Source: Alkalispirochaeta americana
GTDB lineage: Bacteria > Spirochaetota > Spirochaetia > DSM-27196 > Alkalispirochaetaceae
NCBI RefSeq assembly: GCF_900156105.1
Contig: NZ_FTMS01000003.1
Location: 1 to 64,000, forward strand
Reading direction: 5' to 3'
Length of the DNA stretch: 64,000 nucleotides
Positions 1-64,000 of this stretch are shown here, piece by piece. How positions within the stretch are numbered: position 1 is the stretch's first letter; every line of letters starts with the position of its first letter. The position numbers were made by a program, and so were the translations under genes. The notes beneath the pieces are model-generated. The model was given only the letters and a program-made list of their open reading frames with translations, was not told where the DNA came from and made no database searches.

Positions 1-89
<89 letters not shown>

Positions 90-136
90 TTTTTTTTTGT
101 ATCCCCAGGAACCGCAGGGGCCTGGGGATACAAAAA
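90..136. repeat. T-run and 16-bp perfect inverted repeat behind 5S rRNA
   Basis: Nine T (90-98) follow the 5S gene directly. The 5S terminal helix plus this T-run could itself act as the rRNA operon terminator. The sequence TTTTTGTATCCCCAGG (94-109) is then mirrored perfectly by CCTGGGGATACAAAAA (121-136) around an 11-base loop. The flanks have the wrong polarity for a textbook intrinsic terminator on either strand, because A rather than T follows the second arm whichever way it is read. Its role is therefore open. Confidence 0.7.
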
Positions 137-408
137 GAACTCGATGGAAGGCGACGACCGTGCCAGGCGCGTACCGCAGGGACAAGGTCCCGAGGAACGC
201 GCCGACGTCCGAACGAAGTGAGCGTGCTGCAAATTACAGTGGTACCGTGACTGGCGCAGGAGTAAAACGACAAATCGGCACCAAAAGCTCGCTTTTTCCG
301 AGAGAGCGATCCTGGAAAATCTGCTCTGAGCGAAGAGTTCCCGGAAATCGTCAGCTACCGACTTGCCAACCATCGGTTGGGGCGCTATGCTGGGTATGGA
401 AGGATTTC
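137..408. other. Intergenic leader between 5S rRNA and cheW; no gene seen
   Basis: No credible gene or tRNA was found. The stretch contains nested inverted repeats: GGCGCGT (166-172) with ACGCGCC (197-203), enclosing GGGAC (179-183) with GTCCC (187-191), which could fold as one hairpin. A second small hairpin, CCAACC/GGTTGG, lies at 366-380. An open frame runs through it in phase with cheW but looks non-coding, and the CheW family starts at 409. Confidence 0.5.
363..391 (+). promoter_or_regulatory. Possible sigma-70 promoter of cheW
   Basis: TTGCCA (363-368) and TATGCT (386-391) are separated by 17 bases and sit just upstream of the cheW ribosome-binding site GGAAGG (398-403). The spacer contains the CCAACC/GGTTGG hairpin. 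The match to consensus is only moderate and the leader would be very short, so this is tentative. Confidence 0.3.
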
Positions 409-888
409 ATGAGCGATCATAACGACGAACTACAGTTAGTGACATTTCAGCTTGGTGCTGAGTACTATGGGATCGACATTATGCAGGTGAAAAGTATTGA
501 GGAAACCAAAGAGGTTCGCCCGATACCGAATTCGCCGGCTTATGTGGAAGGCATCTTTAATCTTCGCGGTGAGATCATCCCGGTAATAAACCTGCACAAG
601 CGTTTTCATCTCGCCCGTGTCGCCGCCGACGAGGACGATGAACTCCTGCGGGGTTTTCTGATCATCCGGGTGGCGGGAATGCACGTGGCGATCATCATCG
701 ATAAAGTATCCCGGGTTCTCACGGTGAGCGCCGGCGAAATTCAGCAGCCACCACAAATGATCTCGGGAATTGGAGCTGAATACATCGAGGGTGTCGTGGC
801 CCGTGAAGAGGGATACCTGATTATTCTTGATATCGACAGGCTCTTCAATATGCGTGAACTGGCTCAGCTGGAAACGATAGCCCGGTAA
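409..888 (+). CDS. cheW: Chemotaxis adaptor protein CheW
   Basis: This is a 159-residue single-domain CheW, the usual family length. CheW is the cytoplasmic SH3-like scaffold that couples chemoreceptors to CheA. Family features visible are FQLGAEYYGIDI near the N-terminus, VRPIPNSPAYVEGIFNLRG and then EIIPVINL, and the late block SGIGAEYIEGV. The ATG at 409 is chosen because GGAAGG lies 5 bases upstream and family homology starts there; an in-phase extension back to 97 crosses the structured leader. It is the only core chemotaxis gene here apart from the CheA-like protein at 55760, and it stands alone beside an rRNA operon. Confidence 0.95.
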   Translation: MSDHNDELQLVTFQLGAEYYGIDIMQVKSIEETKEVRPIPNSPAYVEGIFNLRGEIIPVINLHKRFHLARVAADEDDELLRGFLIIRVAGMHVAIIIDKVSRVLTVSAGEIQQPPQMISGIGAEYIEGVVAREEGYLIILDIDRLFNMRELAQLETIAR

Positions 889-905
889 ACAAGAGATCAA
901 TTCTC

Positions 906-1979
906 ATGATTCCCACATTTCGACCTACTATCAGACGGGCTGACATGGATGCGGTCCTCACACGGCTTGCCGAAGACTCCATCGGTTCGGGCGTCTTGGC
1001 AAGCGAGTTTTCACAGAAGCTGGCCAAGTATCTCAACCGTCGCAGTGGGGTGTCCTTGCGTAGCTGGGGTTTGGCCTTTCGCGCGGCTCTCACGGCCTTG
1101 ACTCTGCCTGCAGGGGCGCGAATCGGTTGTTCCGTCCTGGCGCCGGAAGCAGTTCGTCGTCAAATAGAGCTAATGGGCTTTGAAGCGGTGCTCCTGGACA
1201 CACAAAAGGAAGTCCCTCTTCTTCCTTCTCCCCTGAACGTGGATTATGAGATATTCCGCCTGGATGCAATCTACGTTGACACTCGGTTGGGGTTCGTGGC
1301 CGATCTGGAAAGCTTCTCCCAACTTGGGATTCCCCTTATCGAGGACGTATCGGAGGGGCTCGGGGGAAACACGGGGAGCGTCATGGCCGGCAGTGTGGGC
1401 GAACTTGCCATAATCGGTCTTGAGCCGGATCATATCATTACTGCAGGAGGCGGGGCGGTGGTTGCTACAAGTAACACTCGCCGGGTCTCGGCCCTGAATA
1501 GCGCCGTGAACGGGGAGTCGGGTGATCTGCCTCTTCCCGACATGAACTCCGCCTTGGGGCTCACTCAAATGAAACAGCTCGAGACGTTCATAGAACGTCG
1601 CAGAGAGCTGGCTCGAAGATTCATGCGAACACTGCAGCGAACTCGCCACTCTCTGCCCGTGCAGCCGGGAGAGGGCGAAAACGTCTATTTTGCGCTTCCC
1701 GTGCTGGTGGAAAGCTCGCCCCGGGACGTGGAACACTACGCACGAACTCACGGGGTGACAGTGATCCGCGCCTTCCAGGAGACCATTTTGAATGCCCTCT
1801 CCGATGCCGACACCTCCCGGGAGGAGCCTCCTGAAGCCGACTCTGAATCCGGGACGGTTCTGGAACGGTATCCTCACGCCCTTTCCTTGGCGGGGCGAAT
1901 GGTTCTGTTTCCTCTCTTTCCCACATTGAGCAAGGCTGACCAGGAGCGGATTGAACGCGTTCTCGCTACGCTTCCCTGA
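906..1979 (+). CDS. DegT/DnrJ/EryC1-like protein lacking the PLP lysine
   Basis: This 357-residue protein has the layout of the DegT/DnrJ/EryC1/StrS sugar aminotransferase family (fold type I, PLP). Its N-terminus, MIPTFRPTIRRADMD, is typical, and LIEDVSEGLGG around 144-154 carries the aspartate (D147) that normally contacts the PLP pyridine nitrogen. The conserved SFxPTK-x-GEGG block reads GLEPDHIITAGGG instead, placing His176 where the Schiff-base lysine belongs. It is therefore unlikely to be a normal aminotransferase and may be a PLP-free dehydratase-like, binding or structural paralogue. It sits 17 bases after cheW and about 100 bases before nadK, so it is probably co-transcribed. Substrate unknown. 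Confidence 0.72.
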   Translation: MIPTFRPTIRRADMDAVLTRLAEDSIGSGVLASEFSQKLAKYLNRRSGVSLRSWGLAFRAALTALTLPAGARIGCSVLAPEAVRRQIELMGFEAVLLDTQKEVPLLPSPLNVDYEIFRLDAIYVDTRLGFVADLESFSQLGIPLIEDVSEGLGGNTGSVMAGSVGELAIIGLEPDHIITAGGGAVVATSNTRRVSALNSAVNGESGDLPLPDMNSALGLTQMKQLETFIERRRELARRFMRTLQRTRHSLPVQPGEGENVYFALPVLVESSPRDVEHYARTHGVTVIRAFQETILNALSDADTSREEPPEADSESGTVLERYPHALSLAGRMVLFPLFPTLSKADQERIERVLATLP

Positions 1980-2074
1980 CCGCCTGCTCATTCTGTGCAT
2001 TGTATTGTTGCGAGAATAATCGGCGCGGGACAAGCTGCATTCCTTCGCGCACCCGTACTGAACTGCAGGGGAGT

Positions 2075-2938
2075 ATGCCAGTGAAAGACCCAATCCAATC
2101 GGTGCTGGTCATTGCCAACACCGCAAAAGCCGGAGCCCGTGAACTTGCTGGTGAGATCGAATCCTATTGCATCCACCGCGGGTTGAGGGCCCTGGTTGTG
2201 CTTTACGAGGGAGAGTCCTCATCTCTCCCCGAAAAAGACGGCTTCGATCTGGCTATAACCCTGGGTGGAGATGGGACTGTCCTTTTTGCAAGCCGGGTCC
2301 TCGCCGGGCACAACGTGCCGATTCTCCCGGTGAACCTGGGTGATTTTGGTTTCATCAGCGAAGTTGGTCACGACGAATGGCAGCAAGCTCTGGAACGATA
2401 TCTTGCTGGAGGGATCGATATCGGAGATCGTCTGGTGCTGGATGTAGAAGTAGTGCGAGAGGGGAAGCCTCTCTGCGCCTTCCGGGGGCTGAACGATGCC
2501 GTTGTTTCTTCGGAAGGCATATCCCGGATGATACGGCTCACGGTTCGCTTAAGCGATCAGTATCTGGGGGTCTATCGAGCTGATGGGGTGATGGTCGCCA
2601 CTCCCACGGGCTCAACAGCCTATTCTGCTGCCGCAGGGGGGCCTATTCTCCACCCTGAGATGGAGGCAATGATTCTCAATCCGATCTGTCCGTTCACCCT
2701 GTCTCACCGACCAATTGTTATTCCTCCCGATGAAGTGGTGGAAATATCGATTGCGCAGGAGCAACGGACAGAGGTTGCCCTGACTGTGGATGGTCAGACC
2801 CTGACGCCTCTGGTCCAGGGAGATGCCGTAATCGTGCGGGCCAGCCCGAAAAAGGCGAGGATTGTTCGCTCCGATCGAAGAACGTTCTATGAAGTCCTCC
2901 GAAGCAAACTGAATTGGGCGGGTGGTTTGGATGATTGA
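2075..2938 (+). CDS. nadK: NAD kinase (ATP/polyphosphate-NAD phosphotransferase)
   Basis: This 287-residue protein phosphorylates NAD to NADP in the cytoplasm. It shows the kinase signature LGGDGTVLFA with the GGDG loop, the downstream PVNLGDFGF block, and the second conserved region TPTGSTAYSAAAGGPI followed by NPICPFTLSHRP. Length matches bacterial NadK. The ATG at 2075 is preferred over an in-phase start at 2000 because GCAGGGGAG lies just upstream and homology begins with the VLVIANTAKAGA strand. The gene overlaps recN by 8 bases, suggesting translational coupling; nadK-recN adjacency is common in bacteria. Confidence 0.95.
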   Translation: MPVKDPIQSVLVIANTAKAGARELAGEIESYCIHRGLRALVVLYEGESSSLPEKDGFDLAITLGGDGTVLFASRVLAGHNVPILPVNLGDFGFISEVGHDEWQQALERYLAGGIDIGDRLVLDVEVVREGKPLCAFRGLNDAVVSSEGISRMIRLTVRLSDQYLGVYRADGVMVATPTGSTAYSAAAGGPILHPEMEAMILNPICPFTLSHRPIVIPPDEVVEISIAQEQRTEVALTVDGQTLTPLVQGDAVIVRASPKKARIVRSDRRTFYEVLRSKLNWAGGLDD

Positions 2939-4643
2939 GCGCATAACAGTCCGCAATTTTATTCTGGTTGAGCACCTTGAGCTGGATTTTACCCCGGGAT
3001 TCACCGTGTTGACAGGAGAAACCGGGGCAGGAAAAAGTATTCTCGTGGGTGCCCTCTCGTTGCTCTTTGGCGGAAAGGGAGGGGCCGATCTGGTTCGTGC
3101 CGGTGCTCAGGAAGCGATGGTGGCGGGGGAATTCAATGTGGCAGGTCATACTGAGTGTGCATCCTGGCTCTCCTCCCGCGACATTGCCCCCGATGAGGGA
3201 GTCGTGCTGATTCGACGTACCGTGAAGACCTCCGGTCGCGGAACGATTTATATGCAGGATGTTCCTGTGACCCGGAGTGATCTGGAGGAATTTGCCGGAT
3301 TCCTGCTTGATTTACACAGTCAGCATGAACACCAATCACTCTTTCATGAGAGTTCTCACCGCCGCCTGGTTGACCGCTATGCGGGAATCGAAGCGGACGT
3401 GGCCCGGTACGGCGAGGATTTTTCCCGTCTGGGAGATGTGCAACAGCAGTTGCAACGTCTGAGAGAACGGGAAAAAGATCGCCAGCGCGAAATTGAAATG
3501 CTCGAGTTTTCGCTCCAGGAAATAGAATCGGCAGGAATACGTCCCGGCGAGTGGGACGATCTGGAGATAGAGAGAGCAAAACTGGTCCAGTACGAAAAAC
3601 TGGCAACTCACATTGAGGCAGTCTGCCACCTGACTGATTCTTCTCTTGCGGGAACACCTTCCCTGGTGGAACAGCTCAAAACAGCCAGGATCGAGCTTGC
3701 GGCTGCCGCCCGAATAGATCCATCCCTGGAGGGAGAGGCCTCACGACTGGAGAACTCCTACTACGAGATGGAAGATCTTCTTCAGTCGGTGACGGGGTAT
3801 CGTGATCAAATGGTTTATGATCCGGCCCGACTGGATGTGATAGAAGAACGGCTGGGTCTGTTGCGGGGGCTCTTCAGGAAATACGGCGAGACGGAAGAGC
3901 AGGTTTTGCGCTACGCCGAGGAGGCAAGAGTTTCTCTGGCCGAGATAGAAAAGGCTGGAGAGAGCCGTGAAAAGCTGACTCATGATATCCTTCTGCTGGA
4001 GCAACGCCTTGGGCAGGAAGCCCGGCGACTCAGCTCCCTTCGCAGTGAGGCCGGTCAAGGCCTGCAGAAACAGATTCGGGAGGTTCTTGCAGAGCTGGCC
4101 ATGGGGCGGGCGGAATTTATCGTCTCGGTTCAGATCAGAACAGGTGAATCAGGCCGGCTCATCTGTGGGCCCCACGGTGCTGATCGAATCCGATTCTTGA
4201 TTTCCACAAACATCGGGGAAGAACCCCGTCCCCTTTCCCAGGTTGCTTCGGGAGGAGAACTCTCGCGGATAATGCTGGCTATCAAGACGGTCCTGGCCGG
4301 TAGCGATGATCTGCGCACGCTGGTCTTTGATGAGATAGATACGGGAATTGGAGGCCAGGTGGCGCTGGCTCTGGCAGCCCACTTGCGAAGTCTGGCAGAC
4401 CACACCCAGGTGATTTGCATTACGCACCTTGCGACGATCGCTGTTCGTGCCGATAATCATATAGCGGTGGAGAAACATGTAGAGGGCGATCGTACGATTA
4501 TTTCCGCACGGAAGCTCGCTGATCAGGATTGCGTGCAAGAGATAGCCCGGATGCTCTCTGGTGATGGCCAGGAGACGCACAGTGTGGAGCACGCCCGCGC
4601 CCTGCTTGACCGCTATCGGGGAGATGCTCATGGGAAAGATTAG
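2931..4643 (+). CDS. recN: DNA repair protein RecN (SMC-like ATPase)
   Basis: This 570-residue RecN is the SMC-family ATPase that acts at double-strand breaks before RecA-dependent recombination. It has an N-terminal Walker A, GETGAGKS (about 29-36), then a charged coiled coil over roughly residues 150-380. The ABC signature ASGGELSR lies near 438, and the Walker B region LVFDEIDTGIGG near 462. An ATG at 2931 inside the end of nadK is chosen; a GTG three codons earlier is possible. Its last 14 bases overlap the next gene, indicating a nadK-recN-4630 operon. Confidence 0.95.
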   Translation: MIERITVRNFILVEHLELDFTPGFTVLTGETGAGKSILVGALSLLFGGKGGADLVRAGAQEAMVAGEFNVAGHTECASWLSSRDIAPDEGVVLIRRTVKTSGRGTIYMQDVPVTRSDLEEFAGFLLDLHSQHEHQSLFHESSHRRLVDRYAGIEADVARYGEDFSRLGDVQQQLQRLREREKDRQREIEMLEFSLQEIESAGIRPGEWDDLEIERAKLVQYEKLATHIEAVCHLTDSSLAGTPSLVEQLKTARIELAAAARIDPSLEGEASRLENSYYEMEDLLQSVTGYRDQMVYDPARLDVIEERLGLLRGLFRKYGETEEQVLRYAEEARVSLAEIEKAGESREKLTHDILLLEQRLGQEARRLSSLRSEAGQGLQKQIREVLAELAMGRAEFIVSVQIRTGESGRLICGPHGADRIRFLISTNIGEEPRPLSQVASGGELSRIMLAIKTVLAGSDDLRTLVFDEIDTGIGGQVALALAAHLRSLADHTQVICITHLATIAVRADNHIAVEKHVEGDRTIISARKLADQDCVQEIARMLSGDGQETHSVEHARALLDRYRGDAHGKD

Positions 4644-5445
4644 TAATGAAGCGCGGCAACAGTACTTCGAGCGAATAAAAGAGTACAAGCATACCGCTGA
4701 AGCGATTTTGCAGCGTGAGAAGAGTCTTCTCAAAGTTATCGCAGGCGATCAGAGCGGGGCCAGTTATAAGTACCTTACGCTGGCGGAAGATCGCTTGAAT
4801 ATGGCCTCCTATTTCTTGTTGCAGAATGCCCTCTCGGTAACCCTTCTGGGGGTAAAAAATGAGGCCTTTCTCAACGACGCACGAAAGAGTTGTTATCAGT
4901 CGGTGATTTACCTGGAAGAAGTCGTCTCCAGTCACATCGATCTCCCTTTTTCGGAATATTCCGAATTTCTGGAGTCGATTGACGGTATTTCCGACGAGAA
5001 TCGCTATCGGCTTGCACGAAAATTGGGCTTTACCATCCAGTCGGTTGTAGATGCTTTCGGGCGTAATTCAAAATGGCGCTGGTCTTTTGTGGAGCTCGAG
5101 GGGCGCTACGCTGCGGTAGCAAAGAACCTGGTGAATTTCAAGACCTTTCTGGCTGGAATGGATCCTCAGGAAGAGGGGTATCAGGCTCGAATGGGGATGC
5201 TGGAGCTGATCATCTACCTCTTGAGCCAATCGGCCGACCGATACCGGGAGAAGTACGAGCTTTCCACTCTCCGTATCGACGATTTCAAGAGGGCTATATC
5301 CTTTCTTGCTGCTTTGCGCCGCATCTACACAGTCCTGGGAGAGGCTGAAAAAGCAGAGGACGTGAAGAAGAAGATGGAAGTCTGGAAAGCGAAGATGGAT
5401 GCCGACGAGAAAAACCAGGCGCAACAGCGGAAGCGCAAGGGATAG
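4630..5445 (+). CDS. Conserved spirochaete protein of unknown function, helical
   Basis: This 271-residue protein has no signal peptide and no membrane segment. It is almost entirely predicted helix, rich in Arg, Lys and Glu, and ends in a very basic, Gln-rich tail (KMDADEKNQAQQRKRKG). No enzyme motif was recognised. The start at 4630 is chosen because GGGGAG ends six bases upstream; it lies inside the 3' end of recN, so expression is likely coupled to recN. Proteins of this appearance occur downstream of recN in treponemes, as far as I recall. A role connected with DNA repair or chromosome structure is inference only. Confidence 0.7.
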   Translation: MGKISNEARQQYFERIKEYKHTAEAILQREKSLLKVIAGDQSGASYKYLTLAEDRLNMASYFLLQNALSVTLLGVKNEAFLNDARKSCYQSVIYLEEVVSSHIDLPFSEYSEFLESIDGISDENRYRLARKLGFTIQSVVDAFGRNSKWRWSFVELEGRYAAVAKNLVNFKTFLAGMDPQEEGYQARMGMLELIIYLLSQSADRYREKYELSTLRIDDFKRAISFLAALRRIYTVLGEAEKAEDVKKKMEVWKAKMDADEKNQAQQRKRKG

Positions 5446-5450
5446 TTCTG

Positions 5451-6566
5451 GTGGGAGCAGTTTTACGGATACTTCTTCTCGGGCTGGCCGCAGTTTCCGT
5501 GGCCTTGGTTGTGCCTCGTGCGGCAGGTGACGAGCTCCAGGTGCGAATCCGTTGGGATCGGGTGATCTCTCAGGAGATGGTAGCCCTGTCCGAGTCAGGA
5601 GGGTGGTCCTTTGGAAAGGGCCTTTTCGCTGTCGGGCGAAGCACTCTGGGCGTTTTCTCCGAACCTGACGGAGAGATCCTCTCCAAGGCGATTCGCCATC
5701 GCGCTTTTTCAAGTTCCGGTGATTTTTATATAAATCAGGCGGGGACGATTGCTGATCGATGGGTTGTCACCAACCGACGAACCGGAGCTGTCAGCTTTCA
5801 TGAGCGCCGGGGGGTTCCCCGCTTGTATGGCTCTATCCTCGCGCAGTTCGCAACGCGGACGATAACGCTTCGGGACAGCCGCTACGGAGGGAAAATCCAT
5901 CTTCCCCGAAGAGTGGCTCTTTCTGCCTTTGATGCACTTCCTGGTCGGGGGGATGAGGGAGATTTCGGGTTTGCTGTTCTGGGCGACCTTTTTGGGGAAG
6001 TATCGTTCCACCGGCTGGATTTCAAGGGAATCGAAGAGGAACAGTACTTTTTAGCCTCCGCAATGGGTCCGGTATTCGGGATAAAGCTCATATCCGGAAA
6101 CACTCCCCATGTGCTGGTTGTTCGTGGGCGTGATCCCCAGATGGTAGAGCTTTTTCGGTATGGCGATAAGGAGCCCCGGATGCGGGAAGAGATCCCCCCT
6201 GAAGCGGCTGTGAAGGAGCCTCTGGCATTTCACGAGATGAGTGATTTCCTGATGATGGTCGGGTTAAAGGAGCGCTTTCTTGTTCTCGACAGTCAGGCCA
6301 ATGAGCTTCGGTATAGCAATGCTTCCATGGCGGGAGCTGTTGCAGCGGTGATCCCAGGTGCGGGGGGAGAACTCCTGGTCGCCGCCGCACAGGATCAGGG
6401 CCTCTCCCTGGCCTTGTGGACCCTTGCCGGCTTTGATCGCCCCCGAGAGGATCGCCGGGGACCTGTGGCCTGGTCCGTGCCGGGAGCCCGCTTTGCTGCA
6501 GCGGGAGAGGATCTTCTGGTGGTCGAGCGAAACGATCGCTTCTTTGCGCTTGAGGTGACACGATGA
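5451..6566 (+). CDS. Predicted exported protein, probably beta-rich, unknown function
   Basis: This is a 371-residue protein starting at GTG. It has a clear signal peptide (basic start, hydrophobic core about residues 5-20, cleavage probably near PRAAGDE). The mature part is rich in short beta-strand-like stretches with recurring aromatic/Gly-Asp turns, such as FGFAVLGDLFGEVSFHRLD and LLVVERNDRFFALEV. That pattern resembles beta-propeller or WD-like repeats, though no named family was recognised. It begins five bases after the previous gene and overlaps the next one by four bases (ATGA). The pair 5451/6563 probably acts together in the periplasm. Confidence 0.65.
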   Translation: MGAVLRILLLGLAAVSVALVVPRAAGDELQVRIRWDRVISQEMVALSESGGWSFGKGLFAVGRSTLGVFSEPDGEILSKAIRHRAFSSSGDFYINQAGTIADRWVVTNRRTGAVSFHERRGVPRLYGSILAQFATRTITLRDSRYGGKIHLPRRVALSAFDALPGRGDEGDFGFAVLGDLFGEVSFHRLDFKGIEEEQYFLASAMGPVFGIKLISGNTPHVLVVRGRDPQMVELFRYGDKEPRMREEIPPEAAVKEPLAFHEMSDFLMMVGLKERFLVLDSQANELRYSNASMAGAVAAVIPGAGGELLVAAAQDQGLSLALWTLAGFDRPREDRRGPVAWSVPGARFAAAGEDLLVVERNDRFFALEVTR

Positions 6567-7366
6567 TTGTGACTGTGGGCCTTCTTCTTCTCGCTTTGGT
6601 CCTTTCGCCTGCCGGGGCGCTTGAGGAGGGGTGGGGCTGGCCTGTGGATGGATCTTTTGATCTTGAAGAAGGAAATTCTGCAGCGGGATTTGTCTATCGC
6701 CTGGTTCCTCGTTCCCGGGACAACGCCCTCCGGGCCATCGCTCCGGGAGAGGTAATCTTTCGATCCAGCCCCCCCCGGACAGAATCGCTTCGAACCTCGG
6801 CTATACCTCGGGAGGCGAACTTTGTGGCGATCCGGCACCGGGAGGGGTTTATTTCCGGCTACTTTAGCGAAGGGTCGCTCGAGGGCTTCCCCCGGCAGGG
6901 AAGTGGCAAGGAGGAACATCTTGCCTGGATCGATGTAGTTCTGTGGGATGAAGTTCTTCAGGATCAGGTTAATCCCCGCCTTTTGTGGTCCGAGCCGGAA
7001 GTCTTTGGAAAAACCGGCTTGCCCCAGGTTGAGTTTGTTCAGCAGGGAGATCCGGTGCACCCCTCGGCTTTGATGGAAGGAGAGGTGGTCTTGCGCATTC
7101 CTCCCGGAAGCCTTGATGCTTCACGGTTGCCGTGGGAAATACGCCTTCTTGAAGGGCGAGAGAAAAAAGTACAACAACGATTTGTGTTTCCCCGGGATCT
7201 TGATCGGTTTGAAGAACCCTCCGGGGGCTTTGAGCTTTTTCGCTTCGACGCACGTCCTGGGCGGGGGGCCTTCGTGCTGGAGGCGGTGCGGTTTGATCGG
7301 ACGTTGCAGCGAAGAACCCTGCGCTTTACCGTCCGGGAGGATCAGTCTGCCCAGCCCGGCCCTTGA
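6563..7366 (+). CDS. Exported protein resembling a degenerate M23/LytM domain
   Basis: This 267-residue protein has an N-terminal signal peptide (MIVTVGLLLLALVLSPAGA). The middle reads like an M23/LytM barrel: GWPVDG, then LRAIAPGEVIF, then ANFVAIRHREGFISGYF. These line up with WPMRG, VRAAASGRVVH and GRFVILRHADGFQTLYAHL of the genuine M23 protein at 61799. The zinc ligands (HxxxD and HxH) are missing, so it is probably a non-catalytic peptidoglycan-binding or activator protein. It overlaps the upstream exported gene by four bases. The LytM resemblance is my reading and would need a profile search. Confidence 0.62.
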   Translation: MIVTVGLLLLALVLSPAGALEEGWGWPVDGSFDLEEGNSAAGFVYRLVPRSRDNALRAIAPGEVIFRSSPPRTESLRTSAIPREANFVAIRHREGFISGYFSEGSLEGFPRQGSGKEEHLAWIDVVLWDEVLQDQVNPRLLWSEPEVFGKTGLPQVEFVQQGDPVHPSALMEGEVVLRIPPGSLDASRLPWEIRLLEGREKKVQQRFVFPRDLDRFEEPSGGFELFRFDARPGRGAFVLEAVRFDRTLQRRTLRFTVREDQSAQPGP

Positions 7367-7391
7367 CACTTCCCGATGCTTTTTCCATGAT
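7363..7391 (+). promoter_or_regulatory. Probable sigma-70 promoter for the DUF4912-GH57 pair
   Basis: A perfect TTGACA (7363-7368) overlaps the stop codon of the upstream gene. Seventeen bases later comes CATGAT (7386-7391). Transcription would start near 7398, just ahead of the GGAGA ribosome-binding site at 7406-7410 and the GTG start at 7418. This would separate glycogen-related genes from the envelope genes upstream. Confidence 0.5.
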
Positions 7392-7417
7392 GCGGTAATC
7401 TCTTTGGAGATGATTGC

Positions 7418-8122
7418 GTGATTAGACGTCGCCTGGAAGAACTGTCCCTGCAAGCCCTTTTTACCCTGGCAGAGCAGAACGGGCTGGATCTTGGGCCGGA
7501 TACGGATCGTTCATCGGTTATCGAGGAGCTGCAGGATCTGATCGCTGAGAACCAAGAGGATCGGGAACAAAATAACAGTGTTACCGTTCAAATTCAGCAA
7601 AAAAAGTTTGCTCTGATCAACGATGACGATACGCCTCTGACAGGGGAGCAGCTGGATAGCTTTGAGCTTCCCGATGACTACGAGATAAACAAAATAACCC
7701 TGATGCTGAGGGATCCTCGCTGGGCCTTTGCTTACTGGGATTTAAGCTCGGCGAAGAAACGGGAGTACAGTGAGTCTTCCCGTTTTGACGGAATCTCCCT
7801 GCGGGTTATTGAGGTGGAGCGGGAAAAACAGGAGATCATCATTCGTGACTCCTTTGAGATTCCTGTGCAGCTGAGTGACTCAAGCTGGTACATACACATT
7901 CCCAGGCAACAGACTTCGTATCGAATTCAGCTGATCGGGCTGAACCAGCATCGTCGGGAACTTCTGGCTGTTTCCAATCGAGTGTACGTCCCGGCGGCTC
8001 ATTTGCCGGTGATGCCCGAGGCGATGACGCCCCAGCAGATGGCGCTCTTTGAGCTCTGCGGTATGGAGTATCTGGAAGTGAGTCCCTTCGGCAGCGACGC
8101 TGCACAGTCGACGCAGGAGTAA
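7418..8122 (+). CDS. DUF4912 domain protein, partner of GH57 branching enzyme
   Basis: This 234-residue protein starts at GTG with GGAGA seven bases upstream. The N-terminal 30 residues look like a Rho-N/SAP-type helical module (LEELSLQALFTLAEQNGLD). The DUF4912 domain follows: ITLMLRDPRWAFAYWDLS, then the beta-strand WYIHIPRQQTSYRIQLIGL. This domain often neighbours GH57/DUF1957 branching enzymes, and its fold resembles a carbohydrate-binding or SH2-like sandwich. The next gene is indeed GH57, eight bases away. A role in glycogen handling or in regulating the enzyme is inferred from context. Confidence 0.78.
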   Translation: MIRRRLEELSLQALFTLAEQNGLDLGPDTDRSSVIEELQDLIAENQEDREQNNSVTVQIQQKKFALINDDDTPLTGEQLDSFELPDDYEINKITLMLRDPRWAFAYWDLSSAKKREYSESSRFDGISLRVIEVEREKQEIIIRDSFEIPVQLSDSSWYIHIPRQQTSYRIQLIGLNQHRRELLAVSNRVYVPAAHLPVMPEAMTPQQMALFELCGMEYLEVSPFGSDAAQSTQE

Positions 8123-8129
8123 CATTATC

Positions 8130-9770
8130 GTGGGAAAATCTATCCTCATTCTTCATTCGCATTTGCCTTTGGTACGCCATCCTGAGTACGAAACGTTCCT
8201 GGAAGAGCGATGGCTCTTTGAGGCGATCAGCGAAACCTACCTTCCTTTGTTGCGGATGATGCACCGCCTTGATACCGAAGGAATTCCTTCGCCCATGGCG
8301 ATGTGCTTTTCGCCTACCTTGAGTTTCATGCTCCAGGATCCTCTTCTGATGGAGCGCTACGGGCGCTTCCTGGACAAGAACATTGAACTGGCAGAGCAGG
8401 AACTGGATCGGACAGCGGGCGAACCGGCTGTTCATTCCCTGGCTCGCATGTATCATTCCCGTTACACCACGGACCGCGAAGAGCTTCATTCTCTGTATGG
8501 AGGAAATATCCTCAAGGGTTTTGACCGCTTCGCCCGGAAGGGGACCATTGAGCTGATCGCCACGGCTGCCACGCATGCCTTTCTTCCCAATTACCGCAGC
8601 TATTCCGAGGTGGTTCGTTGCCAGGTGGAGCTGGGGGTCGAGAGTCATACAAAGCACTTTGGGCGTCCGCCCCGTGGCTTCTGGCTCCCCGAATGCGGCT
8701 ATTACGAGGGGCTTGACCGGATTCTCGCCGATGCGGGGGTCGAATATTTTGTTGGGGCTGCCCACGGGGTTCTCTTTGGCGAGCCCTCTCCCGATACGGG
8801 AACTTACGCACCTCTCGCTACAAAGGCGGGGGTTGCTGTTTTTCCTCGCGATGTCTACACAGCGACGTGGGTTTGGTCATCAAACCAGGGATATCCCACC
8901 AATCCCTCGTACCGGGATTTTTACCGCGATATCGGCTACGATCTCCCCCTGGAGCAGGTAGGGCCGTTTATCCACGATGGAAACGTCAGAATAGATACGG
9001 GATTCAAGTATCACGCCATTACCGGACCAACCGACGATAAAGAGCTTTATGACCAGGAGGCAGGACGACGAAAGGCCCGGGAACACGCCCGCGATTTCTA
9101 CACTCGCCAAAAAGAGCATAGTGCACGACTGGGAGAGGTTCTTTCCGCAGAACCTGTAATAACCAGCCCCTTTGACACTGAGCTCTTTGGTCATTGGTGG
9201 TTCGAGGGGCCACAGTGGCTGGAAGAACTTTTTCGTGTTGCCCACGAGGATCAGCAGGAGTGTGTGAAGGCCAACGGTGCAGAGGGCGCTCCTTTTTCCA
9301 TGACCACCCCGTCGTCCTATCTGGACGAGTTTGGCCCTGCCGGTGAGGTGGCTCCCACTTTTTCCAGTTGGGGGAGCGGGGGCTACGCCCAGGTTTGGAT
9401 GGATGGAACCAATGACTGGCTCTACCGCCACACCCATCAGGCAGTAGAGCGAATGGCTGAATTGGTGGCCCGGTTCCCCGATGAATCGGGGTTGAAGGAA
9501 CGCGCCCTGAACCAGGCAGCCCGGGAAGTCCTTCTTGCCATGGCCTCGGACTGGCCGTTCATCATGAACGCCCGCACCGTGGTGACCTACGCGGAACGAA
9601 GGGTCAAGGAACACCTGTACAATTTTACCCGGGTCTACGCAGCCCTCTCTCAGCGAAATATGGGAACCGAATGGCTCACGAGGCTCGAGAAAAAACACCC
9701 TCTGTTCCCTGACCTCAATTATCGCCGGATGAAACGGGCCACCACCGAGGCTTTGAGGGATCTGATCTGA
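8130..9770 (+). CDS. GH57 family 1,4-alpha-glucan branching enzyme (DUF1957 C-terminus)
   Basis: This 546-residue glycoside hydrolase family 57 enzyme probably forms alpha-1,6 branches in glycogen. It opens with LILHSHLPLVRHPE, the family HxHxP-type start. The probable catalytic nucleophile is Glu188 in FWLPECGY and the acid/base Asp349 in SPFDTELFGHWW; both spacings fit characterised GH57 branching enzymes. The C-terminal helical DUF1957 part includes ASDWPFIMNARTVVTYAERR. Start is GTG with CAGGAG ten bases upstream. It is the last gene of its transcription unit, with a strong terminator about 90 bases downstream. Confidence 0.93.
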   Translation: MGKSILILHSHLPLVRHPEYETFLEERWLFEAISETYLPLLRMMHRLDTEGIPSPMAMCFSPTLSFMLQDPLLMERYGRFLDKNIELAEQELDRTAGEPAVHSLARMYHSRYTTDREELHSLYGGNILKGFDRFARKGTIELIATAATHAFLPNYRSYSEVVRCQVELGVESHTKHFGRPPRGFWLPECGYYEGLDRILADAGVEYFVGAAHGVLFGEPSPDTGTYAPLATKAGVAVFPRDVYTATWVWSSNQGYPTNPSYRDFYRDIGYDLPLEQVGPFIHDGNVRIDTGFKYHAITGPTDDKELYDQEAGRRKAREHARDFYTRQKEHSARLGEVLSAEPVITSPFDTELFGHWWFEGPQWLEELFRVAHEDQQECVKANGAEGAPFSMTTPSSYLDEFGPAGEVAPTFSSWGSGGYAQVWMDGTNDWLYRHTHQAVERMAELVARFPDESGLKERALNQAAREVLLAMASDWPFIMNARTVVTYAERRVKEHLYNFTRVYAALSQRNMGTEWLTRLEKKHPLFPDLNYRRMKRATTEALRDLI

Positions 9771-9861
9771 CCCTCGGGTGTCTGCTGGATCACGCCGGCG
9801 AGGCGTGAGGGATTGGTATCCTGAAGATTCCGATAGCCACATTGTTTGCCTGAAAGACTGA

Positions 9862-9889
9862 CCGAGCGGTTCTCCGCTCGGTTTTTTTT
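9862..9889 (+). terminator. Intrinsic terminator after the GH57 gene
   Basis: CCGAGCGG (9862-9869), loop TTCT, CCGCTCGG (9874-9881), then eight T (9882-9889). This is a perfect 8-bp GC-rich stem with a U-tract and is the clearest terminator in the window. It separates the metabolic genes from the dcw cluster. Confidence 0.95.
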
Positions 9890-9927
9890 GCTGTTATAAC
9901 GCTCTCAGAGAAAGATGCTTCACTGAA

Positions 9928-9954
9928 CCCCTGACAGACGGGGAATGTCAGGGG
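9928..9954. repeat. 9-bp perfect inverted repeat upstream of mraZ
   Basis: CCCCTGACA (9928-9936) and TGTCAGGGG (9946-9954) are separated by nine bases. No T-run follows within ten bases, so it is more likely an operator or a structured leader than a terminator. It lies about 65 bases upstream of the mraZ promoter -35 element. Confidence 0.55.
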
Positions 9955-10019
9955 TAAACGTTTGTGTATCTCTTTCCCCCGTTTTTTTTTCCGGATCTGC
10001 AGAATTCTGTCTACAAACA

Positions 10020-10052
10020 TTGACAGCTTTGTTTGGTGCGGTAGTATATAAT
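10020..10052 (+). promoter_or_regulatory. Probable mraZ/dcw promoter region
   Basis: A perfect TTGACA lies at 10020-10025. A perfect TATAAT lies at 10047-10052, which gives a long 21-base spacer. An overlapping TATATA (10045-10050, 19-base spacer) or TAGTAT (10042-10047, 16-base spacer) may be the working -10. The MraZ boxes begin immediately downstream, as expected for autorepression. Confidence 0.55.
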
Positions 10053-10055
10053 GGA

Positions 10056-10100
10056 AGTGGTAAAGAGTGGGAAATACTAGGATTTTGTGGTGAAAAAGGG
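10056..10100 (+). promoter_or_regulatory. MraZ operator: G-rich boxes at 10-bp period
   Basis: Between promoter and start codon the sequence shows AAGTGG (10055-10060), GAGTGG (10065-10070), a weaker TACTAG (10075-10080), TTGTGG (10085-10090) and AAAGGG (10095-10100). Each repeat starts exactly ten bases after the last. MraZ is known to bind tandem G-rich repeats of about 10 bp upstream of its own gene. The last box also supplies the purine-rich stretch in front of the mraZ ATG, so bound MraZ would hide the initiation site as well. Confidence 0.7.
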
Positions 10101-10544
10101 ATGATTACTGGCCAATACCGGAGTGTTCTCGACGAAAAGGGCAGGGTGTTGCTACCCAGTCGCTTGCGGGGCGAGATTCCAGGATCATCTCTGGTGGTCA
10201 CCGCAGGAATTGATCGTTGCCTGTGGCTGTTCCCCCCCGATGAGTGGAAGCAATTGTCGGATCAGCTCATGGAGGCTGCGTCTCCCTTTTCACGGCGCGC
10301 CAGGCTCCTGCAGCGACGTATTATTGCGCCGGCTCAGGAGATTGAGCTGGACAAGACGGGGCGGATTCTCATTCCGCCGAGCCTGAAGGAGACCGTGGGG
10401 CTCAAGAAGGATTGCGTCCTCCACGGAATAAAAAAATATATCGAGATATGGGATGTGGACGAATATTCTGCGTATCTCCGGGAGAATGAAGATGAATTTC
10501 AGGAGGCGGCCGAAGAACTGGGAGGAGCCGTCTCCTTCTTTTGA
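10101..10544 (+). CDS. mraZ: MraZ, transcriptional regulator of the dcw cluster
   Basis: This 147-residue protein has two SpoVT-AbrB-type domains. It begins MITGQYRSVLDEKGRVLLPS, and the second copy is LDKTGRILIPPSLKE near 80-95. It binds DNA as a ring-shaped oligomer and represses its own operon in other bacteria. The start at 10101 follows family alignment (MFTGEYxxxLDEKGR); the ribosome-binding site is unusual because AAAGGG abuts the ATG directly. It is the first gene of the division cluster, with tandem operator boxes immediately upstream. Confidence 0.94.
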   Translation: MITGQYRSVLDEKGRVLLPSRLRGEIPGSSLVVTAGIDRCLWLFPPDEWKQLSDQLMEAASPFSRRARLLQRRIIAPAQEIELDKTGRILIPPSLKETVGLKKDCVLHGIKKYIEIWDVDEYSAYLRENEDEFQEAAEELGGAVSFF

Positions 10545-10703
10545 TTCTCTTCATCCTTCCCGGAAGATGCTGGATCTGGCCGCATTGAGTATTGAATGAA
10601 GTGGGAAGCACGCGATCTGGACGTGGTGCGTGCAGACGGAAAAGCCCGTGACAATCGGGATATTTTGGCTATGGAGACGCTTGACCGCGGAGATGCTTTG
10701 ATA

Positions 10704-11657
10704 ATGACAGATCTTGTGCATGAGCCAGTTTTGTTGCAGTCCGTGGAAGAGTTCTTTTTTCCACTGCATCCGGGGGGGGTGATCTGTGATGCCACCCTGG
10801 GAGGAGGGGGCCACACTGCCCGTTTCCTGGAGCGCTCTCAATCATGTCGCGTTGTGGGGATTGATGTGGATAGTCAGATGCTGGCCCGGGCACGGAAAAG
10901 GCTTGGAGATGATCCTCGGGTGGAGTTTGTTTGTGGCTGGTTCGACGAGGTCCTGGCAGAGCGAAGCGGCTTTGACAGAATTCTGATCGATCTGGGGGTT
11001 TCGATGATTCATATGAAAAGCCCCGATCGGGGATTCTCCCTGCGAGAGGAAGGCCCTCTGGATATGCGGCTGGACGCGACAGGCGACGGCCTTCCGGCGG
11101 CCGAGTTTATCCTGCAGAGGAGCGAGCAGGAGCTGGCCGACGTGATTTTCCGTTACGGCGAGGAACGCTATTCGCGTCGTATCGCTGCCGCGATTGTGGA
11201 TGCCCGCGATGCAAAGGGAATACATACCACGGCAGACTTGGCCGAGATCGTGCGGAGGGCTGTTCCCCCGGCCTACCGCCGGGGAAGAACGCATCCCGCA
11301 ACAAAAACCTTCCAGGCTCTCCGGATTGCCGTAAACGATGAGCTCGGAAGGCTTGAACGGGTACTGCCCCGGGCAGCGGCGGCTCTGAACCCCGGAGGCC
11401 GTCTGGGGATCATTACCTTTCACTCGCTGGAAGACCGGATTGTAAAGCATCGATTTCGGGACATGTCCCGCGAAAAGAACTCTTCCGAACCTTCCCATAT
11501 GCCGATGGTAGTGGAAGAGGAAAGCTTTCGGGTGATTACCAGGAAGCCAATCGTTCCTTCGGAGGAGGAGAGGGCAACCAACCCCGCCTCACGAAGCGCC
11601 AAACTCCGTATTCTGGAGCGAAAGCACCCAGGAGAGTCCCAGGGGGATAGATCATGA
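10704..11657 (+). CDS. rsmH: 16S rRNA (cytosine1402-N4)-methyltransferase RsmH
   Basis: This 317-residue SAM-dependent methyltransferase (formerly MraW) modifies C1402 in the ribosomal P site. Its start region is DLVHEPVLLQSVEEF. The SAM-binding motif is DATLGGGGHTARFLE, followed by GIDVDSQMLARA. The DLGVSMIHMKSPDRGFS block and the C-terminal THPATKTFQALRIAVN and ITFHSLEDRIVKHRF are signature sequences. The ATG at 10704 fits the family N-terminus, with GGAG upstream. In-phase ATGs at 10671 and 10596 would add an unconserved tail. It overlaps ftsL by four bases. Confidence 0.95.
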   Translation: MTDLVHEPVLLQSVEEFFFPLHPGGVICDATLGGGGHTARFLERSQSCRVVGIDVDSQMLARARKRLGDDPRVEFVCGWFDEVLAERSGFDRILIDLGVSMIHMKSPDRGFSLREEGPLDMRLDATGDGLPAAEFILQRSEQELADVIFRYGEERYSRRIAAAIVDARDAKGIHTTADLAEIVRRAVPPAYRRGRTHPATKTFQALRIAVNDELGRLERVLPRAAAALNPGGRLGIITFHSLEDRIVKHRFRDMSREKNSSEPSHMPMVVEEESFRVITRKPIVPSEEERATNPASRSAKLRILERKHPGESQGDRS

Positions 11658-11944
11658 CGAAAATCGTGATGATCGGAACGGCAATAACGCTGATCTCGAC
11701 ACTCTTTTTTGCGAATGTGTGGCAGTCCTACCGTTTCACCCAGCTGGAACGGGATGTTCTTGCTACCCAGAGGGATCATCGATTGCTTCTGGAAGAGAAC
11801 AAACGGCTGGTTGTGGGCATCGCAGGGCTCCGATCTCCCCGGAGGATTCGGGCTCTTGCCGAAACAGAGCTGGCTTTGGAACCGCTTTCGGCGAATCGCA
11901 TACAGCGGGTGGATATCTCGGGAGGTTTGAGTGCCTCTCCGTGA
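11654..11944 (+). CDS. ftsL: Cell division protein FtsL
   Basis: This 96-residue bitopic protein has one transmembrane helix at residues 5-21 and then a periplasmic coiled coil (FTQLERDVLATQRDHRLLLE). The C-terminal motif RSPRRIRALAETELALEP is the usual FtsL membrane-distal helix. FtsL forms the FtsQLB division subcomplex with FtsQ, encoded downstream; no separate ftsB is visible here. Its identity rests on topology, size and position between rsmH and murF. It overlaps rsmH by four bases and murF by fourteen. Confidence 0.85.
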   Translation: MTKIVMIGTAITLISTLFFANVWQSYRFTQLERDVLATQRDHRLLLEENKRLVVGIAGLRSPRRIRALAETELALEPLSANRIQRVDISGGLSASP

Positions 11945-13493
11945 GTTGTTGCGCCTGGGGCAACTGCCCCTTGCTGTTCATGGGGAGGTGCTTTTCTCTG
12001 CTCCCGCCGTGGCCCGGGAGGAGGACTCCCTGCTGTCGGTGTGCATTGATTCCCGCGAATGTTCCCGGGGTTCTCTTTTTTTTGCGCTTCCTGGTGCGCG
12101 CACTGACGGTCATCGTTACGTCCAGGAGGCGATCAGTCGGGGAGCTGTGGCGGCAGTCGTGAGTTCTCAGGAGGATCCCCTGAGCGGGCAGGAATGGGCC
12201 GTGCCCGTGGTCTGCGTGCAGGATGTCCTCACGGCGCTGCACCAACTGGCCTCGTGGTATTGCAAGACACACCTGGCAGGGCCTGTTCGAATTGGCGTTA
12301 CCGGAAGTAACGGAAAAACCACAACAAAAGAGATGATCGCATCGATTCTCCGGTGTGCTGGCCCCACGAGTTCCAGTTTCGGGAACCTGAACTCCGAGAC
12401 GGGATTGCCTCTGGCCGTTTTTCAGACGGATCCCGACGCCCGTTATGCCGTGTACGAGATGGCCATGAGCAATCCGGGTGAGATGGAGGTGCTGGCAGAC
12501 ATCGTGCGTCCCGATCTTGCGGTGATCACAAATATTGGCGAGGCCCACATCGGGAATCTGGGGAGTCAGGAAGCTATCGCCCGGGAAAAAAAGGCGATCG
12601 CCTCCCGCTTCGATGGTCCCCAGCGCCTCATCATCCCTGAGGATGATCCCTTCTCGGCCTATTTGCGAGAAGAAATCCCGGGAGAGGTTCTTTTTTTCGG
12701 GATGCAGAGTCAGAAGGCTCGTCTTGAAGCCGGCGAGAATCCGGGTGCTCAGCGGCTGTTTGTAGATGAAGAATGCTACCCCCTCCCCCTGGAGGGTGCG
12801 CATAATGGTCGAAACGCTCTTGCGGCGGTTGCTGTGGCCCAGGCGTTGGGGATCGGTTCCGATTGTGTCCGCCAGGGTTTCCAGACACTTCGGTTGCCGT
12901 CGGGGAGAAGCGAGCTGCTTCAGGGCAAAAACGGGGGCCTTGTTCTGAACGATTGCTATAACGCGAACCCTGAATCGTGCATTGCTGCCTTGGAAACTGT
13001 GGCTGCTGTGCACAGCGAAAGACAGCGGCGGGTTCATGAGGGCGGAGGCAGGCTGGTTCTGATTTTGGGGGAGCTGGCCGAACTGGGGGCTGCCTCGATT
13101 CCTGGCCACAGGAGGGTTCTGGAAAGAGCTCTTTCTCTTGAGCCCGATCTGATTATACTGGTGGGGGTCGCAGACCAGATCGGTCCTGCGGGAACGGCTT
13201 CGGCCTGGGACGGCCTGGAGGAGCTGGAAGAGATAGCTCTTCCCCCGGGGAGACAGCTCTGCCGCTTTCCCTCGGTTCAGGAGGCGCTGGCTGGCGTGCC
13301 TCCGCTTCTGGCAGGGGGAGAGACGATCCTTCTGAAGGGAAGTCGTTCTGTTCAACTGGAGCGGCTTCTGCCTGAACTGCTTGATTCCATGTCTGCCGGG
13401 ACAAGCCCGGGGGATAGTCAGGGATCGGTGGTCTCAAAATCATCTGATGCTTTACAACACCTCTTGAATCCGGAGGACTCTGACGATGCTTAA
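11931..13493 (+). CDS. murF: UDP-MurNAc-tripeptide D-Ala-D-Ala ligase MurF
   Basis: This 520-residue Mur ligase adds D-Ala-D-Ala to the UDP-MurNAc tripeptide in the cytoplasm. The N-terminal Mur domain has CIDSRECSRGSLFFALPG. The ATP P-loop is GVTGSNGKTTTKEM (about 122-135). The middle domain includes the HNGRNALAAVAVA block, and the C-terminal domain LNDCYNANPESCIAALE and LVLILGELAELG. It starts at GTG after TCGGGAGG. MurE, normally next to it, is absent from this cluster. The C-terminus overlaps mraY by eight bases. Confidence 0.94.
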   Translation: MPLRELLRLGQLPLAVHGEVLFSAPAVAREEDSLLSVCIDSRECSRGSLFFALPGARTDGHRYVQEAISRGAVAAVVSSQEDPLSGQEWAVPVVCVQDVLTALHQLASWYCKTHLAGPVRIGVTGSNGKTTTKEMIASILRCAGPTSSSFGNLNSETGLPLAVFQTDPDARYAVYEMAMSNPGEMEVLADIVRPDLAVITNIGEAHIGNLGSQEAIAREKKAIASRFDGPQRLIIPEDDPFSAYLREEIPGEVLFFGMQSQKARLEAGENPGAQRLFVDEECYPLPLEGAHNGRNALAAVAVAQALGIGSDCVRQGFQTLRLPSGRSELLQGKNGGLVLNDCYNANPESCIAALETVAAVHSERQRRVHEGGGRLVLILGELAELGAASIPGHRRVLERALSLEPDLIILVGVADQIGPAGTASAWDGLEELEEIALPPGRQLCRFPSVQEALAGVPPLLAGGETILLKGSRSVQLERLLPELLDSMSAGTSPGDSQGSVVSKSSDALQHLLNPEDSDDA

Positions 13494-14565
13494 AGAACTT
13501 CTGTTCCCGTTGAGCCGGCATTTTTCGCCGTTCAACGTATTTCAATACATTACCTTTCGTGCTGCCTATGCGGCTGTGACGGCCTTGCTGATTACCTTTC
13601 TGTGTGGTCCCTGGGTCATTCAGTATCTGCGGCGGCTCCGCTTTGGCGAAGAGATACGCGCCGACGGACCGGAAACGCACCAGCAGAAATCAGGAACCCC
13701 TACCATGGGCGGGGTGCTGATTATTTTCTCGATTGTTGTATCGGGTATGCTCTGGCTCGATATCTCGGTGGCCTACAGTCTCATCGGTCTTCTTGCCGTG
13801 GTGGGATTTGGAGCTATCGGGATGGTCGATGATCTTCACAAGATACTTCGAAAGGACAAGGACGGGCTTAACGGGTGGGGGAAGATCCTCGGTCAGGTGA
13901 CGGTGGCTCTCGTTATTGCGCTGTTGCTCTACTATTTTGGCGGGGAGCACACGACGCAGCTCTATTTACCCTTCCTCAAGCGTCCGCTGCTGGATCTGGG
14001 CCTCTGGTACATTCCCTTTGCAGTACTCCTTCTGGTGGGGACTTCCAACGCGGTGAATCTTACGGATGGTCTGGACGGCCTTGCTACGGGGCTGGTTCTC
14101 ATGGTGAGTCTCACCTTCGGGGTTATCACCTATGTGAGTGGCCGTGTTGATTATGCCTATTATCTGCAGATTCCCTACATTCCCGGAGGAGGGGAGCTTG
14201 CCGTCTTGAGCCTTGCTGTGGCTGGGGCCTGCGTGGGTTTTCTCTGGTTCAACAGCCACCCCGCAGAGATCATGATGGGTGATACGGGAAGTCTCGCGCT
14301 GGGCGGTGTGATCGGCGTTCTTGCCTTGATGATTAAAAAAGAGATCCTCCTGATCATTGTGGGGGGGGTCTTTGTAATGGAGGCGGTGTCTGTGATTGTC
14401 CAGGTTCTCTCCTATAAAGTGCGGGGAAAACGGGTCTTTCGCATGGCGCCTGTGCATCACCATTTCGAACTCCTGGGGTGGTCCGAGACAAAGGTGGTGC
14501 TTCGCTTATGGATACTGGGAGGGCTCTTCGCGATTCTGAGTCTCTCCACGCTGAAGATTCGGTGA
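13486..14565 (+). CDS. mraY: Phospho-MurNAc-pentapeptide transferase MraY
   Basis: This 359-residue polytopic membrane enzyme transfers phospho-MurNAc-pentapeptide to undecaprenyl phosphate, forming lipid I. Conserved features are PTMGGVLIIFS, GMVDDLHKILRKDKDGLN with the Asp pair, NAVNLTDGLDGLATG, GDTGSLALGG and the C-terminal MAPVHHHFELLGWSE. Around ten hydrophobic helices are visible. It is sandwiched between murF (8-bp overlap) and ftsW (4-bp GTGA overlap), the usual dcw order. Confidence 0.96.
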   Translation: MLKELLFPLSRHFSPFNVFQYITFRAAYAAVTALLITFLCGPWVIQYLRRLRFGEEIRADGPETHQQKSGTPTMGGVLIIFSIVVSGMLWLDISVAYSLIGLLAVVGFGAIGMVDDLHKILRKDKDGLNGWGKILGQVTVALVIALLLYYFGGEHTTQLYLPFLKRPLLDLGLWYIPFAVLLLVGTSNAVNLTDGLDGLATGLVLMVSLTFGVITYVSGRVDYAYYLQIPYIPGGGELAVLSLAVAGACVGFLWFNSHPAEIMMGDTGSLALGGVIGVLALMIKKEILLIIVGGVFVMEAVSVIVQVLSYKVRGKRVFRMAPVHHHFELLGWSETKVVLRLWILGGLFAILSLSTLKIR

Positions 14566-15737
14566 CGGTGGTGATCGGACGAAACAGTTTTTTCGTGGAA
14601 CAGAGTAACGACGAGATCTCCCGATTTGACCCCATTCTGATGGCTTTGGTGGTCCTTCTGCTTGTGGTGGGCCTCGGGATGCTTCTCTCGGCCTCCTGGT
14701 TTCGTGCAGAACAGCTCTACAATCAACCTCTGCGCTTTGTGCTGCGTCAGGCTCTATGGGTGCTGGCGGGGGTAGTTCTCTGCGCCGGTGCAGCGCTTGT
14801 TCCCCTGAATCTGGTTCGTCGCAAATTGTGCTACCTTGTTTCTGCTGTGGCGGTCCTTATGGCCATGACCTTCCTTCCCGGGATAAGCGCCCGGTATATG
14901 GGAGCGAGCCGCTGGATCATTTTATGGGGATTCTCATTTCAACCATCGGAGCTGGTCAAGTTAGTTCTGGTGATACATCTTGCGCATCTTCTGTCCAAAC
15001 GGGAGGGGGATTTTCCCCGGCACCGCTTTTTTATTCTTCCACCTCTGGTGGTGGCGGTGGTGGCTGCCGTTTTTGTTCTGTTGCAGAACGATTATTCCAC
15101 GGCGATTTTTCTGCTGTTGCTGACGGTTCTGATTTTCTTTGCAGCCGGCGTGCCGGTCCGGTATTTTTTTCGCTTCACCGCTCTTACGGTTCCTCTGGGT
15201 TTGATCGCCTTGTTCAGTCGGGAACACCGGGTCCGCCGGGTTGTCGCTTTTTTGAACCCCGATTTCGATCCTGCCGGCAGTGGCTTTCAGGTCATGGCAG
15301 CTCGTCGAGCTCTGGCTGAGGGAGGCCCCTGGGGTGTGGGGATCGGTCGGGGTGTGCGAAAAATGGGAGGGATTCCCGAGGTCCAGTCGGATTTTATCTT
15401 TGCCGTTCTGGGAGAGGAAATCGGGTTCTTTGGTGTCTTCCTGGTGCTCTCGGCGTTTCTGCTCTTCACCTTGCGGGGGATCGCCCTGGCGCGTCGCCAG
15501 GAAGACTGGTTTCGGTATCTCTTGATCTACGGCCTCACCATGAGCATAACCGTTCAGGTGATGATAAATGTAGCGGTTGTGGCTGGATTGTTGCCGGCCA
15601 CGGGAATTCCCTTGCCCTTTTTCTCTTCCGGGGGGTCATCGCTGGTAGTAACCATGATCATGTGTGGTTTGATCATGAACGCCGCGGCTCCCTCTGCTCC
15701 CAAAGGACCGAGACTGTGGGAGGGATCACGTGTCTGA
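14562..15737 (+). CDS. ftsW: FtsW, SEDS peptidoglycan polymerase of the divisome
   Basis: This polytopic SEDS glycosyltransferase polymerises lipid II at the septum with its cognate class B PBP. From the GTG at 14562 (GTGA overlap with the mraY stop) it is 391 residues, close to the family norm. In-phase starts at 14478 and 14508 would overlap mraY much more. Diagnostic motifs are RWIILWGFSFQPSELVKL, LNPDFDPAGSGFQVMAA and the C-terminal LLPATGIPLPFFSSGGSS. Its probable partner, the FtsI-type PBP, is encoded 45 kb away at 59477. The start codon is a judgement. Confidence 0.92.
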   Translation: MTVVIGRNSFFVEQSNDEISRFDPILMALVVLLLVVGLGMLLSASWFRAEQLYNQPLRFVLRQALWVLAGVVLCAGAALVPLNLVRRKLCYLVSAVAVLMAMTFLPGISARYMGASRWIILWGFSFQPSELVKLVLVIHLAHLLSKREGDFPRHRFFILPPLVVAVVAAVFVLLQNDYSTAIFLLLLTVLIFFAAGVPVRYFFRFTALTVPLGLIALFSREHRVRRVVAFLNPDFDPAGSGFQVMAARRALAEGGPWGVGIGRGVRKMGGIPEVQSDFIFAVLGEEIGFFGVFLVLSAFLLFTLRGIALARRQEDWFRYLLIYGLTMSITVQVMINVAVVAGLLPATGIPLPFFSSGGSSLVVTMIMCGLIMNAAAPSAPKGPRLWEGSRV

Positions 15738-16563
15738 GGCCGCCTCATTCCGGCGAAACCGAAGCACTGCCTCTCCTGCGCCCAGGCGGATGCCCGCCGG
15801 TGGAAACCGGTGGAGAGTATTATGGGGTCTCGCCGTTACTGGTGCGTTGCTCCTGGGGGGGCTTCTGGTGGTGCAGGGCAGCTGGTTGAAAATCACCCGC
15901 ATCCATGTCCACGCTGATTTCGATATGTCCCGGGAAGAGGTGTTGCACCAGGCTGGTATCACGGGGGGGATGAATTATTTTCTCCTTCGGCCCGCCGAGG
16001 TGGTGGCTCGACTCAAGAGGAATCCCCTGATTCGTGAAGCCCGGGCGGAAAAAATCTTCCCCAACGCGCTCCGCCTTGATCTTGTCCGTCGAAGGCCGCT
16101 GGTCTTGACGATCTTCTCCCGGGGCGACCGCGATGTTCTGGCGGCTGTTGACAGGGAAGGAGTGATCTTTGATGCTGGACAACACTTGGGAGGTGCCAAT
16201 CTTCCCGTTTTCTCGGGTATAACCTTTCAGGGAGTTCCTGTGGGGTCTCGTATGCCCCGGATGCTAGAGCAGCTGCTCGAGGATTTGCACAGGCTCCGTC
16301 TGGAAGAACCCAAACTTTTTGAGCGAATATCAGAGCTTCGGGTTGTGCCCCGTAACAACGGAGGAGTGGATATACTGCTGTTTACCGCAGATTATCGGAT
16401 ACCCGTGCGCATTGGTGACAGGATATCACCGGAGTTATGCCGGTGGATTCTCGTTGTCCTGGATATCCTGTCGCAACAGGAGACGGCAGATCAGGTGGCG
16501 GAGGTCGATTTCCGGTCAGGAGAGGTGGTGTACCGCATGAAGGAGGGAGCCCGTGGCAGGTGA
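15730..16563 (+). CDS. ftsQ: Cell division protein FtsQ/DivIB
   Basis: This 277-residue bitopic protein has a basic cytoplasmic tail and one transmembrane helix (about 30-50: LWGLAVTGALLLGGLLVV). A POTRA domain begins at ITRIHVHADFDMSREEVLHQ, and the FtsQ beta domain contains NPLIREARAEKIFPNALRLD, a strongly conserved block. FtsQ recruits FtsL/FtsB and regulates FtsWI. It starts at GTG eight bases inside ftsW and overlaps ftsA by eleven. Assignment is by domain order, this motif and context. Confidence 0.9.
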   Translation: MSEAASFRRNRSTASPAPRRMPAGGNRWRVLWGLAVTGALLLGGLLVVQGSWLKITRIHVHADFDMSREEVLHQAGITGGMNYFLLRPAEVVARLKRNPLIREARAEKIFPNALRLDLVRRRPLVLTIFSRGDRDVLAAVDREGVIFDAGQHLGGANLPVFSGITFQGVPVGSRMPRMLEQLLEDLHRLRLEEPKLFERISELRVVPRNNGGVDILLFTADYRIPVRIGDRISPELCRWILVVLDILSQQETADQVAEVDFRSGEVVYRMKEGARGR

Positions 16564-17779
16564 AAATATGATTGTGGGGCTCGATATCGGGACCAGCAAG
16601 GTCACTGTGGCAATCGCCGAGGTCCGGCCCGGGGAACCCCTGGAGATTATCGGAGTGGGGACATCCCCCTCGTCAGGTCTTCGTCGCGGGGTGGTTATAA
16701 ATATCGAAGCCACGCTTCGCAGCGTGGTGGACGCGATCGAATCGGCTGAACAGATGGCAGGACGCGAGGTAAAGCGTGTTGTCAGTGGTATAGCGGGAAG
16801 TCATATCAGCGGACTCAACTCCAGTGGTGTTGTTGCCGTGACCGGACGGGGCCGAGAGATAACTCCGGCGGATATCGCCAGAGTTATCGAAAACGCCCGG
16901 GCTGTCTCGATTCCCATGGACCGGGAGATTCTCCATGTGATCCCCCGGAATTACGTTATTGATGAGCAGGGAGGAATCAAGGACCCTCTTGATATGATCG
17001 GTGTCCGCCTGGAGGTGGAGGTGCATCTTATCACCGGTTCTGTGACGGCAGCGCAGAACCTGGTGAAGTGTGTAAACCGGGCCGGTTTTGAGATAGAGCA
17101 GGTGGTGTTTAACTCCATCGCCTCTGCTGAAGCGGTGCTTTCCCAGGACGAAAAAGATCTGGGAGTTCTCCTGATCGATATCGGGGGAGGGACCACCAAC
17201 GTCATGGTGTACCAGGACGGTGCTCCCTTCAGCAGTTTTGTTCTGCCCATGGGGGGGAGCCAGGTGACGGGGGATCTCTCCATCATGCTTCGCACCTCTG
17301 TGGAGTCGGCCGAGAAGATCAAGCGAGAGGACGGATGCGCCTATATGGCGCTGGTTGAAGAGGGCGAACCTGTTCTTGTTCCGGGGGTGGGTGGTCGAGC
17401 TCCTATCCAGTGCACCCGAGAGCAGATTTGCGAAATTGTTCAGCCCCGAATGGGAGAGATTTTCCGCCTGGTTCGCGAGCGACTGGACCGCCAGCGCATG
17501 CTGGATCGTGTGGCAGGCGGGCTTGTTCTTACTGGCGGAGGGGCTCTGTTGCCGGGAGTTGTGGAACTCGCCCAGGATGTGTTCGATCTGGGCGGGCGTA
17601 TCGGCCAGCCCAGTCGTCATGGAGGATTGGCTGATCGTTATCAGAGTCCGGAGTTCTCCACCGCCGTAGGCTTGGTGTTGCGCACCTGGCACAGTGGTGG
17701 GGGAGATGTCCCGGGCGGAACGGAACGACGGAAAGCAGGTTTAAAGCGCGTCACCCAGTGGATGAAGCACTTTTTTTAA
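16553..17779 (+). CDS. ftsA: Cell division protein FtsA (actin-like FtsZ membrane anchor)
   Basis: This 408-residue actin-fold ATPase tethers FtsZ to the membrane. It shows phosphate 1 MIVGLDIGTSKVTVAIAE, the 1C subdomain SGIAGSHISGLNSSGVVAV, phosphate 2 LLIDIGGGTTNVMVY and the adenosine motif GLVLTGGGALLPGV. The final residues KAGLKRVTQWMKHFF form the expected C-terminal amphipathic membrane-targeting helix. It starts at GTG overlapping ftsQ. A 63-base gap with a strong GGGGAGGG ribosome-binding site precedes ftsZ. Confidence 0.96.
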   Translation: MAGENMIVGLDIGTSKVTVAIAEVRPGEPLEIIGVGTSPSSGLRRGVVINIEATLRSVVDAIESAEQMAGREVKRVVSGIAGSHISGLNSSGVVAVTGRGREITPADIARVIENARAVSIPMDREILHVIPRNYVIDEQGGIKDPLDMIGVRLEVEVHLITGSVTAAQNLVKCVNRAGFEIEQVVFNSIASAEAVLSQDEKDLGVLLIDIGGGTTNVMVYQDGAPFSSFVLPMGGSQVTGDLSIMLRTSVESAEKIKREDGCAYMALVEEGEPVLVPGVGGRAPIQCTREQICEIVQPRMGEIFRLVRERLDRQRMLDRVAGGLVLTGGGALLPGVVELAQDVFDLGGRIGQPSRHGGLADRYQSPEFSTAVGLVLRTWHSGGGDVPGGTERRKAGLKRVTQWMKHFF

Positions 17780-17842
17780 TGGATTTGCACGCTTGAAGAA
17801 GCGGTAGAGGTTTTGATCCTGTGCACAAGGGGAGGGTAGTGC

Positions 17843-19051
17843 ATGAATTTTCAGGTTTATGAGGACGATCTTTCGATCGCCTCAAGTGGGACGAGTCCCA
17901 CGGTGATCAAGGTGATCGGTGTCGGTGGCGGCGGAAGCAACGCGGTGAATCGGATGATTCAGTCGGGGCTGACCAATGTCGAGTTTATCGCGGTGAATAC
18001 CGATCTGCAGGCTCTTCAGGGGTCCCAGGCGGAGGTCCGGATTCCTCTGGGAACCAAGATAACGGGTGGTCTTGGTGCGGGGGGAAAACCCGAAATCGGG
18101 GAAAAGGCCGCCCAGGAAGACAAGGATCAGGTTCGGTCGGTGCTTGAAGGTGCTGACATGGTCTTTGTTACCGCCGGCATGGGTGGTGGAACGGGCACGG
18201 GGGCCGCGCCGGTGATCGCTGATATTGCCCGGAGTTTGGGAATTCTCACGGTGGCTGTGGTGACAAAGCCCTTCGATTTTGAGGGCCGGAGAAAGAAACA
18301 GCTCGCCGAGGAGGGGATTTCCCGGTTGCGCGATGCTGTGGATACGCTTATTACTATCCCGAACCAGCATCTGCTGAAAATCGTTCCCAAGGATACTCCC
18401 ATAACCGACGCGTTCCTGGTGGCCGATGATGTTCTTCGCCAGGGGGTCCAGGGAATAAGTGATCTCATTACCAAAGAGGGAATGATCAACATTGATTTTG
18501 CCGATGTCCGAACAGTTATGGCGGGACAGGGTGACGCTCTCATGGGAGTCGGCTCCGGCGATGGTGATAATCGGGCTGTCGATGCAGCTACCAACGCGAT
18601 CAATAATCCCCTGCTTGAAGATGCCCGGATAGAGGGGGCTGACAAAATACTGGTGAGCGTTACCGGAGGTACAAGCTTTTCTCTCTCGGAGTACGAGGAG
18701 ATAATGAAGATTATCACCGCCAACGCCGACGCCGAGGTGCTTGTTATTGCCGGGACTACCGTTGACCAGACCCTGGATGAGCAGGTGCGGGTTACAGTGA
18801 TCGCCACCGGTTTCGGAGAATCCGAGCAGAGCGGTCTTTGCCGGGAAGAGGAAACGGTAACGGTTTCTGCCGATCCAGGAAAATCCGAGCCCAAGGAAGC
18901 AGAGCCTGAGTTTATTACCCTCGATTCCTGGAATACCTACACGCGGTCGAACCCGCACCAGGACGACCTTTTTGCGGAAGATGGCGAGGAGGAGATTCGC
19001 CTGGGGGTCCCCGCAATTTTGCGTAATCGGCGCCTCTCGGGGAACCGCTGA
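17843..19051 (+). CDS. ftsZ: Cell division protein FtsZ (tubulin-like GTPase)
   Basis: This 402-residue tubulin homologue forms the division ring. It has [18 protein letters not shown], the tubulin signature [11 protein letters not shown] near residue 114, the T7 catalytic loop [11 protein letters not shown] and a conserved C-terminal peptide [13 protein letters not shown], which is the docking tail for FtsA and partners. An acidic linker (about 320-385) joins them. It is the last gene of the dcw cluster proper; the Xer gene starts 21 bases later and is probably co-transcribed. Confidence 0.97.
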
Positions 19052-19071
19052 GGATAGTTCTGGAGGAAGTG

Positions 19072-19992
19072 ATGGTTTCCACGACGGTACTGGACCGATT
19101 TGCTGATTACCTTCGGGTGGAGCTGCGTCTCTCGCAGCAGACCGTGGAGACCTATCTGCGGGAGTGTGTTGGAGCCGAGGTGTATGCAAAGGATCGAAGT
19201 CTGGAGCTGTCGCTGCTCACTACGGCCGATGTGATCGATTATCTTCTTCACCGTCAGCATGCCGATGCTCCTCTGGATCACCGGACTGTGGCCAAGGGGC
19301 TCTCGGCTCTGCGGTCTTTCTTTCAGTTTTGTGTTCTGGAAGGGTTGCGTCCTGACAATCCAGCTACGACCATCAGCTCTCCCCGGGGTGAACATCGCCT
19401 GCCGGGGGTGCTCTCGGTGGAGGAGGTGGAACGTTTGCTCGAGCAGATTGATCTGGCTTCCCCCGGGGGGGTCCGCGATCGAGCTCTTTTTGAGTTGATT
19501 TACTCCTGCGGGTTGCGAATTTCTGAAGCGGTTGATCTGGAGCTTTATAATTTGTACCTCGACGAGGGGTTGGTGCTGGTTCGCGGGAAGGGTGATCGGG
19601 AACGTCTGGTGCCTTTGGGTGAGGAGGCGGCCCGCTGGGTTCAACGATATCTTGCCGAGGCCCGGCCCTGCCTTGTAAAGGTTGCCTCGGAGCGAGCTGT
19701 CTTTGTAAACCGTCTGGGGGGAAGGCTTTCCCGCAAGGGAATGTGGAAACGCTTTCACGAACTTACCCGGGCTGTGGGAATCGAGGCAAAGGTGCACACT
19801 TTGCGCCACAGTTTTGCCACCCATCTTTTGGAGGGCGGGGCGGATCTGAGGGCCGTCCAGGAGCTTCTGGGCCATGCCGACATTGGCACAACCCAGATAT
19901 ATACACATATCGACACCGAGGATCTGCGGGCCTATCACCAGCAGTATCATCCCCGGGGCGGGGCTGCCGACCGGGAAGACTCATCGGTGTGA
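19072..19992 (+). CDS. Tyrosine recombinase XerC/XerD family, copy 1
   Basis: This 306-residue protein has an N-terminal SAM-like core-binding domain and a C-terminal catalytic domain with a complete active site: Arg149 (CGLRISEA), Lys173 (GKGDRE), His242 and Arg245 (HTLRHSF), His268 (LLGHADIG) and nucleophile Tyr277 (QIYTH). It is a housekeeping Xer protein for dimer resolution rather than a phage integrase, judging by length and neighbours. The ATG at 19072 follows TGGAGGA by four bases. It probably pairs with the second Xer at 21831. Which one is XerC and which XerD cannot be settled by eye, but the HslV neighbour suggests copy 2 is XerC-like and this one XerD-like. Confidence 0.88.
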   Translation: MVSTTVLDRFADYLRVELRLSQQTVETYLRECVGAEVYAKDRSLELSLLTTADVIDYLLHRQHADAPLDHRTVAKGLSALRSFFQFCVLEGLRPDNPATTISSPRGEHRLPGVLSVEEVERLLEQIDLASPGGVRDRALFELIYSCGLRISEAVDLELYNLYLDEGLVLVRGKGDRERLVPLGEEAARWVQRYLAEARPCLVKVASERAVFVNRLGGRLSRKGMWKRFHELTRAVGIEAKVHTLRHSFATHLLEGGADLRAVQELLGHADIGTTQIYTHIDTEDLRAYHQQYHPRGGAADREDSSV

Positions 19993-20020
19993 GCAGGTGT
20001 GTCGGGGGAGGATGGATGTG

Positions 20021-20806
20021 ATGATCAAGCTCCGGTTCCACCGCCTCGGGGGGGCGCAGCCGCTGCGGAGAAAGATTCCGGAAGTCTTTCTCTTCGTGGT
20101 GGCGGCGGTTGCGCTCGGAGGAGCAGTTCTGCTTCTTTCGGGATGTCCCGAGAAAAAGGAACCGGAGCTCGATTTTTTGCGTGCCACCGAAGGAGTTGAG
20201 TATCAGGGGGTTGAGGTGGCGCCCGAACGGATTGCGGAACTCCGCCGGGAGGCTCGCCGGTACCGATCCAAGGTGGAAGAGGTCACGGAGGCATTGGCCC
20301 GGGAGGCCTCCTTCCAGAAACTGCTTGCCAATGAACTGATGCAGCAGGGAATGCACGGCCCTGCCCTGGAGGCTCTGCAGCGGGCCTTGGCGATCCAGAC
20401 GGACAACCCCGTGCTGTATTACCTGGCTGCTGTTGCTTCCGGCCGGGCTGCCCGGGCCCATCGGATCGACGGAGGCCGGGAGAAGCTCCTGGAGCAAGCC
20501 GAGGCTCTCTATCGGGATGCGATTGCTTTGAATCCCCGGTACCGGGCGGCTCTTTTCGGGCTTTCTGTTCTGCTCTCCTTTGAACTTGATCGCCCCCAAG
20601 AGGCGCTGGAGTATGCCCGACGCACGGCGGAGCTGGAAACAAAGGACCCGGCCGTTCGTTTTCTCCTGGCCCATGTCCTGGTTCGTACGGGAGAACTGGC
20701 TGAAGCGAGCCGGATTTATGATGATCTTGCCCGGACTGCGCCCGCTGCGGAGCAACGCCGACGGGCCGCTGCAAACCGTGACGAGTTGAGGAGGAACTGG
20801 CAGTGA
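20021..20806 (+). CDS. TPR-repeat lipoprotein
   Basis: This 261-residue predicted lipoprotein has a basic N-terminus (KLRFHRLGGAQPLRRK), a hydrophobic stretch FLFVVAAVALGGAVLL and the lipobox LLSGC, with the lipid-modified Cys about 43 residues in. Helical pairs follow that resemble tetratricopeptide repeats: GMHGPALEALQRALAIQTDN, LEQAEALYRDAIALNPRYRA and PQEALEYARRTAELETKDPA. Starts at 20012 or 20021 fit the GGGGGAGG site. It lies between the first Xer gene and dprA and overlaps dprA by four bases. TPR lipoproteins scaffold envelope complexes; the partner is unknown. Confidence 0.75.
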   Translation: MIKLRFHRLGGAQPLRRKIPEVFLFVVAAVALGGAVLLLSGCPEKKEPELDFLRATEGVEYQGVEVAPERIAELRREARRYRSKVEEVTEALAREASFQKLLANELMQQGMHGPALEALQRALAIQTDNPVLYYLAAVASGRAARAHRIDGGREKLLEQAEALYRDAIALNPRYRAALFGLSVLLSFELDRPQEALEYARRTAELETKDPAVRFLLAHVLVRTGELAEASRIYDDLARTAPAAEQRRRAAANRDELRRNWQ

Positions 20807-21834
20807 GGGACCAGGTCTGCACCCGGGATGATGTGCTGAGCCGGGCTCTGGCGCAACCCGCTCCCGAGAGAGATGCCCTGCTCATGGCGGGCCGTTTCCT
20901 CCCGTTGCGGCCTCTGGAGCGGATCCGTCTGCTTGCGGAAGCACCCGGGACGGAACAGTTGCTGAAGCTGGATCACTACCGGGTGGAACGGATTATCGGG
21001 CGTCCTCTGCGCAAAACAGCCTGGAATCCCCGGCAGCTTCTGGCAGAGACGAAGCTCGACCTTGATTGGCTCTCTGGAGGGGAGCGATGGATTCTCTGGA
21101 TTGGCGATGCCGGGTACCCCGCCCATTTGCGGGAGATCTACGACCCCCCGGCTGTTTTGTACGGCTGGGGGAATGCCCGGGAGGTTCAGCGCCGGGGAAT
21201 TGCCCTGGTGGGGACTCGTCAGCCTGACCATGAGGGAGAGGTGGCGGCTTTCCAGGCAGGCTATGATCTGGCCCGGAGGGGTATTGTGTGCGTGAGTGGC
21301 CTGGCTCGTGGAATAGACGCTGCCGCCCATCGGGGAACGGTGGGTGCCCAGGGCGTGGCCGTAGCTGTTCTGGGAAGCGGAATTGATGCGGTATATCCAG
21401 CGGGGAATCGTCCGCTGGGAGCTGACATTCTGGATCAGGGGGGAGCGATCGTGAGCGAATATCCCCCGGGTGCGCCTCCCCGACGGTATCAATTTCCTGC
21501 ACGAAACCGGATAGTGGTGGGACTCTCGGCGGGTGTGGTCGTTTTTCAGGCTCCTGAGCCCTCGGGAGCGCTTATCTCGGCGGAGTTTGGTCTGCAGCTT
21601 GGTGTAGAGGTGATGGTGCATGCTGTCGGGGCTGCCTGGACGGGGTGCCGCCGATTGCTCCAGGCGGGGGCTTCCCTGGTAGAGAACTCCGAGGCCGTGC
21701 TGGAACTGATTGGGCCTGGGGCCGTAGAATGCAGGGGTGAGGGGCTTTCTCCCGGCACTGATCTTTCTCCAGGGGATGCTGCAGAACGGGCAAAGCTGGC
21801 GCTCTTTGATCTTCCCGGGGAGGTGCGGCCGTGA
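20803..21834 (+). CDS. dprA: DprA/Smf DNA-processing protein
   Basis: This 343-residue protein binds incoming single-stranded DNA and loads RecA during transformation in competent bacteria; in others its role is unclear. An N-terminal helical extension precedes the Rossmann-like core: YPAHLREIYDPPAVLYGWG, ALVGTRQPDHEGE, CVSGLARGIDAAAHRG, AVLGSGIDAVYPAGNRPL and FPARNRIVVGLSAGVVVFQAP, then SGALISAEFGLQLG. It starts at GTG overlapping the TPR gene and ends in a GTGA overlap with the second Xer. No other competence genes are visible nearby. Confidence 0.93.
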   Translation: MRDQVCTRDDVLSRALAQPAPERDALLMAGRFLPLRPLERIRLLAEAPGTEQLLKLDHYRVERIIGRPLRKTAWNPRQLLAETKLDLDWLSGGERWILWIGDAGYPAHLREIYDPPAVLYGWGNAREVQRRGIALVGTRQPDHEGEVAAFQAGYDLARRGIVCVSGLARGIDAAAHRGTVGAQGVAVAVLGSGIDAVYPAGNRPLGADILDQGGAIVSEYPPGAPPRRYQFPARNRIVVGLSAGVVVFQAPEPSGALISAEFGLQLGVEVMVHAVGAAWTGCRRLLQAGASLVENSEAVLELIGPGAVECRGEGLSPGTDLSPGDAAERAKLALFDLPGEVRP

Positions 21835-22817
21835 CAATAGGCGAAGAGGTTGCCCGTTACCTGGACTATCTGAGGAATGTTCGCCGTCTGGCCCCTGCCA
21901 GTATTGAGGCGTATCAAAGGGATTTGCATATTTTTTGTGCTTTCCTGGAAGAGCACAGATGCGATTCCCTCTCTTCCCTGGACTCCCGGCTGGTGCGGCG
22001 CTGGATACGGGCCATGGGGACCCAGGGAGTCGCCGCAACCAGTGTGAATCGACGGCTGTCGGCGGTGAAGGGGTTTTTTTCGTCTCTTCAGGAAGAAGAG
22101 AAGATACGATTCAACCCGGCGGAAGCTGTGCGGAGTGTCAAAACTCCCCGGCGTCTGCCCCCTACGATGTTCGAGAAGGAGATGGCCCAGCTTCTGGATA
22201 TCGATCGTCATGACCTGGCGGGCTTGCGTACACGGGCGCTCCTGGAGATTCTCTATTCCACGGGAGCACGGATCAGCGAGATCTGTGGAGCCAACGTGGA
22301 CGATCTGGTCTTTCGGAAGAGGGCGCTCCTGGTGCACGGAAAAGGCGGAAAAGACCGGTTTGTTTTTCTGGGAGATACCGCCTTTGAGGTTCTGCGGGAG
22401 TATTTACCGCATCGTCACGAGTTCCTGGTCCAGCGGGGATTGGTGACGACCAAGGCCCTGTTTATAAATCTGCGGGGGGGGCGCCTCACCCCCCGAGGAG
22501 CAGCGGGGATTATAACCAGGCGAATTGCTGATGCAGGGTTGGGGAAATATCTGACTCCTCACGGATTTCGCCATTCCTTTGCAACGCATTTGCTGAATCA
22601 TGGAGCAGATATCCGGGTGGTACAGGAGCTTCTTGGGCATTGCCGTTTGTCCACCACCCAGATATACACCCAGGTAGGAATGGATCGGCTCCGTCAGATC
22701 TATCGCCAGGCCCATCCCCATGCACGATTGCGGCGGGACACAGCGATGGACCGGGGCACAGAGTGTGGCCGAGGTACAGCGATGGACCGGGACACAGAGA
22801 TAAAAAAAGAACAATGA
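21831..22817 (+). CDS. xerC: Tyrosine recombinase XerC/XerD family, copy 2 (XerC-like)
   Basis: This 328-residue protein carries the full tyrosine recombinase active site: Arg147 (TGARISEI), Lys171 (GKGGKDR), His244 and Arg247 (HGFRHSF), His270 (LLGHCRLS) and Tyr279 (QIYTQ). It is followed 25 bases later by hslV, the same xer-hslVU order as codV-clpQY in Bacillus, which supports a XerC assignment. The conserved protein ends near HPHARLRRD. The last 20 or so residues are a tail encoded by a 24-bp direct repeat and look like a recent addition. It begins at GTG overlapping dprA. Confidence 0.87.
22740..22799 (+). repeat. 24-bp direct repeat in the 3' tail of the xerC-like gene
   Basis: The 24-base unit at 22740-22763 recurs at 22776-22799 with one mismatch, a 36-base period. 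In frame it encodes two TAMDRxTE segments at the very C-terminus of the Xer protein. It lies outside the catalytic domain. Confidence 0.85.
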
Positions 22818-22842
22818 ATTATACGATGAAGGATGGAATACA

Positions 22843-23397
22843 ATGAGTACCACCAGGGGAACACCCCGGATTCGAAGCACTACAATCGTGGCGGTTCAGC
22901 GAGGTGATTCTGTTGCAGTTGCCGGCGATGGACAGGTTTCCATGGGAGAAGCCGTGGTAAAGGGAAACGCCCGAAAAGTTCGGACCATTTATGACGGGCG
23001 AATCGCCGTGGGGTTTGCCGGAGCCACGGCTGATGCCTTTACCCTCTTTGAACGGTTTGAAGCCCGGATCAAGGAGTATAGCGGAGATCTGATGCGCAGC
23101 GCCGTGGAACTTGCCAAAGATTGGAGAACCGACAGGACCTTGCGCCGCCTGGAAGCGATGCTCCTGGTGGCGGACAAGCACAAGGTTCTTCTCATCTCTG
23201 GTACCGGTGATGTGCTGGAGCCGGAACATGGAGTAATGGCAATTGGATCAGGCGGAAACTACGCCTTTGCGGCTGCCCGAGCGTTGCTAAACAACACTGA
23301 TCTTTCGGCCAGGGAGATAGCCGAACGGTCCTTGCAGATTGCCGGGGAAATATGCGTCTATACCAACGGTCATATTACGGTGGAGGAGCTTTCGTGA
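22843..23397 (+). CDS. hslV: HslV (ClpQ) protease subunit
   Basis: This 184-residue threonine protease forms the proteolytic double hexamer of HslVU. The active-site segment [20 protein letters not shown] places the catalytic Thr at residue 13, so a 12-residue leader must be removed; many HslV proteins expose Thr after Met only. The residues [20 protein letters not shown] and [16 protein letters not shown] are typical. The ATG at 22843 has GAAGGATGG upstream. It overlaps hslU by four bases (GTGA), ensuring co-translation. Confidence 0.95.
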
Positions 23398-24776
23398 AAT
23401 TAGAGGATCTGACCCCAGCAGAAATTGTCGCAGAGCTGGACAAGCACATTATCGGACAGACCAAGGCAAAAAAAGCCGTGGCGATCGCCCTCAGAAACCG
23501 CATGCGGCGCCAAAAGCTCCCCGAAGAACTGCAAAACGAGGTGGCCCCCAAAAATATCATCATGATCGGCCCCACGGGCGTGGGAAAAACCGAAATAGCC
23601 CGTCGGCTTGCCCGTCTTACGGGAGCCCCCTTTGTTAAGGTGGAGGCCACCAAGTATACCGAGGTTGGCTACGTAGGGCGCGATGTGGAGTCCATGGTGC
23701 GGGATCTCATGTCGGTGGCCATCACCATGGTGAAAGAGGAGCTGCGCGAAGAAGTACGCGAGAAGGCGCAACAGCGCACGGAAGAGCTCCTGCTGGATCT
23801 TCTTCTTCCCGGAGGGGGGCGCAGCAGGGCCGATGAGGGGTTGGAGCCCGTGGCGGTGAATGCCGATCCCGAGGGGGATCTCGCCGCAGGAGGGGTTTCC
23901 GCTCACACCCGGGAGCGGTTCCGCGGGATGCTTCGTGAAGGAAAACTGGACGAAAAGGAAGTGGACGTTACCCTGAGCAAGCAGGCCATGCCGGCGATCG
24001 AGATCTTTTCAGGTAGCAACGTGGAGGAGCTGGATCTCAATCTGGGAAATTTGGGAAGCCTCTTTGGCGGAAAGAAACGAAAGCGTCGCATGACGATCAA
24101 TCAGGCCCGGGAATATATCCTCCAGGAAGAGATGGACAAACTGGTCGATACGGAACGGGCCGCCGAGTTGGCGCGGGACCGGATAGAGAACACGGGAATT
24201 ATTTTTATCGACGAGATTGACAAGATCGCCACCCGCGAGGGACGTTCCTCGAGCGACATTAGTCGCGAGGGGGTTCAGCGGGACATTTTGCCCATCGTCG
24301 AGGGTTGTCAGGTCAATACAAAACATGGGGTGGTCGATACCTCCCACATCCTCTTTATTGCCGCCGGAGCTTTTCACATGAGCAAGCCCAGCGACCTGAT
24401 TCCCGAACTGCAGGGGCGCTTCCCCCTGCGGGTAGAGCTGGAAGCACTGGAGGCGGAAGAGTTCTATCGAATCCTTACGCAGCCAAAAAATGCCCTGATC
24501 CGACAATACAAGGAACTGCTACTCACCGAGGGAGTGATCCTGGAGTTCGAGGACGAAGCAATCCGGGATCTCTCCCGCATTGCCGCCGATGTAAACAGTC
24601 GCACCGAAAATATCGGGGCTCGCCGCCTTCAGACAATAATGGAGCTGCTTCTGGAGGAGGTCTCCTTCAATGCCCCTGATCTTTCAGGACAGACAATCCC
24701 CGTTACGCAGCAGTATGTGAAGGATCGCCTGTCCGATGTGGTGGAGGATCAGGATCTGAGTCGCTACATCCTGTGA
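23394..24776 (+). CDS. hslU: HslU (ClpY) ATP-dependent unfoldase
   Basis: This 460-residue AAA+ unfoldase feeds HslV. Walker A is [15 protein letters not shown] (about 62), the pore loop region [20 protein letters not shown], Walker [12 protein letters not shown], and sensor residues follow in [12 protein letters not shown]. An inserted I-domain spans roughly residues 110-240. The C-terminus [14 protein letters not shown] is the conserved tail that inserts into HslV. The GTG at 23394 has GGAGG seven bases upstream. The stop codon lies inside a 12-bp tandem repeat. Confidence 0.96.
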
Positions 24777-24812
24777 TATATCCTGTGATATATCCTGTGA
24801 TATATCCTGTGG
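24769..24812 (+). repeat. 12-bp tandem repeat across the hslU stop codon
   Basis: TCCTGTGATATA occurs three times head to tail (24769-24780, 24781-24792, 24793-24804), followed by a partial TCCTGTGG (24805-24812). The first unit supplies the last hslU codons and its TGA. Because the unit is 12 bases long, every copy carries TGA in the same frame. It is too short and regular for a CRISPR. Confidence 0.95.
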
Positions 24813-24816
24813 AGGG

Positions 24817-24844
24817 TAATAAACCCGGGAGGATGCGCCGATGA
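24817..24844 (+). promoter_or_regulatory. Possible sigma-28-type promoter upstream of flgB
   Basis: GCCGATGA (24837-24844) differs by one base from the sigma-28 -10 consensus GCCGATAA. TAATAAA (24817-24823) upstream resembles the TAAA -35 element with a spacer of 13-16 bases, depending on alignment. A sigma-28 gene is encoded at 49736 in the same cluster. Transcription would start about 30 bases before the flgB ribosome-binding site. Spirochaete flgB operons are usually described as sigma-70 driven, so this is tentative. Confidence 0.35.
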
Positions 24845-24885
24845 TAGGAAAAAGGAACCCTTAAGATGAGGAGAAGGAGTCGGAC

Positions 24886-25305
24886 ATGATCGAAGGAACC
24901 AGCCTGGGGAGGCAGCTTGATATTCTTCATCGCTCCATGGATGCAAGCCTGTTGCGTCAAAACGTGATAGCCAACAATATCGCCAACGCAAACACGCCCA
25001 ACTTCAAGCGAAGCGATGTGAACTTTGAATCTCGTCTGGCCTACGCCCTGGAGAGTTCTGCCCGGAAGCCCCGATTCCGGGAGCAGACTACCCATGATCG
25101 GCACATCCCCTTTCACAAGCCCCTGGACTATCGCGATGTGCGTCCGCGGCGCGTTCTGGATTTTGCCACAACGGCCAAAAACAATGGGAACAACGTGGAT
25201 ATCGACGTGGAGTCGATGGATTTGATGAATAATCAGCTGGCTTACCAGATGATGACCCGCTCCGTGGCAGATTCTTTTGCCCGGATCAACCTGGTCTTGC
25301 GGTAA
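24886..25305 (+). CDS. flgB: Flagellar proximal rod protein FlgB
   Basis: This 139-residue rod protein shows the flagellar N-terminal motif LLRQNVIANNIANANTPNFKRSDV and the C-terminal block VDIDVESMDLMNNQLAYQMM. It assembles the proximal rod on the MS ring after export through the flagellar type III apparatus. A strong GGAGAAGGAG precedes the ATG. It is the first gene of the flagellar superoperon, 109 bases after hslU, matching the arrangement known in Borrelia and Treponema where hslVU precedes flgB. Confidence 0.95.
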   Translation: MIEGTSLGRQLDILHRSMDASLLRQNVIANNIANANTPNFKRSDVNFESRLAYALESSARKPRFREQTTHDRHIPFHKPLDYRDVRPRRVLDFATTAKNNGNNVDIDVESMDLMNNQLAYQMMTRSVADSFARINLVLR

Positions 25306-25323
25306 GGCTTTCAGGAGTAGCAT

Positions 25324-25782
25324 ATGGGACTTTTTTCCAGTATTAATACAGCAGCTTCGGGCCTGACAGCCCAGCGATTGCGTCAGGATGTGATCGCTGA
25401 CAATATTGCGAACGCCAACACCACGCGCACCGCCGAGGGTGGCCCCTATCGGCGCTCCCGGGTGGTCCTCAGGCCACGTACGGAAGGCGTCTCCTGGAAG
25501 AGCCCCTTCGTTCCCCGGCCCCTGGATGAGGGAGTGGGGAAGGGCGTCCGTGTCACCAGTGTGGAAAAAGACATGGACGCCGAGTTGCGGATGGTCTACG
25601 ATCCCACTCACCCCGATGCCATACAAAGCGGCCCCCGCGAGGGCTACGTGGAGTATCCCAACGTGACAATCGTGAGCGAGATGGTGGACCTGATCGACGC
25701 ATCACGAGCCTACGAGGCCAACGTGGCTGTGGTAAATGGAGCTCGCACCATGTTTCAGCGGGCCCTGGAGATCGGGCGGTAA
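25324..25782 (+). CDS. flgC: Flagellar proximal rod protein FlgC
   Basis: This 152-residue rod protein shows the N-terminal SSINTAASGLTAQRLRQDVI, DNIANANTTRTAEGGPYRR, and the C-terminal helix EMVDLIDASRAYEANVAVVN that packs in the rod coiled coil. Length and motifs are standard for FlgC. It lies 18 bases after flgB with CAGGAG as ribosome-binding site and 17 bases before fliE. Confidence 0.95.
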   Translation: MGLFSSINTAASGLTAQRLRQDVIADNIANANTTRTAEGGPYRRSRVVLRPRTEGVSWKSPFVPRPLDEGVGKGVRVTSVEKDMDAELRMVYDPTHPDAIQSGPREGYVEYPNVTIVSEMVDLIDASRAYEANVAVVNGARTMFQRALEIGR

Positions 25783-25799
25783 GCCCGAGAGGAGACGCC

Positions 25800-26129
25800 A
25801 TGAATATCATGAATCCGGCAGGAATGAATCGACAGGCCTTGCCCATTGCGCGGACGCACCGGAATCACCTGCCGGGGCGCACCGAACCGCTTCCGCCCCG
25901 GACAGAACCGTCTGACTTCAGAGGGGCTCTCCTGCGGGGCCTCGAGGATGTAAACACTCATCAAAAAGCTCACGAGTCGCTTTCGGTGCAGGCTATTGTG
26001 AGTCCCGAAAGCGTCGATGCCCATGATCTCACCATTGCAGCGGCAAAGGCCAACACGTCCTTGAGTATTGCAAAGAACGTGGTAGACCGGGTGGTTCAGG
26101 CCTACCGGGATATAACAAGTCTGCGTTAG
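25800..26129 (+). CDS. fliE: Flagellar MS-ring/rod junction protein FliE
   Basis: This 109-residue protein joins the MS ring to the rod. The N-terminal 45 residues are a Pro/Arg-rich spacer. The conserved part is FRGALLRGLEDVNTHQKAHE, followed by SVDAHDLTIAAAKANTSLSI and VDRVVQAYRDITSLR. Position between flgC and fliF and the C-terminal helix support FliE. Confidence 0.93.
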   Translation: MNIMNPAGMNRQALPIARTHRNHLPGRTEPLPPRTEPSDFRGALLRGLEDVNTHQKAHESLSVQAIVSPESVDAHDLTIAAAKANTSLSIAKNVVDRVVQAYRDITSLR

Positions 26130-26224
26130 CTTCTGTTCCGGGGAGCGAGAGTAACAAGGTGCGGCAGGTTCGCTGATCGGCAGCGGCGGGACCGGCAGAG
26201 GATGCACCACAAAGGGAGGGGAAG

Positions 26225-27931
26225 ATGAAAGAATTATTTGCACGCCTGAGGGAACGGATCCAGTCCCTGTGGGGGCAATGGAAGACACCACAGAAGCTGA
26301 TGTTTGGCGGGATCATTGCCGTAACGCTGGTGGCGCTGGTCATGCTGGTGGTGTTCAGTGCGTCTCCCACGCAGGTTCCTCTTTTGCGGCGTCCCATAAC
26401 AGATCCCCAGCAACTCAACGATATCGCAAACCGGCTGGATCAGGAAAACGTTTCCTACACCATTACCCCCGACAACCGGATTATGCTCGACGACGAACAG
26501 ACAGCCCAGCGAATGCGCTCCATCCTGACCAGGGAGGATCTGATTCCTTCAGGAACCGATCCTTGGGAGCTTTTTGATGTGGAGCGTTGGACCCTGACCG
26601 ATTTTGAGCGAAACGTTAATTTACGCAGGAGTATCACGAGACAGATCGAGCGGCACATCACCGCCCTGAGTGATATCGATGCCGCCAGCGTATCCATTGT
26701 CCTGCCCGAGCGTCAGCTTTTCACTTCCGAACAGAACCCGGTGACTGCCTCGGTGATACTTACCCCCAGACCGGGCAGTGATATCAGGGAAAACCGGAAG
26801 AAGATCCAGGGGATCGAAAAGTTGATCCAGTTTGGAGTGGAAGGACTGCAGGCAGAACACATCACCATTACGGACCCCTCGGGGGTGGTGCTGAACGATT
26901 TCCAGAGCCTCCAGGAGTTTGACCGTCTTGAACTGACCCGGCGTGAACTGGCGATCATCCGGGAGCAGGAAACGCTCTATCGCCAGTCTATTGTGAACGC
27001 CCTGGCCGAGATATTCGGACGCCACCGTGTCCAGGTGGTGAATATCAACGTCGACATGGACATGGGAAAACGCACGGAAGAGACGGAAGAGTTCTTCCCG
27101 ATCGTCACCGTTCCCAACAACCCGAATACTCCCTTCGACGAAACAGAGTTTGTCCTCTCAATTCCCCGATCGCGCGAGCGGGTTGACGAAAAATACGAGG
27201 GGACCGGCTTTAATCCCCAGGGCCCTCCGGGGATGGAAGGCCAAACGCCGCCAGCCTACCGGGACCTGGAGGGGCTGGTGGGCCGATGGTCCAACGAAGA
27301 GGACCGGACAAACTACGAGATCAACACACGCCGCACCATGGAAGAGAAGAGCCCTACCATCGAGCGTATTACCGCCAGTGTTGCGATCGACGGAACCTGG
27401 CGATGGTCCTACGACGAACGGGGAAACGTGAAGACCAACCCCGATGGAAGCATTCTCCGGGAATACACCCCGGTTTCAACAGAGGAGCTTCAGGCTGCCC
27501 GGGAACTGGTGGAGCACGCCGTAGGATTCAGCGACCGACGGCGGGATTCCGTAAGCGTTCGGCACCTTCAGTTTGATCGAAGCGCCCAGTTCCAGGAGGA
27601 AGACGAGCGATTTCGACGGCAGCGTCAGATTCAGATGATCGTGCTCTACGTCCTGGTGAGCATTGCCATAATTCTGGTTTCCTTCATCGTCTTTCGCCTG
27701 GTCTCCAGAGAGATCGAGCGCCGCCGCCGTCTGCGGGAGGAGGAGCTCGCACGGCAACACCAGGCAATGCGGGAAGCAGCCTTGCGGAGTGCCGAGGAGG
27801 AGAGCGCCGAAGTGGAGATGTCTGTGGAAGAGCGGACACGGATGGAGCTGGAAGAGATGGCTATCAATATGGCCCGGGAACATCCCGAGGACGTGGCTCA
27901 GCTCGTCCGGACCTGGCTCGCGGAGGAGTAG
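26225..27931 (+). CDS. fliF: Flagellar MS-ring protein FliF
   Basis: This 568-residue protein forms the MS ring in the inner membrane. Transmembrane helices lie near residues 28-48 (FGGIIAVTLVALVMLVVF) and 475-495. Between them are the ring-building motifs (VPLLRRPITDPQQLNDIANR and ITPDNRIMLDDEQTAQRMRS), the YscJ-like domain with SIVLPERQLF, and TITDPSGVVLND. The cytoplasmic C-terminus (HPEDVAQLVRTWLAEE) is the FliG-binding helix. It is preceded by a 95-base gap with GGGAGGGG. Confidence 0.96.
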   Translation: MKELFARLRERIQSLWGQWKTPQKLMFGGIIAVTLVALVMLVVFSASPTQVPLLRRPITDPQQLNDIANRLDQENVSYTITPDNRIMLDDEQTAQRMRSILTREDLIPSGTDPWELFDVERWTLTDFERNVNLRRSITRQIERHITALSDIDAASVSIVLPERQLFTSEQNPVTASVILTPRPGSDIRENRKKIQGIEKLIQFGVEGLQAEHITITDPSGVVLNDFQSLQEFDRLELTRRELAIIREQETLYRQSIVNALAEIFGRHRVQVVNINVDMDMGKRTEETEEFFPIVTVPNNPNTPFDETEFVLSIPRSRERVDEKYEGTGFNPQGPPGMEGQTPPAYRDLEGLVGRWSNEEDRTNYEINTRRTMEEKSPTIERITASVAIDGTWRWSYDERGNVKTNPDGSILREYTPVSTEELQAARELVEHAVGFSDRRRDSVSVRHLQFDRSAQFQEEDERFRRQRQIQMIVLYVLVSIAIILVSFIVFRLVSREIERRRRLREEELARQHQAMREAALRSAEEESAEVEMSVEERTRMELEEMAINMAREHPEDVAQLVRTWLAEE

Positions 27932-27937
27932 AAGGAT

Positions 27938-29023
27938 ATGGCGAAACAGCAGGCAGCGCAGGGATCCGCAGCAGCCGGGGGAGGCCTTGTTGGTGGCGGG
28001 GCCGCAACGGGCGGGAAACGCAAGAAAGATCTCTCGGGTCGACAGAAGGCGGCAGTTTTTCTGGTGACTCTGGGGAGCGAAATTTCCAGCGAGATCTTCA
28101 AGCACCTTCGGGAAGACGAGATCGAGACCCTGACTTTCGAGATCGCCCGGATGGAGAACTTCGGCAACGAGGAGAAAGAATCGGTCCTTCAGGAGTTCCA
28201 GGAACTCATGATGGCCCAGGACTTTATCAACTCCGGGGGTATCGAGTATGCACGGGAACTTCTGGAGAAGTCCCTGGGATCCCAGAAAGCGGTCGATATC
28301 ATCAACCGCCTTACCACGAGTTTGCAGGTTCGCCCCTTTGATTTTATCCGACGGACGGACCCCACGCATTTGCTGAACTTTATCCAGCAGGAGCATCCCC
28401 AGACGATCGCTTTGATCCTGGCCTATCTTGAGCCCCAGAAAGCAAGCGTGATTCTGGGAAGCCTTCCCAACGAGATACAATCGGACGTGGCCAAGCGGAT
28501 TGCTACCATGGACCGGACCTCCCCGGAGACGCTCCGGGAGGTAGAACGGGTTTTGGAAAAGAAACTGGCTTCCATCTCCAGCGAGGATTACTCCGTTGCA
28601 GGTGGTGTGGAAAGTATTGTGGAGATTCTCAACCTGGTGGACCGCTCGACGGAGAAGGTCATTATTGAAAGCCTGGAAGAGGAAGATCCCGAACTGGCCG
28701 AGGAAATCAAGAAGCGGATGTTCGTCTTCGAGGACATTGTCATGCTTGACGACCGGGCCATTCAGAAGGTCATGCGGGAAGTTGACACCGCCGAGCTGGG
28801 CAAGGCACTGAAGGCGGTGGATTCCGAGGTTCAGGACAAGATTTTCCGCAACATGTCAAAACGTGCTGCAGCGCTTCTGAAGGATGACATGGAGTACATG
28901 GGGCCGATCCGCATGAAAGATGTTGAAGAAAGTCAGCAAAAGATCGTCTCCATCATTCGCAAGCTTGAAGAGCAGGGTGAAATTGTTGTCGCCCGGGCTG
29001 GAGAAGACGAACTGGTTGTCTAG
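27938..29023 (+). CDS. fliG: Flagellar motor switch protein FliG (FliG2 type)
   Basis: This 361-residue C-ring protein transmits rotor-stator torque. After a Gly/Ala-rich N-terminal extension of about 30 residues come the FliF-binding domain (GRQKAAVFLVTLGSEISSEI), the middle domain with EHPQTIALILAYLEPQKASV, and the C-terminal charged torque helix DDRAIQKVMREVDTAELGKA. Spirochaetes usually carry two fliG genes; the one in the flgB operon corresponds to FliG2, the functional motor protein. It is seven bases after fliF. Confidence 0.96.
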   Translation: MAKQQAAQGSAAAGGGLVGGGAATGGKRKKDLSGRQKAAVFLVTLGSEISSEIFKHLREDEIETLTFEIARMENFGNEEKESVLQEFQELMMAQDFINSGGIEYARELLEKSLGSQKAVDIINRLTTSLQVRPFDFIRRTDPTHLLNFIQQEHPQTIALILAYLEPQKASVILGSLPNEIQSDVAKRIATMDRTSPETLREVERVLEKKLASISSEDYSVAGGVESIVEILNLVDRSTEKVIIESLEEEDPELAEEIKKRMFVFEDIVMLDDRAIQKVMREVDTAELGKALKAVDSEVQDKIFRNMSKRAAALLKDDMEYMGPIRMKDVEESQQKIVSIIRKLEEQGEIVVARAGEDELVV

Positions 29024-29029
29024 AAAGCA

Positions 29030-29057
29030 GGTTGCCCAGGTTGTGTGCCTGGCAACC
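29030..29057 (+). other. Strong hairpin directly after the fliG stop codon
   Basis: GGTTGCC (29030-29036), a bulged C, AGG (29038-29040), a 7-base loop, CCT (29048-29050) and GGCAACC (29051-29057) form a ten-pair stem. No T-run follows, so it is unlikely to terminate transcription. It sits in the 121-base gap between fliG and fliH and may protect the upstream mRNA end or mark a processing site. Confidence 0.6.
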
Positions 29058-29144
29058 AGGTCTGTGCAAACGTGACGGTGCAGGGGGGCGTTGGGAATAT
29101 TCGGAAAACCTGCCGAACCCGGACCTCCAGGGGGAAAGGAAAAA

Positions 29145-30104
29145 ATGGGAAAGAACGTTTTCAGATCGGGTGAGGTTCAGTACAAACCCCATAAAGTGTT
29201 TCTCCAGCCTCCGCGGCCGGTAATGCCTCACCAGAGAACGCCCGTTCCCGTTGAGACCATCGACGAAATCGATGAAGTTGAGAGCCTCGAAGACTACACG
29301 GGTCCAACTGCCGATGATCTGCGCCGCGAAGCCGAGGCATTCAGGGAACAGTGGGAACAGGAGCGGGAGGAGCTGGTCAGCGCGGCACGAGCCGAGGCGG
29401 AAGAAATTCTTCACAAGGCGGAAGAAGAGGCTTTTCGGCAGATTCGGGACAAAACAGAGCAGGCTGCCGAAGAACGCCGGCGGGCCACCGAGGAGGCTGA
29501 GGCTGCTCGTGCCGCCGCGCAGGCCGAGGCCGAGCGGATTATTGCCGAAGCCGAGTCCAGAAGTCAGACGATCGAGGCCGAGGCAGCCCGCAAGGGACAC
29601 CAGGAAGGTCGCGAGGCGGGAATTCAGGAGGGGCTTGGGGAACTCCAGCGCGTGATCGATCGCTTCCACCTGGTCCTCTCCAAAGCTATCGAGCGGCGCA
29701 ACGAGATCATCCAGGAAAGCGAGTCCCAGGTGGTAGCTCTGGTGTTGAGTATCGCCAAGAAGGTAATCAAGGTGATTAGCGAGCACCAGAAAAACGTGGT
29801 GATCAACAATATCTCCCAATCGCTTCAGAAACTTCAGCAAAAAAGCGATATTATCGTTCGGGTCAACCTGGCGGATCTGCCGCTGGTAACGAGTCATCGC
29901 GAAGAAATTCTTCGTATGGCCGAGCGGGTGAAGCACATTACCATCGCCGAAGACACCTCGGTCGATCCCGGCGGGTGCATTATTGAAACAGATTTCGGCG
30001 AGATCGACGCGCGCATCAGCTCGCAACTCCGGGAAATAGAAGACCGTATTCTTGAGATGGTGCCTATCAAGAACCGTCCCAAGCGGTCCGGAGGGGCGGT
30101 GTGA
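29145..30104 (+). CDS. fliH: Flagellar export ATPase regulator FliH
   Basis: This 319-residue stator of the export ATPase has a short N-terminal region, then a long Ala/Glu-rich helical stretch (about 60-160) with many AEAE and EEAEAARAA repeats. The conserved C-terminal domain contains VVALVLSIAKKVIKVISEHQ, IIVRVNLADLPLV and DPGGCIIETDFGEIDARI. FliH binds FliI and tethers it to the export gate. The ATG at 29145 is chosen because GGGGGAAAGGA precedes it; an upstream in-phase start at 29091 lacks support. It overlaps nothing and precedes fliI by 16 bases. Confidence 0.93.
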   Translation: MGKNVFRSGEVQYKPHKVFLQPPRPVMPHQRTPVPVETIDEIDEVESLEDYTGPTADDLRREAEAFREQWEQEREELVSAARAEAEEILHKAEEEAFRQIRDKTEQAAEERRRATEEAEAARAAAQAEAERIIAEAESRSQTIEAEAARKGHQEGREAGIQEGLGELQRVIDRFHLVLSKAIERRNEIIQESESQVVALVLSIAKKVIKVISEHQKNVVINNISQSLQKLQQKSDIIVRVNLADLPLVTSHREEILRMAERVKHITIAEDTSVDPGGCIIETDFGEIDARISSQLREIEDRILEMVPIKNRPKRSGGAV

Positions 30105-30120
30105 CAGAGGAAGGACGGCC

Positions 30121-31452
30121 ATGGCGATAGAGTTTCTGGAAAAGTATCAGGCTCTTGTTGATCAAACCGAAACAATTCGACAGGTCGGCCGTGTTCAGGC
30201 TGTGGAAGGTCTCCGCATCGAAAGCCTGGGGCCCCAGGCCCGGGTTGGCGAACTCTGCCAGATCCATATTTCCAGTATCGGACAGACCGTTCTGGCCGAG
30301 GTGATAGGTGCCCGCGAAGGGGTCATTCAACTTGCCCCTTACGGCGAGATCGAAGGAATTGAGGTGGGAAACCTTGTAATCGGCCTGGGAGAGACCTTGA
30401 GTGTCTCCGTGGGCGATCAGCTCCTGGGAAGAGTTCTGGACGGTTTGGGTAATCCCCTGGACGGATTGGGCGATATTGCCGGGGTTCATCGGTATCCGGC
30501 AATCCAGCGTCCCCCCGATGTGCTGAGCCGTCGACCCATTCAGGAGCAGATCGAGACGGGCATCAGGGCGATCGACGGTCTCATTCCTACGGGAAAGGGT
30601 CAGCGTTTGGGTATTTTCAGCGGAAGTGGTGTCGGTAAATCTACCTTGATCGGTATGATAGCCCGAAATACTTCGGCCGACGTGAACGTGATTGCCCTGA
30701 TTGGTGAGCGAGGAAGGGAAGTTCGGGAGTTCATCGAAAACGATCTGGGTGAGGAAGGCCTCGCCCGAAGCGTCGTGGTGGTCTCCACCTCGGATACTCC
30801 CGCTCTGGCCCGTCTCAGAGCGGCCTATGTGGCCACGGCTGTGGCCGAGTTTTTTCGCGACCAAGGGCGGGATGTAATGCTTATGTTCGATTCAGTTACG
30901 CGGTTTGCCCGGGCCCAGCGGGAAATCGGCCTTGCCCGGGGAGAGGGTCCTGCCTCAAGGGGCTATCCTGCTTCGGTCGACGCTGTGCTGCCCCAGCTTC
31001 TTGAACGGTGCGGTACCAGTGAAAAGGGAACGATCACCGGGTTCTACACGATTCTGGTTGAGGGCGATGATATGGACGAACCCGTTTCCGACGCCGTCCG
31101 GGGTATCCTTGACGGCCATCTGGTGTTGAGCCGGGAGCTGGCCCAGCGGTACCACTACCCCGCAATCGATGTCCTGGCCAGTGTAAGCCGCCTGGTGAAC
31201 AAGATAACCCTTCCTGATCATCGCGATGCTGCAGGGGCTCTGCGGCGACTTCTGGCGGACTATAAGGAAGCCGAGGATCTGATTAACGCCGGCGTGTATG
31301 TTGCCGGGAGCAATCCCGCCATCGATGAGGCGATACGGAAGCGGCCGATGATCCTGAAATTGCTTCAGCAGAGTTCGGACGAGTGCAGTTCCATTGAGGA
31401 AACCCGTAACGCTCTGCGGGAGATCGCGGGAATGGAGATGGCCGATGCGTAA
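30121..31452 (+). CDS. fliI: Flagellum-specific export ATPase FliI
   Basis: This 443-residue ATPase is related to the F1 beta subunit and energises type III flagellar export. Walker A is GIFSGSGVGKSTLIGM (about residue 165), followed by ALIGERGREVREFIE. Walker B is VMLMFDSVTRFARAQREIGL, and the signature is GYPASVDAVLPQLLERCGTS. Start is the ATG at 30121 with GAGGAAGG upstream. It overlaps fliJ by eight bases. Confidence 0.97.
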   Translation: MAIEFLEKYQALVDQTETIRQVGRVQAVEGLRIESLGPQARVGELCQIHISSIGQTVLAEVIGAREGVIQLAPYGEIEGIEVGNLVIGLGETLSVSVGDQLLGRVLDGLGNPLDGLGDIAGVHRYPAIQRPPDVLSRRPIQEQIETGIRAIDGLIPTGKGQRLGIFSGSGVGKSTLIGMIARNTSADVNVIALIGERGREVREFIENDLGEEGLARSVVVVSTSDTPALARLRAAYVATAVAEFFRDQGRDVMLMFDSVTRFARAQREIGLARGEGPASRGYPASVDAVLPQLLERCGTSEKGTITGFYTILVEGDDMDEPVSDAVRGILDGHLVLSRELAQRYHYPAIDVLASVSRLVNKITLPDHRDAAGALRRLLADYKEAEDLINAGVYVAGSNPAIDEAIRKRPMILKLLQQSSDECSSIEETRNALREIAGMEMADA

Positions 31453-31894
31453 GTTTCACTTTCGGCTCCAGGCAATTCTGGATATTCGTCGTCACCAGGA
31501 AGACCAGCGGCGTCTGGAATTAGGGGCGGCCACGGCAGAGTGCACCCGCATCACCGGGGAGATCGAGGTGCGCCGGGAGCTGTGCCGTCGAACGCTCACC
31601 GAGGGAGAACCCGGGGCTCGCCTTGAGGACCTGGGCTACCGCTCCGTGCAGGCTGCCTACGCCCTGCGCCTGCGCCACGAGGAGGCAACCCTTCAGAAGG
31701 AGCTCGAACAGGCCCAGGAGGTGCGCCAGAAGGCGGCTCTGCGCTATCAGGAAGCCCGCCGTGCCGCTGATGTTCTTGATCGGTTGCGGGAACGACGAGC
31801 TGCCGTCTATCGGCGGGAGCAGATCCAGGAAGAACAAAACAAGCTCGATGATATCGTAATGAGCCGGAGGATGGGTCATGGCAGCACGCTATAG
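31445..31894 (+). CDS. fliJ: Flagellar export chaperone FliJ
   Basis: This 149-residue antiparallel coiled-coil protein starts MRKFHFRLQAILDIRRHQED, the typical FliJ opening. It is then highly charged helix to the end. FliJ forms the central stalk of the FliI hexamer and contacts FlhA. Identity rests on the N-terminal motif, coiled coil and position after fliI. The start at 31445 lies within the fliI end, giving coupling; an earlier in-phase start at 31394 is unlikely. Confidence 0.9.
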   Translation: MRKFHFRLQAILDIRRHQEDQRRLELGAATAECTRITGEIEVRRELCRRTLTEGEPGARLEDLGYRSVQAAYALRLRHEEATLQKELEQAQEVRQKAALRYQEARRAADVLDRLRERRAAVYRREQIQEEQNKLDDIVMSRRMGHGSTL

Positions 31895-32504
31895 CAGAAT
31901 GGGAGCGCTTCCGCAGATCTTGCTTCTCATGCTCCTTGTGCTGGGGCTCACCGTGGGCGGCATGCTCTGGTTTGACTATCTCGGGCTGATCGATGCCCGG
32001 GATTCTTTTGCTCCCGTGCTGCGTCTTGTGGGCCGGGAGCCTCGGGAGGTCTTCGACGATCCCGATGATGTGATGCTCATGGATCGGTTGCGTCTGGAAG
32101 CGTTTCACGAGGCGCTCCGGCTTCAGGCCGAGGAACTGGCGCTCCAGCGGGACCAGCTTGCATCGTACCGGCAGGATCTGGAGAAACGGGAGCAGGAACT
32201 GGTTGCTACAGAAAAAGAATTGGAGGAACGTGAAGTTTCGCTCAATGAACGGCTCCGAGTGTACGAAAATAGAAGAGCAGTGCTTGAGCAGAACTCGCGG
32301 TATCTCACGAGTATGCGGCCCGCAGAAGCAGTAGAGATCCTGAAGGGCTACGACGATCAGTTGATGATCGAGACCTTTCGGGTTACGGAGGAGCTTGCAG
32401 CCCAGGCCGGCCAGATGTCACTGGTTTCGGTGTGGCTCTCGAGTTTGCCTCCCGAGCGGGCAGCTGATATTCAGCGAAAGATGACGCTTCGGCCTGACGA
32501 ATAG
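31878..32504 (+). CDS. flbB: Flagellar collar protein FlbB
   Basis: This 208-residue protein has an N-terminal membrane anchor (LLLMLLVLGLTVGGMLWF), then a periplasmic coiled coil rich in Leu/Glu/Gln (RLQAEELALQRDQLASYRQD). A C-terminal MgtE-N-like helical domain follows (LTSMRPAEAVEILKGYDDQL). This architecture and the position directly after fliJ match FlbB, the spirochaete-specific collar component that places the stator ring in periplasmic flagella. It overlaps fliJ by 17 bases. The next gene is fliK. Confidence 0.82.
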   Translation: MAARYSRMGALPQILLLMLLVLGLTVGGMLWFDYLGLIDARDSFAPVLRLVGREPREVFDDPDDVMLMDRLRLEAFHEALRLQAEELALQRDQLASYRQDLEKREQELVATEKELEEREVSLNERLRVYENRRAVLEQNSRYLTSMRPAEAVEILKGYDDQLMIETFRVTEELAAQAGQMSLVSVWLSSLPPERAADIQRKMTLRPDE

Positions 32505-32524
32505 AAGGAGGAGGTGCCCAGAAC

Positions 32525-34210
32525 GTGCATACTATTGCACCGCTGGCAACGCCAGGTGGTATCGCTTCAGGAAACGCTCCCGGGGATTTTGTGCGAGAGC
32601 GCCGGGAGCCGGAGACCTCTTTTGCAGAGTATTTGCGAGCCATCTCTCGCCAGTCCGATTCCCGGGCCGAGGCTGATGCCCGGGCTGAAGCCAGCCGGAA
32701 CGCCGCTGCCGACAGGCAAAGAAACACCGACAGGCAAAGAAACACCGACAGACTGGCTGGCCGCGACAAACCCGATGTCCCTGACGCATCTCTTCAACAG
32801 GAATCACCTGACACGTACGAAACATCGACGTTCTCTCGAATCTCCGGAAACCCTGAAGAGGAAGCCCGGGCGATGAAAGATCTGGCCCGGTCGGATTCTG
32901 GGAAAAGAAGCGCGGAACCATCGGGGGACTCGGAGAAAATCCGTGAGGAGCAGGACGCTTCGTCTTTGGCAACCTTTGCGACGGAAGAGCTTGCAGCCCT
33001 GGCAGACGTTCTCTCCCGTCTTGAACAACGTGAAGAGGACCAGAAGGCTGGTGAAAACCTGTTGGCGATCCCCGAGGGAGTTGCTTCAGAGATGGCTCTG
33101 TCCGGAGAGGTGTCCGACCCTGCCTCCATCGACGCATCGCAGGAAGATGCCGAAAAAAACAAGGTCTCCGCACTGAAAGAAGGGGAGACGGAATCAGAGC
33201 GGAGCATATCTCGCCGGAAAGACAGGGCCGAGGCAGGCCGAAACCGAACTTCCCCGGGAGAAGCCGGGGGGGGCCGAGTTGCCGCTGGACAGGCTGGGCA
33301 CACGTCGAAGGTTCGGGAGGACACCGGCCAGAGGAATTCCGGAGAAGCATCTCCTCGGACCGAAGCAGCCCGTGGCACACCAGGTGTTGAGGCAGGGCAG
33401 GAAAAAGGGAGCTCTGATCCGGACGGGGCGACAGGCACTCTTTCCGGTGTTGTTGCACAACGAGGTCAGGGGACCTCTTCGGGACCTCCCCGGGGTCCAT
33501 CCAGGGACGCCGGCGAGATTGCTCCCCTGGAAGGGCGTTCGTCGGCGTCTGCCGAGCGGTTGCGGAATCGTCGCAGCGGCGAACACCGTGACCAGCAGGG
33601 GGGGCAGCAGGATCGTGACTCCCTGGTACGTGAAATGGTGGTGAATCTCTCGGAGGAGCTGTCCGAGGAAGACTCCTCGGTGACCTCGGAGGGACGGGAG
33701 TTCTCTGTTCGACTGGATACAGCTTCATCGCCCCTTCAGGACCGGGGGGCTGCCTCGGTTCCCGAGGCCACGGCATCCCTGGCCCGGCGTTTAAATGGCT
33801 CGCTGGGCGATTCCATCGTTCGTCAGGCCGAAGTGATGATGAAAGACTCCGACCGGGGTGAGATCCGCCTGATCATTCGCCCCCCCGAGCTGGGGCGGGT
33901 GCGGATCCTGTTGCAGATGGAACAGGGCCATATAGCCGGGCGGATTCTTGTCGATAATCAAAACGTGCGCCAGGTGGTGGAACAGAACCTGGCAGCCCTG
34001 GAACGGGCCTTCGCCGAAGCAGGGCTGGAGATGGGATCCCTGGAGGTCAGCACCGGCGATGCCCGGCAGCAGGGCGATCAGAGCGCCCGGGGCAAGGCAG
34101 GCAGAGGTTCCGGACCCTCGCGCAGAGAGGGGGCAGAGGCCTTGAGCAAAGGTGTCCAGGATGCTGGAGCCTATGACTTTGGCCTCCGCCGGGTGAACCT
34201 CGTTGCCTGA
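32525..34210 (+). CDS. fliK: Flagellar hook-length control protein FliK
   Basis: This 561-residue protein is the molecular ruler for hook length and triggers the export specificity switch via FlhB. The first 400 residues are low-complexity, rich in Glu, Ser, Gly and Asp, as usual for FliK. The conserved C-terminal domain holds RGEIRLIIRPPELGRVRILL, NVRQVVEQNLAALERAFAEA and a Gln/Gly-rich end. It starts at GTG with GGAGGAGG ten bases upstream. An 18-bp tandem repeat lies near the N-terminus. It is larger than enterobacterial FliK (about 400 residues). Confidence 0.88.
   Translation: MHTIAPLATPGGIASGNAPGDFVRERREPETSFAEYLRAISRQSDSRAEADARAEASRNAAADRQRNTDRQRNTDRLAGRDKPDVPDASLQQESPDTYETSTFSRISGNPEEEARAMKDLARSDSGKRSAEPSGDSEKIREEQDASSLATFATEELAALADVLSRLEQREEDQKAGENLLAIPEGVASEMALSGEVSDPASIDASQEDAEKNKVSALKEGETESERSISRRKDRAEAGRNRTSPGEAGGGRVAAGQAGHTSKVREDTGQRNSGEASPRTEAARGTPGVEAGQEKGSSDPDGATGTLSGVVAQRGQGTSSGPPRGPSRDAGEIAPLEGRSSASAERLRNRRSGEHRDQQGGQQDRDSLVREMVVNLSEELSEEDSSVTSEGREFSVRLDTASSPLQDRGAASVPEATASLARRLNGSLGDSIVRQAEVMMKDSDRGEIRLIIRPPELGRVRILLQMEQGHIAGRILVDNQNVRQVVEQNLAALERAFAEAGLEMGSLEVSTGDARQQGDQSARGKAGRGSGPSRREGAEALSKGVQDAGAYDFGLRRVNLVA
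32711..32751 (+). repeat. 18-bp tandem repeat in fliK
   Basis: GACAGGCAAAGAAACACC is repeated perfectly at 32711-32728 and 32729-32746, with a third partial copy (GACAG) after that. It encodes DRQRNT twice. It lies in the variable N-terminal ruler part of FliK, where unit gain or loss would change length by six residues. Confidence 0.9.
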
Positions 34211-34252
34211 GGTCTCCCGAGCACGACGGAACCGAGGAACTGAGGAGCAGAA

Positions 34253-34687
34253 ATGAATATTTCAATGACGATGGATGCAACCGACAAGTCTCGGGTTCAG
34301 TCCCAGGCAAACGCCTTCAACCAGGCTCTCTCCGGGGCGAAGGGATCGGGCCAGGAGCTTGGACGAGACGATTTTCTGAAAATTCTTCTTACCCAACTCC
34401 AGAACCAGGATCCCACGAATCCCATGGAGGACAAGGAGTTTATTGCCCAGATGGCCCAATTTTCTGCCCTTGAGCAGATGACCAACGTGGCGACGGGATT
34501 CCGGGAGTTGAATGAGAGCCTTATGGCTGACCGGGCTGTGCATGTTTTGGGTAAAACCGTGGAGATAAGCCAGGGAGCTCAGACGACACGCGGAACCGTT
34601 TCGGCGGTCACCCAGGGGGGCGTCCCCCAGGTTACGGTGAATAATCAGACCTACGATTATTCCGAGATCCAGAGGATCTTGCAATGA
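34253..34687 (+). CDS. flgD: Flagellar hook capping/assembly protein FlgD
   Basis: This 144-residue protein is the scaffold for hook polymerisation. Its conserved N-terminal part reads [20 protein letters not shown], then [20 protein letters not shown], which is diagnostic. The C-terminal Ig/tudor part found in longer FlgD proteins is very reduced ([20 protein letters not shown] only), as in other spirochaetes. It lies 42 bases after fliK and 55 before flgE. Confidence 0.94.
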
Positions 34688-34742
34688 TCGCAATGGTAAA
34701 GGTGAAGAGGTTTATGAAGTTGATGAAGAGGAGAGCACCCCT

Positions 34743-36155
34743 ATGATGCGATCATTGTATTCAGGCGTTTCGGGCCTGCAAAATCATCAGACGCGAATGG
34801 ATGTGATTGGAAACAACATATCCAACGTAAACACCACGGGGTTCAAACGCGGAAGGGTCAACTTTCAGGACATGATCTCCCAGATGATGCAGGGGCCCGC
34901 CCGGCCGGGAGAGCGAGTGGGAGGCGTCAACCCCCAGCAGGTAGGGCTTGGCATGCAGGTGGCTACCATCGATACCCTCCATACCCAGGGATCGCTCCAG
35001 ACCACGGGAGTCAAGAGTGATCTGGCCATCCAGGGAGAGGGCTTCTTCATGCTTCGTGCCGGCGACGAAAACTACTACACCCGGGCCGGGGCCTTCGGGC
35101 TCGATGCCCAGGGTAACCTGGTGAACCCCGCCAGCGGAATGCGGGTCCAGGGCTGGCAGGCCCAGACGGTAGACGGCCAGACCATGGTGAACACCTCGGC
35201 CCGCGTGGAGGATCTGGTGATTCCCGTGGGGAGCAAGGACCCGGCCCAGGCAACCTCCCAGGTCTTTCTGGCCTCAAACCTGAACAAGAACACCCCCTTG
35301 ATTCCCGAAGATGCAACGGATGCCCAGATTCTTGATGGAACCTGGACCGCCGAGTACGACATTTACGATTCCTTCGGCAATACCCACACCCTGCGGATCG
35401 ACTTCACCCGAAACCCCGATGCAGAGAATCAGTGGATCGCCACGACAACCCTGGGGCCGGAAGGCGACGAGGTTATCCCCCAGCAGCTCTCGGTGGGCGG
35501 TGTCGATAGCGTTGATGGAGCAACTTTTATTATCGAGTTTTCCAACGACGGAACGTTGCAGTCGGTGCAGAACGCCGAGGGCGGGCTCATGAACGACGAT
35601 GATCTGGGAGTCCAGGTGACCTTCGAGGTTCCGCGCAGCAGCATCCCCCTGGATCCCGAGACGGGCCTCCCTGTGGATGAGGTGCAGCTTCAGACCTTTG
35701 ACCTCAACTTGGGCAGGGCCGGGGCTTTCGTGGACAGTATGACCCAGTACGCTTCGGAAAGCTCTACCAAGGTATTTAACCAGAATGGCTTCACCATGGG
35801 CTACCTGGAAGATTACCGGATCGATCAGAGCGGGATCATCACCGGAATTTATTCCAACGGGAACAACCGCTCCCTGGGTCAGGTGGCCCTGGCATCCTTC
35901 ACCAACCCCGGAGGGCTGGAGAAGACGGGAGAGACCAACTTCCAGGTTTCCATAAACAGCGGGCTTCCCGATATTGCTCCTGTGGGAGTTGCAGGAAAGG
36001 GAACGGTTATCGCGGGCGCTCTGGAGATGAGCAACGTGGACCTTTCGGAGCAGTTTACCGATATGATCGTTACCCAGCGGGGGTTTCAGGCGAACAGCAA
36101 GACTATCCAGACAGCAGACCAGTTGCTGCAGGAAGTCTTAACACTGAAGCGGTAA
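34743..36155 (+). CDS. flgE: Flagellar hook protein FlgE
   Basis: This 470-residue hook protein has N-terminal MMRSLYSGVSGLQNHQTRMD and VIGNNISNVNTTGFKRGRVN, and C-terminal ALEMSNVDLSEQFTDMIVTQ and NSKTIQTADQLLQEVLTLKR coiled-coil termini. In Treponema denticola hook subunits are joined by a lysinoalanine bond between Lys165 and Cys178. Counting from this ATG, residue 165 is Lys (PVGSK) but residue 178 is Ser (codon TCA at 35274-35276, in VFLASNL). I see no cysteine anywhere in the protein. Numbering matches exactly without gaps. Either the cross-link is absent or it uses serine. Confidence 0.96.
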   Translation: MMRSLYSGVSGLQNHQTRMDVIGNNISNVNTTGFKRGRVNFQDMISQMMQGPARPGERVGGVNPQQVGLGMQVATIDTLHTQGSLQTTGVKSDLAIQGEGFFMLRAGDENYYTRAGAFGLDAQGNLVNPASGMRVQGWQAQTVDGQTMVNTSARVEDLVIPVGSKDPAQATSQVFLASNLNKNTPLIPEDATDAQILDGTWTAEYDIYDSFGNTHTLRIDFTRNPDAENQWIATTTLGPEGDEVIPQQLSVGGVDSVDGATFIIEFSNDGTLQSVQNAEGGLMNDDDLGVQVTFEVPRSSIPLDPETGLPVDEVQLQTFDLNLGRAGAFVDSMTQYASESSTKVFNQNGFTMGYLEDYRIDQSGIITGIYSNGNNRSLGQVALASFTNPGGLEKTGETNFQVSINSGLPDIAPVGVAGKGTVIAGALEMSNVDLSEQFTDMIVTQRGFQANSKTIQTADQLLQEVLTLKR

Positions 36156-36175
36156 AGGGAGTACCCTGATCGGCG

Positions 36176-36373
36176 ATGATTGAACTGACACGACTGGACG
36201 GGCGGGTATTTCACGTAAATCCTCATCACATTGAGTACGTGGAACTGAATCCCGATACCACCCTCGTCATGCTTTCCGGAAAGCGTCTGGTTGTGAGTGA
36301 AGACTACCAGACGCTCTTTCGCCGCATTGTCGAGTACCGGCGCATGATCGGTCTGTTCAAGAACGAGGAGTAG
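36176..36373 (+). CDS. flbD: FlbD family flagellar protein
   Basis: This 65-residue protein reads MIELTRLDGRVFHVNPHHIE, followed by LVMLSGKRLVVSEDY and a basic helix (FRRIVEYRRMIGLFKNEE). This is the small FlbD family found between flgE and motA in spirochaetes, Firmicutes and others. It is not related to the Caulobacter FlbD regulator. Its biochemical role is not established. It lies 20 bases after flgE and 5 before motA. Confidence 0.9.
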   Translation: MIELTRLDGRVFHVNPHHIEYVELNPDTTLVMLSGKRLVVSEDYQTLFRRIVEYRRMIGLFKNEE

Positions 36374-36378
36374 TTCTG

Positions 36379-37164
36379 ATGGATCTGGGAACAATAATTG
36401 GAATTACCACCGGGATAGTTATGGTTTCTGTGGGAATCATTCTCGGTGGTGTGGGGATCGGTCCCTACATAAGCATAGACTCTGTTCTTATTACTCTCCT
36501 GGGATCCTTCGGAGCCATGATGGTGGCGAACCCCCTGAGTCGTATGTTGGGGATCACCAGCTACCTGCGTCATGTCTTTACCGTGACAACCTGGAACGAG
36601 GAGGAGCTGATCAGTCAGCTCGTTTCGTTTTCCGACCGGGCCAGGAAAGAGGGCCTGCTGGCCCTGGAGGACAACCTGGACGCCGTGGAAGACGAGTTCA
36701 TGCGCAAGGGTATCCAGCTGGTGGTGGACGGAACGGATCCGGATATTATCAAGCGTATTCTCTACGCCGATCTGGATCAGCTTCAGGAGCGCCACGCCAC
36801 GGGAATCAAGGTTTTTGACGACTGGTCCAAAATTGCGCCTGCCTTCGGTATGATCGGAACCCTGGTAGGGCTCATAGCCATGCTTGGAAACATCGGTGGT
36901 GATGCCACGGCGATCGGACGGGGTATGCAGACGGCGCTCATTACCACCCTCTACGGGTCATTTTTTGCAAACCTCTTTCTTATTCCCATGAAAAGCAAGC
37001 TGGAAGATCGGGACAAGGAGGAGAGCCGGGTAAAGGAAATCGTCATCGAAGGAGTCCTCTCGATCCAGAGCGGTGATAACCCGAGGATCTTGCTGGAGAA
37101 ACTCGTCTCCTTCCTTCCTCCGAGTCAGCGGCAGGCCGTGCGGAGCGAGAGCGGCGCTGATTGA
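36379..37164 (+). CDS. motA: Flagellar stator protein MotA
   Basis: This 261-residue inner membrane protein has four transmembrane helices: two N-terminal (GIVMVSVGIILGGVGIGPYI and an adjacent stretch) and two late (FGMIGTLVGLIAMLGNIGGD and ITTLYGSFFANLFLIPMKSK). The cytoplasmic loop between has charged residues (RARKEGLLALEDNLD) that interact with FliG. PAFGMIGTLVGLIAML is the conserved pore-lining block with its proline. MotA and MotB form the proton- or sodium-driven stator; which ion is used cannot be decided by eye. Confidence 0.96.
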   Translation: MDLGTIIGITTGIVMVSVGIILGGVGIGPYISIDSVLITLLGSFGAMMVANPLSRMLGITSYLRHVFTVTTWNEEELISQLVSFSDRARKEGLLALEDNLDAVEDEFMRKGIQLVVDGTDPDIIKRILYADLDQLQERHATGIKVFDDWSKIAPAFGMIGTLVGLIAMLGNIGGDATAIGRGMQTALITTLYGSFFANLFLIPMKSKLEDRDKEESRVKEIVIEGVLSIQSGDNPRILLEKLVSFLPPSQRQAVRSESGAD

Positions 37165-37195
37165 TATGCGCAGAAGCAGGTTGATATGCGCAGAA
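37161..37195 (+). repeat. 15-bp direct repeat between motA and motB
   Basis: TTGATATGCGCAGAA occurs at 37161-37175 and again at 37181-37195, a 20-base period. The first copy includes the motA stop codon (TGA 37162-37164). Neither copy codes for anything recognised. It may be a recent duplication that lengthened the intergenic gap, or a binding site pair. Confidence 0.9.
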
Positions 37196-37210
37196 TAGAG
37201 GATAGCTGCC

Positions 37211-37945
37211 ATGGCAGGTGATCGGAAAAAATGCAAGAAATGTCCTCCCGAAGGCGCGCCCGACTATATGCTCACCTACGGAGACATGGTGACGCTGTTG
37301 CTTACCTTCTTCGTGATGCTCCTTACCACTGCCACCATTGATGGCCATCAGTTGCGGCTTATACTGGCCGCCTTTCCCGGTCTGGGAAGCCTCGAGGGAG
37401 GAAACACCCTTGAGGCGGGGCCACTGGCAGAACTTGGTAATACTATAGAATCTCTCCCCTCCATGGAGCGGGGCAGGGCCCTGAGCGAGGCCCGCCGCGA
37501 GGCGATCAGCATTTTTCAGCCCGAGATACAGTCCGAGATGGTGCGTGTCCAGGAAGATGAACGGGGGCTCGTGATATCCCTGGCAGGTGATTCGTTCTTT
37601 GAGACCGCCAGTGCCCGGGTCCGGATCGAGCAAACCCGGGGGATCCTGCAACGTCTCTCTCGTCTTCTCTCTCTGGAAATACTTTCCGAGAGGACTTTTC
37701 GAATAGAAGGTCATACCGATAATATCGCGACTGACCCCAATGGTCCCTGGCCGTCGAACTGGGAGCTCTCCACTGAACGGGCTCTGGCAGTGTTGCGGTA
37801 TCTGGCGGAGTTTGGTGTGGAGGAATCCCAGTTCCAGGTGATGGGGCTTGGTGAACACCGCCCTCTTTACGATAATACAACTGCCGAGGGACGGGCGTAT
37901 AATCGCCGGGTTGATGTTATAATACTTACCGACGGTCACTTGTGA
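37211..37945 (+). CDS. motB: Flagellar stator protein MotB
   Basis: This 244-residue protein has a short cytoplasmic N-terminus, one transmembrane helix (MVTLLLTFFVMLLTTATI) with the ion-carrying Asp25 in LTYGDMVT, then a periplasmic plug and an OmpA/Pal-like peptidoglycan-binding domain (TFRIEGHTDNIATD, LSTERALAVLRYL and NRRVDVIIL). An N-terminal CxxC (KKCKKCPP) precedes the membrane segment. It lies 46 bases after motA. Confidence 0.96.
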   Translation: MAGDRKKCKKCPPEGAPDYMLTYGDMVTLLLTFFVMLLTTATIDGHQLRLILAAFPGLGSLEGGNTLEAGPLAELGNTIESLPSMERGRALSEARREAISIFQPEIQSEMVRVQEDERGLVISLAGDSFFETASARVRIEQTRGILQRLSRLLSLEILSERTFRIEGHTDNIATDPNGPWPSNWELSTERALAVLRYLAEFGVEESQFQVMGLGEHRPLYDNTTAEGRAYNRRVDVIILTDGHL

Positions 37946-37985
37946 TCGTCTGGGGCAGAGTTGTTCTGCTCCGGGAGGATGTGCG

Positions 37986-38546
37986 ATGTCTGATGACTTA
38001 TTTGATCCGGAAGATGAATCGGGCGGTGAAGACAAGCCTGCAGCGGGGAAAAAGAAAATCGGTTTTCTCCCCGCCGTTGTTATTGATATTCTCAAGTGGA
38101 GCGCCATCGTTATTGGTGCCATAGTATTTATCGTAGTGGTGGTGGTAATCACCGTCCGGGCCATGGGCGGAGGTGCCAGGGCAGATACCACACGCCTTCC
38201 CCTGCATAGCGAGTACGAGCGGGGCGGCGCCGAAATGCTGGACTGGTTCAGCCAGATTGGCGATGTCCGGGGCACCACCAGGGATGAGGTGCGGCGAACC
38301 TTTATCGTCACCCCCCACATCGGATATCGCCCCGAGTCGGACGCGACCCTGCAGGAATTAATCCGGCGGGAGATCCAGATTCGTGAGGCGGTTGCGATAT
38401 ACTTTTCTTCCCGGTCTATCCGGGAACTGGAAGGGGTAGAGAACCGCCTGCGGGTAAAACAGGATCTCCGGGAAGAGATCAACAGGATCATGGTGAACCG
38501 GGTCCGCGACGTGGCGTTCAGTCGCTATGAGTTCATCGAGTTCTAG
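37986..38546 (+). CDS. fliL: Flagellar basal body-associated protein FliL
   Basis: This 186-residue single-pass membrane protein has an acidic N-terminus, a strongly hydrophobic helix (SAIVIGAIVFIVVVVVITVR, about 39-59) and a periplasmic stomatin-like domain ending RVRDVAFSRYEFIEF. FliL associates with the stator and, in spirochaetes, aids orientation of periplasmic flagella. The long valine-rich membrane segment is notable. Assignment is by topology and position between motB and fliM. Confidence 0.85.
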   Translation: MSDDLFDPEDESGGEDKPAAGKKKIGFLPAVVIDILKWSAIVIGAIVFIVVVVVITVRAMGGGARADTTRLPLHSEYERGGAEMLDWFSQIGDVRGTTRDEVRRTFIVTPHIGYRPESDATLQELIRREIQIREAVAIYFSSRSIRELEGVENRLRVKQDLREEINRIMVNRVRDVAFSRYEFIEF

Positions 38547-38687
38547 GAGTCTGACGCTCCCGGAGGGGTTTCTCTTTTTGGCAAAAGACGGGGCCTGAAT
38601 GGCTCGTTTGGTCAGAAAGACAGGAGCCGTGCCTTGCAAAAGGCCGAGGGTTATGCAAAAAATGGTATGAAGGGGGCCTGAACCGGT

Positions 38688-39713
38688 ATGAACGAAGTTC
38701 TGTCTCAGGACGAGATAGACCAACTCCTCACAGCGATCTCATCGGGAGATGTGGACACTGATGATTTTTCTCAGCCCACAGAATCGCGGAAGATCAAGAT
38801 CTATGACTTCAAGCGACCCGACAAGTTCTCCAAGGAGCAGATCCGCACTGTCTCGATCATGCATGAAACCTTTGCCCGACTCACAACAACCGCCCTGAGC
38901 GCCCAGTTGCGGAGTCTCGTACAGGTTCACGTGGCAAGTGTGGATCAGCTCACCTACGAGGAGTTCATTCGCTCAATTCCGAACCCCACAACCTTGGGGG
39001 TGATCAATATGGATCCCCTGAAGGGATCGGCAATCCTGGAGATCGACCCGGCAATCACCTTCTCCATCATCGATCGGCTCTTTGGCGGCCAGGGTGAGGG
39101 AACCAAGGTGACCAGAGATCTTACCGATATCGAAACCTCCGTGATGGAGGGAATCATCGTGAGGATTCTCGGAAACATGCGAGAAGCCTGGTCCCAGGTG
39201 ATTGATCTGCGGCCCCGGCTCGGGCAAATCGAAACAAACCCCCAGTTCGCGCAGATCGTGCCGCCCACAGAAATGGTCGTTCTGGTTACGCTTGAGACAA
39301 AGGTCGGTGAGGTTGAGGGGATGATGAACTTCTGTATTCCTTACCTTACCATTGAGCCGATTATCTCCAAGCTTTCGGCTCAGTACTGGTACTCCTCGGT
39401 GCGGCGTGGAGCCACCACGGAGAACCTGAATATCCTGAGGGAACGCCTCTCTACCATTGCGGTTCCCATGGTGGTAGAGATCGGATCCATGGATCTCACC
39501 GTCCGGGACGTCCTTTCCCTGACGGTGGGGGATGTCATTCGCCTCCAGGATTCTCATATTTACGACCATATGGCGCTCCGCGTGGGAGACCGAAAAAAGT
39601 TCTGGTGTAAACCGGGGCAGATCGCAAACAAGCTTGCCGTTCAGGTGACCGGGCGGATCGAGGCGATCGAGACGGAAGAGTTTGAAGAACTCGTGGCGGA
39701 AGAAGGAGAGTAG
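38688..39713 (+). CDS. fliM: Flagellar motor switch protein FliM
   Basis: This 341-residue C-ring protein has the N-terminal CheY-binding peptide LSQDEIDQLLTAISSGDV, then the CheC-like middle domain (VSIMHETFARLTTTALSAQL, LEIDPAITFSIIDRLFGGQG, MVVLVTLETKVGEVEGMMNF) and the C-terminal SpoA domain (LSLTVGDVIRLQDSHIYDHM). It follows a 141-base gap from fliL, the longest inside the motility block so far, that shows no convincing promoter. FliY starts three bases after it. Confidence 0.97.
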   Translation: MNEVLSQDEIDQLLTAISSGDVDTDDFSQPTESRKIKIYDFKRPDKFSKEQIRTVSIMHETFARLTTTALSAQLRSLVQVHVASVDQLTYEEFIRSIPNPTTLGVINMDPLKGSAILEIDPAITFSIIDRLFGGQGEGTKVTRDLTDIETSVMEGIIVRILGNMREAWSQVIDLRPRLGQIETNPQFAQIVPPTEMVVLVTLETKVGEVEGMMNFCIPYLTIEPIISKLSAQYWYSSVRRGATTENLNILRERLSTIAVPMVVEIGSMDLTVRDVLSLTVGDVIRLQDSHIYDHMALRVGDRKKFWCKPGQIANKLAVQVTGRIEAIETEEFEELVAEEGE

Positions 39714-39716
39714 GGA

Positions 39717-40847
39717 ATGAGTGATGGATCCCTGTCCCAGGATGAAATAGATGCACTGTTGGCCGGTACAGGCAACATAGATCTCGGTGAAAGCTCCTCC
39801 GGTGGATCGTCCTCTTCGGGAGGGTCTCTGGAGGGGCTGAAGGCGGCCCTTTCCGAGACGGTGCAGCAGCAACAGTCCAACATGGCCATGATAACCAGTC
39901 AGGACGTCAAAATGAATGCCCCCACGGTGAACTCCGGAGTTCCCAGCGGGTTTAGCGGTCAGGTGGTTCGTATCAGCTACCGCTTGGGCGACGCCGGGGA
40001 TCATGCCTATATCCTCTCTGCGGACGATGCCGTCAAGATCGCTGCCGCCTCGATGGGGCTTGACGGGGTGGAGCTCGACGATGCCTCGCTGAACGCAGTC
40101 CAGGAGGTTTTTGCCCAGGTTTCGGGGCCGGTGATCAATACTCTGAGTGAGAAAACCGGTGCCACCATCATGCCTGAGCCTCCCAAGGCGGAAATCGTAA
40201 CGGCCGATTCCCTTGGGTTGCCCGGTGATCCTGTCTACGCCCGCTACGCCGTCACACTGGGCGATAGTGATTCGGTGGTGATCTACGAAATCTTTGAAAG
40301 CTCCTTTGCCGCCCGTCTTGAGGGCGGCGCCGGTGCTCCCGACATGATGAACGGGGGGATGGGCATGGGCATGAACATGGGGGGCATGTCCTCTCCCGGA
40401 GGCCAGATGGGCCAAATGGGTGGGGGCCAGATGGGCGGAGGCCAAATGGGCGGAGGCCAGATGGGTGGCGGATTTCCTGGTGGAGCCATGCAGCAGCCTC
40501 CGGGCGGAGGAGGAATGTTCGGCTCCGGGGCTAACGTCCAGTCTGTGCAGTTTCCGAATCTCCAGCAAAGCACGGGCATTTCCGAGCACGGTAATATCGG
40601 GTTGCTCATGGACGTCTACATGGAGATGACCGTTGAGCTGGGCCGCACCAAAAAGCTTATTCGTGAAATTCTCGGAATGGGAGAGGGTACCATCATCGAG
40701 CTGGATAAACTGGCTGGAGAGCCCGTAGATATTCTGGTGAACCACAAGCTGATCGCGAAGGGAGAGGTTGTGGTCATCGATGAGAACTTTGGTGTCCGTG
40801 TAACCGAAATCGTATCGCCCATGGAGCGGGTTTCCGATATGACCTGA
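39717..40847 (+). CDS. fliY: Flagellar motor switch protein FliY/FliN
   Basis: This 376-residue switch protein has an N-terminal EIDALLAGTG peptide like that of FliM and a CheC/CheX-like middle domain (SGQVVRISYRLGDAGDHAYI, VQEVFAQVSGPVINTL). A Met/Gly-rich linker (about 205-265, MGQMGGGQMGGG pattern) follows, and then the FliN-type SpoA domain (MDVYMEMTVELGRTKKLIRE, ILVNHKLIAKGEVVVIDENF). The CheC phosphatase motif ExxN reads EVFA, so CheY-phosphate phosphatase activity is doubtful. It is much longer than FliN (about 130 residues), so FliY is the better name. Confidence 0.9.
   Translation: MSDGSLSQDEIDALLAGTGNIDLGESSSGGSSSSGGSLEGLKAALSETVQQQQSNMAMITSQDVKMNAPTVNSGVPSGFSGQVVRISYRLGDAGDHAYILSADDAVKIAAASMGLDGVELDDASLNAVQEVFAQVSGPVINTLSEKTGATIMPEPPKAEIVTADSLGLPGDPVYARYAVTLGDSDSVVIYEIFESSFAARLEGGAGAPDMMNGGMGMGMNMGGMSSPGGQMGQMGGGQMGGGQMGGGQMGGGFPGGAMQQPPGGGGMFGSGANVQSVQFPNLQQSTGISEHGNIGLLMDVYMEMTVELGRTKKLIREILGMGEGTIIELDKLAGEPVDILVNHKLIAKGEVVVIDENFGVRVTEIVSPMERVSDMT
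40401..40469 (+). repeat. 15-bp minisatellite in the FliY linker
   Basis: Near-identical 15-base units GGCCARATGGGYGGM run at 40425-40439, 40440-40454 and 40455-40469, with two shorter relatives upstream from 40401. Each full unit encodes GQMGG in frame. It makes the flexible Met/Gly-rich linker of FliY and could vary in copy number. Confidence 0.88.
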
Positions 40848-40907
40848 GAAGGGCTTTCCCCGCCGGGGCGGCAGACCGGGCAGGGAAAATACAAAGGGAG
40901 GGGAACA

Positions 40908-41612
40908 TTGTTTCAACCACGTGGTGTAGCGGCTCTGGTCGCGGTGGCGCTTGTATGTGCCGCCGTGGCGTTGGTTCCAACACAGAATATTGTTGCACAG
41001 GAACACTCTGAAGCACCGACATCCGGGCAGGAGATTTCCGCGCAGGATGTGCCGGTGATTGATGAAGCGCCTCTTCTCCAGGAGGGACGTGACGAGAGCG
41101 TCTTCCGGTTTCAGGGGGCGCCTGCAGAAGGGGCTGCTGAGGCAGCCGGTGACGGGGGCAATACCAGGGCCTTTGGGATCGGTGATCTCCTTCGCATGGT
41201 GCTGGTCCTGCTTCTGGTCATTGGGGCGGTCTATGGAATCATCTCTTTCCTTCGCCGGAGGGTTCCTCATGTCCGGACCGAGGAGGATTCTCCTCTGCGG
41301 CTTCTGGCCTCGCGGGACTTGGGGACAAACACCTGGCTCTACGCGGTCATGGTCGGCCGGGAGGTGCTTCTCCTGGGCGGCGGAGAGGGATCGCTTCAGC
41401 TTATCTCCCGTGTGGAAGATCAGGAAACAATAGACGAGCTTGTCCTGGCGGGGTCGCAGAAAACGGCAAAAGACGAAACCCCGCCCTCCTTTGGAGTTCT
41501 TCTGGGCCGATTGGCGGGGAACGCCGTTGCTCCCGGCAACGGAACCGCAGCACAACCTCCCCGCTCCTTTCTGGCAGCTCAACAGGAACGGCTGAGAAAG
41601 ATGCGGCGATGA
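40908..41612 (+). CDS. fliO: Flagellar export component FliO (FliZ family)
   Basis: This 234-residue membrane protein starts at TTG with GGAGGGGAAC just upstream. It has a signal-like N-terminus (GVAALVAVALVCAAVALVPT), an acidic periplasmic stretch, a transmembrane helix (LLRMVLVLLLVIGAVYGIIS) and a cytoplasmic FliO domain (LASRDLGTNTWLYAVMVGRE, VLLLGGGEGSLQLISRVEDQ). FliO helps assemble the FliPQR export gate. It overlaps fliP by four bases. Confidence 0.85.
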   Translation: MFQPRGVAALVAVALVCAAVALVPTQNIVAQEHSEAPTSGQEISAQDVPVIDEAPLLQEGRDESVFRFQGAPAEGAAEAAGDGGNTRAFGIGDLLRMVLVLLLVIGAVYGIISFLRRRVPHVRTEEDSPLRLLASRDLGTNTWLYAVMVGREVLLLGGGEGSLQLISRVEDQETIDELVLAGSQKTAKDETPPSFGVLLGRLAGNAVAPGNGTAAQPPRSFLAAQQERLRKMRR

Positions 41613-42454
41613 GACGGCCCTGTTTTCTGGCTGTGGCGGTTCTGTCGCTTCTCCTCCTGTCGACAGCGTTGCCTGTATCGTTGTCGGCCCAATCTGTGCG
41701 AGACCGCGATGTGAATACCCTGGGTGATCCTCTCCTCTCGCCGGCGCCGGGTGAAACAGGGCTGCAAATTCCCTTTCTGGATCTGCAACTTCGTGGACCC
41801 GATGGCGGGGCCGAGGTTGCCTTTTCGCTCCAGCTTCTGCTGATGCTGGCCGTTTTGAGCCTTTCCCCGTCGATCATTATTATCATGACCTGTTTTCTGA
41901 GGATCGCCATCGTCCTGGACTTTGTGAAACGGGCGCTCTCGCTTCAGCAAGTTCCTCCCACCCAGGTTCTCATGGCGATTGCTCTCTTTATGACGGTTTT
42001 TATCATGATGCCTACTCTGACGGAGATCTACGACGACGCCTACGTTCCGCTGAGAGACGGGGAGATTGGTCTGGACACTGCCTACAGTCGCTTTGAAGGA
42101 CCCTTGCGAATCTTCATGTTTCGTCAAATGGAACGGGATACTCGCAGTGTGGAACTTTTTATGCGCATGGCCGATCTGGACCGCCCCGAGACACTCGCTG
42201 ATGTCCCCACCCATGTGCTGATCCCGGCGTTTGTTCTGAACGAGCTCACGGTGGCGTTTAAAATCGGGATACTCCTTTTTATTCCCTTTATCGTGGTTGA
42301 TATGGTGGTTGCTTCAGTGCTCATGTCCATGGGTATGATCATGTTGCCGCCGGTGATGATCTCCATGCCCTTCAAGTTGATTCTTTTCGTGCTGGTTGAT
42401 GGTTGGAATCTGATCATCCAGCAGCTTGTGGTAGGTTTCGGAGGGTTCTCATGA
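41609..42454 (+). CDS. fliP: Flagellar export gate protein FliP
   Basis: This 281-residue protein forms the pentameric export gate core with FliQ and FliR. It has an N-terminal signal peptide (LAVAVLSLLLLSTALPVSLS) and the FliP family blocks LSLSPSIIIIMTCFLRIAIV, LFMTVFIMMPTLTEIYDDAY and VLIPAFVLNELTVAFKIGIL, and ends MPFKLILFVLVDGWNLI. It overlaps fliO and fliQ by four bases each. Confidence 0.97.
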   Translation: MRRPCFLAVAVLSLLLLSTALPVSLSAQSVRDRDVNTLGDPLLSPAPGETGLQIPFLDLQLRGPDGGAEVAFSLQLLLMLAVLSLSPSIIIIMTCFLRIAIVLDFVKRALSLQQVPPTQVLMAIALFMTVFIMMPTLTEIYDDAYVPLRDGEIGLDTAYSRFEGPLRIFMFRQMERDTRSVELFMRMADLDRPETLADVPTHVLIPAFVLNELTVAFKIGILLFIPFIVVDMVVASVLMSMGMIMLPPVMISMPFKLILFVLVDGWNLIIQQLVVGFGGFS

Positions 42455-42714
42455 GTCTCGGCCAGGCGGTTACCATTTTCAGGAGCGGGATTTTTCAGCT
42501 GTTGATTGTAGCTTCGCCCATCCTCCTGATTGCCATGGTGACGGGTTTGATTATCAGCATCCTCCAGGCTACCACAAGCATCCAGGAACAGACCCTCACC
42601 TTCGTGCCCAAGATCGCGGCGATTCTTCTGGCTCTGATCTATTTTGGCCCCTGGATCATGCAAATGCTGATGCAATATACCCTGACGCTGCTGAATCAGA
42701 TCGGGAGCATGTAA
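42451..42714 (+). CDS. fliQ: Flagellar export gate protein FliQ
   Basis: This 87-residue protein has two hydrophobic helices: IFQLLIVASPILLIAMVTGL and VPKIAAILLALIYFGPWIMQ. The conserved loop ISILQATTSIQEQTLTFVPK between them identifies FliQ. The ATG at 42451 overlaps the fliP stop (ATGA); a longer in-phase frame beginning at 42403 runs inside fliP and is not used. It precedes fliR by five bases. Confidence 0.96.
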   Translation: MSLGQAVTIFRSGIFQLLIVASPILLIAMVTGLIISILQATTSIQEQTLTFVPKIAAILLALIYFGPWIMQMLMQYTLTLLNQIGSM

Positions 42715-42719
42715 CCGCT

Positions 42720-43532
42720 ATGGTACTCGATGGGATCGTCCTGAACGCACCAATCTTTCTCCTGGTTTTTGTCCGGGTCTATGCGTTGCTGAAGGTTTCG
42801 CCCATCACTTCTTCCGAGGCGATTCCCGGTCTGGCCCTGTCGGCTGTGGCGTTTTTTACCGCCTTTGCGGTGCTTCCCTCGGTGATCTCCGGAGGTTATC
42901 CCCTGCCGGAAACGGGCCTGGATTTTATTCTCCTGGCCGTGGGAGAGATGCTGATCGGTATCCTCACGGGGATGTTTCTGGTGTTGCTTTTCTCCGTTTT
43001 CCAGCTGGCGGGTCAGTTTTTTTCGCTCCAGATGGGATTTGGAGCGTCCCAGGTCTTTGATCCCATGGCGCAGATCGAGATCCCCCTGGTGGGACAATTT
43101 CTCAATATGATCGCGATGATGGTCTTCATTATCTCCGGAGGGATGCAGCGGATTTTCCTTCAGGGGGTCCAGGGAACATTTTCGGCAATGACCGCCCCCA
43201 GCCTTGCCACGGCCGGAGCCGATGTGATGCCCCTTGTGACGGGTAGTTTGGGAAGGCTCTTTGAACAGAGCCTGGTCCTCTCGTTTCCCATTCTGGGTAC
43301 TCTTTTTCTGCTACAGGTAACGATGGGGCTTTTCGGAAAGGCTGCTCCCCAGATGAACCTGCTCATGCTGGGCTTTCCCATGGCGATCGGCCTGGCCTTC
43401 CTGCTGATCTTTCTTACCATGCCCTTTCTGGTGGAGGCCTTCGAGATTGTGATCGACGGTGCATTCCATCAGATAGATATGCTTTTCAGCGCTTCCGCAG
43501 GGCCAGGGCTTTCCCCGGGAGGCGGTCCGTGA
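42720..43532 (+). CDS. fliR: Flagellar export gate protein FliR
   Basis: This 270-residue polytopic protein completes the FliPQR gate. Family blocks are LVFVRVYALLKVSPITSSEA, GLALSAVAFFTAFAVLPSVI, QMGFGASQVFDPMAQIEIPL and APQMNLLMLGFPMAIGLAFL, the last being the diagnostic QMN region. About six hydrophobic helices are visible. It ends in a four-base GTGA overlap with flhB. Confidence 0.96.
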   Translation: MVLDGIVLNAPIFLLVFVRVYALLKVSPITSSEAIPGLALSAVAFFTAFAVLPSVISGGYPLPETGLDFILLAVGEMLIGILTGMFLVLLFSVFQLAGQFFSLQMGFGASQVFDPMAQIEIPLVGQFLNMIAMMVFIISGGMQRIFLQGVQGTFSAMTAPSLATAGADVMPLVTGSLGRLFEQSLVLSFPILGTLFLLQVTMGLFGKAAPQMNLLMLGFPMAIGLAFLLIFLTMPFLVEAFEIVIDGAFHQIDMLFSASAGPGLSPGGGP

Positions 43533-44701
43533 GAGAGTGCGCCCCCTCTGCATCGGAAGAGTCGGCTCTCCTTGTTTCTGAAGAGCTCCTGCGGGATCAG
43601 CTCGCGGCCATGCATCTCCAGTGGTTCGCTGCCGAGGAGGAAGGACGAACCGAGGACCCCACCGAGCAGAAGATCCGCAAGTCCCGGGAAGAGGGAAAGG
43701 TTGCAAAAAGCCCCGACGTGAGTTCCGCCGTGGTGATGCTTTTCTCTGTGGTGGCTTTGGGGCTTCTGGGGACCTATATGCTGGAACTGATTCTGGAGAT
43801 GACCCGTTTCTATCTTGCCCGGGCGGGGGAGCTTGATCCGGGAGAGTCGGGCTTGCTCATGAGAGCTTTCTACGGTTTCTTTCCGCGTATTATTTTGCCC
43901 CTTGCGCTGGTCTCCTTTGTTGCGGCGATTTTTGGGAATGTTGTTCAGTTCGGGTTTCTCTTTACCACAAAACCGATCAGCCCTGATATAAACCGTGTGG
44001 CACCCAATGTGGGGAAATGGGCGAAACGCTCCTTTCTTTCGGTGGAAGCGCTGTATAATTTTATGCGGAATATTGGTAAAGTTATTCTTATCGGGACGGT
44101 TTCGTATCTGCTGGTGAGAAGTCGTTTTGACATGCTGACCAGTATGATCCGGCTGCCCTACCAGCAATCCTTTGCATTTGTGGCGCAGACTGTCTTCATA
44201 TTGCTGTTGACAGCGTCGTTGCTTCTGCTTTTTATCAGTCTCTTTGACTACGCCTTCCAGCGGCAACAGCATCGGGAACAGTTAAAAATGACCAAGCAGG
44301 AAGTGAAAGAGGAGCGCAAGCAGTTTGAGGGTGATCCTCAAGTGAAGAACCGCATGCGGCAACGAATGCAGGATCTTCTCTCGCGCAACATGGTTCAGAA
44401 TGTCCAGACTGCCGATGTGGTGGTTACGAACCCGACCCACTTCGCCGTGGCGATCCGTTACGATCCGGCCACGATGAGCGCCCCCACGGTTACGGCCAAG
44501 GGGCAGGACGAAGCGGCTCTGCGGATACGGCGTATTGCCCAGGAGGCGGGGGTTCCCATGATAGAAAACAAGCCCCTGGCCAGAGCCGTCTATGCCGAGG
44601 TTGAGATAGGGGACGAGATCCCGGAGAAGTATTTTGAAGCGATGGTTATTGTTTTGCGCGAGGTCTACCGGATGACGGGGAAAAAGGTGATGTATGGCTG
44701 A
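43529..44701 (+). CDS. flhB: Flagellar export switch protein FlhB
   Basis: This 390-residue protein controls substrate specificity. After a slightly long N-terminus (about 35 residues before AEEEGRTEDPTEQKIRKSREE) come four transmembrane helices and the autocleaving cytoplasmic domain. The NPTH site (Asn301-Pro302) lies in VVVTNPTHFAVAIRYDP. Cleavage after Asn, prompted by FliK, switches export from hook to filament proteins. It starts at GTG overlapping fliR. Confidence 0.97.
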   Translation: MRECAPSASEESALLVSEELLRDQLAAMHLQWFAAEEEGRTEDPTEQKIRKSREEGKVAKSPDVSSAVVMLFSVVALGLLGTYMLELILEMTRFYLARAGELDPGESGLLMRAFYGFFPRIILPLALVSFVAAIFGNVVQFGFLFTTKPISPDINRVAPNVGKWAKRSFLSVEALYNFMRNIGKVILIGTVSYLLVRSRFDMLTSMIRLPYQQSFAFVAQTVFILLLTASLLLLFISLFDYAFQRQQHREQLKMTKQEVKEERKQFEGDPQVKNRMRQRMQDLLSRNMVQNVQTADVVVTNPTHFAVAIRYDPATMSAPTVTAKGQDEAALRIRRIAQEAGVPMIENKPLARAVYAEVEIGDEIPEKYFEAMVIVLREVYRMTGKKVMYG

Positions 44702-46805
44702 TTCTCCCCGGACAGAGCAGACAGGTTTCCTCCCGGGAGCCGGACGGAGGAGCGATCTGATCGTGGCGATCGGCGTTGTGGTGATCATCATGATGCTGAT
44801 CATTCCGCTGCCCACGGTCCTTCTCGACACGCTCATGATAGCGAACCTCCTCCTGGGGCTCTTGACGATCCTGATTGTCCTCTATACTCGGGACGCTCTG
44901 GATTTCTCTGTCTTTCCCACGCTGCTCCTGGTAACTACTGTTTACGGTCTGGCGTTGAACGTCTCATCGACACGGCTCATCCTGAGTCAGGGAGAGCTTT
45001 TTTCAGGACAAATTGTCCGCGCCTTTGCCGCCTTCGTTGTAGGTACCGAGGGTTCCGAGGGGCTGGTGATCGGGCTGATCATCTTCATTATCCTGGTGGC
45101 GGTCCAGTTTGTGGTTATCACCAAGGGAGCAACCCGGGTTGCCGAGGTTGCTGCACGGTTCACCCTTGACGCGTTGCCAGGAAAGCAGATGGCGATCGAG
45201 GCTGAGTACAACAACGGCTCCCTCTCGGAAGAGCAGATGACCAAGAAGAAGCTCGCCCTGGAACGGGAAGTTGACTTCTACGGAGCCATGGACGGAGCGA
45301 GCAAGTTCGTCTCGGGAAACGTAAAGGTCGGTATTCTGATCACCGTGGTGAACATTATTGGAGGGCTCATCGTGGGAACATCGATCCACGGTGAGTCCAT
45401 CAACAATGCCCTGTATACCTATGTATCTCTTACCATTGGCGATGGTCTGGTTTCGCAGTTTCCGGCGCTTTTGATCAGCACCGCCACAGGTTTGATCGTG
45501 ACTCGGGCGATCTCTGATGGCACCTTTGGCGAGGATGTGGCAACCCAGTTCAGTAACCAGTCCCGGGTGTACTGGATTGCTTCGGCCTTCCTTCTGATTC
45601 TGGCTGTCCTGCCGGGGTTTCCCTGGTATGTGCTGGTGCCGCTCGCCGCGTTGACGGCTTTCACAGCATACCGGCTTCAGAACAGGGACCGGGAAGCTGC
45701 CGAGGCTGAGGTAGCCCTGGCAGAAGCGGCTCCCCAGGCCCCGGCCCAGGCGGAACCCACCCACGTTGCTCCTCTGGATCCGCTTTCCATGGAGTTGGGG
45801 TATGGTCTGATCCCCCTGGTGGACAAGGAAAAGGGGGCAGAGCTTCTGGACCGGATTACCAGTATTCGCCGGGAAATGGCTTTGGAGCTGGGACTTGTGG
45901 TTCCCAGGATCAGAATAATTGATAACATGAGACTGGGGCCCAACGATTACAGTCTGAAGATACGAGGGGTCGAGGTGGGGCGCGGCACGATCCGCATGGG
46001 GCGCTACCTGAGCATCAACCCCGGGGGTGTTCGGGAAGAGGTTGAGGGAGAAGCCACCCAGGACCCGGCCTTCGGGCTCCCTGCCCTGTGGATTGCCGAG
46101 GCAAATCGGGAACGGGCTGAACGGGCGGGGTATACTGTGGTAGATCCGCCTTCGATCGCGGCGACGCATCTGACGGAGGTGATCAAACGCCATGCCTCAG
46201 ACCTTCTGGGCCGACAGGAGGTTCGGCAGATGCTGGATCAGCTGAAACCTGATTATCCGGCCGTGGTGGATGAGGTGAATAATGTTCTGGGCTTGGGAGA
46301 GATTCAGAAGGTGCTTCAGGGGCTGCTTCACGAGCAAGTTTCAATCAGGAACCAGGTAGTTATTCTGGAGACCCTGGCAGATTACGCGCCGATGAGCAAG
46401 GAGATCAGCTTTCTGATCGAGAAAACCCGTCAGGCTCTGGGGCGGCAAATCTGCCTTCAGTACGCTGATGAAGATCGCCTGCTTCGTGTGATCACCATTG
46501 ACCCGGCCCTGGAGCAGCAGATTGTGGATAGCCGCGTCGATACCGCCAGCGGTCCCGTGAGCGCTCTTCCTCCGGCGCAGCACCGGGAATGGGTGAGTGG
46601 TGTTGCCGGAATGGTGCGCCGGATGCAGGAGCAGGGTGCCTTGCCGGTGATCCTCTGCTCCGAGGCAGCCCGAAGGCTTGTGAAACAAAGCCTTCTTCGG
46701 GATATTCCCGATGCTGCCGTTCTCTCGATTCCCGAGATCTCTTCGGATATCTCGGTGGAATCCCTGGGACAAATTGAGATACAGCCACAGAGTGAGGATG
46801 GATAG
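44694..46805 (+). CDS. flhA: Flagellar export gate protein FlhA
   Basis: This 703-residue protein has eight N-terminal transmembrane helices and a large cytoplasmic domain forming the nonameric export ring. Signature blocks are ARFTLDALPGKQMAIEAEYN, FYGAMDGASKFVSGNVKVGI, IHGESINNALYTYVSLTIGD and LLISTATGLIVTRAISDG, all in the FHIPEP motif region. The C-terminal part contains LGLVVPRIRIIDNMRLGPND and LLGRQEVRQMLDQLKPDYPA. It overlaps flhB by eight bases and directly abuts flhF. Confidence 0.97.
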   Translation: MADSPRTEQTGFLPGAGRRSDLIVAIGVVVIIMMLIIPLPTVLLDTLMIANLLLGLLTILIVLYTRDALDFSVFPTLLLVTTVYGLALNVSSTRLILSQGELFSGQIVRAFAAFVVGTEGSEGLVIGLIIFIILVAVQFVVITKGATRVAEVAARFTLDALPGKQMAIEAEYNNGSLSEEQMTKKKLALEREVDFYGAMDGASKFVSGNVKVGILITVVNIIGGLIVGTSIHGESINNALYTYVSLTIGDGLVSQFPALLISTATGLIVTRAISDGTFGEDVATQFSNQSRVYWIASAFLLILAVLPGFPWYVLVPLAALTAFTAYRLQNRDREAAEAEVALAEAAPQAPAQAEPTHVAPLDPLSMELGYGLIPLVDKEKGAELLDRITSIRREMALELGLVVPRIRIIDNMRLGPNDYSLKIRGVEVGRGTIRMGRYLSINPGGVREEVEGEATQDPAFGLPALWIAEANRERAERAGYTVVDPPSIAATHLTEVIKRHASDLLGRQEVRQMLDQLKPDYPAVVDEVNNVLGLGEIQKVLQGLLHEQVSIRNQVVILETLADYAPMSKEISFLIEKTRQALGRQICLQYADEDRLLRVITIDPALEQQIVDSRVDTASGPVSALPPAQHREWVSGVAGMVRRMQEQGALPVILCSEAARRLVKQSLLRDIPDAAVLSIPEISSDISVESLGQIEIQPQSEDG

Positions 46806-48065
46806 ATGGATTATTTTGTGGAACAAGCACCCACCGACCAGGAGGTCCACGCGATTATTCGCCAGAAGTATGGTGATCGCGCGCGCATCCTTGCCCGCAA
46901 GGAGATTCGCGTTGGTGGCATCCTGGGGCTGTTCCGGCGTACGGCCGTGGAGGTCACAGGGTATTGCAGTCATGCCCCGCAGGCACAGAAAGTAGTCACG
47001 CGGGGGTCTGTGGCCGAGGAGAGGAGCAAAATTCTGGAGCAGGTTCTCAATCGCGAGGGAACGGGGGGAGCTGCTCGGGGTAATCCCCGGGAGAAACCGG
47101 CCGGGCCTTCATCGGCTGGGGGTGAATCCATGGAATCGGTTCTCTCGGAAATCAGAGCATTGCGGGATACCCTGGTTCATCAGGGATCGGGGAAGGGAGG
47201 GAACGATCCTCCTGCGCTTCAGACGATCTGCGACGTTTTGGAGGAGAATGATTTTTCTCCTGTCTATATCCGGAAGCTGGTTGATTCCCTGCGTCGGGAC
47301 TGCACTCTGGATCAACTCTCTGATACTGATCACCTGGGGCAAGAGGTGGTGGCACGAATCAAGGAATCGATCTCGATCTATCCCTGGCAGGAACGGCGGC
47401 GGAGTCCTCACGTTTTTGTTCTGGTAGGGCCTACGGGGGTGGGGAAAACCACCACCATCGCCAAGCTGGCCGCTATGTACGGTGCGGTGGCAGATCCTCC
47501 CTTCGATGTGCGGATACTGACCATAGATACGTATCGAATCGGGGCGCTTCAACAGATTCAGAAATACGGTGAGATCATGAATATTCCTGTCCATGCTGTA
47601 GAAAGTGTGGGGGACATGAAAAACCAGTTGGCTCTCCACCAGGATGCTGACTTTATCTTTGTTGATACCATCGGGAAGAGTCCCAATGATTTCGGAAAAC
47701 TTGCCGAAGTGAATCACCTGGTGCAAGCCTCGGGTGGGGAGGTTCATCTGGCGGTGAGCGCCACAACCAAGCGCTCCGACATGGAAGAAATTTTGCGCCA
47801 GTTCGAACCCTTTCATTACCAGGCCGTGGTGGTAACAAAAATTGATGAAACGGCCTGTGTCGGGGGGATCATCAGTGCCCTCAAGGAGAAGCAAAAATCC
47901 GTGAGTTTTCTCACCGATGGTCAAAGTGTTCCCCAGGATATAGAGCGGGCACGGCTGGAGACGTTTCTCCGCCGACTGAAGGATCTTCCCGGAGGCCCTG
48001 CTGAATCTTCGGGGTCCGATTATCAAGGCTATGAGTTCCCGAAAGCCAAGGAAAGGCAGGAATAG
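46806..48065 (+). CDS. flhF: Flagellar SRP-like GTPase FlhF
   Basis: This 419-residue protein sets flagellar number and place with FlhG. An N-terminal B domain (VEQAPTDQEVHAIIRQKYGD) precedes the NG GTPase domain: P-loop [21 protein letters not shown]2/G3 LTIDTYRIGALQQIQKYGEI and DFIFVDTIGKSPND, and TKIDETACVGGIISAL. In spirochaetes this pair would determine how many periplasmic flagella insert at each cell pole. It starts right at the flhA stop and ends two bases before flhG. Confidence 0.95.
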   Translation: MDYFVEQAPTDQEVHAIIRQKYGDRARILARKEIRVGGILGLFRRTAVEVTGYCSHAPQAQKVVTRGSVAEERSKILEQVLNREGTGGAARGNPREKPAGPSSAGGESMESVLSEIRALRDTLVHQGSGKGGNDPPALQTICDVLEENDFSPVYIRKLVDSLRRDCTLDQLSDTDHLGQEVVARIKESISIYPWQERRRSPHVFVLVGPTGVGKTTTIAKLAAMYGAVADPPFDVRILTIDTYRIGALQQIQKYGEIMNIPVHAVESVGDMKNQLALHQDADFIFVDTIGKSPNDFGKLAEVNHLVQASGGEVHLAVSATTKRSDMEEILRQFEPFHYQAVVVTKIDETACVGGIISALKEKQKSVSFLTDGQSVPQDIERARLETFLRRLKDLPGGPAESSGSDYQGYEFPKAKERQE

Positions 48066-48067
48066 GC

Positions 48068-48940
48068 ATGACAGATCAGGCGGAAACACTCCGGGCGATC
48101 ATGCGCCAGCGCGAGGGTCAGACTGGAGCGGACGCGAAGCGAACGAGGATTATCACCGTGGCGAGCGGGAAGGGCGGAGTGGGGAAGACCAACGTCTCTA
48201 CTAATCTGGCTTTGAGTTATGCTGCCATGGGGAAAAAGGTGATTCTCATGGATGCTGACCTGGGGCTGGCAAATGTGAACGTCGTCTTGGGGATCATCCC
48301 GAAATACAATCTCTACCACGTAATCCGGAAACAAAAGCGGATGAGCGATATCCTTATGGATACCGACTACGGAATACAGATTGTAGCGGGAGCTTCGGGG
48401 TTTGCAAAGATTGCGAACCTGAGTGAAGACGAACGACAGGGGTTTATTGAGGAGTTGTACCATCTTTCTCACGCAGACATTATCATTATTGATGCCGGGG
48501 CGGGAGTCAGTAACAATGTTCTGGCCTTTGTGGGAGCTGCCGATGAGGCGCTGATCGTCACAACACCGGAGCCGACGGCGATAACCGATGCCTACGGGAT
48601 CATCAAGATTATTGCCACCGAGATTGATAACCTCAATTTAGGGCTCAAATTGATTGTAAATCGTGTAAAATCGGTTACAGAGGGAAAAAAGGTGGCCGAG
48701 CGGGTGATCAACATCGCCGGACAGTTTCTGAACCTCAAGGTGGATTACCTGGGATATCTCTACGAAGATCCCACGGTGCAGGAGGCAATTCTCAAGCAGA
48801 AGCCTTTTCTTGCCCTGGATCCCAAATGTAAGGCGTCCATCTGTATTAATCAGATTGCGGGACGGCTGGAGCGGGTAGAGTATCGTGAGGGAGGGGGAGT
48901 TGGTCAGTTTCTCAAAAAACTCTTTGGCCGTTTGGAGTAA
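48068..48940 (+). CDS. flhG: FlhG (FleN/YlxH), MinD-like flagellar number ATPase
   Basis: This 290-residue MinD/ParA-family ATPase reads IITVASGKGGVGKTNVSTNL at its deviant Walker A, then MGKKVILMDADLGLANVNVV and DIIIIDAGAGVSNN. The N-terminal MTDQAETLRAIMRQREG helix resembles the FlhF-activating DQAxxLR motif of FlhG. It stimulates FlhF GTP hydrolysis and limits flagellar number. A basic C-terminal helix (GQFLKKLFGRLE) is a likely membrane-binding sequence. It follows flhF with two bases between. Confidence 0.94.
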   Translation: MTDQAETLRAIMRQREGQTGADAKRTRIITVASGKGGVGKTNVSTNLALSYAAMGKKVILMDADLGLANVNVVLGIIPKYNLYHVIRKQKRMSDILMDTDYGIQIVAGASGFAKIANLSEDERQGFIEELYHLSHADIIIIDAGAGVSNNVLAFVGAADEALIVTTPEPTAITDAYGIIKIIATEIDNLNLGLKLIVNRVKSVTEGKKVAERVINIAGQFLNLKVDYLGYLYEDPTVQEAILKQKPFLALDPKCKASICINQIAGRLERVEYREGGGVGQFLKKLFGRLE

Positions 48941-48956
48941 CTCCGGGGGCAACTTG

Positions 48957-48978
48957 ACGGCAATTTTCAATTTGCCGT
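48957..48978. repeat. 7-bp inverted repeat upstream of the 48996 gene
   Basis: ACGGCAA (48957-48963) and TTGCCGT (48972-48978) surround an 8-base loop in the short gap after flhG. TTGACG (48954-48959) and TACTCT (48978-48983) flank the loop with 18 bases between and could be a weak promoter, but the start site would then fall within the ribosome-binding site. No T-run follows. Confidence 0.4.
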
Positions 48979-48995
48979 ACTCTGGGGGGTAGGCA

Positions 48996-49700
48996 ATGGA
49001 AGAGTATCTCAAGGTTGCCGGAGTGGCGGCTGGATTAGCGGTGCTTATCGCTGTTCTTGCGGGCATCCTCGCGGGTGTCGGCTTTGGGACGGTGGTGGTG
49101 CGTGCCTTGGGTGCTGCCCTTGTATTTGCCTTGGGATCATTGGGGATAACGCTTTTTGCACAGCGCTTCCTGCCGGGGCTGGTGGATCCCCTGGATTCCT
49201 CCCCTTCTTCGCCTGATCGTACCGTCCGGGAGAGTTCGTCCGGCAGGGGTGATGCTTCTTCTGCACCGGGAAGCACCCTGAACATTGTTGTTGAGGATGA
49301 GCAGTTCCCTTCTGATGCGCAGGAGATGGGCGACGACGGATTGGAAGGTGAGGCCTCTTCGGAGAAGACTTCCCCGCCGGATGAAAAACCTCTGGTGGAA
49401 GAAGTGGAGGAGCAACGGGCTGACGGTGATGAGGCAGTGGCCGAGCCACCTGACAGGGGTGGTCCTGGCGATCGTAGTCAAGGGGTAGACGAATCCGATC
49501 TTGACGAGATGCCGGACATCGGCAGTTTTGCCGGTTCCTTTGTCTCCCGGAGCGACGATGAGCAACAACAGGAGGGGGAGGGGTTTTCCGATGATTCCCT
49601 CCCTGAGGCACGTGGGAGCTCCACCTCCGGGGGGAGTGGTGGACAGGATACAGCGCAGATCGCAAAGGCGTTGCGGACGATGATAGCCCGTGATGAGTGA
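48996..49700 (+). CDS. Membrane protein of unknown function between flhG and fliA
   Basis: This 234-residue protein has two N-terminal hydrophobic helices ([20 protein letters not shown] and [19 protein letters not shown]), then a long acidic, Ser/Glu/Asp-rich region, probably disordered. A short C-terminal helix, [17 protein letters not shown], looks like the only conserved cytoplasmic motif. A similarly placed gene is found between the FlhG-like gene and the sigma-28 gene in treponemes, as far as I recall. A role in motility regulation is inferred from position only. It overlaps the annotated upstream extension of fliA but not its likely start. Confidence 0.65.
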
Positions 49701-49735
49701 GGGAACGATCCCGTGAACGGGCACTGGGGAGGGGA

Positions 49736-50524
49736 ATGAGCGACCGCGTTCTGACGGAAAAAACCGAAGAAGATCTCTGGAAAGCGTACCGGAAGACGAA
49801 GGACGATGCGATCCGCAACCGCCTGGTGAAGCAGTACCTGCCGCTCGTGAAGTATGTGGCAGGAAAGCTTGCCGTGGGCATGCCTCAGAACGTGGAATTC
49901 GACGATCTGGTGAGCTATGGCGTCATCGGTCTTTTCGATGCGATCAGCAAGTTTGATCCGGGGAAACATGTAAAGTTCAAAACCTATGCGGTCACCCGGG
50001 TGAGGGGCGCCATTTTTGATCAACTGCGGCAGCTTGATTGGGTGCCGCGGTCGGTGCGGCAGAAGACCCGGGAGCTGGAAGATACCATCCGGCGCCTGGA
50101 GTCTCAGCTGGGGCGCGCTGCCACGGATCAGGAAATATCGAGCGAGTTGGGGGTTACCCCAAAAGAGTTCGAAAAGATCATGTTGAAGATCAGCGGCACC
50201 ACGGTGTTATCCCTGAACGATGTCTGGTATGCCGGTGATGACAATGACCGCATGACCATTGGTGACAGCATTGAGAGTCCCCAGGGCAGGAATCCTGATT
50301 CCCTGGTGGAAAAGATGGAAATCAAGCGGGTCATCATTGAGGCGATCAATGAGTTGCCCGATAAAGAAAAGAAGGTGCTTGTCCTGTACTACTACGAAGA
50401 TCTCACGTTGAAAGAGATCGGAGCTGTCCTGGGAGTGACGGAATCCCGCATATCCCAGTTGCATACGAAGGCAATTTTGCGCCTTCGCGGGCGCCTGACA
50501 AATGTAAAGCGGGGAATTATGTAA
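49736..50524 (+). CDS. fliA: RNA polymerase sigma-28 factor for flagellar/motility genes (FliA/WhiG)
   Basis: This 262-residue group 3 sigma factor directs late flagellar and chemotaxis promoters. Region 2 contains [40 protein letters not shown] and [20 protein letters not shown]; region 3 follows; region 4 has [20 protein letters not shown] and [20 protein letters not shown] with a helix-turn-helix. The ATG at 49736 has GGGGAGGGG immediately upstream, and family alignment starts there. It ends one base before the next gene, so the two are coupled. Confidence 0.95.
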
Positions 50525-52495
50525 ATGGTGACCATGGAGCAGCTTCAGGAGTATATGCGGACACGCGCTCGCGAGGATAGCGAGCGGAAGTACGTGAACG
50601 TCAGTGCTGCAACTCTGGAAGAAGCGCTCCGGGAGGCCTCGGTCGAGCTGAGCCTGCCCCTGAAGAAAATCGAGTACGAAATCCTTGAGCGTGGGAACCG
50701 GGGTGTTCTTGGGATGGGCAAGAAGCCCTTTCTTCTGGTGGCCTATCCTGCCCGGGAAGAGGGGGGTGCCTCGGACGATGCAGATTCCATGGACATGGAT
50801 TTTGGGTTTGAAGATGACGATTCTTCCGATGCCGATGGAGAAGCCCTGGTGAGAATGGCCCCTGAAGGGATACTGCTCAAGGTTCTTCCTCCCCAAGGCA
50901 AGGGTGATGCGGTCTCGGAACGACAGGCCTTGATGGTCATAGAAAACCGCACCTCTGAAAAGGTCGATACCTCCCTGGTTTCCCGGGTTGTGAAACGCGC
51001 CGACGGCGAGTGGGTGCCCGTGGGAACTTTTGCCTACAGTCCTGTCCATGATTCCTCCATAAACTGCGATATTATCGAAGGAGAGATGAAGGCTCTTGTA
51101 ACCATGAGTCCTCCCGGCGAGGGTGGCGCCGATCCCGGCGCCGAGACCATTCTTCGCGCTCTGGAAAACCAGGGCGTGGTACACGGCGTGAAGGAGGATG
51201 TTCTCCAGGCGCTGGAAGAGCGTCCCCGCTATCGAGAGCCAATCCTGGTTGCCGAGGGGACGCGCCCCACCAACGGGGCCGATGCCCGGGCATCTTTCAA
51301 CTTCCGGACGAACAGTCGAGAGGTTCATCTCCAGGAGAGCAAGGACGGCAGGGTTGATTTCAAGGAGCTGAACCGCATCGAAAATGTGGTGGAGGGTCAG
51401 GTTCTGGCCCGGATGGTTCCCGCCGAGGAAGGGCAACCCGGACAAACGGTCACAGGCAGGATGATTCCTGCCAAGGATGGGAAAGCAATTGAGGCGCCCA
51501 TCGGCGAGAACACGCGTCTCTCCGATGACGGGAAGATGATCCTCGCTGGTATCAACGGCATGGTGAAACTTGTGAACGGCCGGGTAACAGTGGAGCCGAT
51601 CTACGTGGTAAACGGTGATGTCAACGTGAAAGAGGGCAATATTCGCTTTCTGGGAACAATCATCGTGAAAGGAAACGTGGATGACGGCTTCAGCATCAGC
51701 GCTGCCGGAGATCTTGAGGTTATGGGTAGCGTTGGTCGGAGTACGCTGGAGGCAGAGGGCGATGTGATCGTCCATCAGGGTATTGCCGGAAAGGGGAGTG
51801 GCGGGGTCACTGCCGGAGGAAGCATCTGGTCCAAGTTTATCGAGAACGCCCATGTGGAGGCCGGAGAGATGGTGGTGGTCTCCGATGGTATCATCAATAG
51901 TGTGGTCTACTCTGACAAACGTATTATCTGCCGGGGGAAGCGTGCCAGCATTGTAGGTGGCCATATCCGCGCTGCCGAGGAGGTCGATGCCAAGACGCTT
52001 GGCTCTGTTGCGGGCGTGGAGACCCTGGTTGAAGTGGGGTACGATCCCAAGAGTCGTGCCCGATTGCTGGAGCTTGAGGAAAAAGACGGTGAGTTCTCGA
52101 AGGAACTCGAAGAAATTGTCCTGAACATGTCCACCATTGAAGGAATGCGCAAGAAAAAGCGGCCCATTACGCCGGACAAGATCAAGCACTACAGCGAGAT
52201 GAAAACCCGCAAAGAGGAGATACAGAAGCATCGGCAGAAGCTGGGCAAAGAGATCTCTGCGATTCATGCATACCTGGAGGAGCTGAAGACGACGGGCCGC
52301 GTGAGTGCCTCGGGAACGGTTTTCCCCGGTGTAAAAATCATGATCAAGGATGCCCAGCTTCCGGTGCGGCGAGAGACCCGGGCGGTGACGTACATCGCCG
52401 AGGCGGGACTGGTCAAAGTGACAAAATACGAGGAGAGTCGGGTCGATATAACTGTTCGGAACAGGGGGGGCGGAAATGGCGATGCAGCCCATTGA
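50525..52495 (+). CDS. Jag_N plus DUF342 (FapA-like) protein
   Basis: This 656-residue protein has an N-terminal Jag_N-like module (KYVNVSAATLEEALREASVE, YEILERGNRGVLGMGKKPFL), an acidic linker, and a FapA/DUF342 core. The core has beta-helix-like repeats (NGDVNVKEGNIRFLGTIIVK, GDLEVMGSVGRSTLEAEGDV and VIVHQGIAGKGSGGVTAGGS) and a late coiled coil (GMRKKKRPITPDKIKHYSEM). DUF342 proteins are reported with polymer, cell-shape or flagellar contexts; a precise function is unknown. It starts immediately at the fliA stop. No signal peptide, so probably cytoplasmic. It is long for a FapA (about 450-650). Confidence 0.82.
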   Translation: MVTMEQLQEYMRTRAREDSERKYVNVSAATLEEALREASVELSLPLKKIEYEILERGNRGVLGMGKKPFLLVAYPAREEGGASDDADSMDMDFGFEDDDSSDADGEALVRMAPEGILLKVLPPQGKGDAVSERQALMVIENRTSEKVDTSLVSRVVKRADGEWVPVGTFAYSPVHDSSINCDIIEGEMKALVTMSPPGEGGADPGAETILRALENQGVVHGVKEDVLQALEERPRYREPILVAEGTRPTNGADARASFNFRTNSREVHLQESKDGRVDFKELNRIENVVEGQVLARMVPAEEGQPGQTVTGRMIPAKDGKAIEAPIGENTRLSDDGKMILAGINGMVKLVNGRVTVEPIYVVNGDVNVKEGNIRFLGTIIVKGNVDDGFSISAAGDLEVMGSVGRSTLEAEGDVIVHQGIAGKGSGGVTAGGSIWSKFIENAHVEAGEMVVVSDGIINSVVYSDKRIICRGKRASIVGGHIRAAEEVDAKTLGSVAGVETLVEVGYDPKSRARLLELEEKDGEFSKELEEIVLNMSTIEGMRKKKRPITPDKIKHYSEMKTRKEEIQKHRQKLGKEISAIHAYLEELKTTGRVSASGTVFPGVKIMIKDAQLPVRRETRAVTYIAEAGLVKVTKYEESRVDITVRNRGGGNGDAAH

Positions 52496-52811
52496 CCTGC
52501 AGACACTCTTTGTTCGCTTGAGCACCGTGGGTCGTGAACAGGCCGCGTTGAAGCAGGCCGTTGCGCAAAACCAGATTGTTACGGGCGAGGAGATCGCCCG
52601 GCGCTCCCAGGATTCGGGCCATACCGTCCGGGAGTCCAGCGATGTGTCGCCTGGACCCGAGACGGTGGACGATCAGGAAACGGGCGGCAACCAGCGTTCG
52701 TCATCGGATAAAAAAGAAAATCATGAGGGGGAGTCCGGAGACGACCAGGAGAGAGAGGATCGAACATTCCGCGACCCCGATCTCGGCCAGCATATCGATC
52801 TTTCCGGCTAG
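52476..52811 (+). CDS. Small conserved protein, unknown function
   Basis: This 111-residue protein opens with PIDLQTLFVRLSTVGREQAA, a predicted helix, then becomes very polar and acidic (Gln, Ser, Asp, Glu). It ends with a short motif DPDLGQHIDLSG. No membrane or catalytic motif is seen. It overlaps the FapA-like gene by 20 bases and is followed three bases later by the DUF6115-type gene. It may belong to an accessory motility set, but that is inference from position. Confidence 0.65.
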   Translation: MAMQPIDLQTLFVRLSTVGREQAALKQAVAQNQIVTGEEIARRSQDSGHTVRESSDVSPGPETVDDQETGGNQRSSSDKKENHEGESGDDQEREDRTFRDPDLGQHIDLSG

Positions 52812-52814
52812 GCT

Positions 52815-53480
52815 ATGACGATTGGAATGTATGTTCTCACAACGGGGATTCTCTTCTTTGGCTTCGCTCTCTGGCTCCGGGGTGTGGTTATTGCCAGGGT
52901 CAGGCCGGAGCGAATCCTGGAGGATCTCAGCCAGGAGGTCCAGACCCTGGTGGCTGATCTGGATCGGACGAGCGACCATCACATCTCGCTTCTGGAAGAT
53001 CGAATCTCTACCTTATCAGCTCTTCTGGATCGGGCAGACCGCCAGATAGACGATGCACGGATGCTTCTGGAACACCTTCAGGCTCATCCCTTGCGAAAGG
53101 ATTGGGCTGTCGGGGCCCGCGGGGTTTCCGAACTGACACCTGCTGATCCTGGTTCTGATGCTGATCCTGACTCTGGTTCTGGTCCGGACTCTGGTTCTGA
53201 TGCTGGTGCCTCCGGCTCCACTTTGTCCGAGGGGGGATCTTTCGGGGACGGAGTTTCCCCGGGGACGGATCAGCGACTTCCTGCCGGTGCCGTTTCGGCA
53301 CCATCGGAGCAGCAACCCGGGCAGGATACTGCAAGCGACCAGGGGAGTGATCAACGTGCCCAGGTGATCGCCTTGTATAACCATGGCCTTTCAAGTGACC
53401 TCATTGCTGCCAGAACCGGAATTGCCATTGGAGAAGTGGAACTTATCATCTCTTTAAGGGAGAAGCGTCTATGGCGCTGA
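52815..53480 (+). CDS. DUF6115-type membrane protein with helix-turn-helix-like C-terminus
   Basis: This 221-residue protein has an N-terminal membrane helix (YVLTTGILFFGFALWLRGVV), a coiled coil (about 30-95, VADLDRTSDHHISLLEDRIS) and a low-complexity Asp/Ser/Gly spacer encoded by imperfect repeats. A C-terminal module (QVIALYNHGLSSDLIAARTG, then GEVELIISLREKRLW) resembles the DUF6115 or a helix-turn-helix-like motif. This domain order occurs in motility-linked genes of Firmicutes and spirochaetes. It overlaps the Hsp70 gene by ten bases, so expression continues into the chaperone trio. Confidence 0.68.
   Translation: MTIGMYVLTTGILFFGFALWLRGVVIARVRPERILEDLSQEVQTLVADLDRTSDHHISLLEDRISTLSALLDRADRQIDDARMLLEHLQAHPLRKDWAVGARGVSELTPADPGSDADPDSGSGPDSGSDAGASGSTLSEGGSFGDGVSPGTDQRLPAGAVSAPSEQQPGQDTASDQGSDQRAQVIALYNHGLSSDLIAARTGIAIGEVELIISLREKRLWR
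53144..53210 (+). repeat. Imperfect Asp/Ser/Gly-coding repeats in the 52815 gene
   Basis: CTGGTTCTGATGCTG occurs at 53149-53163 and 53191-53205. Around it run related six-base units such as GGTTCT, GATCCT and GACTCT. They encode a linker of alternating Asp, Ser, Gly and Pro. This is low-complexity sequence that could vary by slippage. Confidence 0.75.
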
Positions 53481-55150
53481 CTGTGGGGATCGATCTGGGG
53501 ACGACCAACTCTTCCATCGGCTTTTTCGAGGGAGGACAGGTTCATCTGGTCCCGAACGGGCGGGGCAAGATTCTTACTCCCTCGGTGATTGGTCTGGACA
53601 GTCGGGGTGCAATGATTGCCGGCGAAGCTGCCCGCAACCAGATAGTGAGCGCCCCCGGCCGAACACTTCAGCAGGTGAAGCGTTCCATGGGTGAGCGCGT
53701 TACCCTGCCCCTGGGTGAGCAGCGAATAAGCCCCGAAGAGGCGGGGGCCACCCTCCTGGGGGTTCTCCGGGACGATTATGTCCGCTACACCGGTGAAGAC
53801 GCTCCCGGGCAGGCGGTGATCACTGTTCCTGCTCACTTCGATGATCGCCAGCGGCTCGCTACGGTTGAAGCGGGTCTCCTGGCGGGATTTCGGGAGGTCC
53901 GGCTTCTCAATGAGCCCACTGCGGCAGCCCTGCCCTACGCCTCTCGCGATATTCCCCGGGAGAAGATTGTGGTCTTCGACTTCGGGGGAGGTACGCTGGA
54001 TATTACCTGCCTCGAGCGGGAAGGGCGCGATTTCTCGGTGATCGCTACCGTGGGGGACGGGGAGCTGGGTGGGATTGATATTGATCGTATCGTTTTTGAC
54101 CGGCTGGCCCGGGAGGTTCAGGCTCAGACCGGCTTTGATCCACTCAGGGATCGCTCCTTCGCTCATATGCTGGAGGGGATGGCCGAGACTGCAAAGATCG
54201 AGCTCTCCGACCTTTCGCAAACCACCGTTTCCATTCCTTTCGTGACAGGCCCTTCGGGGTTGGTTCATGTTGCTGTGGAACTGACCCGCCAGGAGATGGA
54301 GGAGCTGATCGCTCCCGTGATCGATCGGGCTTTGGCGATGCTGGACCGCGCCGTGGCAGATGCCTCTTTTGACCGCCAGGGCTTTGATACACTGGTCTTC
54401 TCCGGAGGAAGCAGCCGGCTTCCCGTGATTCGCCGAAGGATTGCCGAGTCTTATCCTTCGGTCGCTGCGGCATCGAAGATCAACCCCGATGAGGTGGTGG
54501 CCGTGGGAGCCTCCCTGCAGGCGGACTCCCGCCGGTCCGGTGCCTTTACCCTTCACGATGTGGTGACAGGAACGCTGGCCCTGGAGCTCTCCGACGGGAG
54601 CTGTGTGCCGATCGTCCGGAAAAACCAGACGATCCCCACCCAGAGGACCCGGCTCTTTACAACGGTCTCGGACTGCCAGGAGCAGGCCGAGATTCATCTC
54701 CTCCAGGGAGATCGCTCCGAGGCATGCCATAACCGCTCTCTGGGAAAGTTTGTCCTCTCGGGGCTCTGCGCTGCGGCCAGGGGCGAGCCCCGGATCGCCG
54801 TCACTGTTGATGTAAACGCCGACGGGGTTGTCTCGGTTCGGGCCGACGATCAGCAGTCGGGGGCGTCCCGGGAGATGGTGGCCTGGACGCGTCCCCAGGG
54901 GAGAAAAGATCCTGTTCAGGGCGATCCCGGGGCCTGGAGGGAAAGCTTGCTTCGCCGTGCCCGCCGTCTCCATGATTCTGCTCCTGCGGCGATCGCGGCG
55001 GAACTGGCCGAGGTGGTGGCTCTGGTGCAGAGCTCTTCCGGGGAGGAGTTGCTTCACGAGGGGACCCTTGCCCTGGAAACGCTGGTTTTTGAAATTGTGG
55101 CCAAAACGATGGCGCGTGGCGGATCTGGAGGGGTATATGCGGATCGATGA
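53471..55150 (+). CDS. Hsp70 family chaperone, HscC-like short form
   Basis: This 559-residue Hsp70 has a complete nucleotide-binding domain: phosphate 1 VGIDLGTTNSSIGFFE, LLNEPTAAALPYA, phosphate 2 VVFDFGGGTLDIT and the adenosine motif VFSGGSSRLPVIRRRI. The substrate-binding beta domain is present (GTLALELSDGSCVPIVRKNQ, IPTQRTRLFTTVSDCQEQAE), but the helical lid is short compared with DnaK (about 640). Length is close to HscC (about 556). A dedicated J-domain protein is encoded directly after it with 14 bases overlap. It is not the general stress DnaK, judging by length and neighbours. Start ATG has AAGGGAGAAG upstream. Confidence 0.85.
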   Translation: MALTVGIDLGTTNSSIGFFEGGQVHLVPNGRGKILTPSVIGLDSRGAMIAGEAARNQIVSAPGRTLQQVKRSMGERVTLPLGEQRISPEEAGATLLGVLRDDYVRYTGEDAPGQAVITVPAHFDDRQRLATVEAGLLAGFREVRLLNEPTAAALPYASRDIPREKIVVFDFGGGTLDITCLEREGRDFSVIATVGDGELGGIDIDRIVFDRLAREVQAQTGFDPLRDRSFAHMLEGMAETAKIELSDLSQTTVSIPFVTGPSGLVHVAVELTRQEMEELIAPVIDRALAMLDRAVADASFDRQGFDTLVFSGGSSRLPVIRRRIAESYPSVAAASKINPDEVVAVGASLQADSRRSGAFTLHDVVTGTLALELSDGSCVPIVRKNQTIPTQRTRLFTTVSDCQEQAEIHLLQGDRSEACHNRSLGKFVLSGLCAAARGEPRIAVTVDVNADGVVSVRADDQQSGASREMVAWTRPQGRKDPVQGDPGAWRESLLRRARRLHDSAPAAIAAELAEVVALVQSSSGEELLHEGTLALETLVFEIVAKTMARGGSGGVYADR

Positions 55151-55763
55151 GGCTTTTCGTGAGTTGGGAATTTCTCCCGATACTCCGGTGGCGGAGGTGC
55201 GGCGTCGCTATCGTCGTCTGGTGAAGGAACTCCATCCTGACGCAGCCGGGGGGGCTTCTCCTGCCGAAGCGCTGAGGAGCGCCCGGGTTGCCCGGGTGGT
55301 GCAGGCCTACCGCAGAATTTGCGGGGAAGAGAGATCCTCCGACGCTGAGGGGCGCGCCTCCCGGGAGGGCTCACAACGAATCTTTCTCCTGGGCCGGACA
55401 GCTCTTGAATCGTCCAGCCGCAAGGAGCGTCTCCAGGCTGTTCAGGAGCTGGGAGCTTCGGGAAAGCGAATTGCGGCGCTCTATTTGCAGCGGGCCATCG
55501 CTGACAAGGATGCTGATATAGCAGCCCGGGCGGCCCAAGGGTTTCTCCGCTGTGCCGGGGTTCGTGTTGAGGAAGAGGCTCTGGAGCTCTTTGATCAGCT
55601 CCCGGCCTCTCGCCGGGTGCTTTTGGTCGAGGCAATTCCGTCTTCAGGGCGACCTCTGCCCCGGCTCCTTGCGTGTGCCCGGATTGATTCTGATGAACGA
55701 GTCCGAAGGGCCGTGGAATGTCTTTCGATGCGGCCGGTACGGCCGGGGCAGCGCTCGGCATGA
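55137..55763 (+). CDS. J-domain protein with HEAT-like repeats
   Basis: This 208-residue protein has an N-terminal J-domain: AFRELGISPDTPVAEVRRRY with the HPD motif at His33-Pro34-Asp35 in LVKELHPDAAGG, and a last helix VVQAYRRICGEE. From about residue 75 it turns into short helical pairs (KERLQAVQELGASGKRIAAL, DADIAARAAQGFLRCAG, DSDERVRRAVECLS) resembling HEAT repeats. No Gly/Phe or zinc-finger regions are present. It is predicted to deliver specific clients to the adjacent Hsp70. The ATG at 55137 follows GGAGGGG closely. It overlaps the kinase gene by four bases. Confidence 0.78.
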   Translation: MRIDEAFRELGISPDTPVAEVRRRYRRLVKELHPDAAGGASPAEALRSARVARVVQAYRRICGEERSSDAEGRASREGSQRIFLLGRTALESSSRKERLQAVQELGASGKRIAALYLQRAIADKDADIAARAAQGFLRCAGVRVEEEALELFDQLPASRRVLLVEAIPSSGRPLPRLLACARIDSDERVRRAVECLSMRPVRPGQRSA

Positions 55764-57439
55764 GGGAAGAACGTGCGATCTCAGCGGTGGTGCAGCCAGT
55801 TCTCGAAGAACTCCAGGGATGTCTTCTGGCCGACGAGGGGGGTGAGGCCCGCATTGCCGGGCTATCCGGCCTGAATGAGATGATCGCCGGGGCGATCGGG
55901 GAGGCCCGGTTTCTTCAGGAGGATGCGGTTCTGGAGGCGCTGGAGGAGCTGGAGCGGTTCCTCCAGGGGGTCGGGGACGATCTTCCCAGTGAGGATCTCT
56001 TGCCGAAACTCTTCGCGCTCCAGGAAACGATTCAGTCCGTTGAGGTGACCCTTCCTCCCCGGGAAGAAGGTCGGTGTGACCTTTCCCCTTTTGTCGACTG
56101 GGATGCGCAACTTGACCTGCACGAGGTGAGTCGCCTCGACGAGCAGGGCCGCTTTCTCCTGGATGGTGCCCTGAGTCGGGGACAGGAGCCGTACCTGGTG
56201 CGCCTGGTTCTTGCTGGGACCGATTTGTCCCCATCCCGGGTGGTCCAGGTCCTGGAAGATCATTTTTTCGTCCTCAAGGGGGTGGTGACGGAGGCGCGGG
56301 CCCGGGTTACCGCTCTGGTGGTTCATGCCGGTGAGCCTCCCCTGGAATCGGTTCTGAGAGAATCCTTTGGGGATCAGGCTGGCGGGATTGATAGCGAGAT
56401 CCGCCTGGTTCCCTCGCAGTGGTTTTCGGGATCAACCGAAGGTACAAATCCCTGGGTACAGGCCGGGCCTGTTCTTCCTCTGTCCCTTTCCCCGGCCCTT
56501 CTTGACCGTCTCCGGTTTCTCACCAGTTGGTGCCCCGAAGCTCAGGGGGGCGATCCGGAAGGGCATCCCGAAAGCTGGCTCAGGAATAATCTCTGCGAGG
56601 CTGTGGAGGAACTTCTTTCAGTTCCTCTGGGAGATCTCACGGAGCGGGTGCGAGCCGGGCTGAATCAGATTGCCGCTGATCAGGAAAAACCTCTCCTGGT
56701 CTCTTTTGGCGGGGGGGTCGAGACTGTCCCCGTGGAGGTGGGGCCTTTTCTGCGGGATGCCCTGGAGGAATTGCTGAAAAACGCGCTTACCCATGGGATC
56801 GAGGAGGCTTCGGAGCGGGAACGTGCGCAGAAGCCGCGTCAGGGACAGGTGCGGGTCTTTATCAGTCGTGAAGAGGGTCAGCTCCTGGTGAGGGTCTCCG
56901 ACGACGGACGGGGGCTGGACGAGGATCAGCTTCGGGATCTCTTTGACTCCCCGGAGCAATCCAGTGGGTTGTTCCGGCTTCGCGATGCTCTGGAGAACGG
57001 TCTGGGAGGACGTCTTGCCGTAAAGGGTGGGGCTCGGGGGACAACGGTAACTCTGGCAATTCCCTGGCAGCCGAGGCCCTGGCGGGGGTTGTTGGGTGGC
57101 CGGGGCGATTCCCGGTTTGTCGTTCCCGTCGCTCTAGTGGAGGATATGGTGCCAATTCATTCCTCCGACGTGGTGCGTGATTCATCCGGGGGTGCCTTTA
57201 TCCGCTACCGGGAGCAACTGGTTGCGCTGGAAGATCATGGCGCCGACGAAGCTCCTCTGGCCTTGATTGTGCCCGGGCCGAAGGATGCCGAAGGAGGAAG
57301 GGCCGGGGTCAGCTATCGCGCCTGCGCCCTGGATTACGCGCCTCAGGAGGTTGCGGTCTTTCCTGATGGTGCCGGCACGGTGTCGATTCCTTCAAAAAAT
57401 GCCCGGGGAATTCCTGTGGTGATTCCCGGAAAGAGTTGA
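55760..57439 (+). CDS. CheA-like histidine kinase without a recognisable HPt domain
   Basis: This 559-residue protein has the ATP-binding part of CheA. Near residue 335 is the N box, RDALEELLKNALTHGIEEA. Around 382 is G1, VRVSDDGRGLDEDQ, and later GLFRLRDALENGLGGRLAVK with GARGTTVTLAIPW. The last 120 residues are a CheW-like domain (DSRFVVPVALVEDMVPIHSS, FIRYREQLVALEDHG). The N-terminal 150 residues are helical, but I see no HxxKG HPt motif, so the phosphorylated His may be missing or lie on another protein. It starts at ATGA overlapping the J-domain gene. CheW-like ends suggest recruitment to a receptor array. Confidence 0.72.
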   Translation: MREERAISAVVQPVLEELQGCLLADEGGEARIAGLSGLNEMIAGAIGEARFLQEDAVLEALEELERFLQGVGDDLPSEDLLPKLFALQETIQSVEVTLPPREEGRCDLSPFVDWDAQLDLHEVSRLDEQGRFLLDGALSRGQEPYLVRLVLAGTDLSPSRVVQVLEDHFFVLKGVVTEARARVTALVVHAGEPPLESVLRESFGDQAGGIDSEIRLVPSQWFSGSTEGTNPWVQAGPVLPLSLSPALLDRLRFLTSWCPEAQGGDPEGHPESWLRNNLCEAVEELLSVPLGDLTERVRAGLNQIAADQEKPLLVSFGGGVETVPVEVGPFLRDALEELLKNALTHGIEEASERERAQKPRQGQVRVFISREEGQLLVRVSDDGRGLDEDQLRDLFDSPEQSSGLFRLRDALENGLGGRLAVKGGARGTTVTLAIPWQPRPWRGLLGGRGDSRFVVPVALVEDMVPIHSSDVVRDSSGGAFIRYREQLVALEDHGADEAPLALIVPGPKDAEGGRAGVSYRACALDYAPQEVAVFPDGAGTVSIPSKNARGIPVVIPGKS

Positions 57440-57620
57440 AGCCAGGGGGCGTGGGCTCCTTGCGACGGGGCTTGCCTGTTCGGAGCGGATAAAAAAAGGG
57501 GTGGCGTGTCTGGACGTCGGAAACACACACCACCCCGGAATCATGCTTTGTGATTCTCCCCTCAGTATCGGATCTGTAACGTGGTGACTTGAATAAAAGA
57601 CCAGAAAAAACCGGGGAAAA
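57440..57620. other. Convergent intergenic region
   Basis: This region lies between the forward CheA-like gene and the reverse Maf-type gene. It holds the minus-strand terminator (57491-57536), a small hairpin GAATCA/TGATTC (57538-57556) without a T-run, and nothing else recognised. Confidence 0.6.
57491..57536 (-). terminator. Intrinsic terminator of the minus-strand lepB-ftsI-maf unit
   Basis: GGGGTGG (57498-57504), one mismatched base, GTGT (57506-57509), then ACAC (57525-57528) and CCACCCC (57530-57536) form an 11-pair stem. Reading the minus strand, seven T (plus-strand A-run 57491-57497) follow the stem. It lies about 85 bases after the stop of the 57621 gene. Confidence 0.85.
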
Positions 57621-59480
57621 TTATTTCAGCGAATCGAGGCCGTAGCGGGTCAGGAGATCCTGATGGTAGGTGCAGGCCTGCGAGAGGGCCGAGTAGATCT
57701 CGCGGGCTTGAGCTACGGCTTCCCGGGGTGATGATGGTGCGTGGGCAGCCGCCTCCTCCAGCCCCTGGTTTGCCAGAAATCCAGCCAGCTCCCGATCGCT
57801 GCAGGAACAGAGGAGCTGATCGATCCGGTCGAGTCGGGCCAGGTCACGGGGGTCGATGTTCCGGTGGTTTTGCAGGGTTTGACACAGGGCTGCTCCCTGG
57901 CGGGCGATGGTGTGTACCTTGGTCAGGCTCTCCCGGAGACCCTGGAGAATCTCTTGCGGCATCGTTTTGCGGCGCGACACCGTTTTGAGTATTCTGGCCA
58001 GAACCTGATCCACGGCAAGGGCGGGGGGCTCTTTATTCTCCGGGCCTGGATCAAGCTGTTTTTCCAGCTCCTTCGGGCAGATCAGTCCCACACCATCGAT
58101 TGCTGACGACTCGGGGGTAAGAAGCCGGGTCGTAACGTCGGGGTGCTGTCGGGCTTGTTCTGCAAACCAGCTGCGGTATACCTCCATGCGCTTATCGCTC
58201 AGGAGTGAGCCCCCCCGGGCTGCCGGAACTGGTTCGGCGTGAGCCCCGTGAAGATAGCGGTAGAGTCCCTGTTCTGCCGGTTCCAGCCGGTGGCCCCGCA
58301 GGATAAGACGTTCCTCGAAGAAAGAGCCTTTGCAGTGGGTTCGGGAACCGGGAAATCCCAGGTCTATTCCTGCCAGGTAGATCTCCCGGGCTCCCATGAG
58401 ACGGGCCAGATCCCAGGCTGATGTGGCCACAGATCCTCCTGCTCCCAGTTTCTGCGTGCGCCCCAGACGGTGATCGATAAATGAACCCAGGGGAAAGAGC
58501 GATGCCGCCAGAACGCCTGCACCGCCCCAGAGGCGAAAAATCCGCGGATGGGTGGCGGGTTCTGCGACAACGATAGTTTTTTCCCGGGAATTGATATTGT
58601 CCAAGTGTCTGGTGTTCCAGTATTGGGGGTCTGCCACAACTGCACAATGGGCGTGGATCCCCTCCCTCTGGAGGACTTTCAGGGCAGTATCAACGGCGAT
58701 AATGAGGCACCGTTCCTGAAGAATGGCCAGGTTGGGCAAGACGGTATCCAGAGAGGGGCCTGCGCCGCAGATGATCGCGGGAACCCCCGGGAGAGATCCT
58801 GCCAGGTCGTCGATGCCGGGCCAGATCCCCTCGGAAGGGCTTTTCCCGGAATTGCCCCAGGTGCGACCCGAAGAGGCCAGGTTTCGCAGGGTATTGCGCA
58901 CCCAGAGTTTGCCGAAGCGCCGCAGGGTGTTGCGGTTCACCTCGCGTCTCTTCTGGTAGCGCCGAAGGGTTTCCCTGAGGTTCTGCTCCTCCCCGGGGCA
59001 GTGCCGGGCAACACCCTGAAGGACTACCAGGGCCGGGGTATATGATCCCCATTGGTTGAGGTGCAGGGTGAGGTCTTCCAGGTTTTCCGGGGTGGTTATC
59101 AGATCGGGGCGGTATGTTTCCCACCAGGTCTGGCCGTTGTGGCTGATTGAGAGATCCAGGAGCTCCCGGGATGGCTCCACCAGGGCTACTGGCAGGGATG
59201 GGGCCTGGCGGCGAAGCTCCTCCAGATGATAGCCCAGGCCGATTCCAAGAATTACGAGTGCATCAGGTGCTTCCTGAAGAACCCGTTCAGCCAGGCGCCG
59301 GGCCTCCCGGCGAGGCGCGACGGAGCTGTGAAGGAACCGCCCCTCCCAGAGGAGGGTCATTTCACCGCTGCGGGTGGGCTGCAGGGAAAAGGTTTCTTCC
59401 CGAGAAGGCTCTGGAGGAGACGCAGGCCGGGGGCTCGTCCGGTCGCTGTGGTTTCCATCGTTGTTGCTGTTGTGGATCAT
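57621..59480 (-). CDS. Motility-associated factor (Maf/MptE-like, DUF115) glycosyltransferase
   Basis: This 619-residue protein has the central MptE-like/DUF115 domain: VPAIICGAGPSLDTVLPNLA, then CLIIAVDTALKVLQREGIHA, HCAVVADPQYWNTRHLDNIN and MGAREIYLAGIDLGFPGSRT. The N-terminal part contains the Maf N domain (ALVILGIGLGYHLEELRRQA). In other bacteria Maf proteins transfer nonulosonic acids to flagellin, so a role in flagellin glycosylation is likely, though only by family. It overlaps ftsI by four bases on the same strand. It ends before a strong terminator. Confidence 0.82.
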   Translation of the reverse strand: MIHNSNNDGNHSDRTSPRPASPPEPSREETFSLQPTRSGEMTLLWEGRFLHSSVAPRREARRLAERVLQEAPDALVILGIGLGYHLEELRRQAPSLPVALVEPSRELLDLSISHNGQTWWETYRPDLITTPENLEDLTLHLNQWGSYTPALVVLQGVARHCPGEEQNLRETLRRYQKRREVNRNTLRRFGKLWVRNTLRNLASSGRTWGNSGKSPSEGIWPGIDDLAGSLPGVPAIICGAGPSLDTVLPNLAILQERCLIIAVDTALKVLQREGIHAHCAVVADPQYWNTRHLDNINSREKTIVVAEPATHPRIFRLWGGAGVLAASLFPLGSFIDHRLGRTQKLGAGGSVATSAWDLARLMGAREIYLAGIDLGFPGSRTHCKGSFFEERLILRGHRLEPAEQGLYRYLHGAHAEPVPAARGGSLLSDKRMEVYRSWFAEQARQHPDVTTRLLTPESSAIDGVGLICPKELEKQLDPGPENKEPPALAVDQVLARILKTVSRRKTMPQEILQGLRESLTKVHTIARQGAALCQTLQNHRNIDPRDLARLDRIDQLLCSCSDRELAGFLANQGLEEAAAHAPSSPREAVAQAREIYSALSQACTYHQDLLTRYGLDSLK

Positions 59481-61405
59481 TCAAGCTCCAGCGTGATGGT
59501 TGCTCCTTCCCGAAGAGCTGATCCGGGAGGAGGATTCTGGCGTACCACGTAGCCGCTTCCTTCGATGGTAACCGCCAGATCGTCTCTTCCCAGGAGCGGA
59601 ATGACCGAGCGCAGGGGCAGGCCCGAGAGATCGGGCATTCGGTCCTGGACTTCGGGAAGAGGGTTCGGCCGGATCACGATCCGCCCCGGGTGCTGCAGGG
59701 TGGTGTCGCTTTCCCGGGGAATGCCGTAATAGGGAGCAAGAACGTTCAGAAGCTCTCCCACGGCGGGTGCGGCGATTCGCCCCCCCAGGTATTCTCCCCG
59801 GGGATGGTCGATCACGAGATAGACAATGAGCTGGGGATCGTGGGCCGGTACCAGAGCCAGGGTGGAGGCAAGAAAATGACTGTCGGAGTACCTCCCCTGG
59901 TGGACATCGAAGACTTCGGCTGTCCCGGTTTTTGCCGCCACGGCTATTCCCTCAAGGTTGATTCGCCGGGCTGTTCCTCCGGGGCCGGTGGCGCTTTGCA
60001 TGTAGGAGAGCATGAGTTCCACGGTGTGTGGTGAGAGAACCTGCCGGACCGGGTCCCGGCCAAACCGTTGCAGAACCTCTCCCGAGGGAGAAACGATGCG
60101 GTCGACGATCTGGGGCCGCAGGAGAATCCCTTCGTTGGCCAGAGGGGTCGCGGCGGCCACCATCTGAAGAGCAGTTACTCCAATCTCCTGACCTATGGCC
60201 AGGGTGGGCTTGGTTCTGCTGGACCACCTGTCGGGACGGGCCAGCAAACCCCGCTCTTCACCGTTGAGATCAATCCTGGTGGGGCTTCCGAAGCCAAAGG
60301 CAGAGAGCATGGTATAGAACGCACCCTCTTCCACTGTTTCGGAGGCAAAGGCCGCTCCTACGTTGCTTGAGTATTTGATAACCTCTTCGGGGCCGATGAT
60401 TCCATACGAGGCGATATCGGTGATTCTGAATCCGCTGTCGCGGGTGGTGTAGGCCCTGGATGCGTTAAAACGGGCCTCGGGGGTGATTCCTCCCAGCTCC
60501 AGGAAGGCTGCCATGGTATAGGCCTTGAAAACGCTGCCGGGCTCATAGATGCGGGAGATCGCCGGATTTTTGCGGGATTCCCGGGGATAGGACTGGAAGG
60601 AGTTTGGGTTGAACGAGGGCTGGCTGGACATGGCCAGAAGAGCCCCTGATTTTGCTTCGGCCACAAGGATCATCACTGTGTCGGCCTGATGCTCGCTCAA
60701 AAGGCGTTTTCCCAGATCATCGGCGGCTGTCTGGATCGCAAGATCCAGGGTGAGGAAGACCTGGTTTCCCATGGATGCGGTGTGTTGCCCGGCGGCTTTT
60801 TGTCCAGTGGCTTGCTGCTGCCGTGCGGTCTGTGGCGATGGATAGAGGTACTCCGAGAACATGTACTCGATCCCCGCGAGTCCTGCGTTATCCACACCGG
60901 AATAGCCGATCACTGCGGCGGCTGCCTCTCCTTCAGGGTAGCTTCGTCCCAGGTCGGGCTGGAGGTGGACACCGCGAAGATTCCCCTGTTGGAGCTCTGC
61001 CCGGATTCTCCTGCTCTGGCTTGGGGTGATTGTTCGTTCAATGGTGACGAATCCCGAGGAGGCTGCCAGTCGTTCTGCAATGATGCGGTGATCCTGATCC
61101 AGAATGTCGCCCAGAACACGAGCCGTGTGATCGATTTCCCGGATGTGGGGTCTCCAGGCCGTCACCGTGTCCAGGTTGGTCTGGATTGCCAGGATTCGAC
61201 CTCGCCGGTCCAGGATCGGTCCCCGCTCAAAGAGAAGCGGCGTGGGGCCCCGGGCTGCTGCGGGAGTTCCGGGGATCATGATATTGCCGTACTGAACGAT
61301 CAGAACCGTCCAGACAAAGATGACTGTGACGACGGTGATCCTCGTCCGCCTGGTTCGGTTCTCCCGGGCTCGCTGCGCGGTGTTACGGTGATACTCGACG
61401 GCCAA
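59477..61405 (-). CDS. ftsI: PASTA-containing penicillin-binding protein, FtsI/PBP2 type
   Basis: This class B transpeptidase has about 642 residues from the TTG at 61405, chosen because GGGAGGG lies nine bases upstream; a TTG at 61423 is the other option. It has an N-terminal transmembrane helix (ITVVTVIFVWTVLIVQYGNI) and a dimerisation domain (FERGPILDRRGRILAIQTNL). The active-site triad is SxxK in YEPGSVFKAYTM, SxN in KYSSNVGAA and KTG in AAKTGTAEVF. A single C-terminal PASTA domain ends it (MPDLSGLPLRSVIPLLGRDD). It is the likely FtsW partner, but sits 45 kb from the dcw cluster, coupled to the Maf gene. Confidence 0.93.
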   Translation of the reverse strand: MAVEYHRNTAQRARENRTRRTRITVVTVIFVWTVLIVQYGNIMIPGTPAAARGPTPLLFERGPILDRRGRILAIQTNLDTVTAWRPHIREIDHTARVLGDILDQDHRIIAERLAASSGFVTIERTITPSQSRRIRAELQQGNLRGVHLQPDLGRSYPEGEAAAAVIGYSGVDNAGLAGIEYMFSEYLYPSPQTARQQQATGQKAAGQHTASMGNQVFLTLDLAIQTAADDLGKRLLSEHQADTVMILVAEAKSGALLAMSSQPSFNPNSFQSYPRESRKNPAISRIYEPGSVFKAYTMAAFLELGGITPEARFNASRAYTTRDSGFRITDIASYGIIGPEEVIKYSSNVGAAFASETVEEGAFYTMLSAFGFGSPTRIDLNGEERGLLARPDRWSSRTKPTLAIGQEIGVTALQMVAAATPLANEGILLRPQIVDRIVSPSGEVLQRFGRDPVRQVLSPHTVELMLSYMQSATGPGGTARRINLEGIAVAAKTGTAEVFDVHQGRYSDSHFLASTLALVPAHDPQLIVYLVIDHPRGEYLGGRIAAPAVGELLNVLAPYYGIPRESDTTLQHPGRIVIRPNPLPEVQDRMPDLSGLPLRSVIPLLGRDDLAVTIEGSGYVVRQNPPPGSALREGATITLELE

Positions 61406-61832
61406 GGGATTCGACCCTCCCAATTATTGCGTCCCGAGAGATCCATCCAAAATGACGGGAGTCCAGGGAATCCCGGTGGTTGTCGCCGACAAGATGATAG
61501 CGGGGGCCTGGGGCAACAGCGGATACTCGTTTCATCGCAAGCTCTCCTGAATCGGGGGTGCGAAAAGCCACTACATCTCCGGCATCGGGAGCGGAGAAGC
61601 GATAAACATACCTGTTCACCAGAACAATCTGGCCTGACCTCGCAAAAGGGTACATACTGTTGCCCGATACGATAAGGAACGCCGCCGGAAGCTCCTGTAC
61701 TGACCAGGCCAGGGTGGCGACGAGCAGAGCGGTGACGATGATAATTCGCACTGTTTGACTATAATATGCTCCCTTTTTCTTGTCGATACTGCTATGGTAT
61801 GCCGAACGTGATAGAACATCAGAAAGTTGCAC
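61383..61832 (-). CDS. lepB: Small signal peptidase I (S26 family)
   Basis: This 149-residue type I signal peptidase is shorter than E. coli LepB but close to small bacterial forms. It has one transmembrane helix (RIIIVTALLVATLAW), the serine box FLIVSGNSMYPF with catalytic Ser59, and the lysine box ELAMKRVSAV with Lys101. HLVGDNHRDSLDSRHFGWIS is the conserved box E. The start is uncertain: GTG at 61832 would overlap the divergent M23 gene, and a GTG at 61751 lacks a good ribosome-binding site and matches the predicted transcript start. It overlaps the ftsI 5' end by about 23 bases. Confidence 0.85.
   Translation of the reverse strand: MQLSDVLSRSAYHSSIDKKKGAYYSQTVRIIIVTALLVATLAWSVQELPAAFLIVSGNSMYPFARSGQIVLVNRYVYRFSAPDAGDVVAFRTPDSGELAMKRVSAVAPGPRYHLVGDNHRDSLDSRHFGWISRDAIIGRVESLGRRVSP
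61758..61786 (-). promoter_or_regulatory. Possible divergent promoter for lepB-ftsI-maf
   Basis: On the minus strand TCGACA (61786-61781) and TATAGT (61763-61758) are separated by 17 bases, each one base off consensus. A plus-strand TATAAT (61760-61765) overlaps it, hinting at a divergent promoter pair. The minus transcript would start near 61751, which conflicts with the upstream lepB start codons. Confidence 0.45.
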
Positions 61833-63040
61833 GTCGCAAACGGCGTGCCCAGCGTGTTACACCTTCAGAACGGGGTTCCTTCGCAGGGGCTTCGACCATT
61901 CTTCGGTTTCGGCAGCCCCGGCGGCGTAAATTTCGGAGAGGCGCTTCTCTGTTTTCGTTTCTGCCGGGCTTGTCCCGACAAAACCCGAAGGCCAGGTTCC
62001 CAAAAATGGCGTTCCCGAAATTGCGGCTCCTTGCCCCGGCGACTCCCTCCTTTTCGTTGCCTGCCGGGCGGATTGGTTTCTTTACCCTGGATGAACGGGA
62101 TATCCCGCTCCACGCGGCGGCCATTCTTTGTGCTGTTCTGGTGAACATGCTCCTGTTGTCCGTGTCGGTGGACAAGATCATTCTCTCCCGGATAATTCCC
62201 TCGATTACTCTACCCGACGTTTCCGGGGTGGTTGTTCGCTCTCCCCTGAGCCGCGAAGAGAGCGATTTTTCCGTGATCGGAGAGGTTTTGGGGGTCGATA
62301 CCGACGAGTTCTCGCAGCTTCAGGTTGAGACCTACCAGCTGCAACGAGGCGATACTCTGGGAGAGATCGCGCTTCGCCATAATCTCTCCATGGATACGCT
62401 GATCAGTTTTAACCGCATCGAAGATGTGCGGCGGATTCAGGCGGGGGCCACCTTCCAGATTCCTGATCGGGACGGGCTTCTCTACACGGTGCGTCGGGGC
62501 GATACCCTGGCCCGGGTTGCCGATCGGCAGGGATCATCGGTGAACGCCATTCTCGATGCCAACGATCTGCGTAGCGAGGTTCTTCAGGAAGGACAGGTTC
62601 TCTTTGTGCCGGGAGCGCGCCTGAACGAGACGGAGCGCCGGATTATTCTGGGCGAGCTCTTCGCCTGGCCCATGCGGGGACGGATCAGCAGCGGTTTTGG
62701 CATGAGACCCGATCCGTTCACAGGGCAACGGCGGTTTCACAACGGCCTTGATATCGTGAACTCCATGAGAACTCCCGTCCGGGCGGCTGCCTCGGGCAGG
62801 GTCGTTCATGTCGAGAGCCAGATAGGCAACTACGGGCGCTTTGTTATTCTGCGCCATGCCGATGGGTTCCAGACGCTTTATGCGCATCTGGATAGTTATT
62901 CGGTTCGGGTGGGGCAAAACGTTTCCCGGGGGCAACAGATTGGGGCCATGGGAAACTCCGGGCGAAGTACCGGTCCCCATCTGCACTTTTCTGTGATCCA
63001 TAACGGGCGATTTGTGAATCCCATGAGGTACCTGCACTGA
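61799..63040 (+). CDS. LysM-containing M23 family metallopeptidase
   Basis: This is a 413-residue protein from the ATG at 61799; the first 70 residues are basic and unusual, and a start at 62006 is possible. A membrane segment (AAAILCAVLVNMLLLSVSVD) is followed by two LysM modules (YQLQRGDTLGEIALRHNLSM, LLYTVRRGDTLARVADRQGS). The catalytic M23 domain has the zinc motifs HNGLDIVN (HxxxD) and HLHF, plus WPMRGRISSGFGMRPDP and GQQIGAMGNSGRSTGPHLHF. It is a membrane-anchored peptidoglycan endopeptidase, likely acting in septation or elongation. It is divergent from lepB. Confidence 0.88.
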   Translation: MPNVIEHQKVARRKRRAQRVTPSERGSFAGASTILRFRQPRRRKFRRGASLFSFLPGLSRQNPKARFPKMAFPKLRLLAPATPSFSLPAGRIGFFTLDERDIPLHAAAILCAVLVNMLLLSVSVDKIILSRIIPSITLPDVSGVVVRSPLSREESDFSVIGEVLGVDTDEFSQLQVETYQLQRGDTLGEIALRHNLSMDTLISFNRIEDVRRIQAGATFQIPDRDGLLYTVRRGDTLARVADRQGSSVNAILDANDLRSEVLQEGQVLFVPGARLNETERRIILGELFAWPMRGRISSGFGMRPDPFTGQRRFHNGLDIVNSMRTPVRAAASGRVVHVESQIGNYGRFVILRHADGFQTLYAHLDSYSVRVGQNVSRGQQIGAMGNSGRSTGPHLHFSVIHNGRFVNPMRYLH

Positions 63041-63255
63041 CCTCGGAAGGACTGACCCCGAGATGATTGGCCACCCGAGAGGATTGCCCCCCGAGAGGAG
63101 TGAGAAGATGAGAAAGACTGTTGTTGCCGTGACGCTTCTGCTGGCGCTATTCTCGTTCATCAACGCCTACTCTCTGATATAGCGCCGATAGAGCCTGGTC
63201 AACAGGGGGAGTCAGTTGGAAGAGGAGCCAGCCCCGCAGGGCTGGCCCGGAGAAG
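63041..63255. other. Intergenic region between M23 peptidase and secA genes
   Basis: The region contains a possible small peptide gene (63108-63182) and a perfect 8-bp inverted repeat GCCAGCCC (63227-63234) with GGGCTGGC (63239-63246) around a CGCA loop. It has no T-run on either strand, so a terminator role for the secA side is unproven. Confidence 0.5.
63108..63182 (+). CDS. Possible 24-residue hydrophobic peptide
   Basis: The ATG at 63108 opens a 24-codon frame ending at TAG (63180-63182). It encodes MRKTVVAVTLLLALFSFI followed by NAYSLI. A good GAGAGGAG site lies seven bases upstream. The peptide looks like a free-standing signal peptide or tiny membrane protein: two basic residues, then an unbroken hydrophobic core. 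It could also be the remnant of a truncated exported gene. No homologue is recognised. Confidence 0.4.
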   Translation: MRKTVVAVTLLLALFSFINAYSLI

Positions 63256-64000
63256 CTACTTGCCGTGGCAGTGTTTGTACTTCTTGCCGCTGCCGCAGGG
63301 GCAGAGGTCGTTTCTGCCCACCTTGGGCACGGTCCTGCGGACCTGGCTCTGGCGGGGAAGGCTTCCTTCCTGCGGAGCCGGCCCCCGGCCGCCTCCTGCC
63401 GGGCCTGATCCCAGGAGGCTGGTGCTGCTGTGTTGTGCCGTACCCTGGGCAACCCCTGCGGGACGGCGCTCTTCCATGCCCGTGGCCCTGATGGCAAACA
63501 TGAGCCGGGCAATTTTTGTCCTGATATCGGCCAGGAACTCGTCAAAGATGCGGAACCCCTCCAGCTTGTATTCCAGCAGGGGGTTTTTCTGGGCGTACCC
63601 CCGCAAATAGACCGCCTCGCGGAGCTCCTCCAGGTTTTCCAGATGCTCCTGCCAGCGCTGATCGATGGTGCGGATGTACTCGATGCGGATAATGTAGTTC
63701 AGCCGCTCCTGCCCCACGACCTCCTCTTTCTGGGCCAGCTCCTGGCGCATCTCCGTGAGGATAGTCTTGCGGAACGCCTCCTGATCCAATCCTGCGTAGT
63801 CTGGTGCTTCCCGGGGAGCAAAAAAGAGCAACTGCTCCTGGAGCAATCCCAGGAGATGCTGCGCCTGGGCCTCCTGAAGTGAGCCGCTTACGGGGTGTTC
63901 CTCAAGGATCTCTTCCAGGACATCCTCGGCGGTATTCATGATGCGCTGGATCAGCGCTGCGTCTTCCATGATGGCATCGCGCTGGCTGTAGACAACCTTG
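63256..64000 (-). CDS. secA: SecA preprotein translocase ATPase, C-terminal part
   Basis: The frame runs off the window, so only about the last 248 residues are present. It matches SecA helical scaffold and wing regions ([40 protein letters not shown] and [20 protein letters not shown]). A variable Pro/Gln/Gly linker then leads to the zinc-binding tail [19 protein letters not shown] (CxCx8HC type) that contacts SecB or ribosomes. The 5' part, with the ATPase motors, lies beyond 64000. It converges with the M23 gene. Confidence 0.95.

Follow-up and report, generated by a model that had tools for sequence, protein, structure and literature searches.

The window, by which we mean the whole stretch of DNA analysed here, comprises 64,000 nucleotides of the spirochaete Alkalispirochaeta americana, and the four genes named next lie close to its beginning, all on the forward strand. 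A cheW gene (409–888; PF01584) is followed by a gene for a protein of 357 residues (906–1979), by nadK, which encodes NAD kinase (2075–2938; PF01513/PF20143), and by a gene at 2934–4643 that we take to be recN and that, when used as a query in relatives, is found beside nadK there. A preliminary description based on the nucleotide sequence had placed the second of these genes between cheW and nadK, and the profile matches on either side bear this out.

The product of this second gene is a homologue in the DegT/DnrJ/EryC1/StrS family, as given by a full-length match to PF01041 (residues 9–349, E 1.2e-20, 74.5 bits against a cut-off of 19.8) together with the DegT fold; a weak match to the Patatin profile (E 0.12) fell under the cut-off. 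The AlphaFold2 model, computed with 77 sequences as input, reached a pLDDT of 93.9 and a pTM of 0.92, and the DegT fold is retained whole in it. The top match among solved structures, as ranked by VIA-align, is GDP-perosamine synthase (Z 40.4, rmsd 2.3, 339 aligned residues), about equalled by ArnB; the entries 3dr4, 3bn1 and 1mdo all match the model with Z of about 40 and an rmsd of 2.2–2.3 over 339 residues, and the dehydratases E1 (3bcx_B, Z 38.5) and ColD (2gms_A, Z 37.8) stand slightly below the aminotransferases. The fold does not separate a dehydratase from an aminotransferase. With the DegT sugar aminotransferases of PF01041 (ArnB, PseC, GDP-perosamine synthase, Spr1654) the window protein has in common its fold, its length, the residues Asp147, Gly129, Thr179, Gln221 and Arg232, and an LPLYP-like motif near the C-terminus.

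Where DegT enzymes have SFxxxK, the window protein has GLEPDH (residues 171–176), and when it is aligned pairwise with DegT enzymes of solved structure, His176 (codon CAT, 1431–1433) falls in the column of the lysine that forms the Schiff base. Asp147 (1344–1346), which we take to be the aspartate that pairs with the pyridine nitrogen, is present and is retained in 93 of 96 orthologues. The preliminary description had reported a DegT-family protein with histidine for lysine and with Asp147 kept, and the translation, the profile match and the alignments agree with it on each point. Another lysine in the catalytic position, the alternative that it had raised, was looked for and can be ruled out: the five lysines (38, 41, 101, 223 and 343) all lie outside the motif, and the family is invariant at none of these positions.

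Homologues were drawn from named genome contigs (the best 80 of 430) and from the genomes of relatives, where 52 of 61 gave a match; the larger match count of 345/389 takes in ordinary DegT paralogues and is not a count of orthologues. The resulting alignment of orthologues from the window's class holds 96 distinct sequences out of 130 (the window and 129 other loci), four of them partial, and it was compared with ten ordinary spirochaete DegT paralogues that had been picked as weaker matches to the query and not at random. Lysine occupies column 176 in all ten of these paralogues, whereas among the class orthologues the same column holds Asp in 30, Gly in 24, His in 16, Asn in eight, Ser in six, Ala in four, Cys in three, Lys in three and other residues in two. 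The three orthologues with lysine (L033, L034 and L037) belong to one genus, the other sampled member of which (L036) has methionine. The alignment thus shows the lysine to have been lost throughout the class orthologue family, bar this one genus, and because close homologues lack it throughout the class, the loss in the window protein is not a matter of chance. Histidine is constant within the window's own family (eight of eight sequences), and since a catalytic base would not vary as column 176 does, His176 is an incidental state of that lineage, one of several residues that stand there elsewhere.

The remaining contacts to the cofactor can be followed by comparison with Spr1654, for which PMC5936713 reports that Thr59 and Ser194 bind the PLP phosphate directly and Glu205 and Gly206 through water, that Tyr84 touches the PLP ring, His173 the O3' and Lys199 makes the covalent bond, and that His196, equivalent to His185 of ArnB, lines the sugar pocket. 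Mapped by hand from motif spacing, with no alignment tool, Thr59, Ser194, Glu205 and Gly206 correspond to Gly55 (1068–1070), Gly171, Gly182 and Gly183 of the window protein, and Tyr84, His173, Lys199 and His196 to Pro80, Glu150, His176 and Glu173. Column 55 holds many different residues among the class orthologues, as against threonine in all ten ordinary DegTs, and the phosphate-binding threonine is retained in just three of the 40 class sequences used for the tree described below. The stacking aromatic residue at position 80 has become proline in 86 of the 96 orthologues; at position 182 glycine replaces glutamate in 92, a state also seen in some ordinary DegTs, and Gly183 is retained in 95. 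The segment at residues about 200–210 (1503–1535) is shortened, where ordinary DegTs have a longer inter-subunit loop ending in GYNYR or GFKYN: at 200–209 the ordinary DegTs have a median of 23 residues, compared with 17 for homologues from other classes and ten within the class. Set against the active sugar aminotransferases, the window protein therefore differs in the absence of the Schiff-base lysine, of the phosphate-binding Thr and Ser (Gly55, Gly171) and of the stacking aromatic, in the change of EGG to GGG, in the shortened inter-subunit loop and in an Arg52–Glu173 pair that is new, with the pyridine aspartate still in place.

These losses bear directly on the proposal that the protein resembles ColD and E1 in being a PMP-dependent dehydratase, with His176 taking over from lysine as the catalytic base. 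The fold and, in this species, the histidine are indeed what one sees in ColD, E1 and SpnQ: the catalytic histidine of E1 (3bcx) aligns with His176, the fold matches include chains of both ColD and E1, and the histidine is uniform in the window's own family. It varies among the orthologues, however, and is found in just 16 of 96 members of what is one clade in one syntenic place. According to PMC8987622, what chiefly sets ColD and E1 apart from aminotransferases is the exchange of Lys for His, and PMP still binds, whereas here the phosphate threonine, the aromatic residue and the loop are gone as well. The same source ascribes the four cysteines that hold a [2Fe-2S] cluster to E1 and SpnQ only, ColD having none; the window protein has one cysteine (Cys75), so that there is no E1-type [2Fe-2S] site in it. 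Given a histidine that varies among orthologues and cofactor anchors that have been lost, we reject a PMP-type dehydratase as very improbable. The preliminary description had offered a choice between such an enzyme and a non-catalytic paralogue; only the second half of it stands, and it extends through most of the phylum.

While the old contacts have disappeared, other positions have become conserved. Arg52 (1059–1061), three residues ahead of the lost phosphate-binding threonine, is found in 80 of the 96 orthologues, and position 173 (1422–1424), at the sugar-pocket site of His185 of ArnB, is Glu in 85 and Asp in seven. In the set used for the tree, Arg52 is present in 35 and Glu173 in 37 of the 40 class sequences; in the other groups neither ranks among the most frequent residues at its position. 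The residues at 52 and 173 are paired as R/E in 79 of the 96 orthologues, R/D in one, K/D in three, A/D in two, I/D in one, V/A in two and M/A in one; the glutamate is kept with an altered residue 52 in S/E (two), N/E (two) and A/E (one), and two sequences have a gap at 52. The two positions thus covary, to which shared ancestry contributes, and the pattern lends support to an ion pair without amounting to proof. A further basic residue, Arg11, is present in all 40 class sequences and is Arg or Lys in all 40 from other classes, as against none of 19 ordinary DegTs; judged by these alignments it is a marker of the whole lineage, within the class and outside it. The three class orthologues that bear lysine at 176 lack the phosphate threonine and have both Arg52 and Glu173.

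Outside the class, a match was obtained in 42 of 44 spirochaete genomes at the thresholds used. The lysine is missing from 38 of the 42 best matches, which have Met, Asp, Ser, Gly, His, Arg or Glu instead, and is retained in four (L217, L218, L230 and L232). Among the 40 other-class sequences of the tree set, the phosphate threonine is kept in 23, the serine in 25 and Asp147 in 39. A careful maximum-likelihood tree was computed with the lysine column omitted, from 92 sequences (75 homologues from the class and from other classes, and 17 ordinary DegTs); seven of an initial 99 had been dropped, three for their long branches and four by thinning. A support of 100/100 separates the 75 homologues from the 17 ordinary DegTs, and an equal support unites the class orthologues in a single group. 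Changes between lysine and other residues number three on this tree and five on a quick tree of all 99 sequences. The lysine-bearing members from other classes branch early, on weak branches and with a root given by ordinary DegTs that are spirochaete paralogues only. Our reading of this pattern is that a long-established aminotransferase lineage of the phylum would have lost the lysine first and the phosphate anchors and the loop later.

The same counts are relevant to the possibility that the protein binds PLP or PMP non-covalently, as a sensor or carrier of B6 vitamers without catalysis, which overlaps in part with the reading as a non-catalytic pseudo-aminotransferase given below. The near-constancy of Asp147 inside and outside the class would fit such a role, as would the frequent retention of the phosphate Thr and Ser in other classes despite the loss of lysine. 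In the window's own class, however, that threonine has almost disappeared, and Asp147 may be structural or belong to a new charged cluster; we regard the proposal as rather unlikely.

The genomic context of the gene is stable. Among 80 named loci, 69 have 500 or more bases of upstream sequence, and cheW lies directly upstream in 60 of them; nadK lies at most 300 bases downstream in 72 of the 78 that extend 500 bases or more in that direction, and recN is present in 67 of the 69 that extend 2000 bases or more; the carriers include Alkalispirochaeta alkalica, Treponema denticola, Gracilinema caldarium and Sphaerochaeta halotolerans. In comparison with A. alkalica, dN/dS is 0.067 for the degT-like gene, 0.071 for recN, 0.035 for nadK and 0.023 for cheW, and a value of about 0.07 indicates that the window gene is under purifying selection. 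That it might be a functionless gene in decay is suggested by the loss of its catalytic residues and by its absence from some lineages, the Borrelia-like genomes among them, and is nonetheless next to impossible: its dN/dS is similar to that of recN, the frames are intact among the matches listed, with neither frameshifts nor relaxed selection in many lineages, 13 columns are invariant among 45 sequences, and a Treponema-kind genome of 1.14 Mb retains the gene, with Asp at position 176.

The position of cheW raises the alternative that the protein is a chemotaxis accessory partnering the CheW encoded upstream. The adjacency just described is the argument for it. Against it, none of 11 genomes of a Sphaerochaeta-type family (so taken because S. 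halotolerans groups with them) has a CheW match, and all 11 have the degT-like gene, with nadK and recN beside it in every locus read. Conversely, four of four Borrelia-like genomes, an identity that we infer, have CheW and give no DegT match at 1e-20, and in both Borrelia-like loci read, as in one further genome, cheW, nadK and recN follow one another with no DegT gene between them. Retention where all CheW is gone shows the gene to be independent of chemotaxis, and we consider a role as CheW partner highly improbable.

Parts of this arrangement recur in the other classes. The order cheW, degT-like gene, nadK, recN is found in one genome and the order without cheW in two, and in further loci cheW (one) or nadK (two) is nearby. 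L218 is one of these two and has the lysine, so that it may represent an active ancestral form still located near the same partner. A QueD/PTPS gene, in place of nadK and recN, is a close neighbour in 11 of the 42 other-class loci, its identity given in three of them by PF01242 and by scores above the NCBIfam QueD cut-off. A PTPS match is present in 16 of the 36 genomes tested and absent from 20, including the window's own, which rules out an obligate link to queuosine or pterin.

We consider it highly probable that the window protein is a non-catalytic pseudo-aminotransferase, with a DegT fold and a descent from sugar aminotransferases, which has lost nearly all of its cofactor contacts and has been kept for another job. 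It is presumably still a dimer, and from its residues we infer that it performs no PLP chemistry, with the caveat that the near-invariant Asp147 could still bind a pyridine ring. Some members of the wider lineage may be active, since lysine occurs in three class and four of 42 other-class homologues, some of the latter with the phosphate threonine. Pseudoenzymes of PLP fold-type I, in which the fold is kept, the lysine lost and the gene conserved, are a general kind that the window protein resembles. Searches of the literature for DegT-family or spirochaete pseudoenzymes of this kind found no description; those on nadK, recN or cheW of Treponema and on spirochaete DegT aminotransferases gave only papers that looked unrelated, on the oral microbiome in the first case, and nothing was found under spsC of Treponema pallidum or under TP0440, a presumed locus name. 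PMC6522883, retrieved for DegT and pseudoenzyme, describes no DegT pseudoenzyme in its available part.

If the pseudo-aminotransferase reading is right, Arg52, Glu173 and Asp147 might form a charged site in the old cofactor and sugar pocket, which would either accommodate a small anionic ligand on which no chemistry is done, or shut the pocket, and the protein would most plausibly act as a ligand-sensing or scaffolding subunit. NadK and RecN would be the first candidates for partners by position, their genes staying adjacent even without cheW. A fuller version is offered tentatively and is, as a whole, doubtful: the pocket, remodelled around an Arg–Glu–Asp cluster, would sense some metabolite that is not PLP, and the protein would regulate the adjacent housekeeping partner, NAD kinase or RecN in the class and the pterin/queuosine enzyme QueD elsewhere, in a lineage that is ancient in the phylum and that even a very small genome has retained. 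Since the degT-like genes match sugar-aminotransferase models, they risk being annotated as enzymes, and if they are pseudoenzymes this would mislead the reconstruction of pathways in spirochaetes, among them pathogens. The lineage would also offer a case of stepwise loss of a PLP site with some lysine-bearing members surviving, and the fact that a reduced genome has retained the gene speaks for a conserved spirochaete function yet to be discovered.

A few features around the cluster may be recorded. Just upstream of cheW, at 1–88, is a 5S rRNA gene (RF00001, 61.2 bits) that the start of the window truncates to its 3' portion, and in two Sphaerochaeta-type loci the frames upstream of the degT-like gene resemble, by eye only, read-through of rRNA genes. 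Long frames in three other loci, likewise judged by eye, reflect read-through in frame from upstream, in which no domain can be recognised, and give no clue to a fusion. Past recN, three open reading frames (4561–5445, 5451–6566 and 6563–7366) have no Pfam match above cut-off, and they are followed at 7418–9770 by a DUF4912 protein and then a homologue of GH57-type glucan-branching enzymes.
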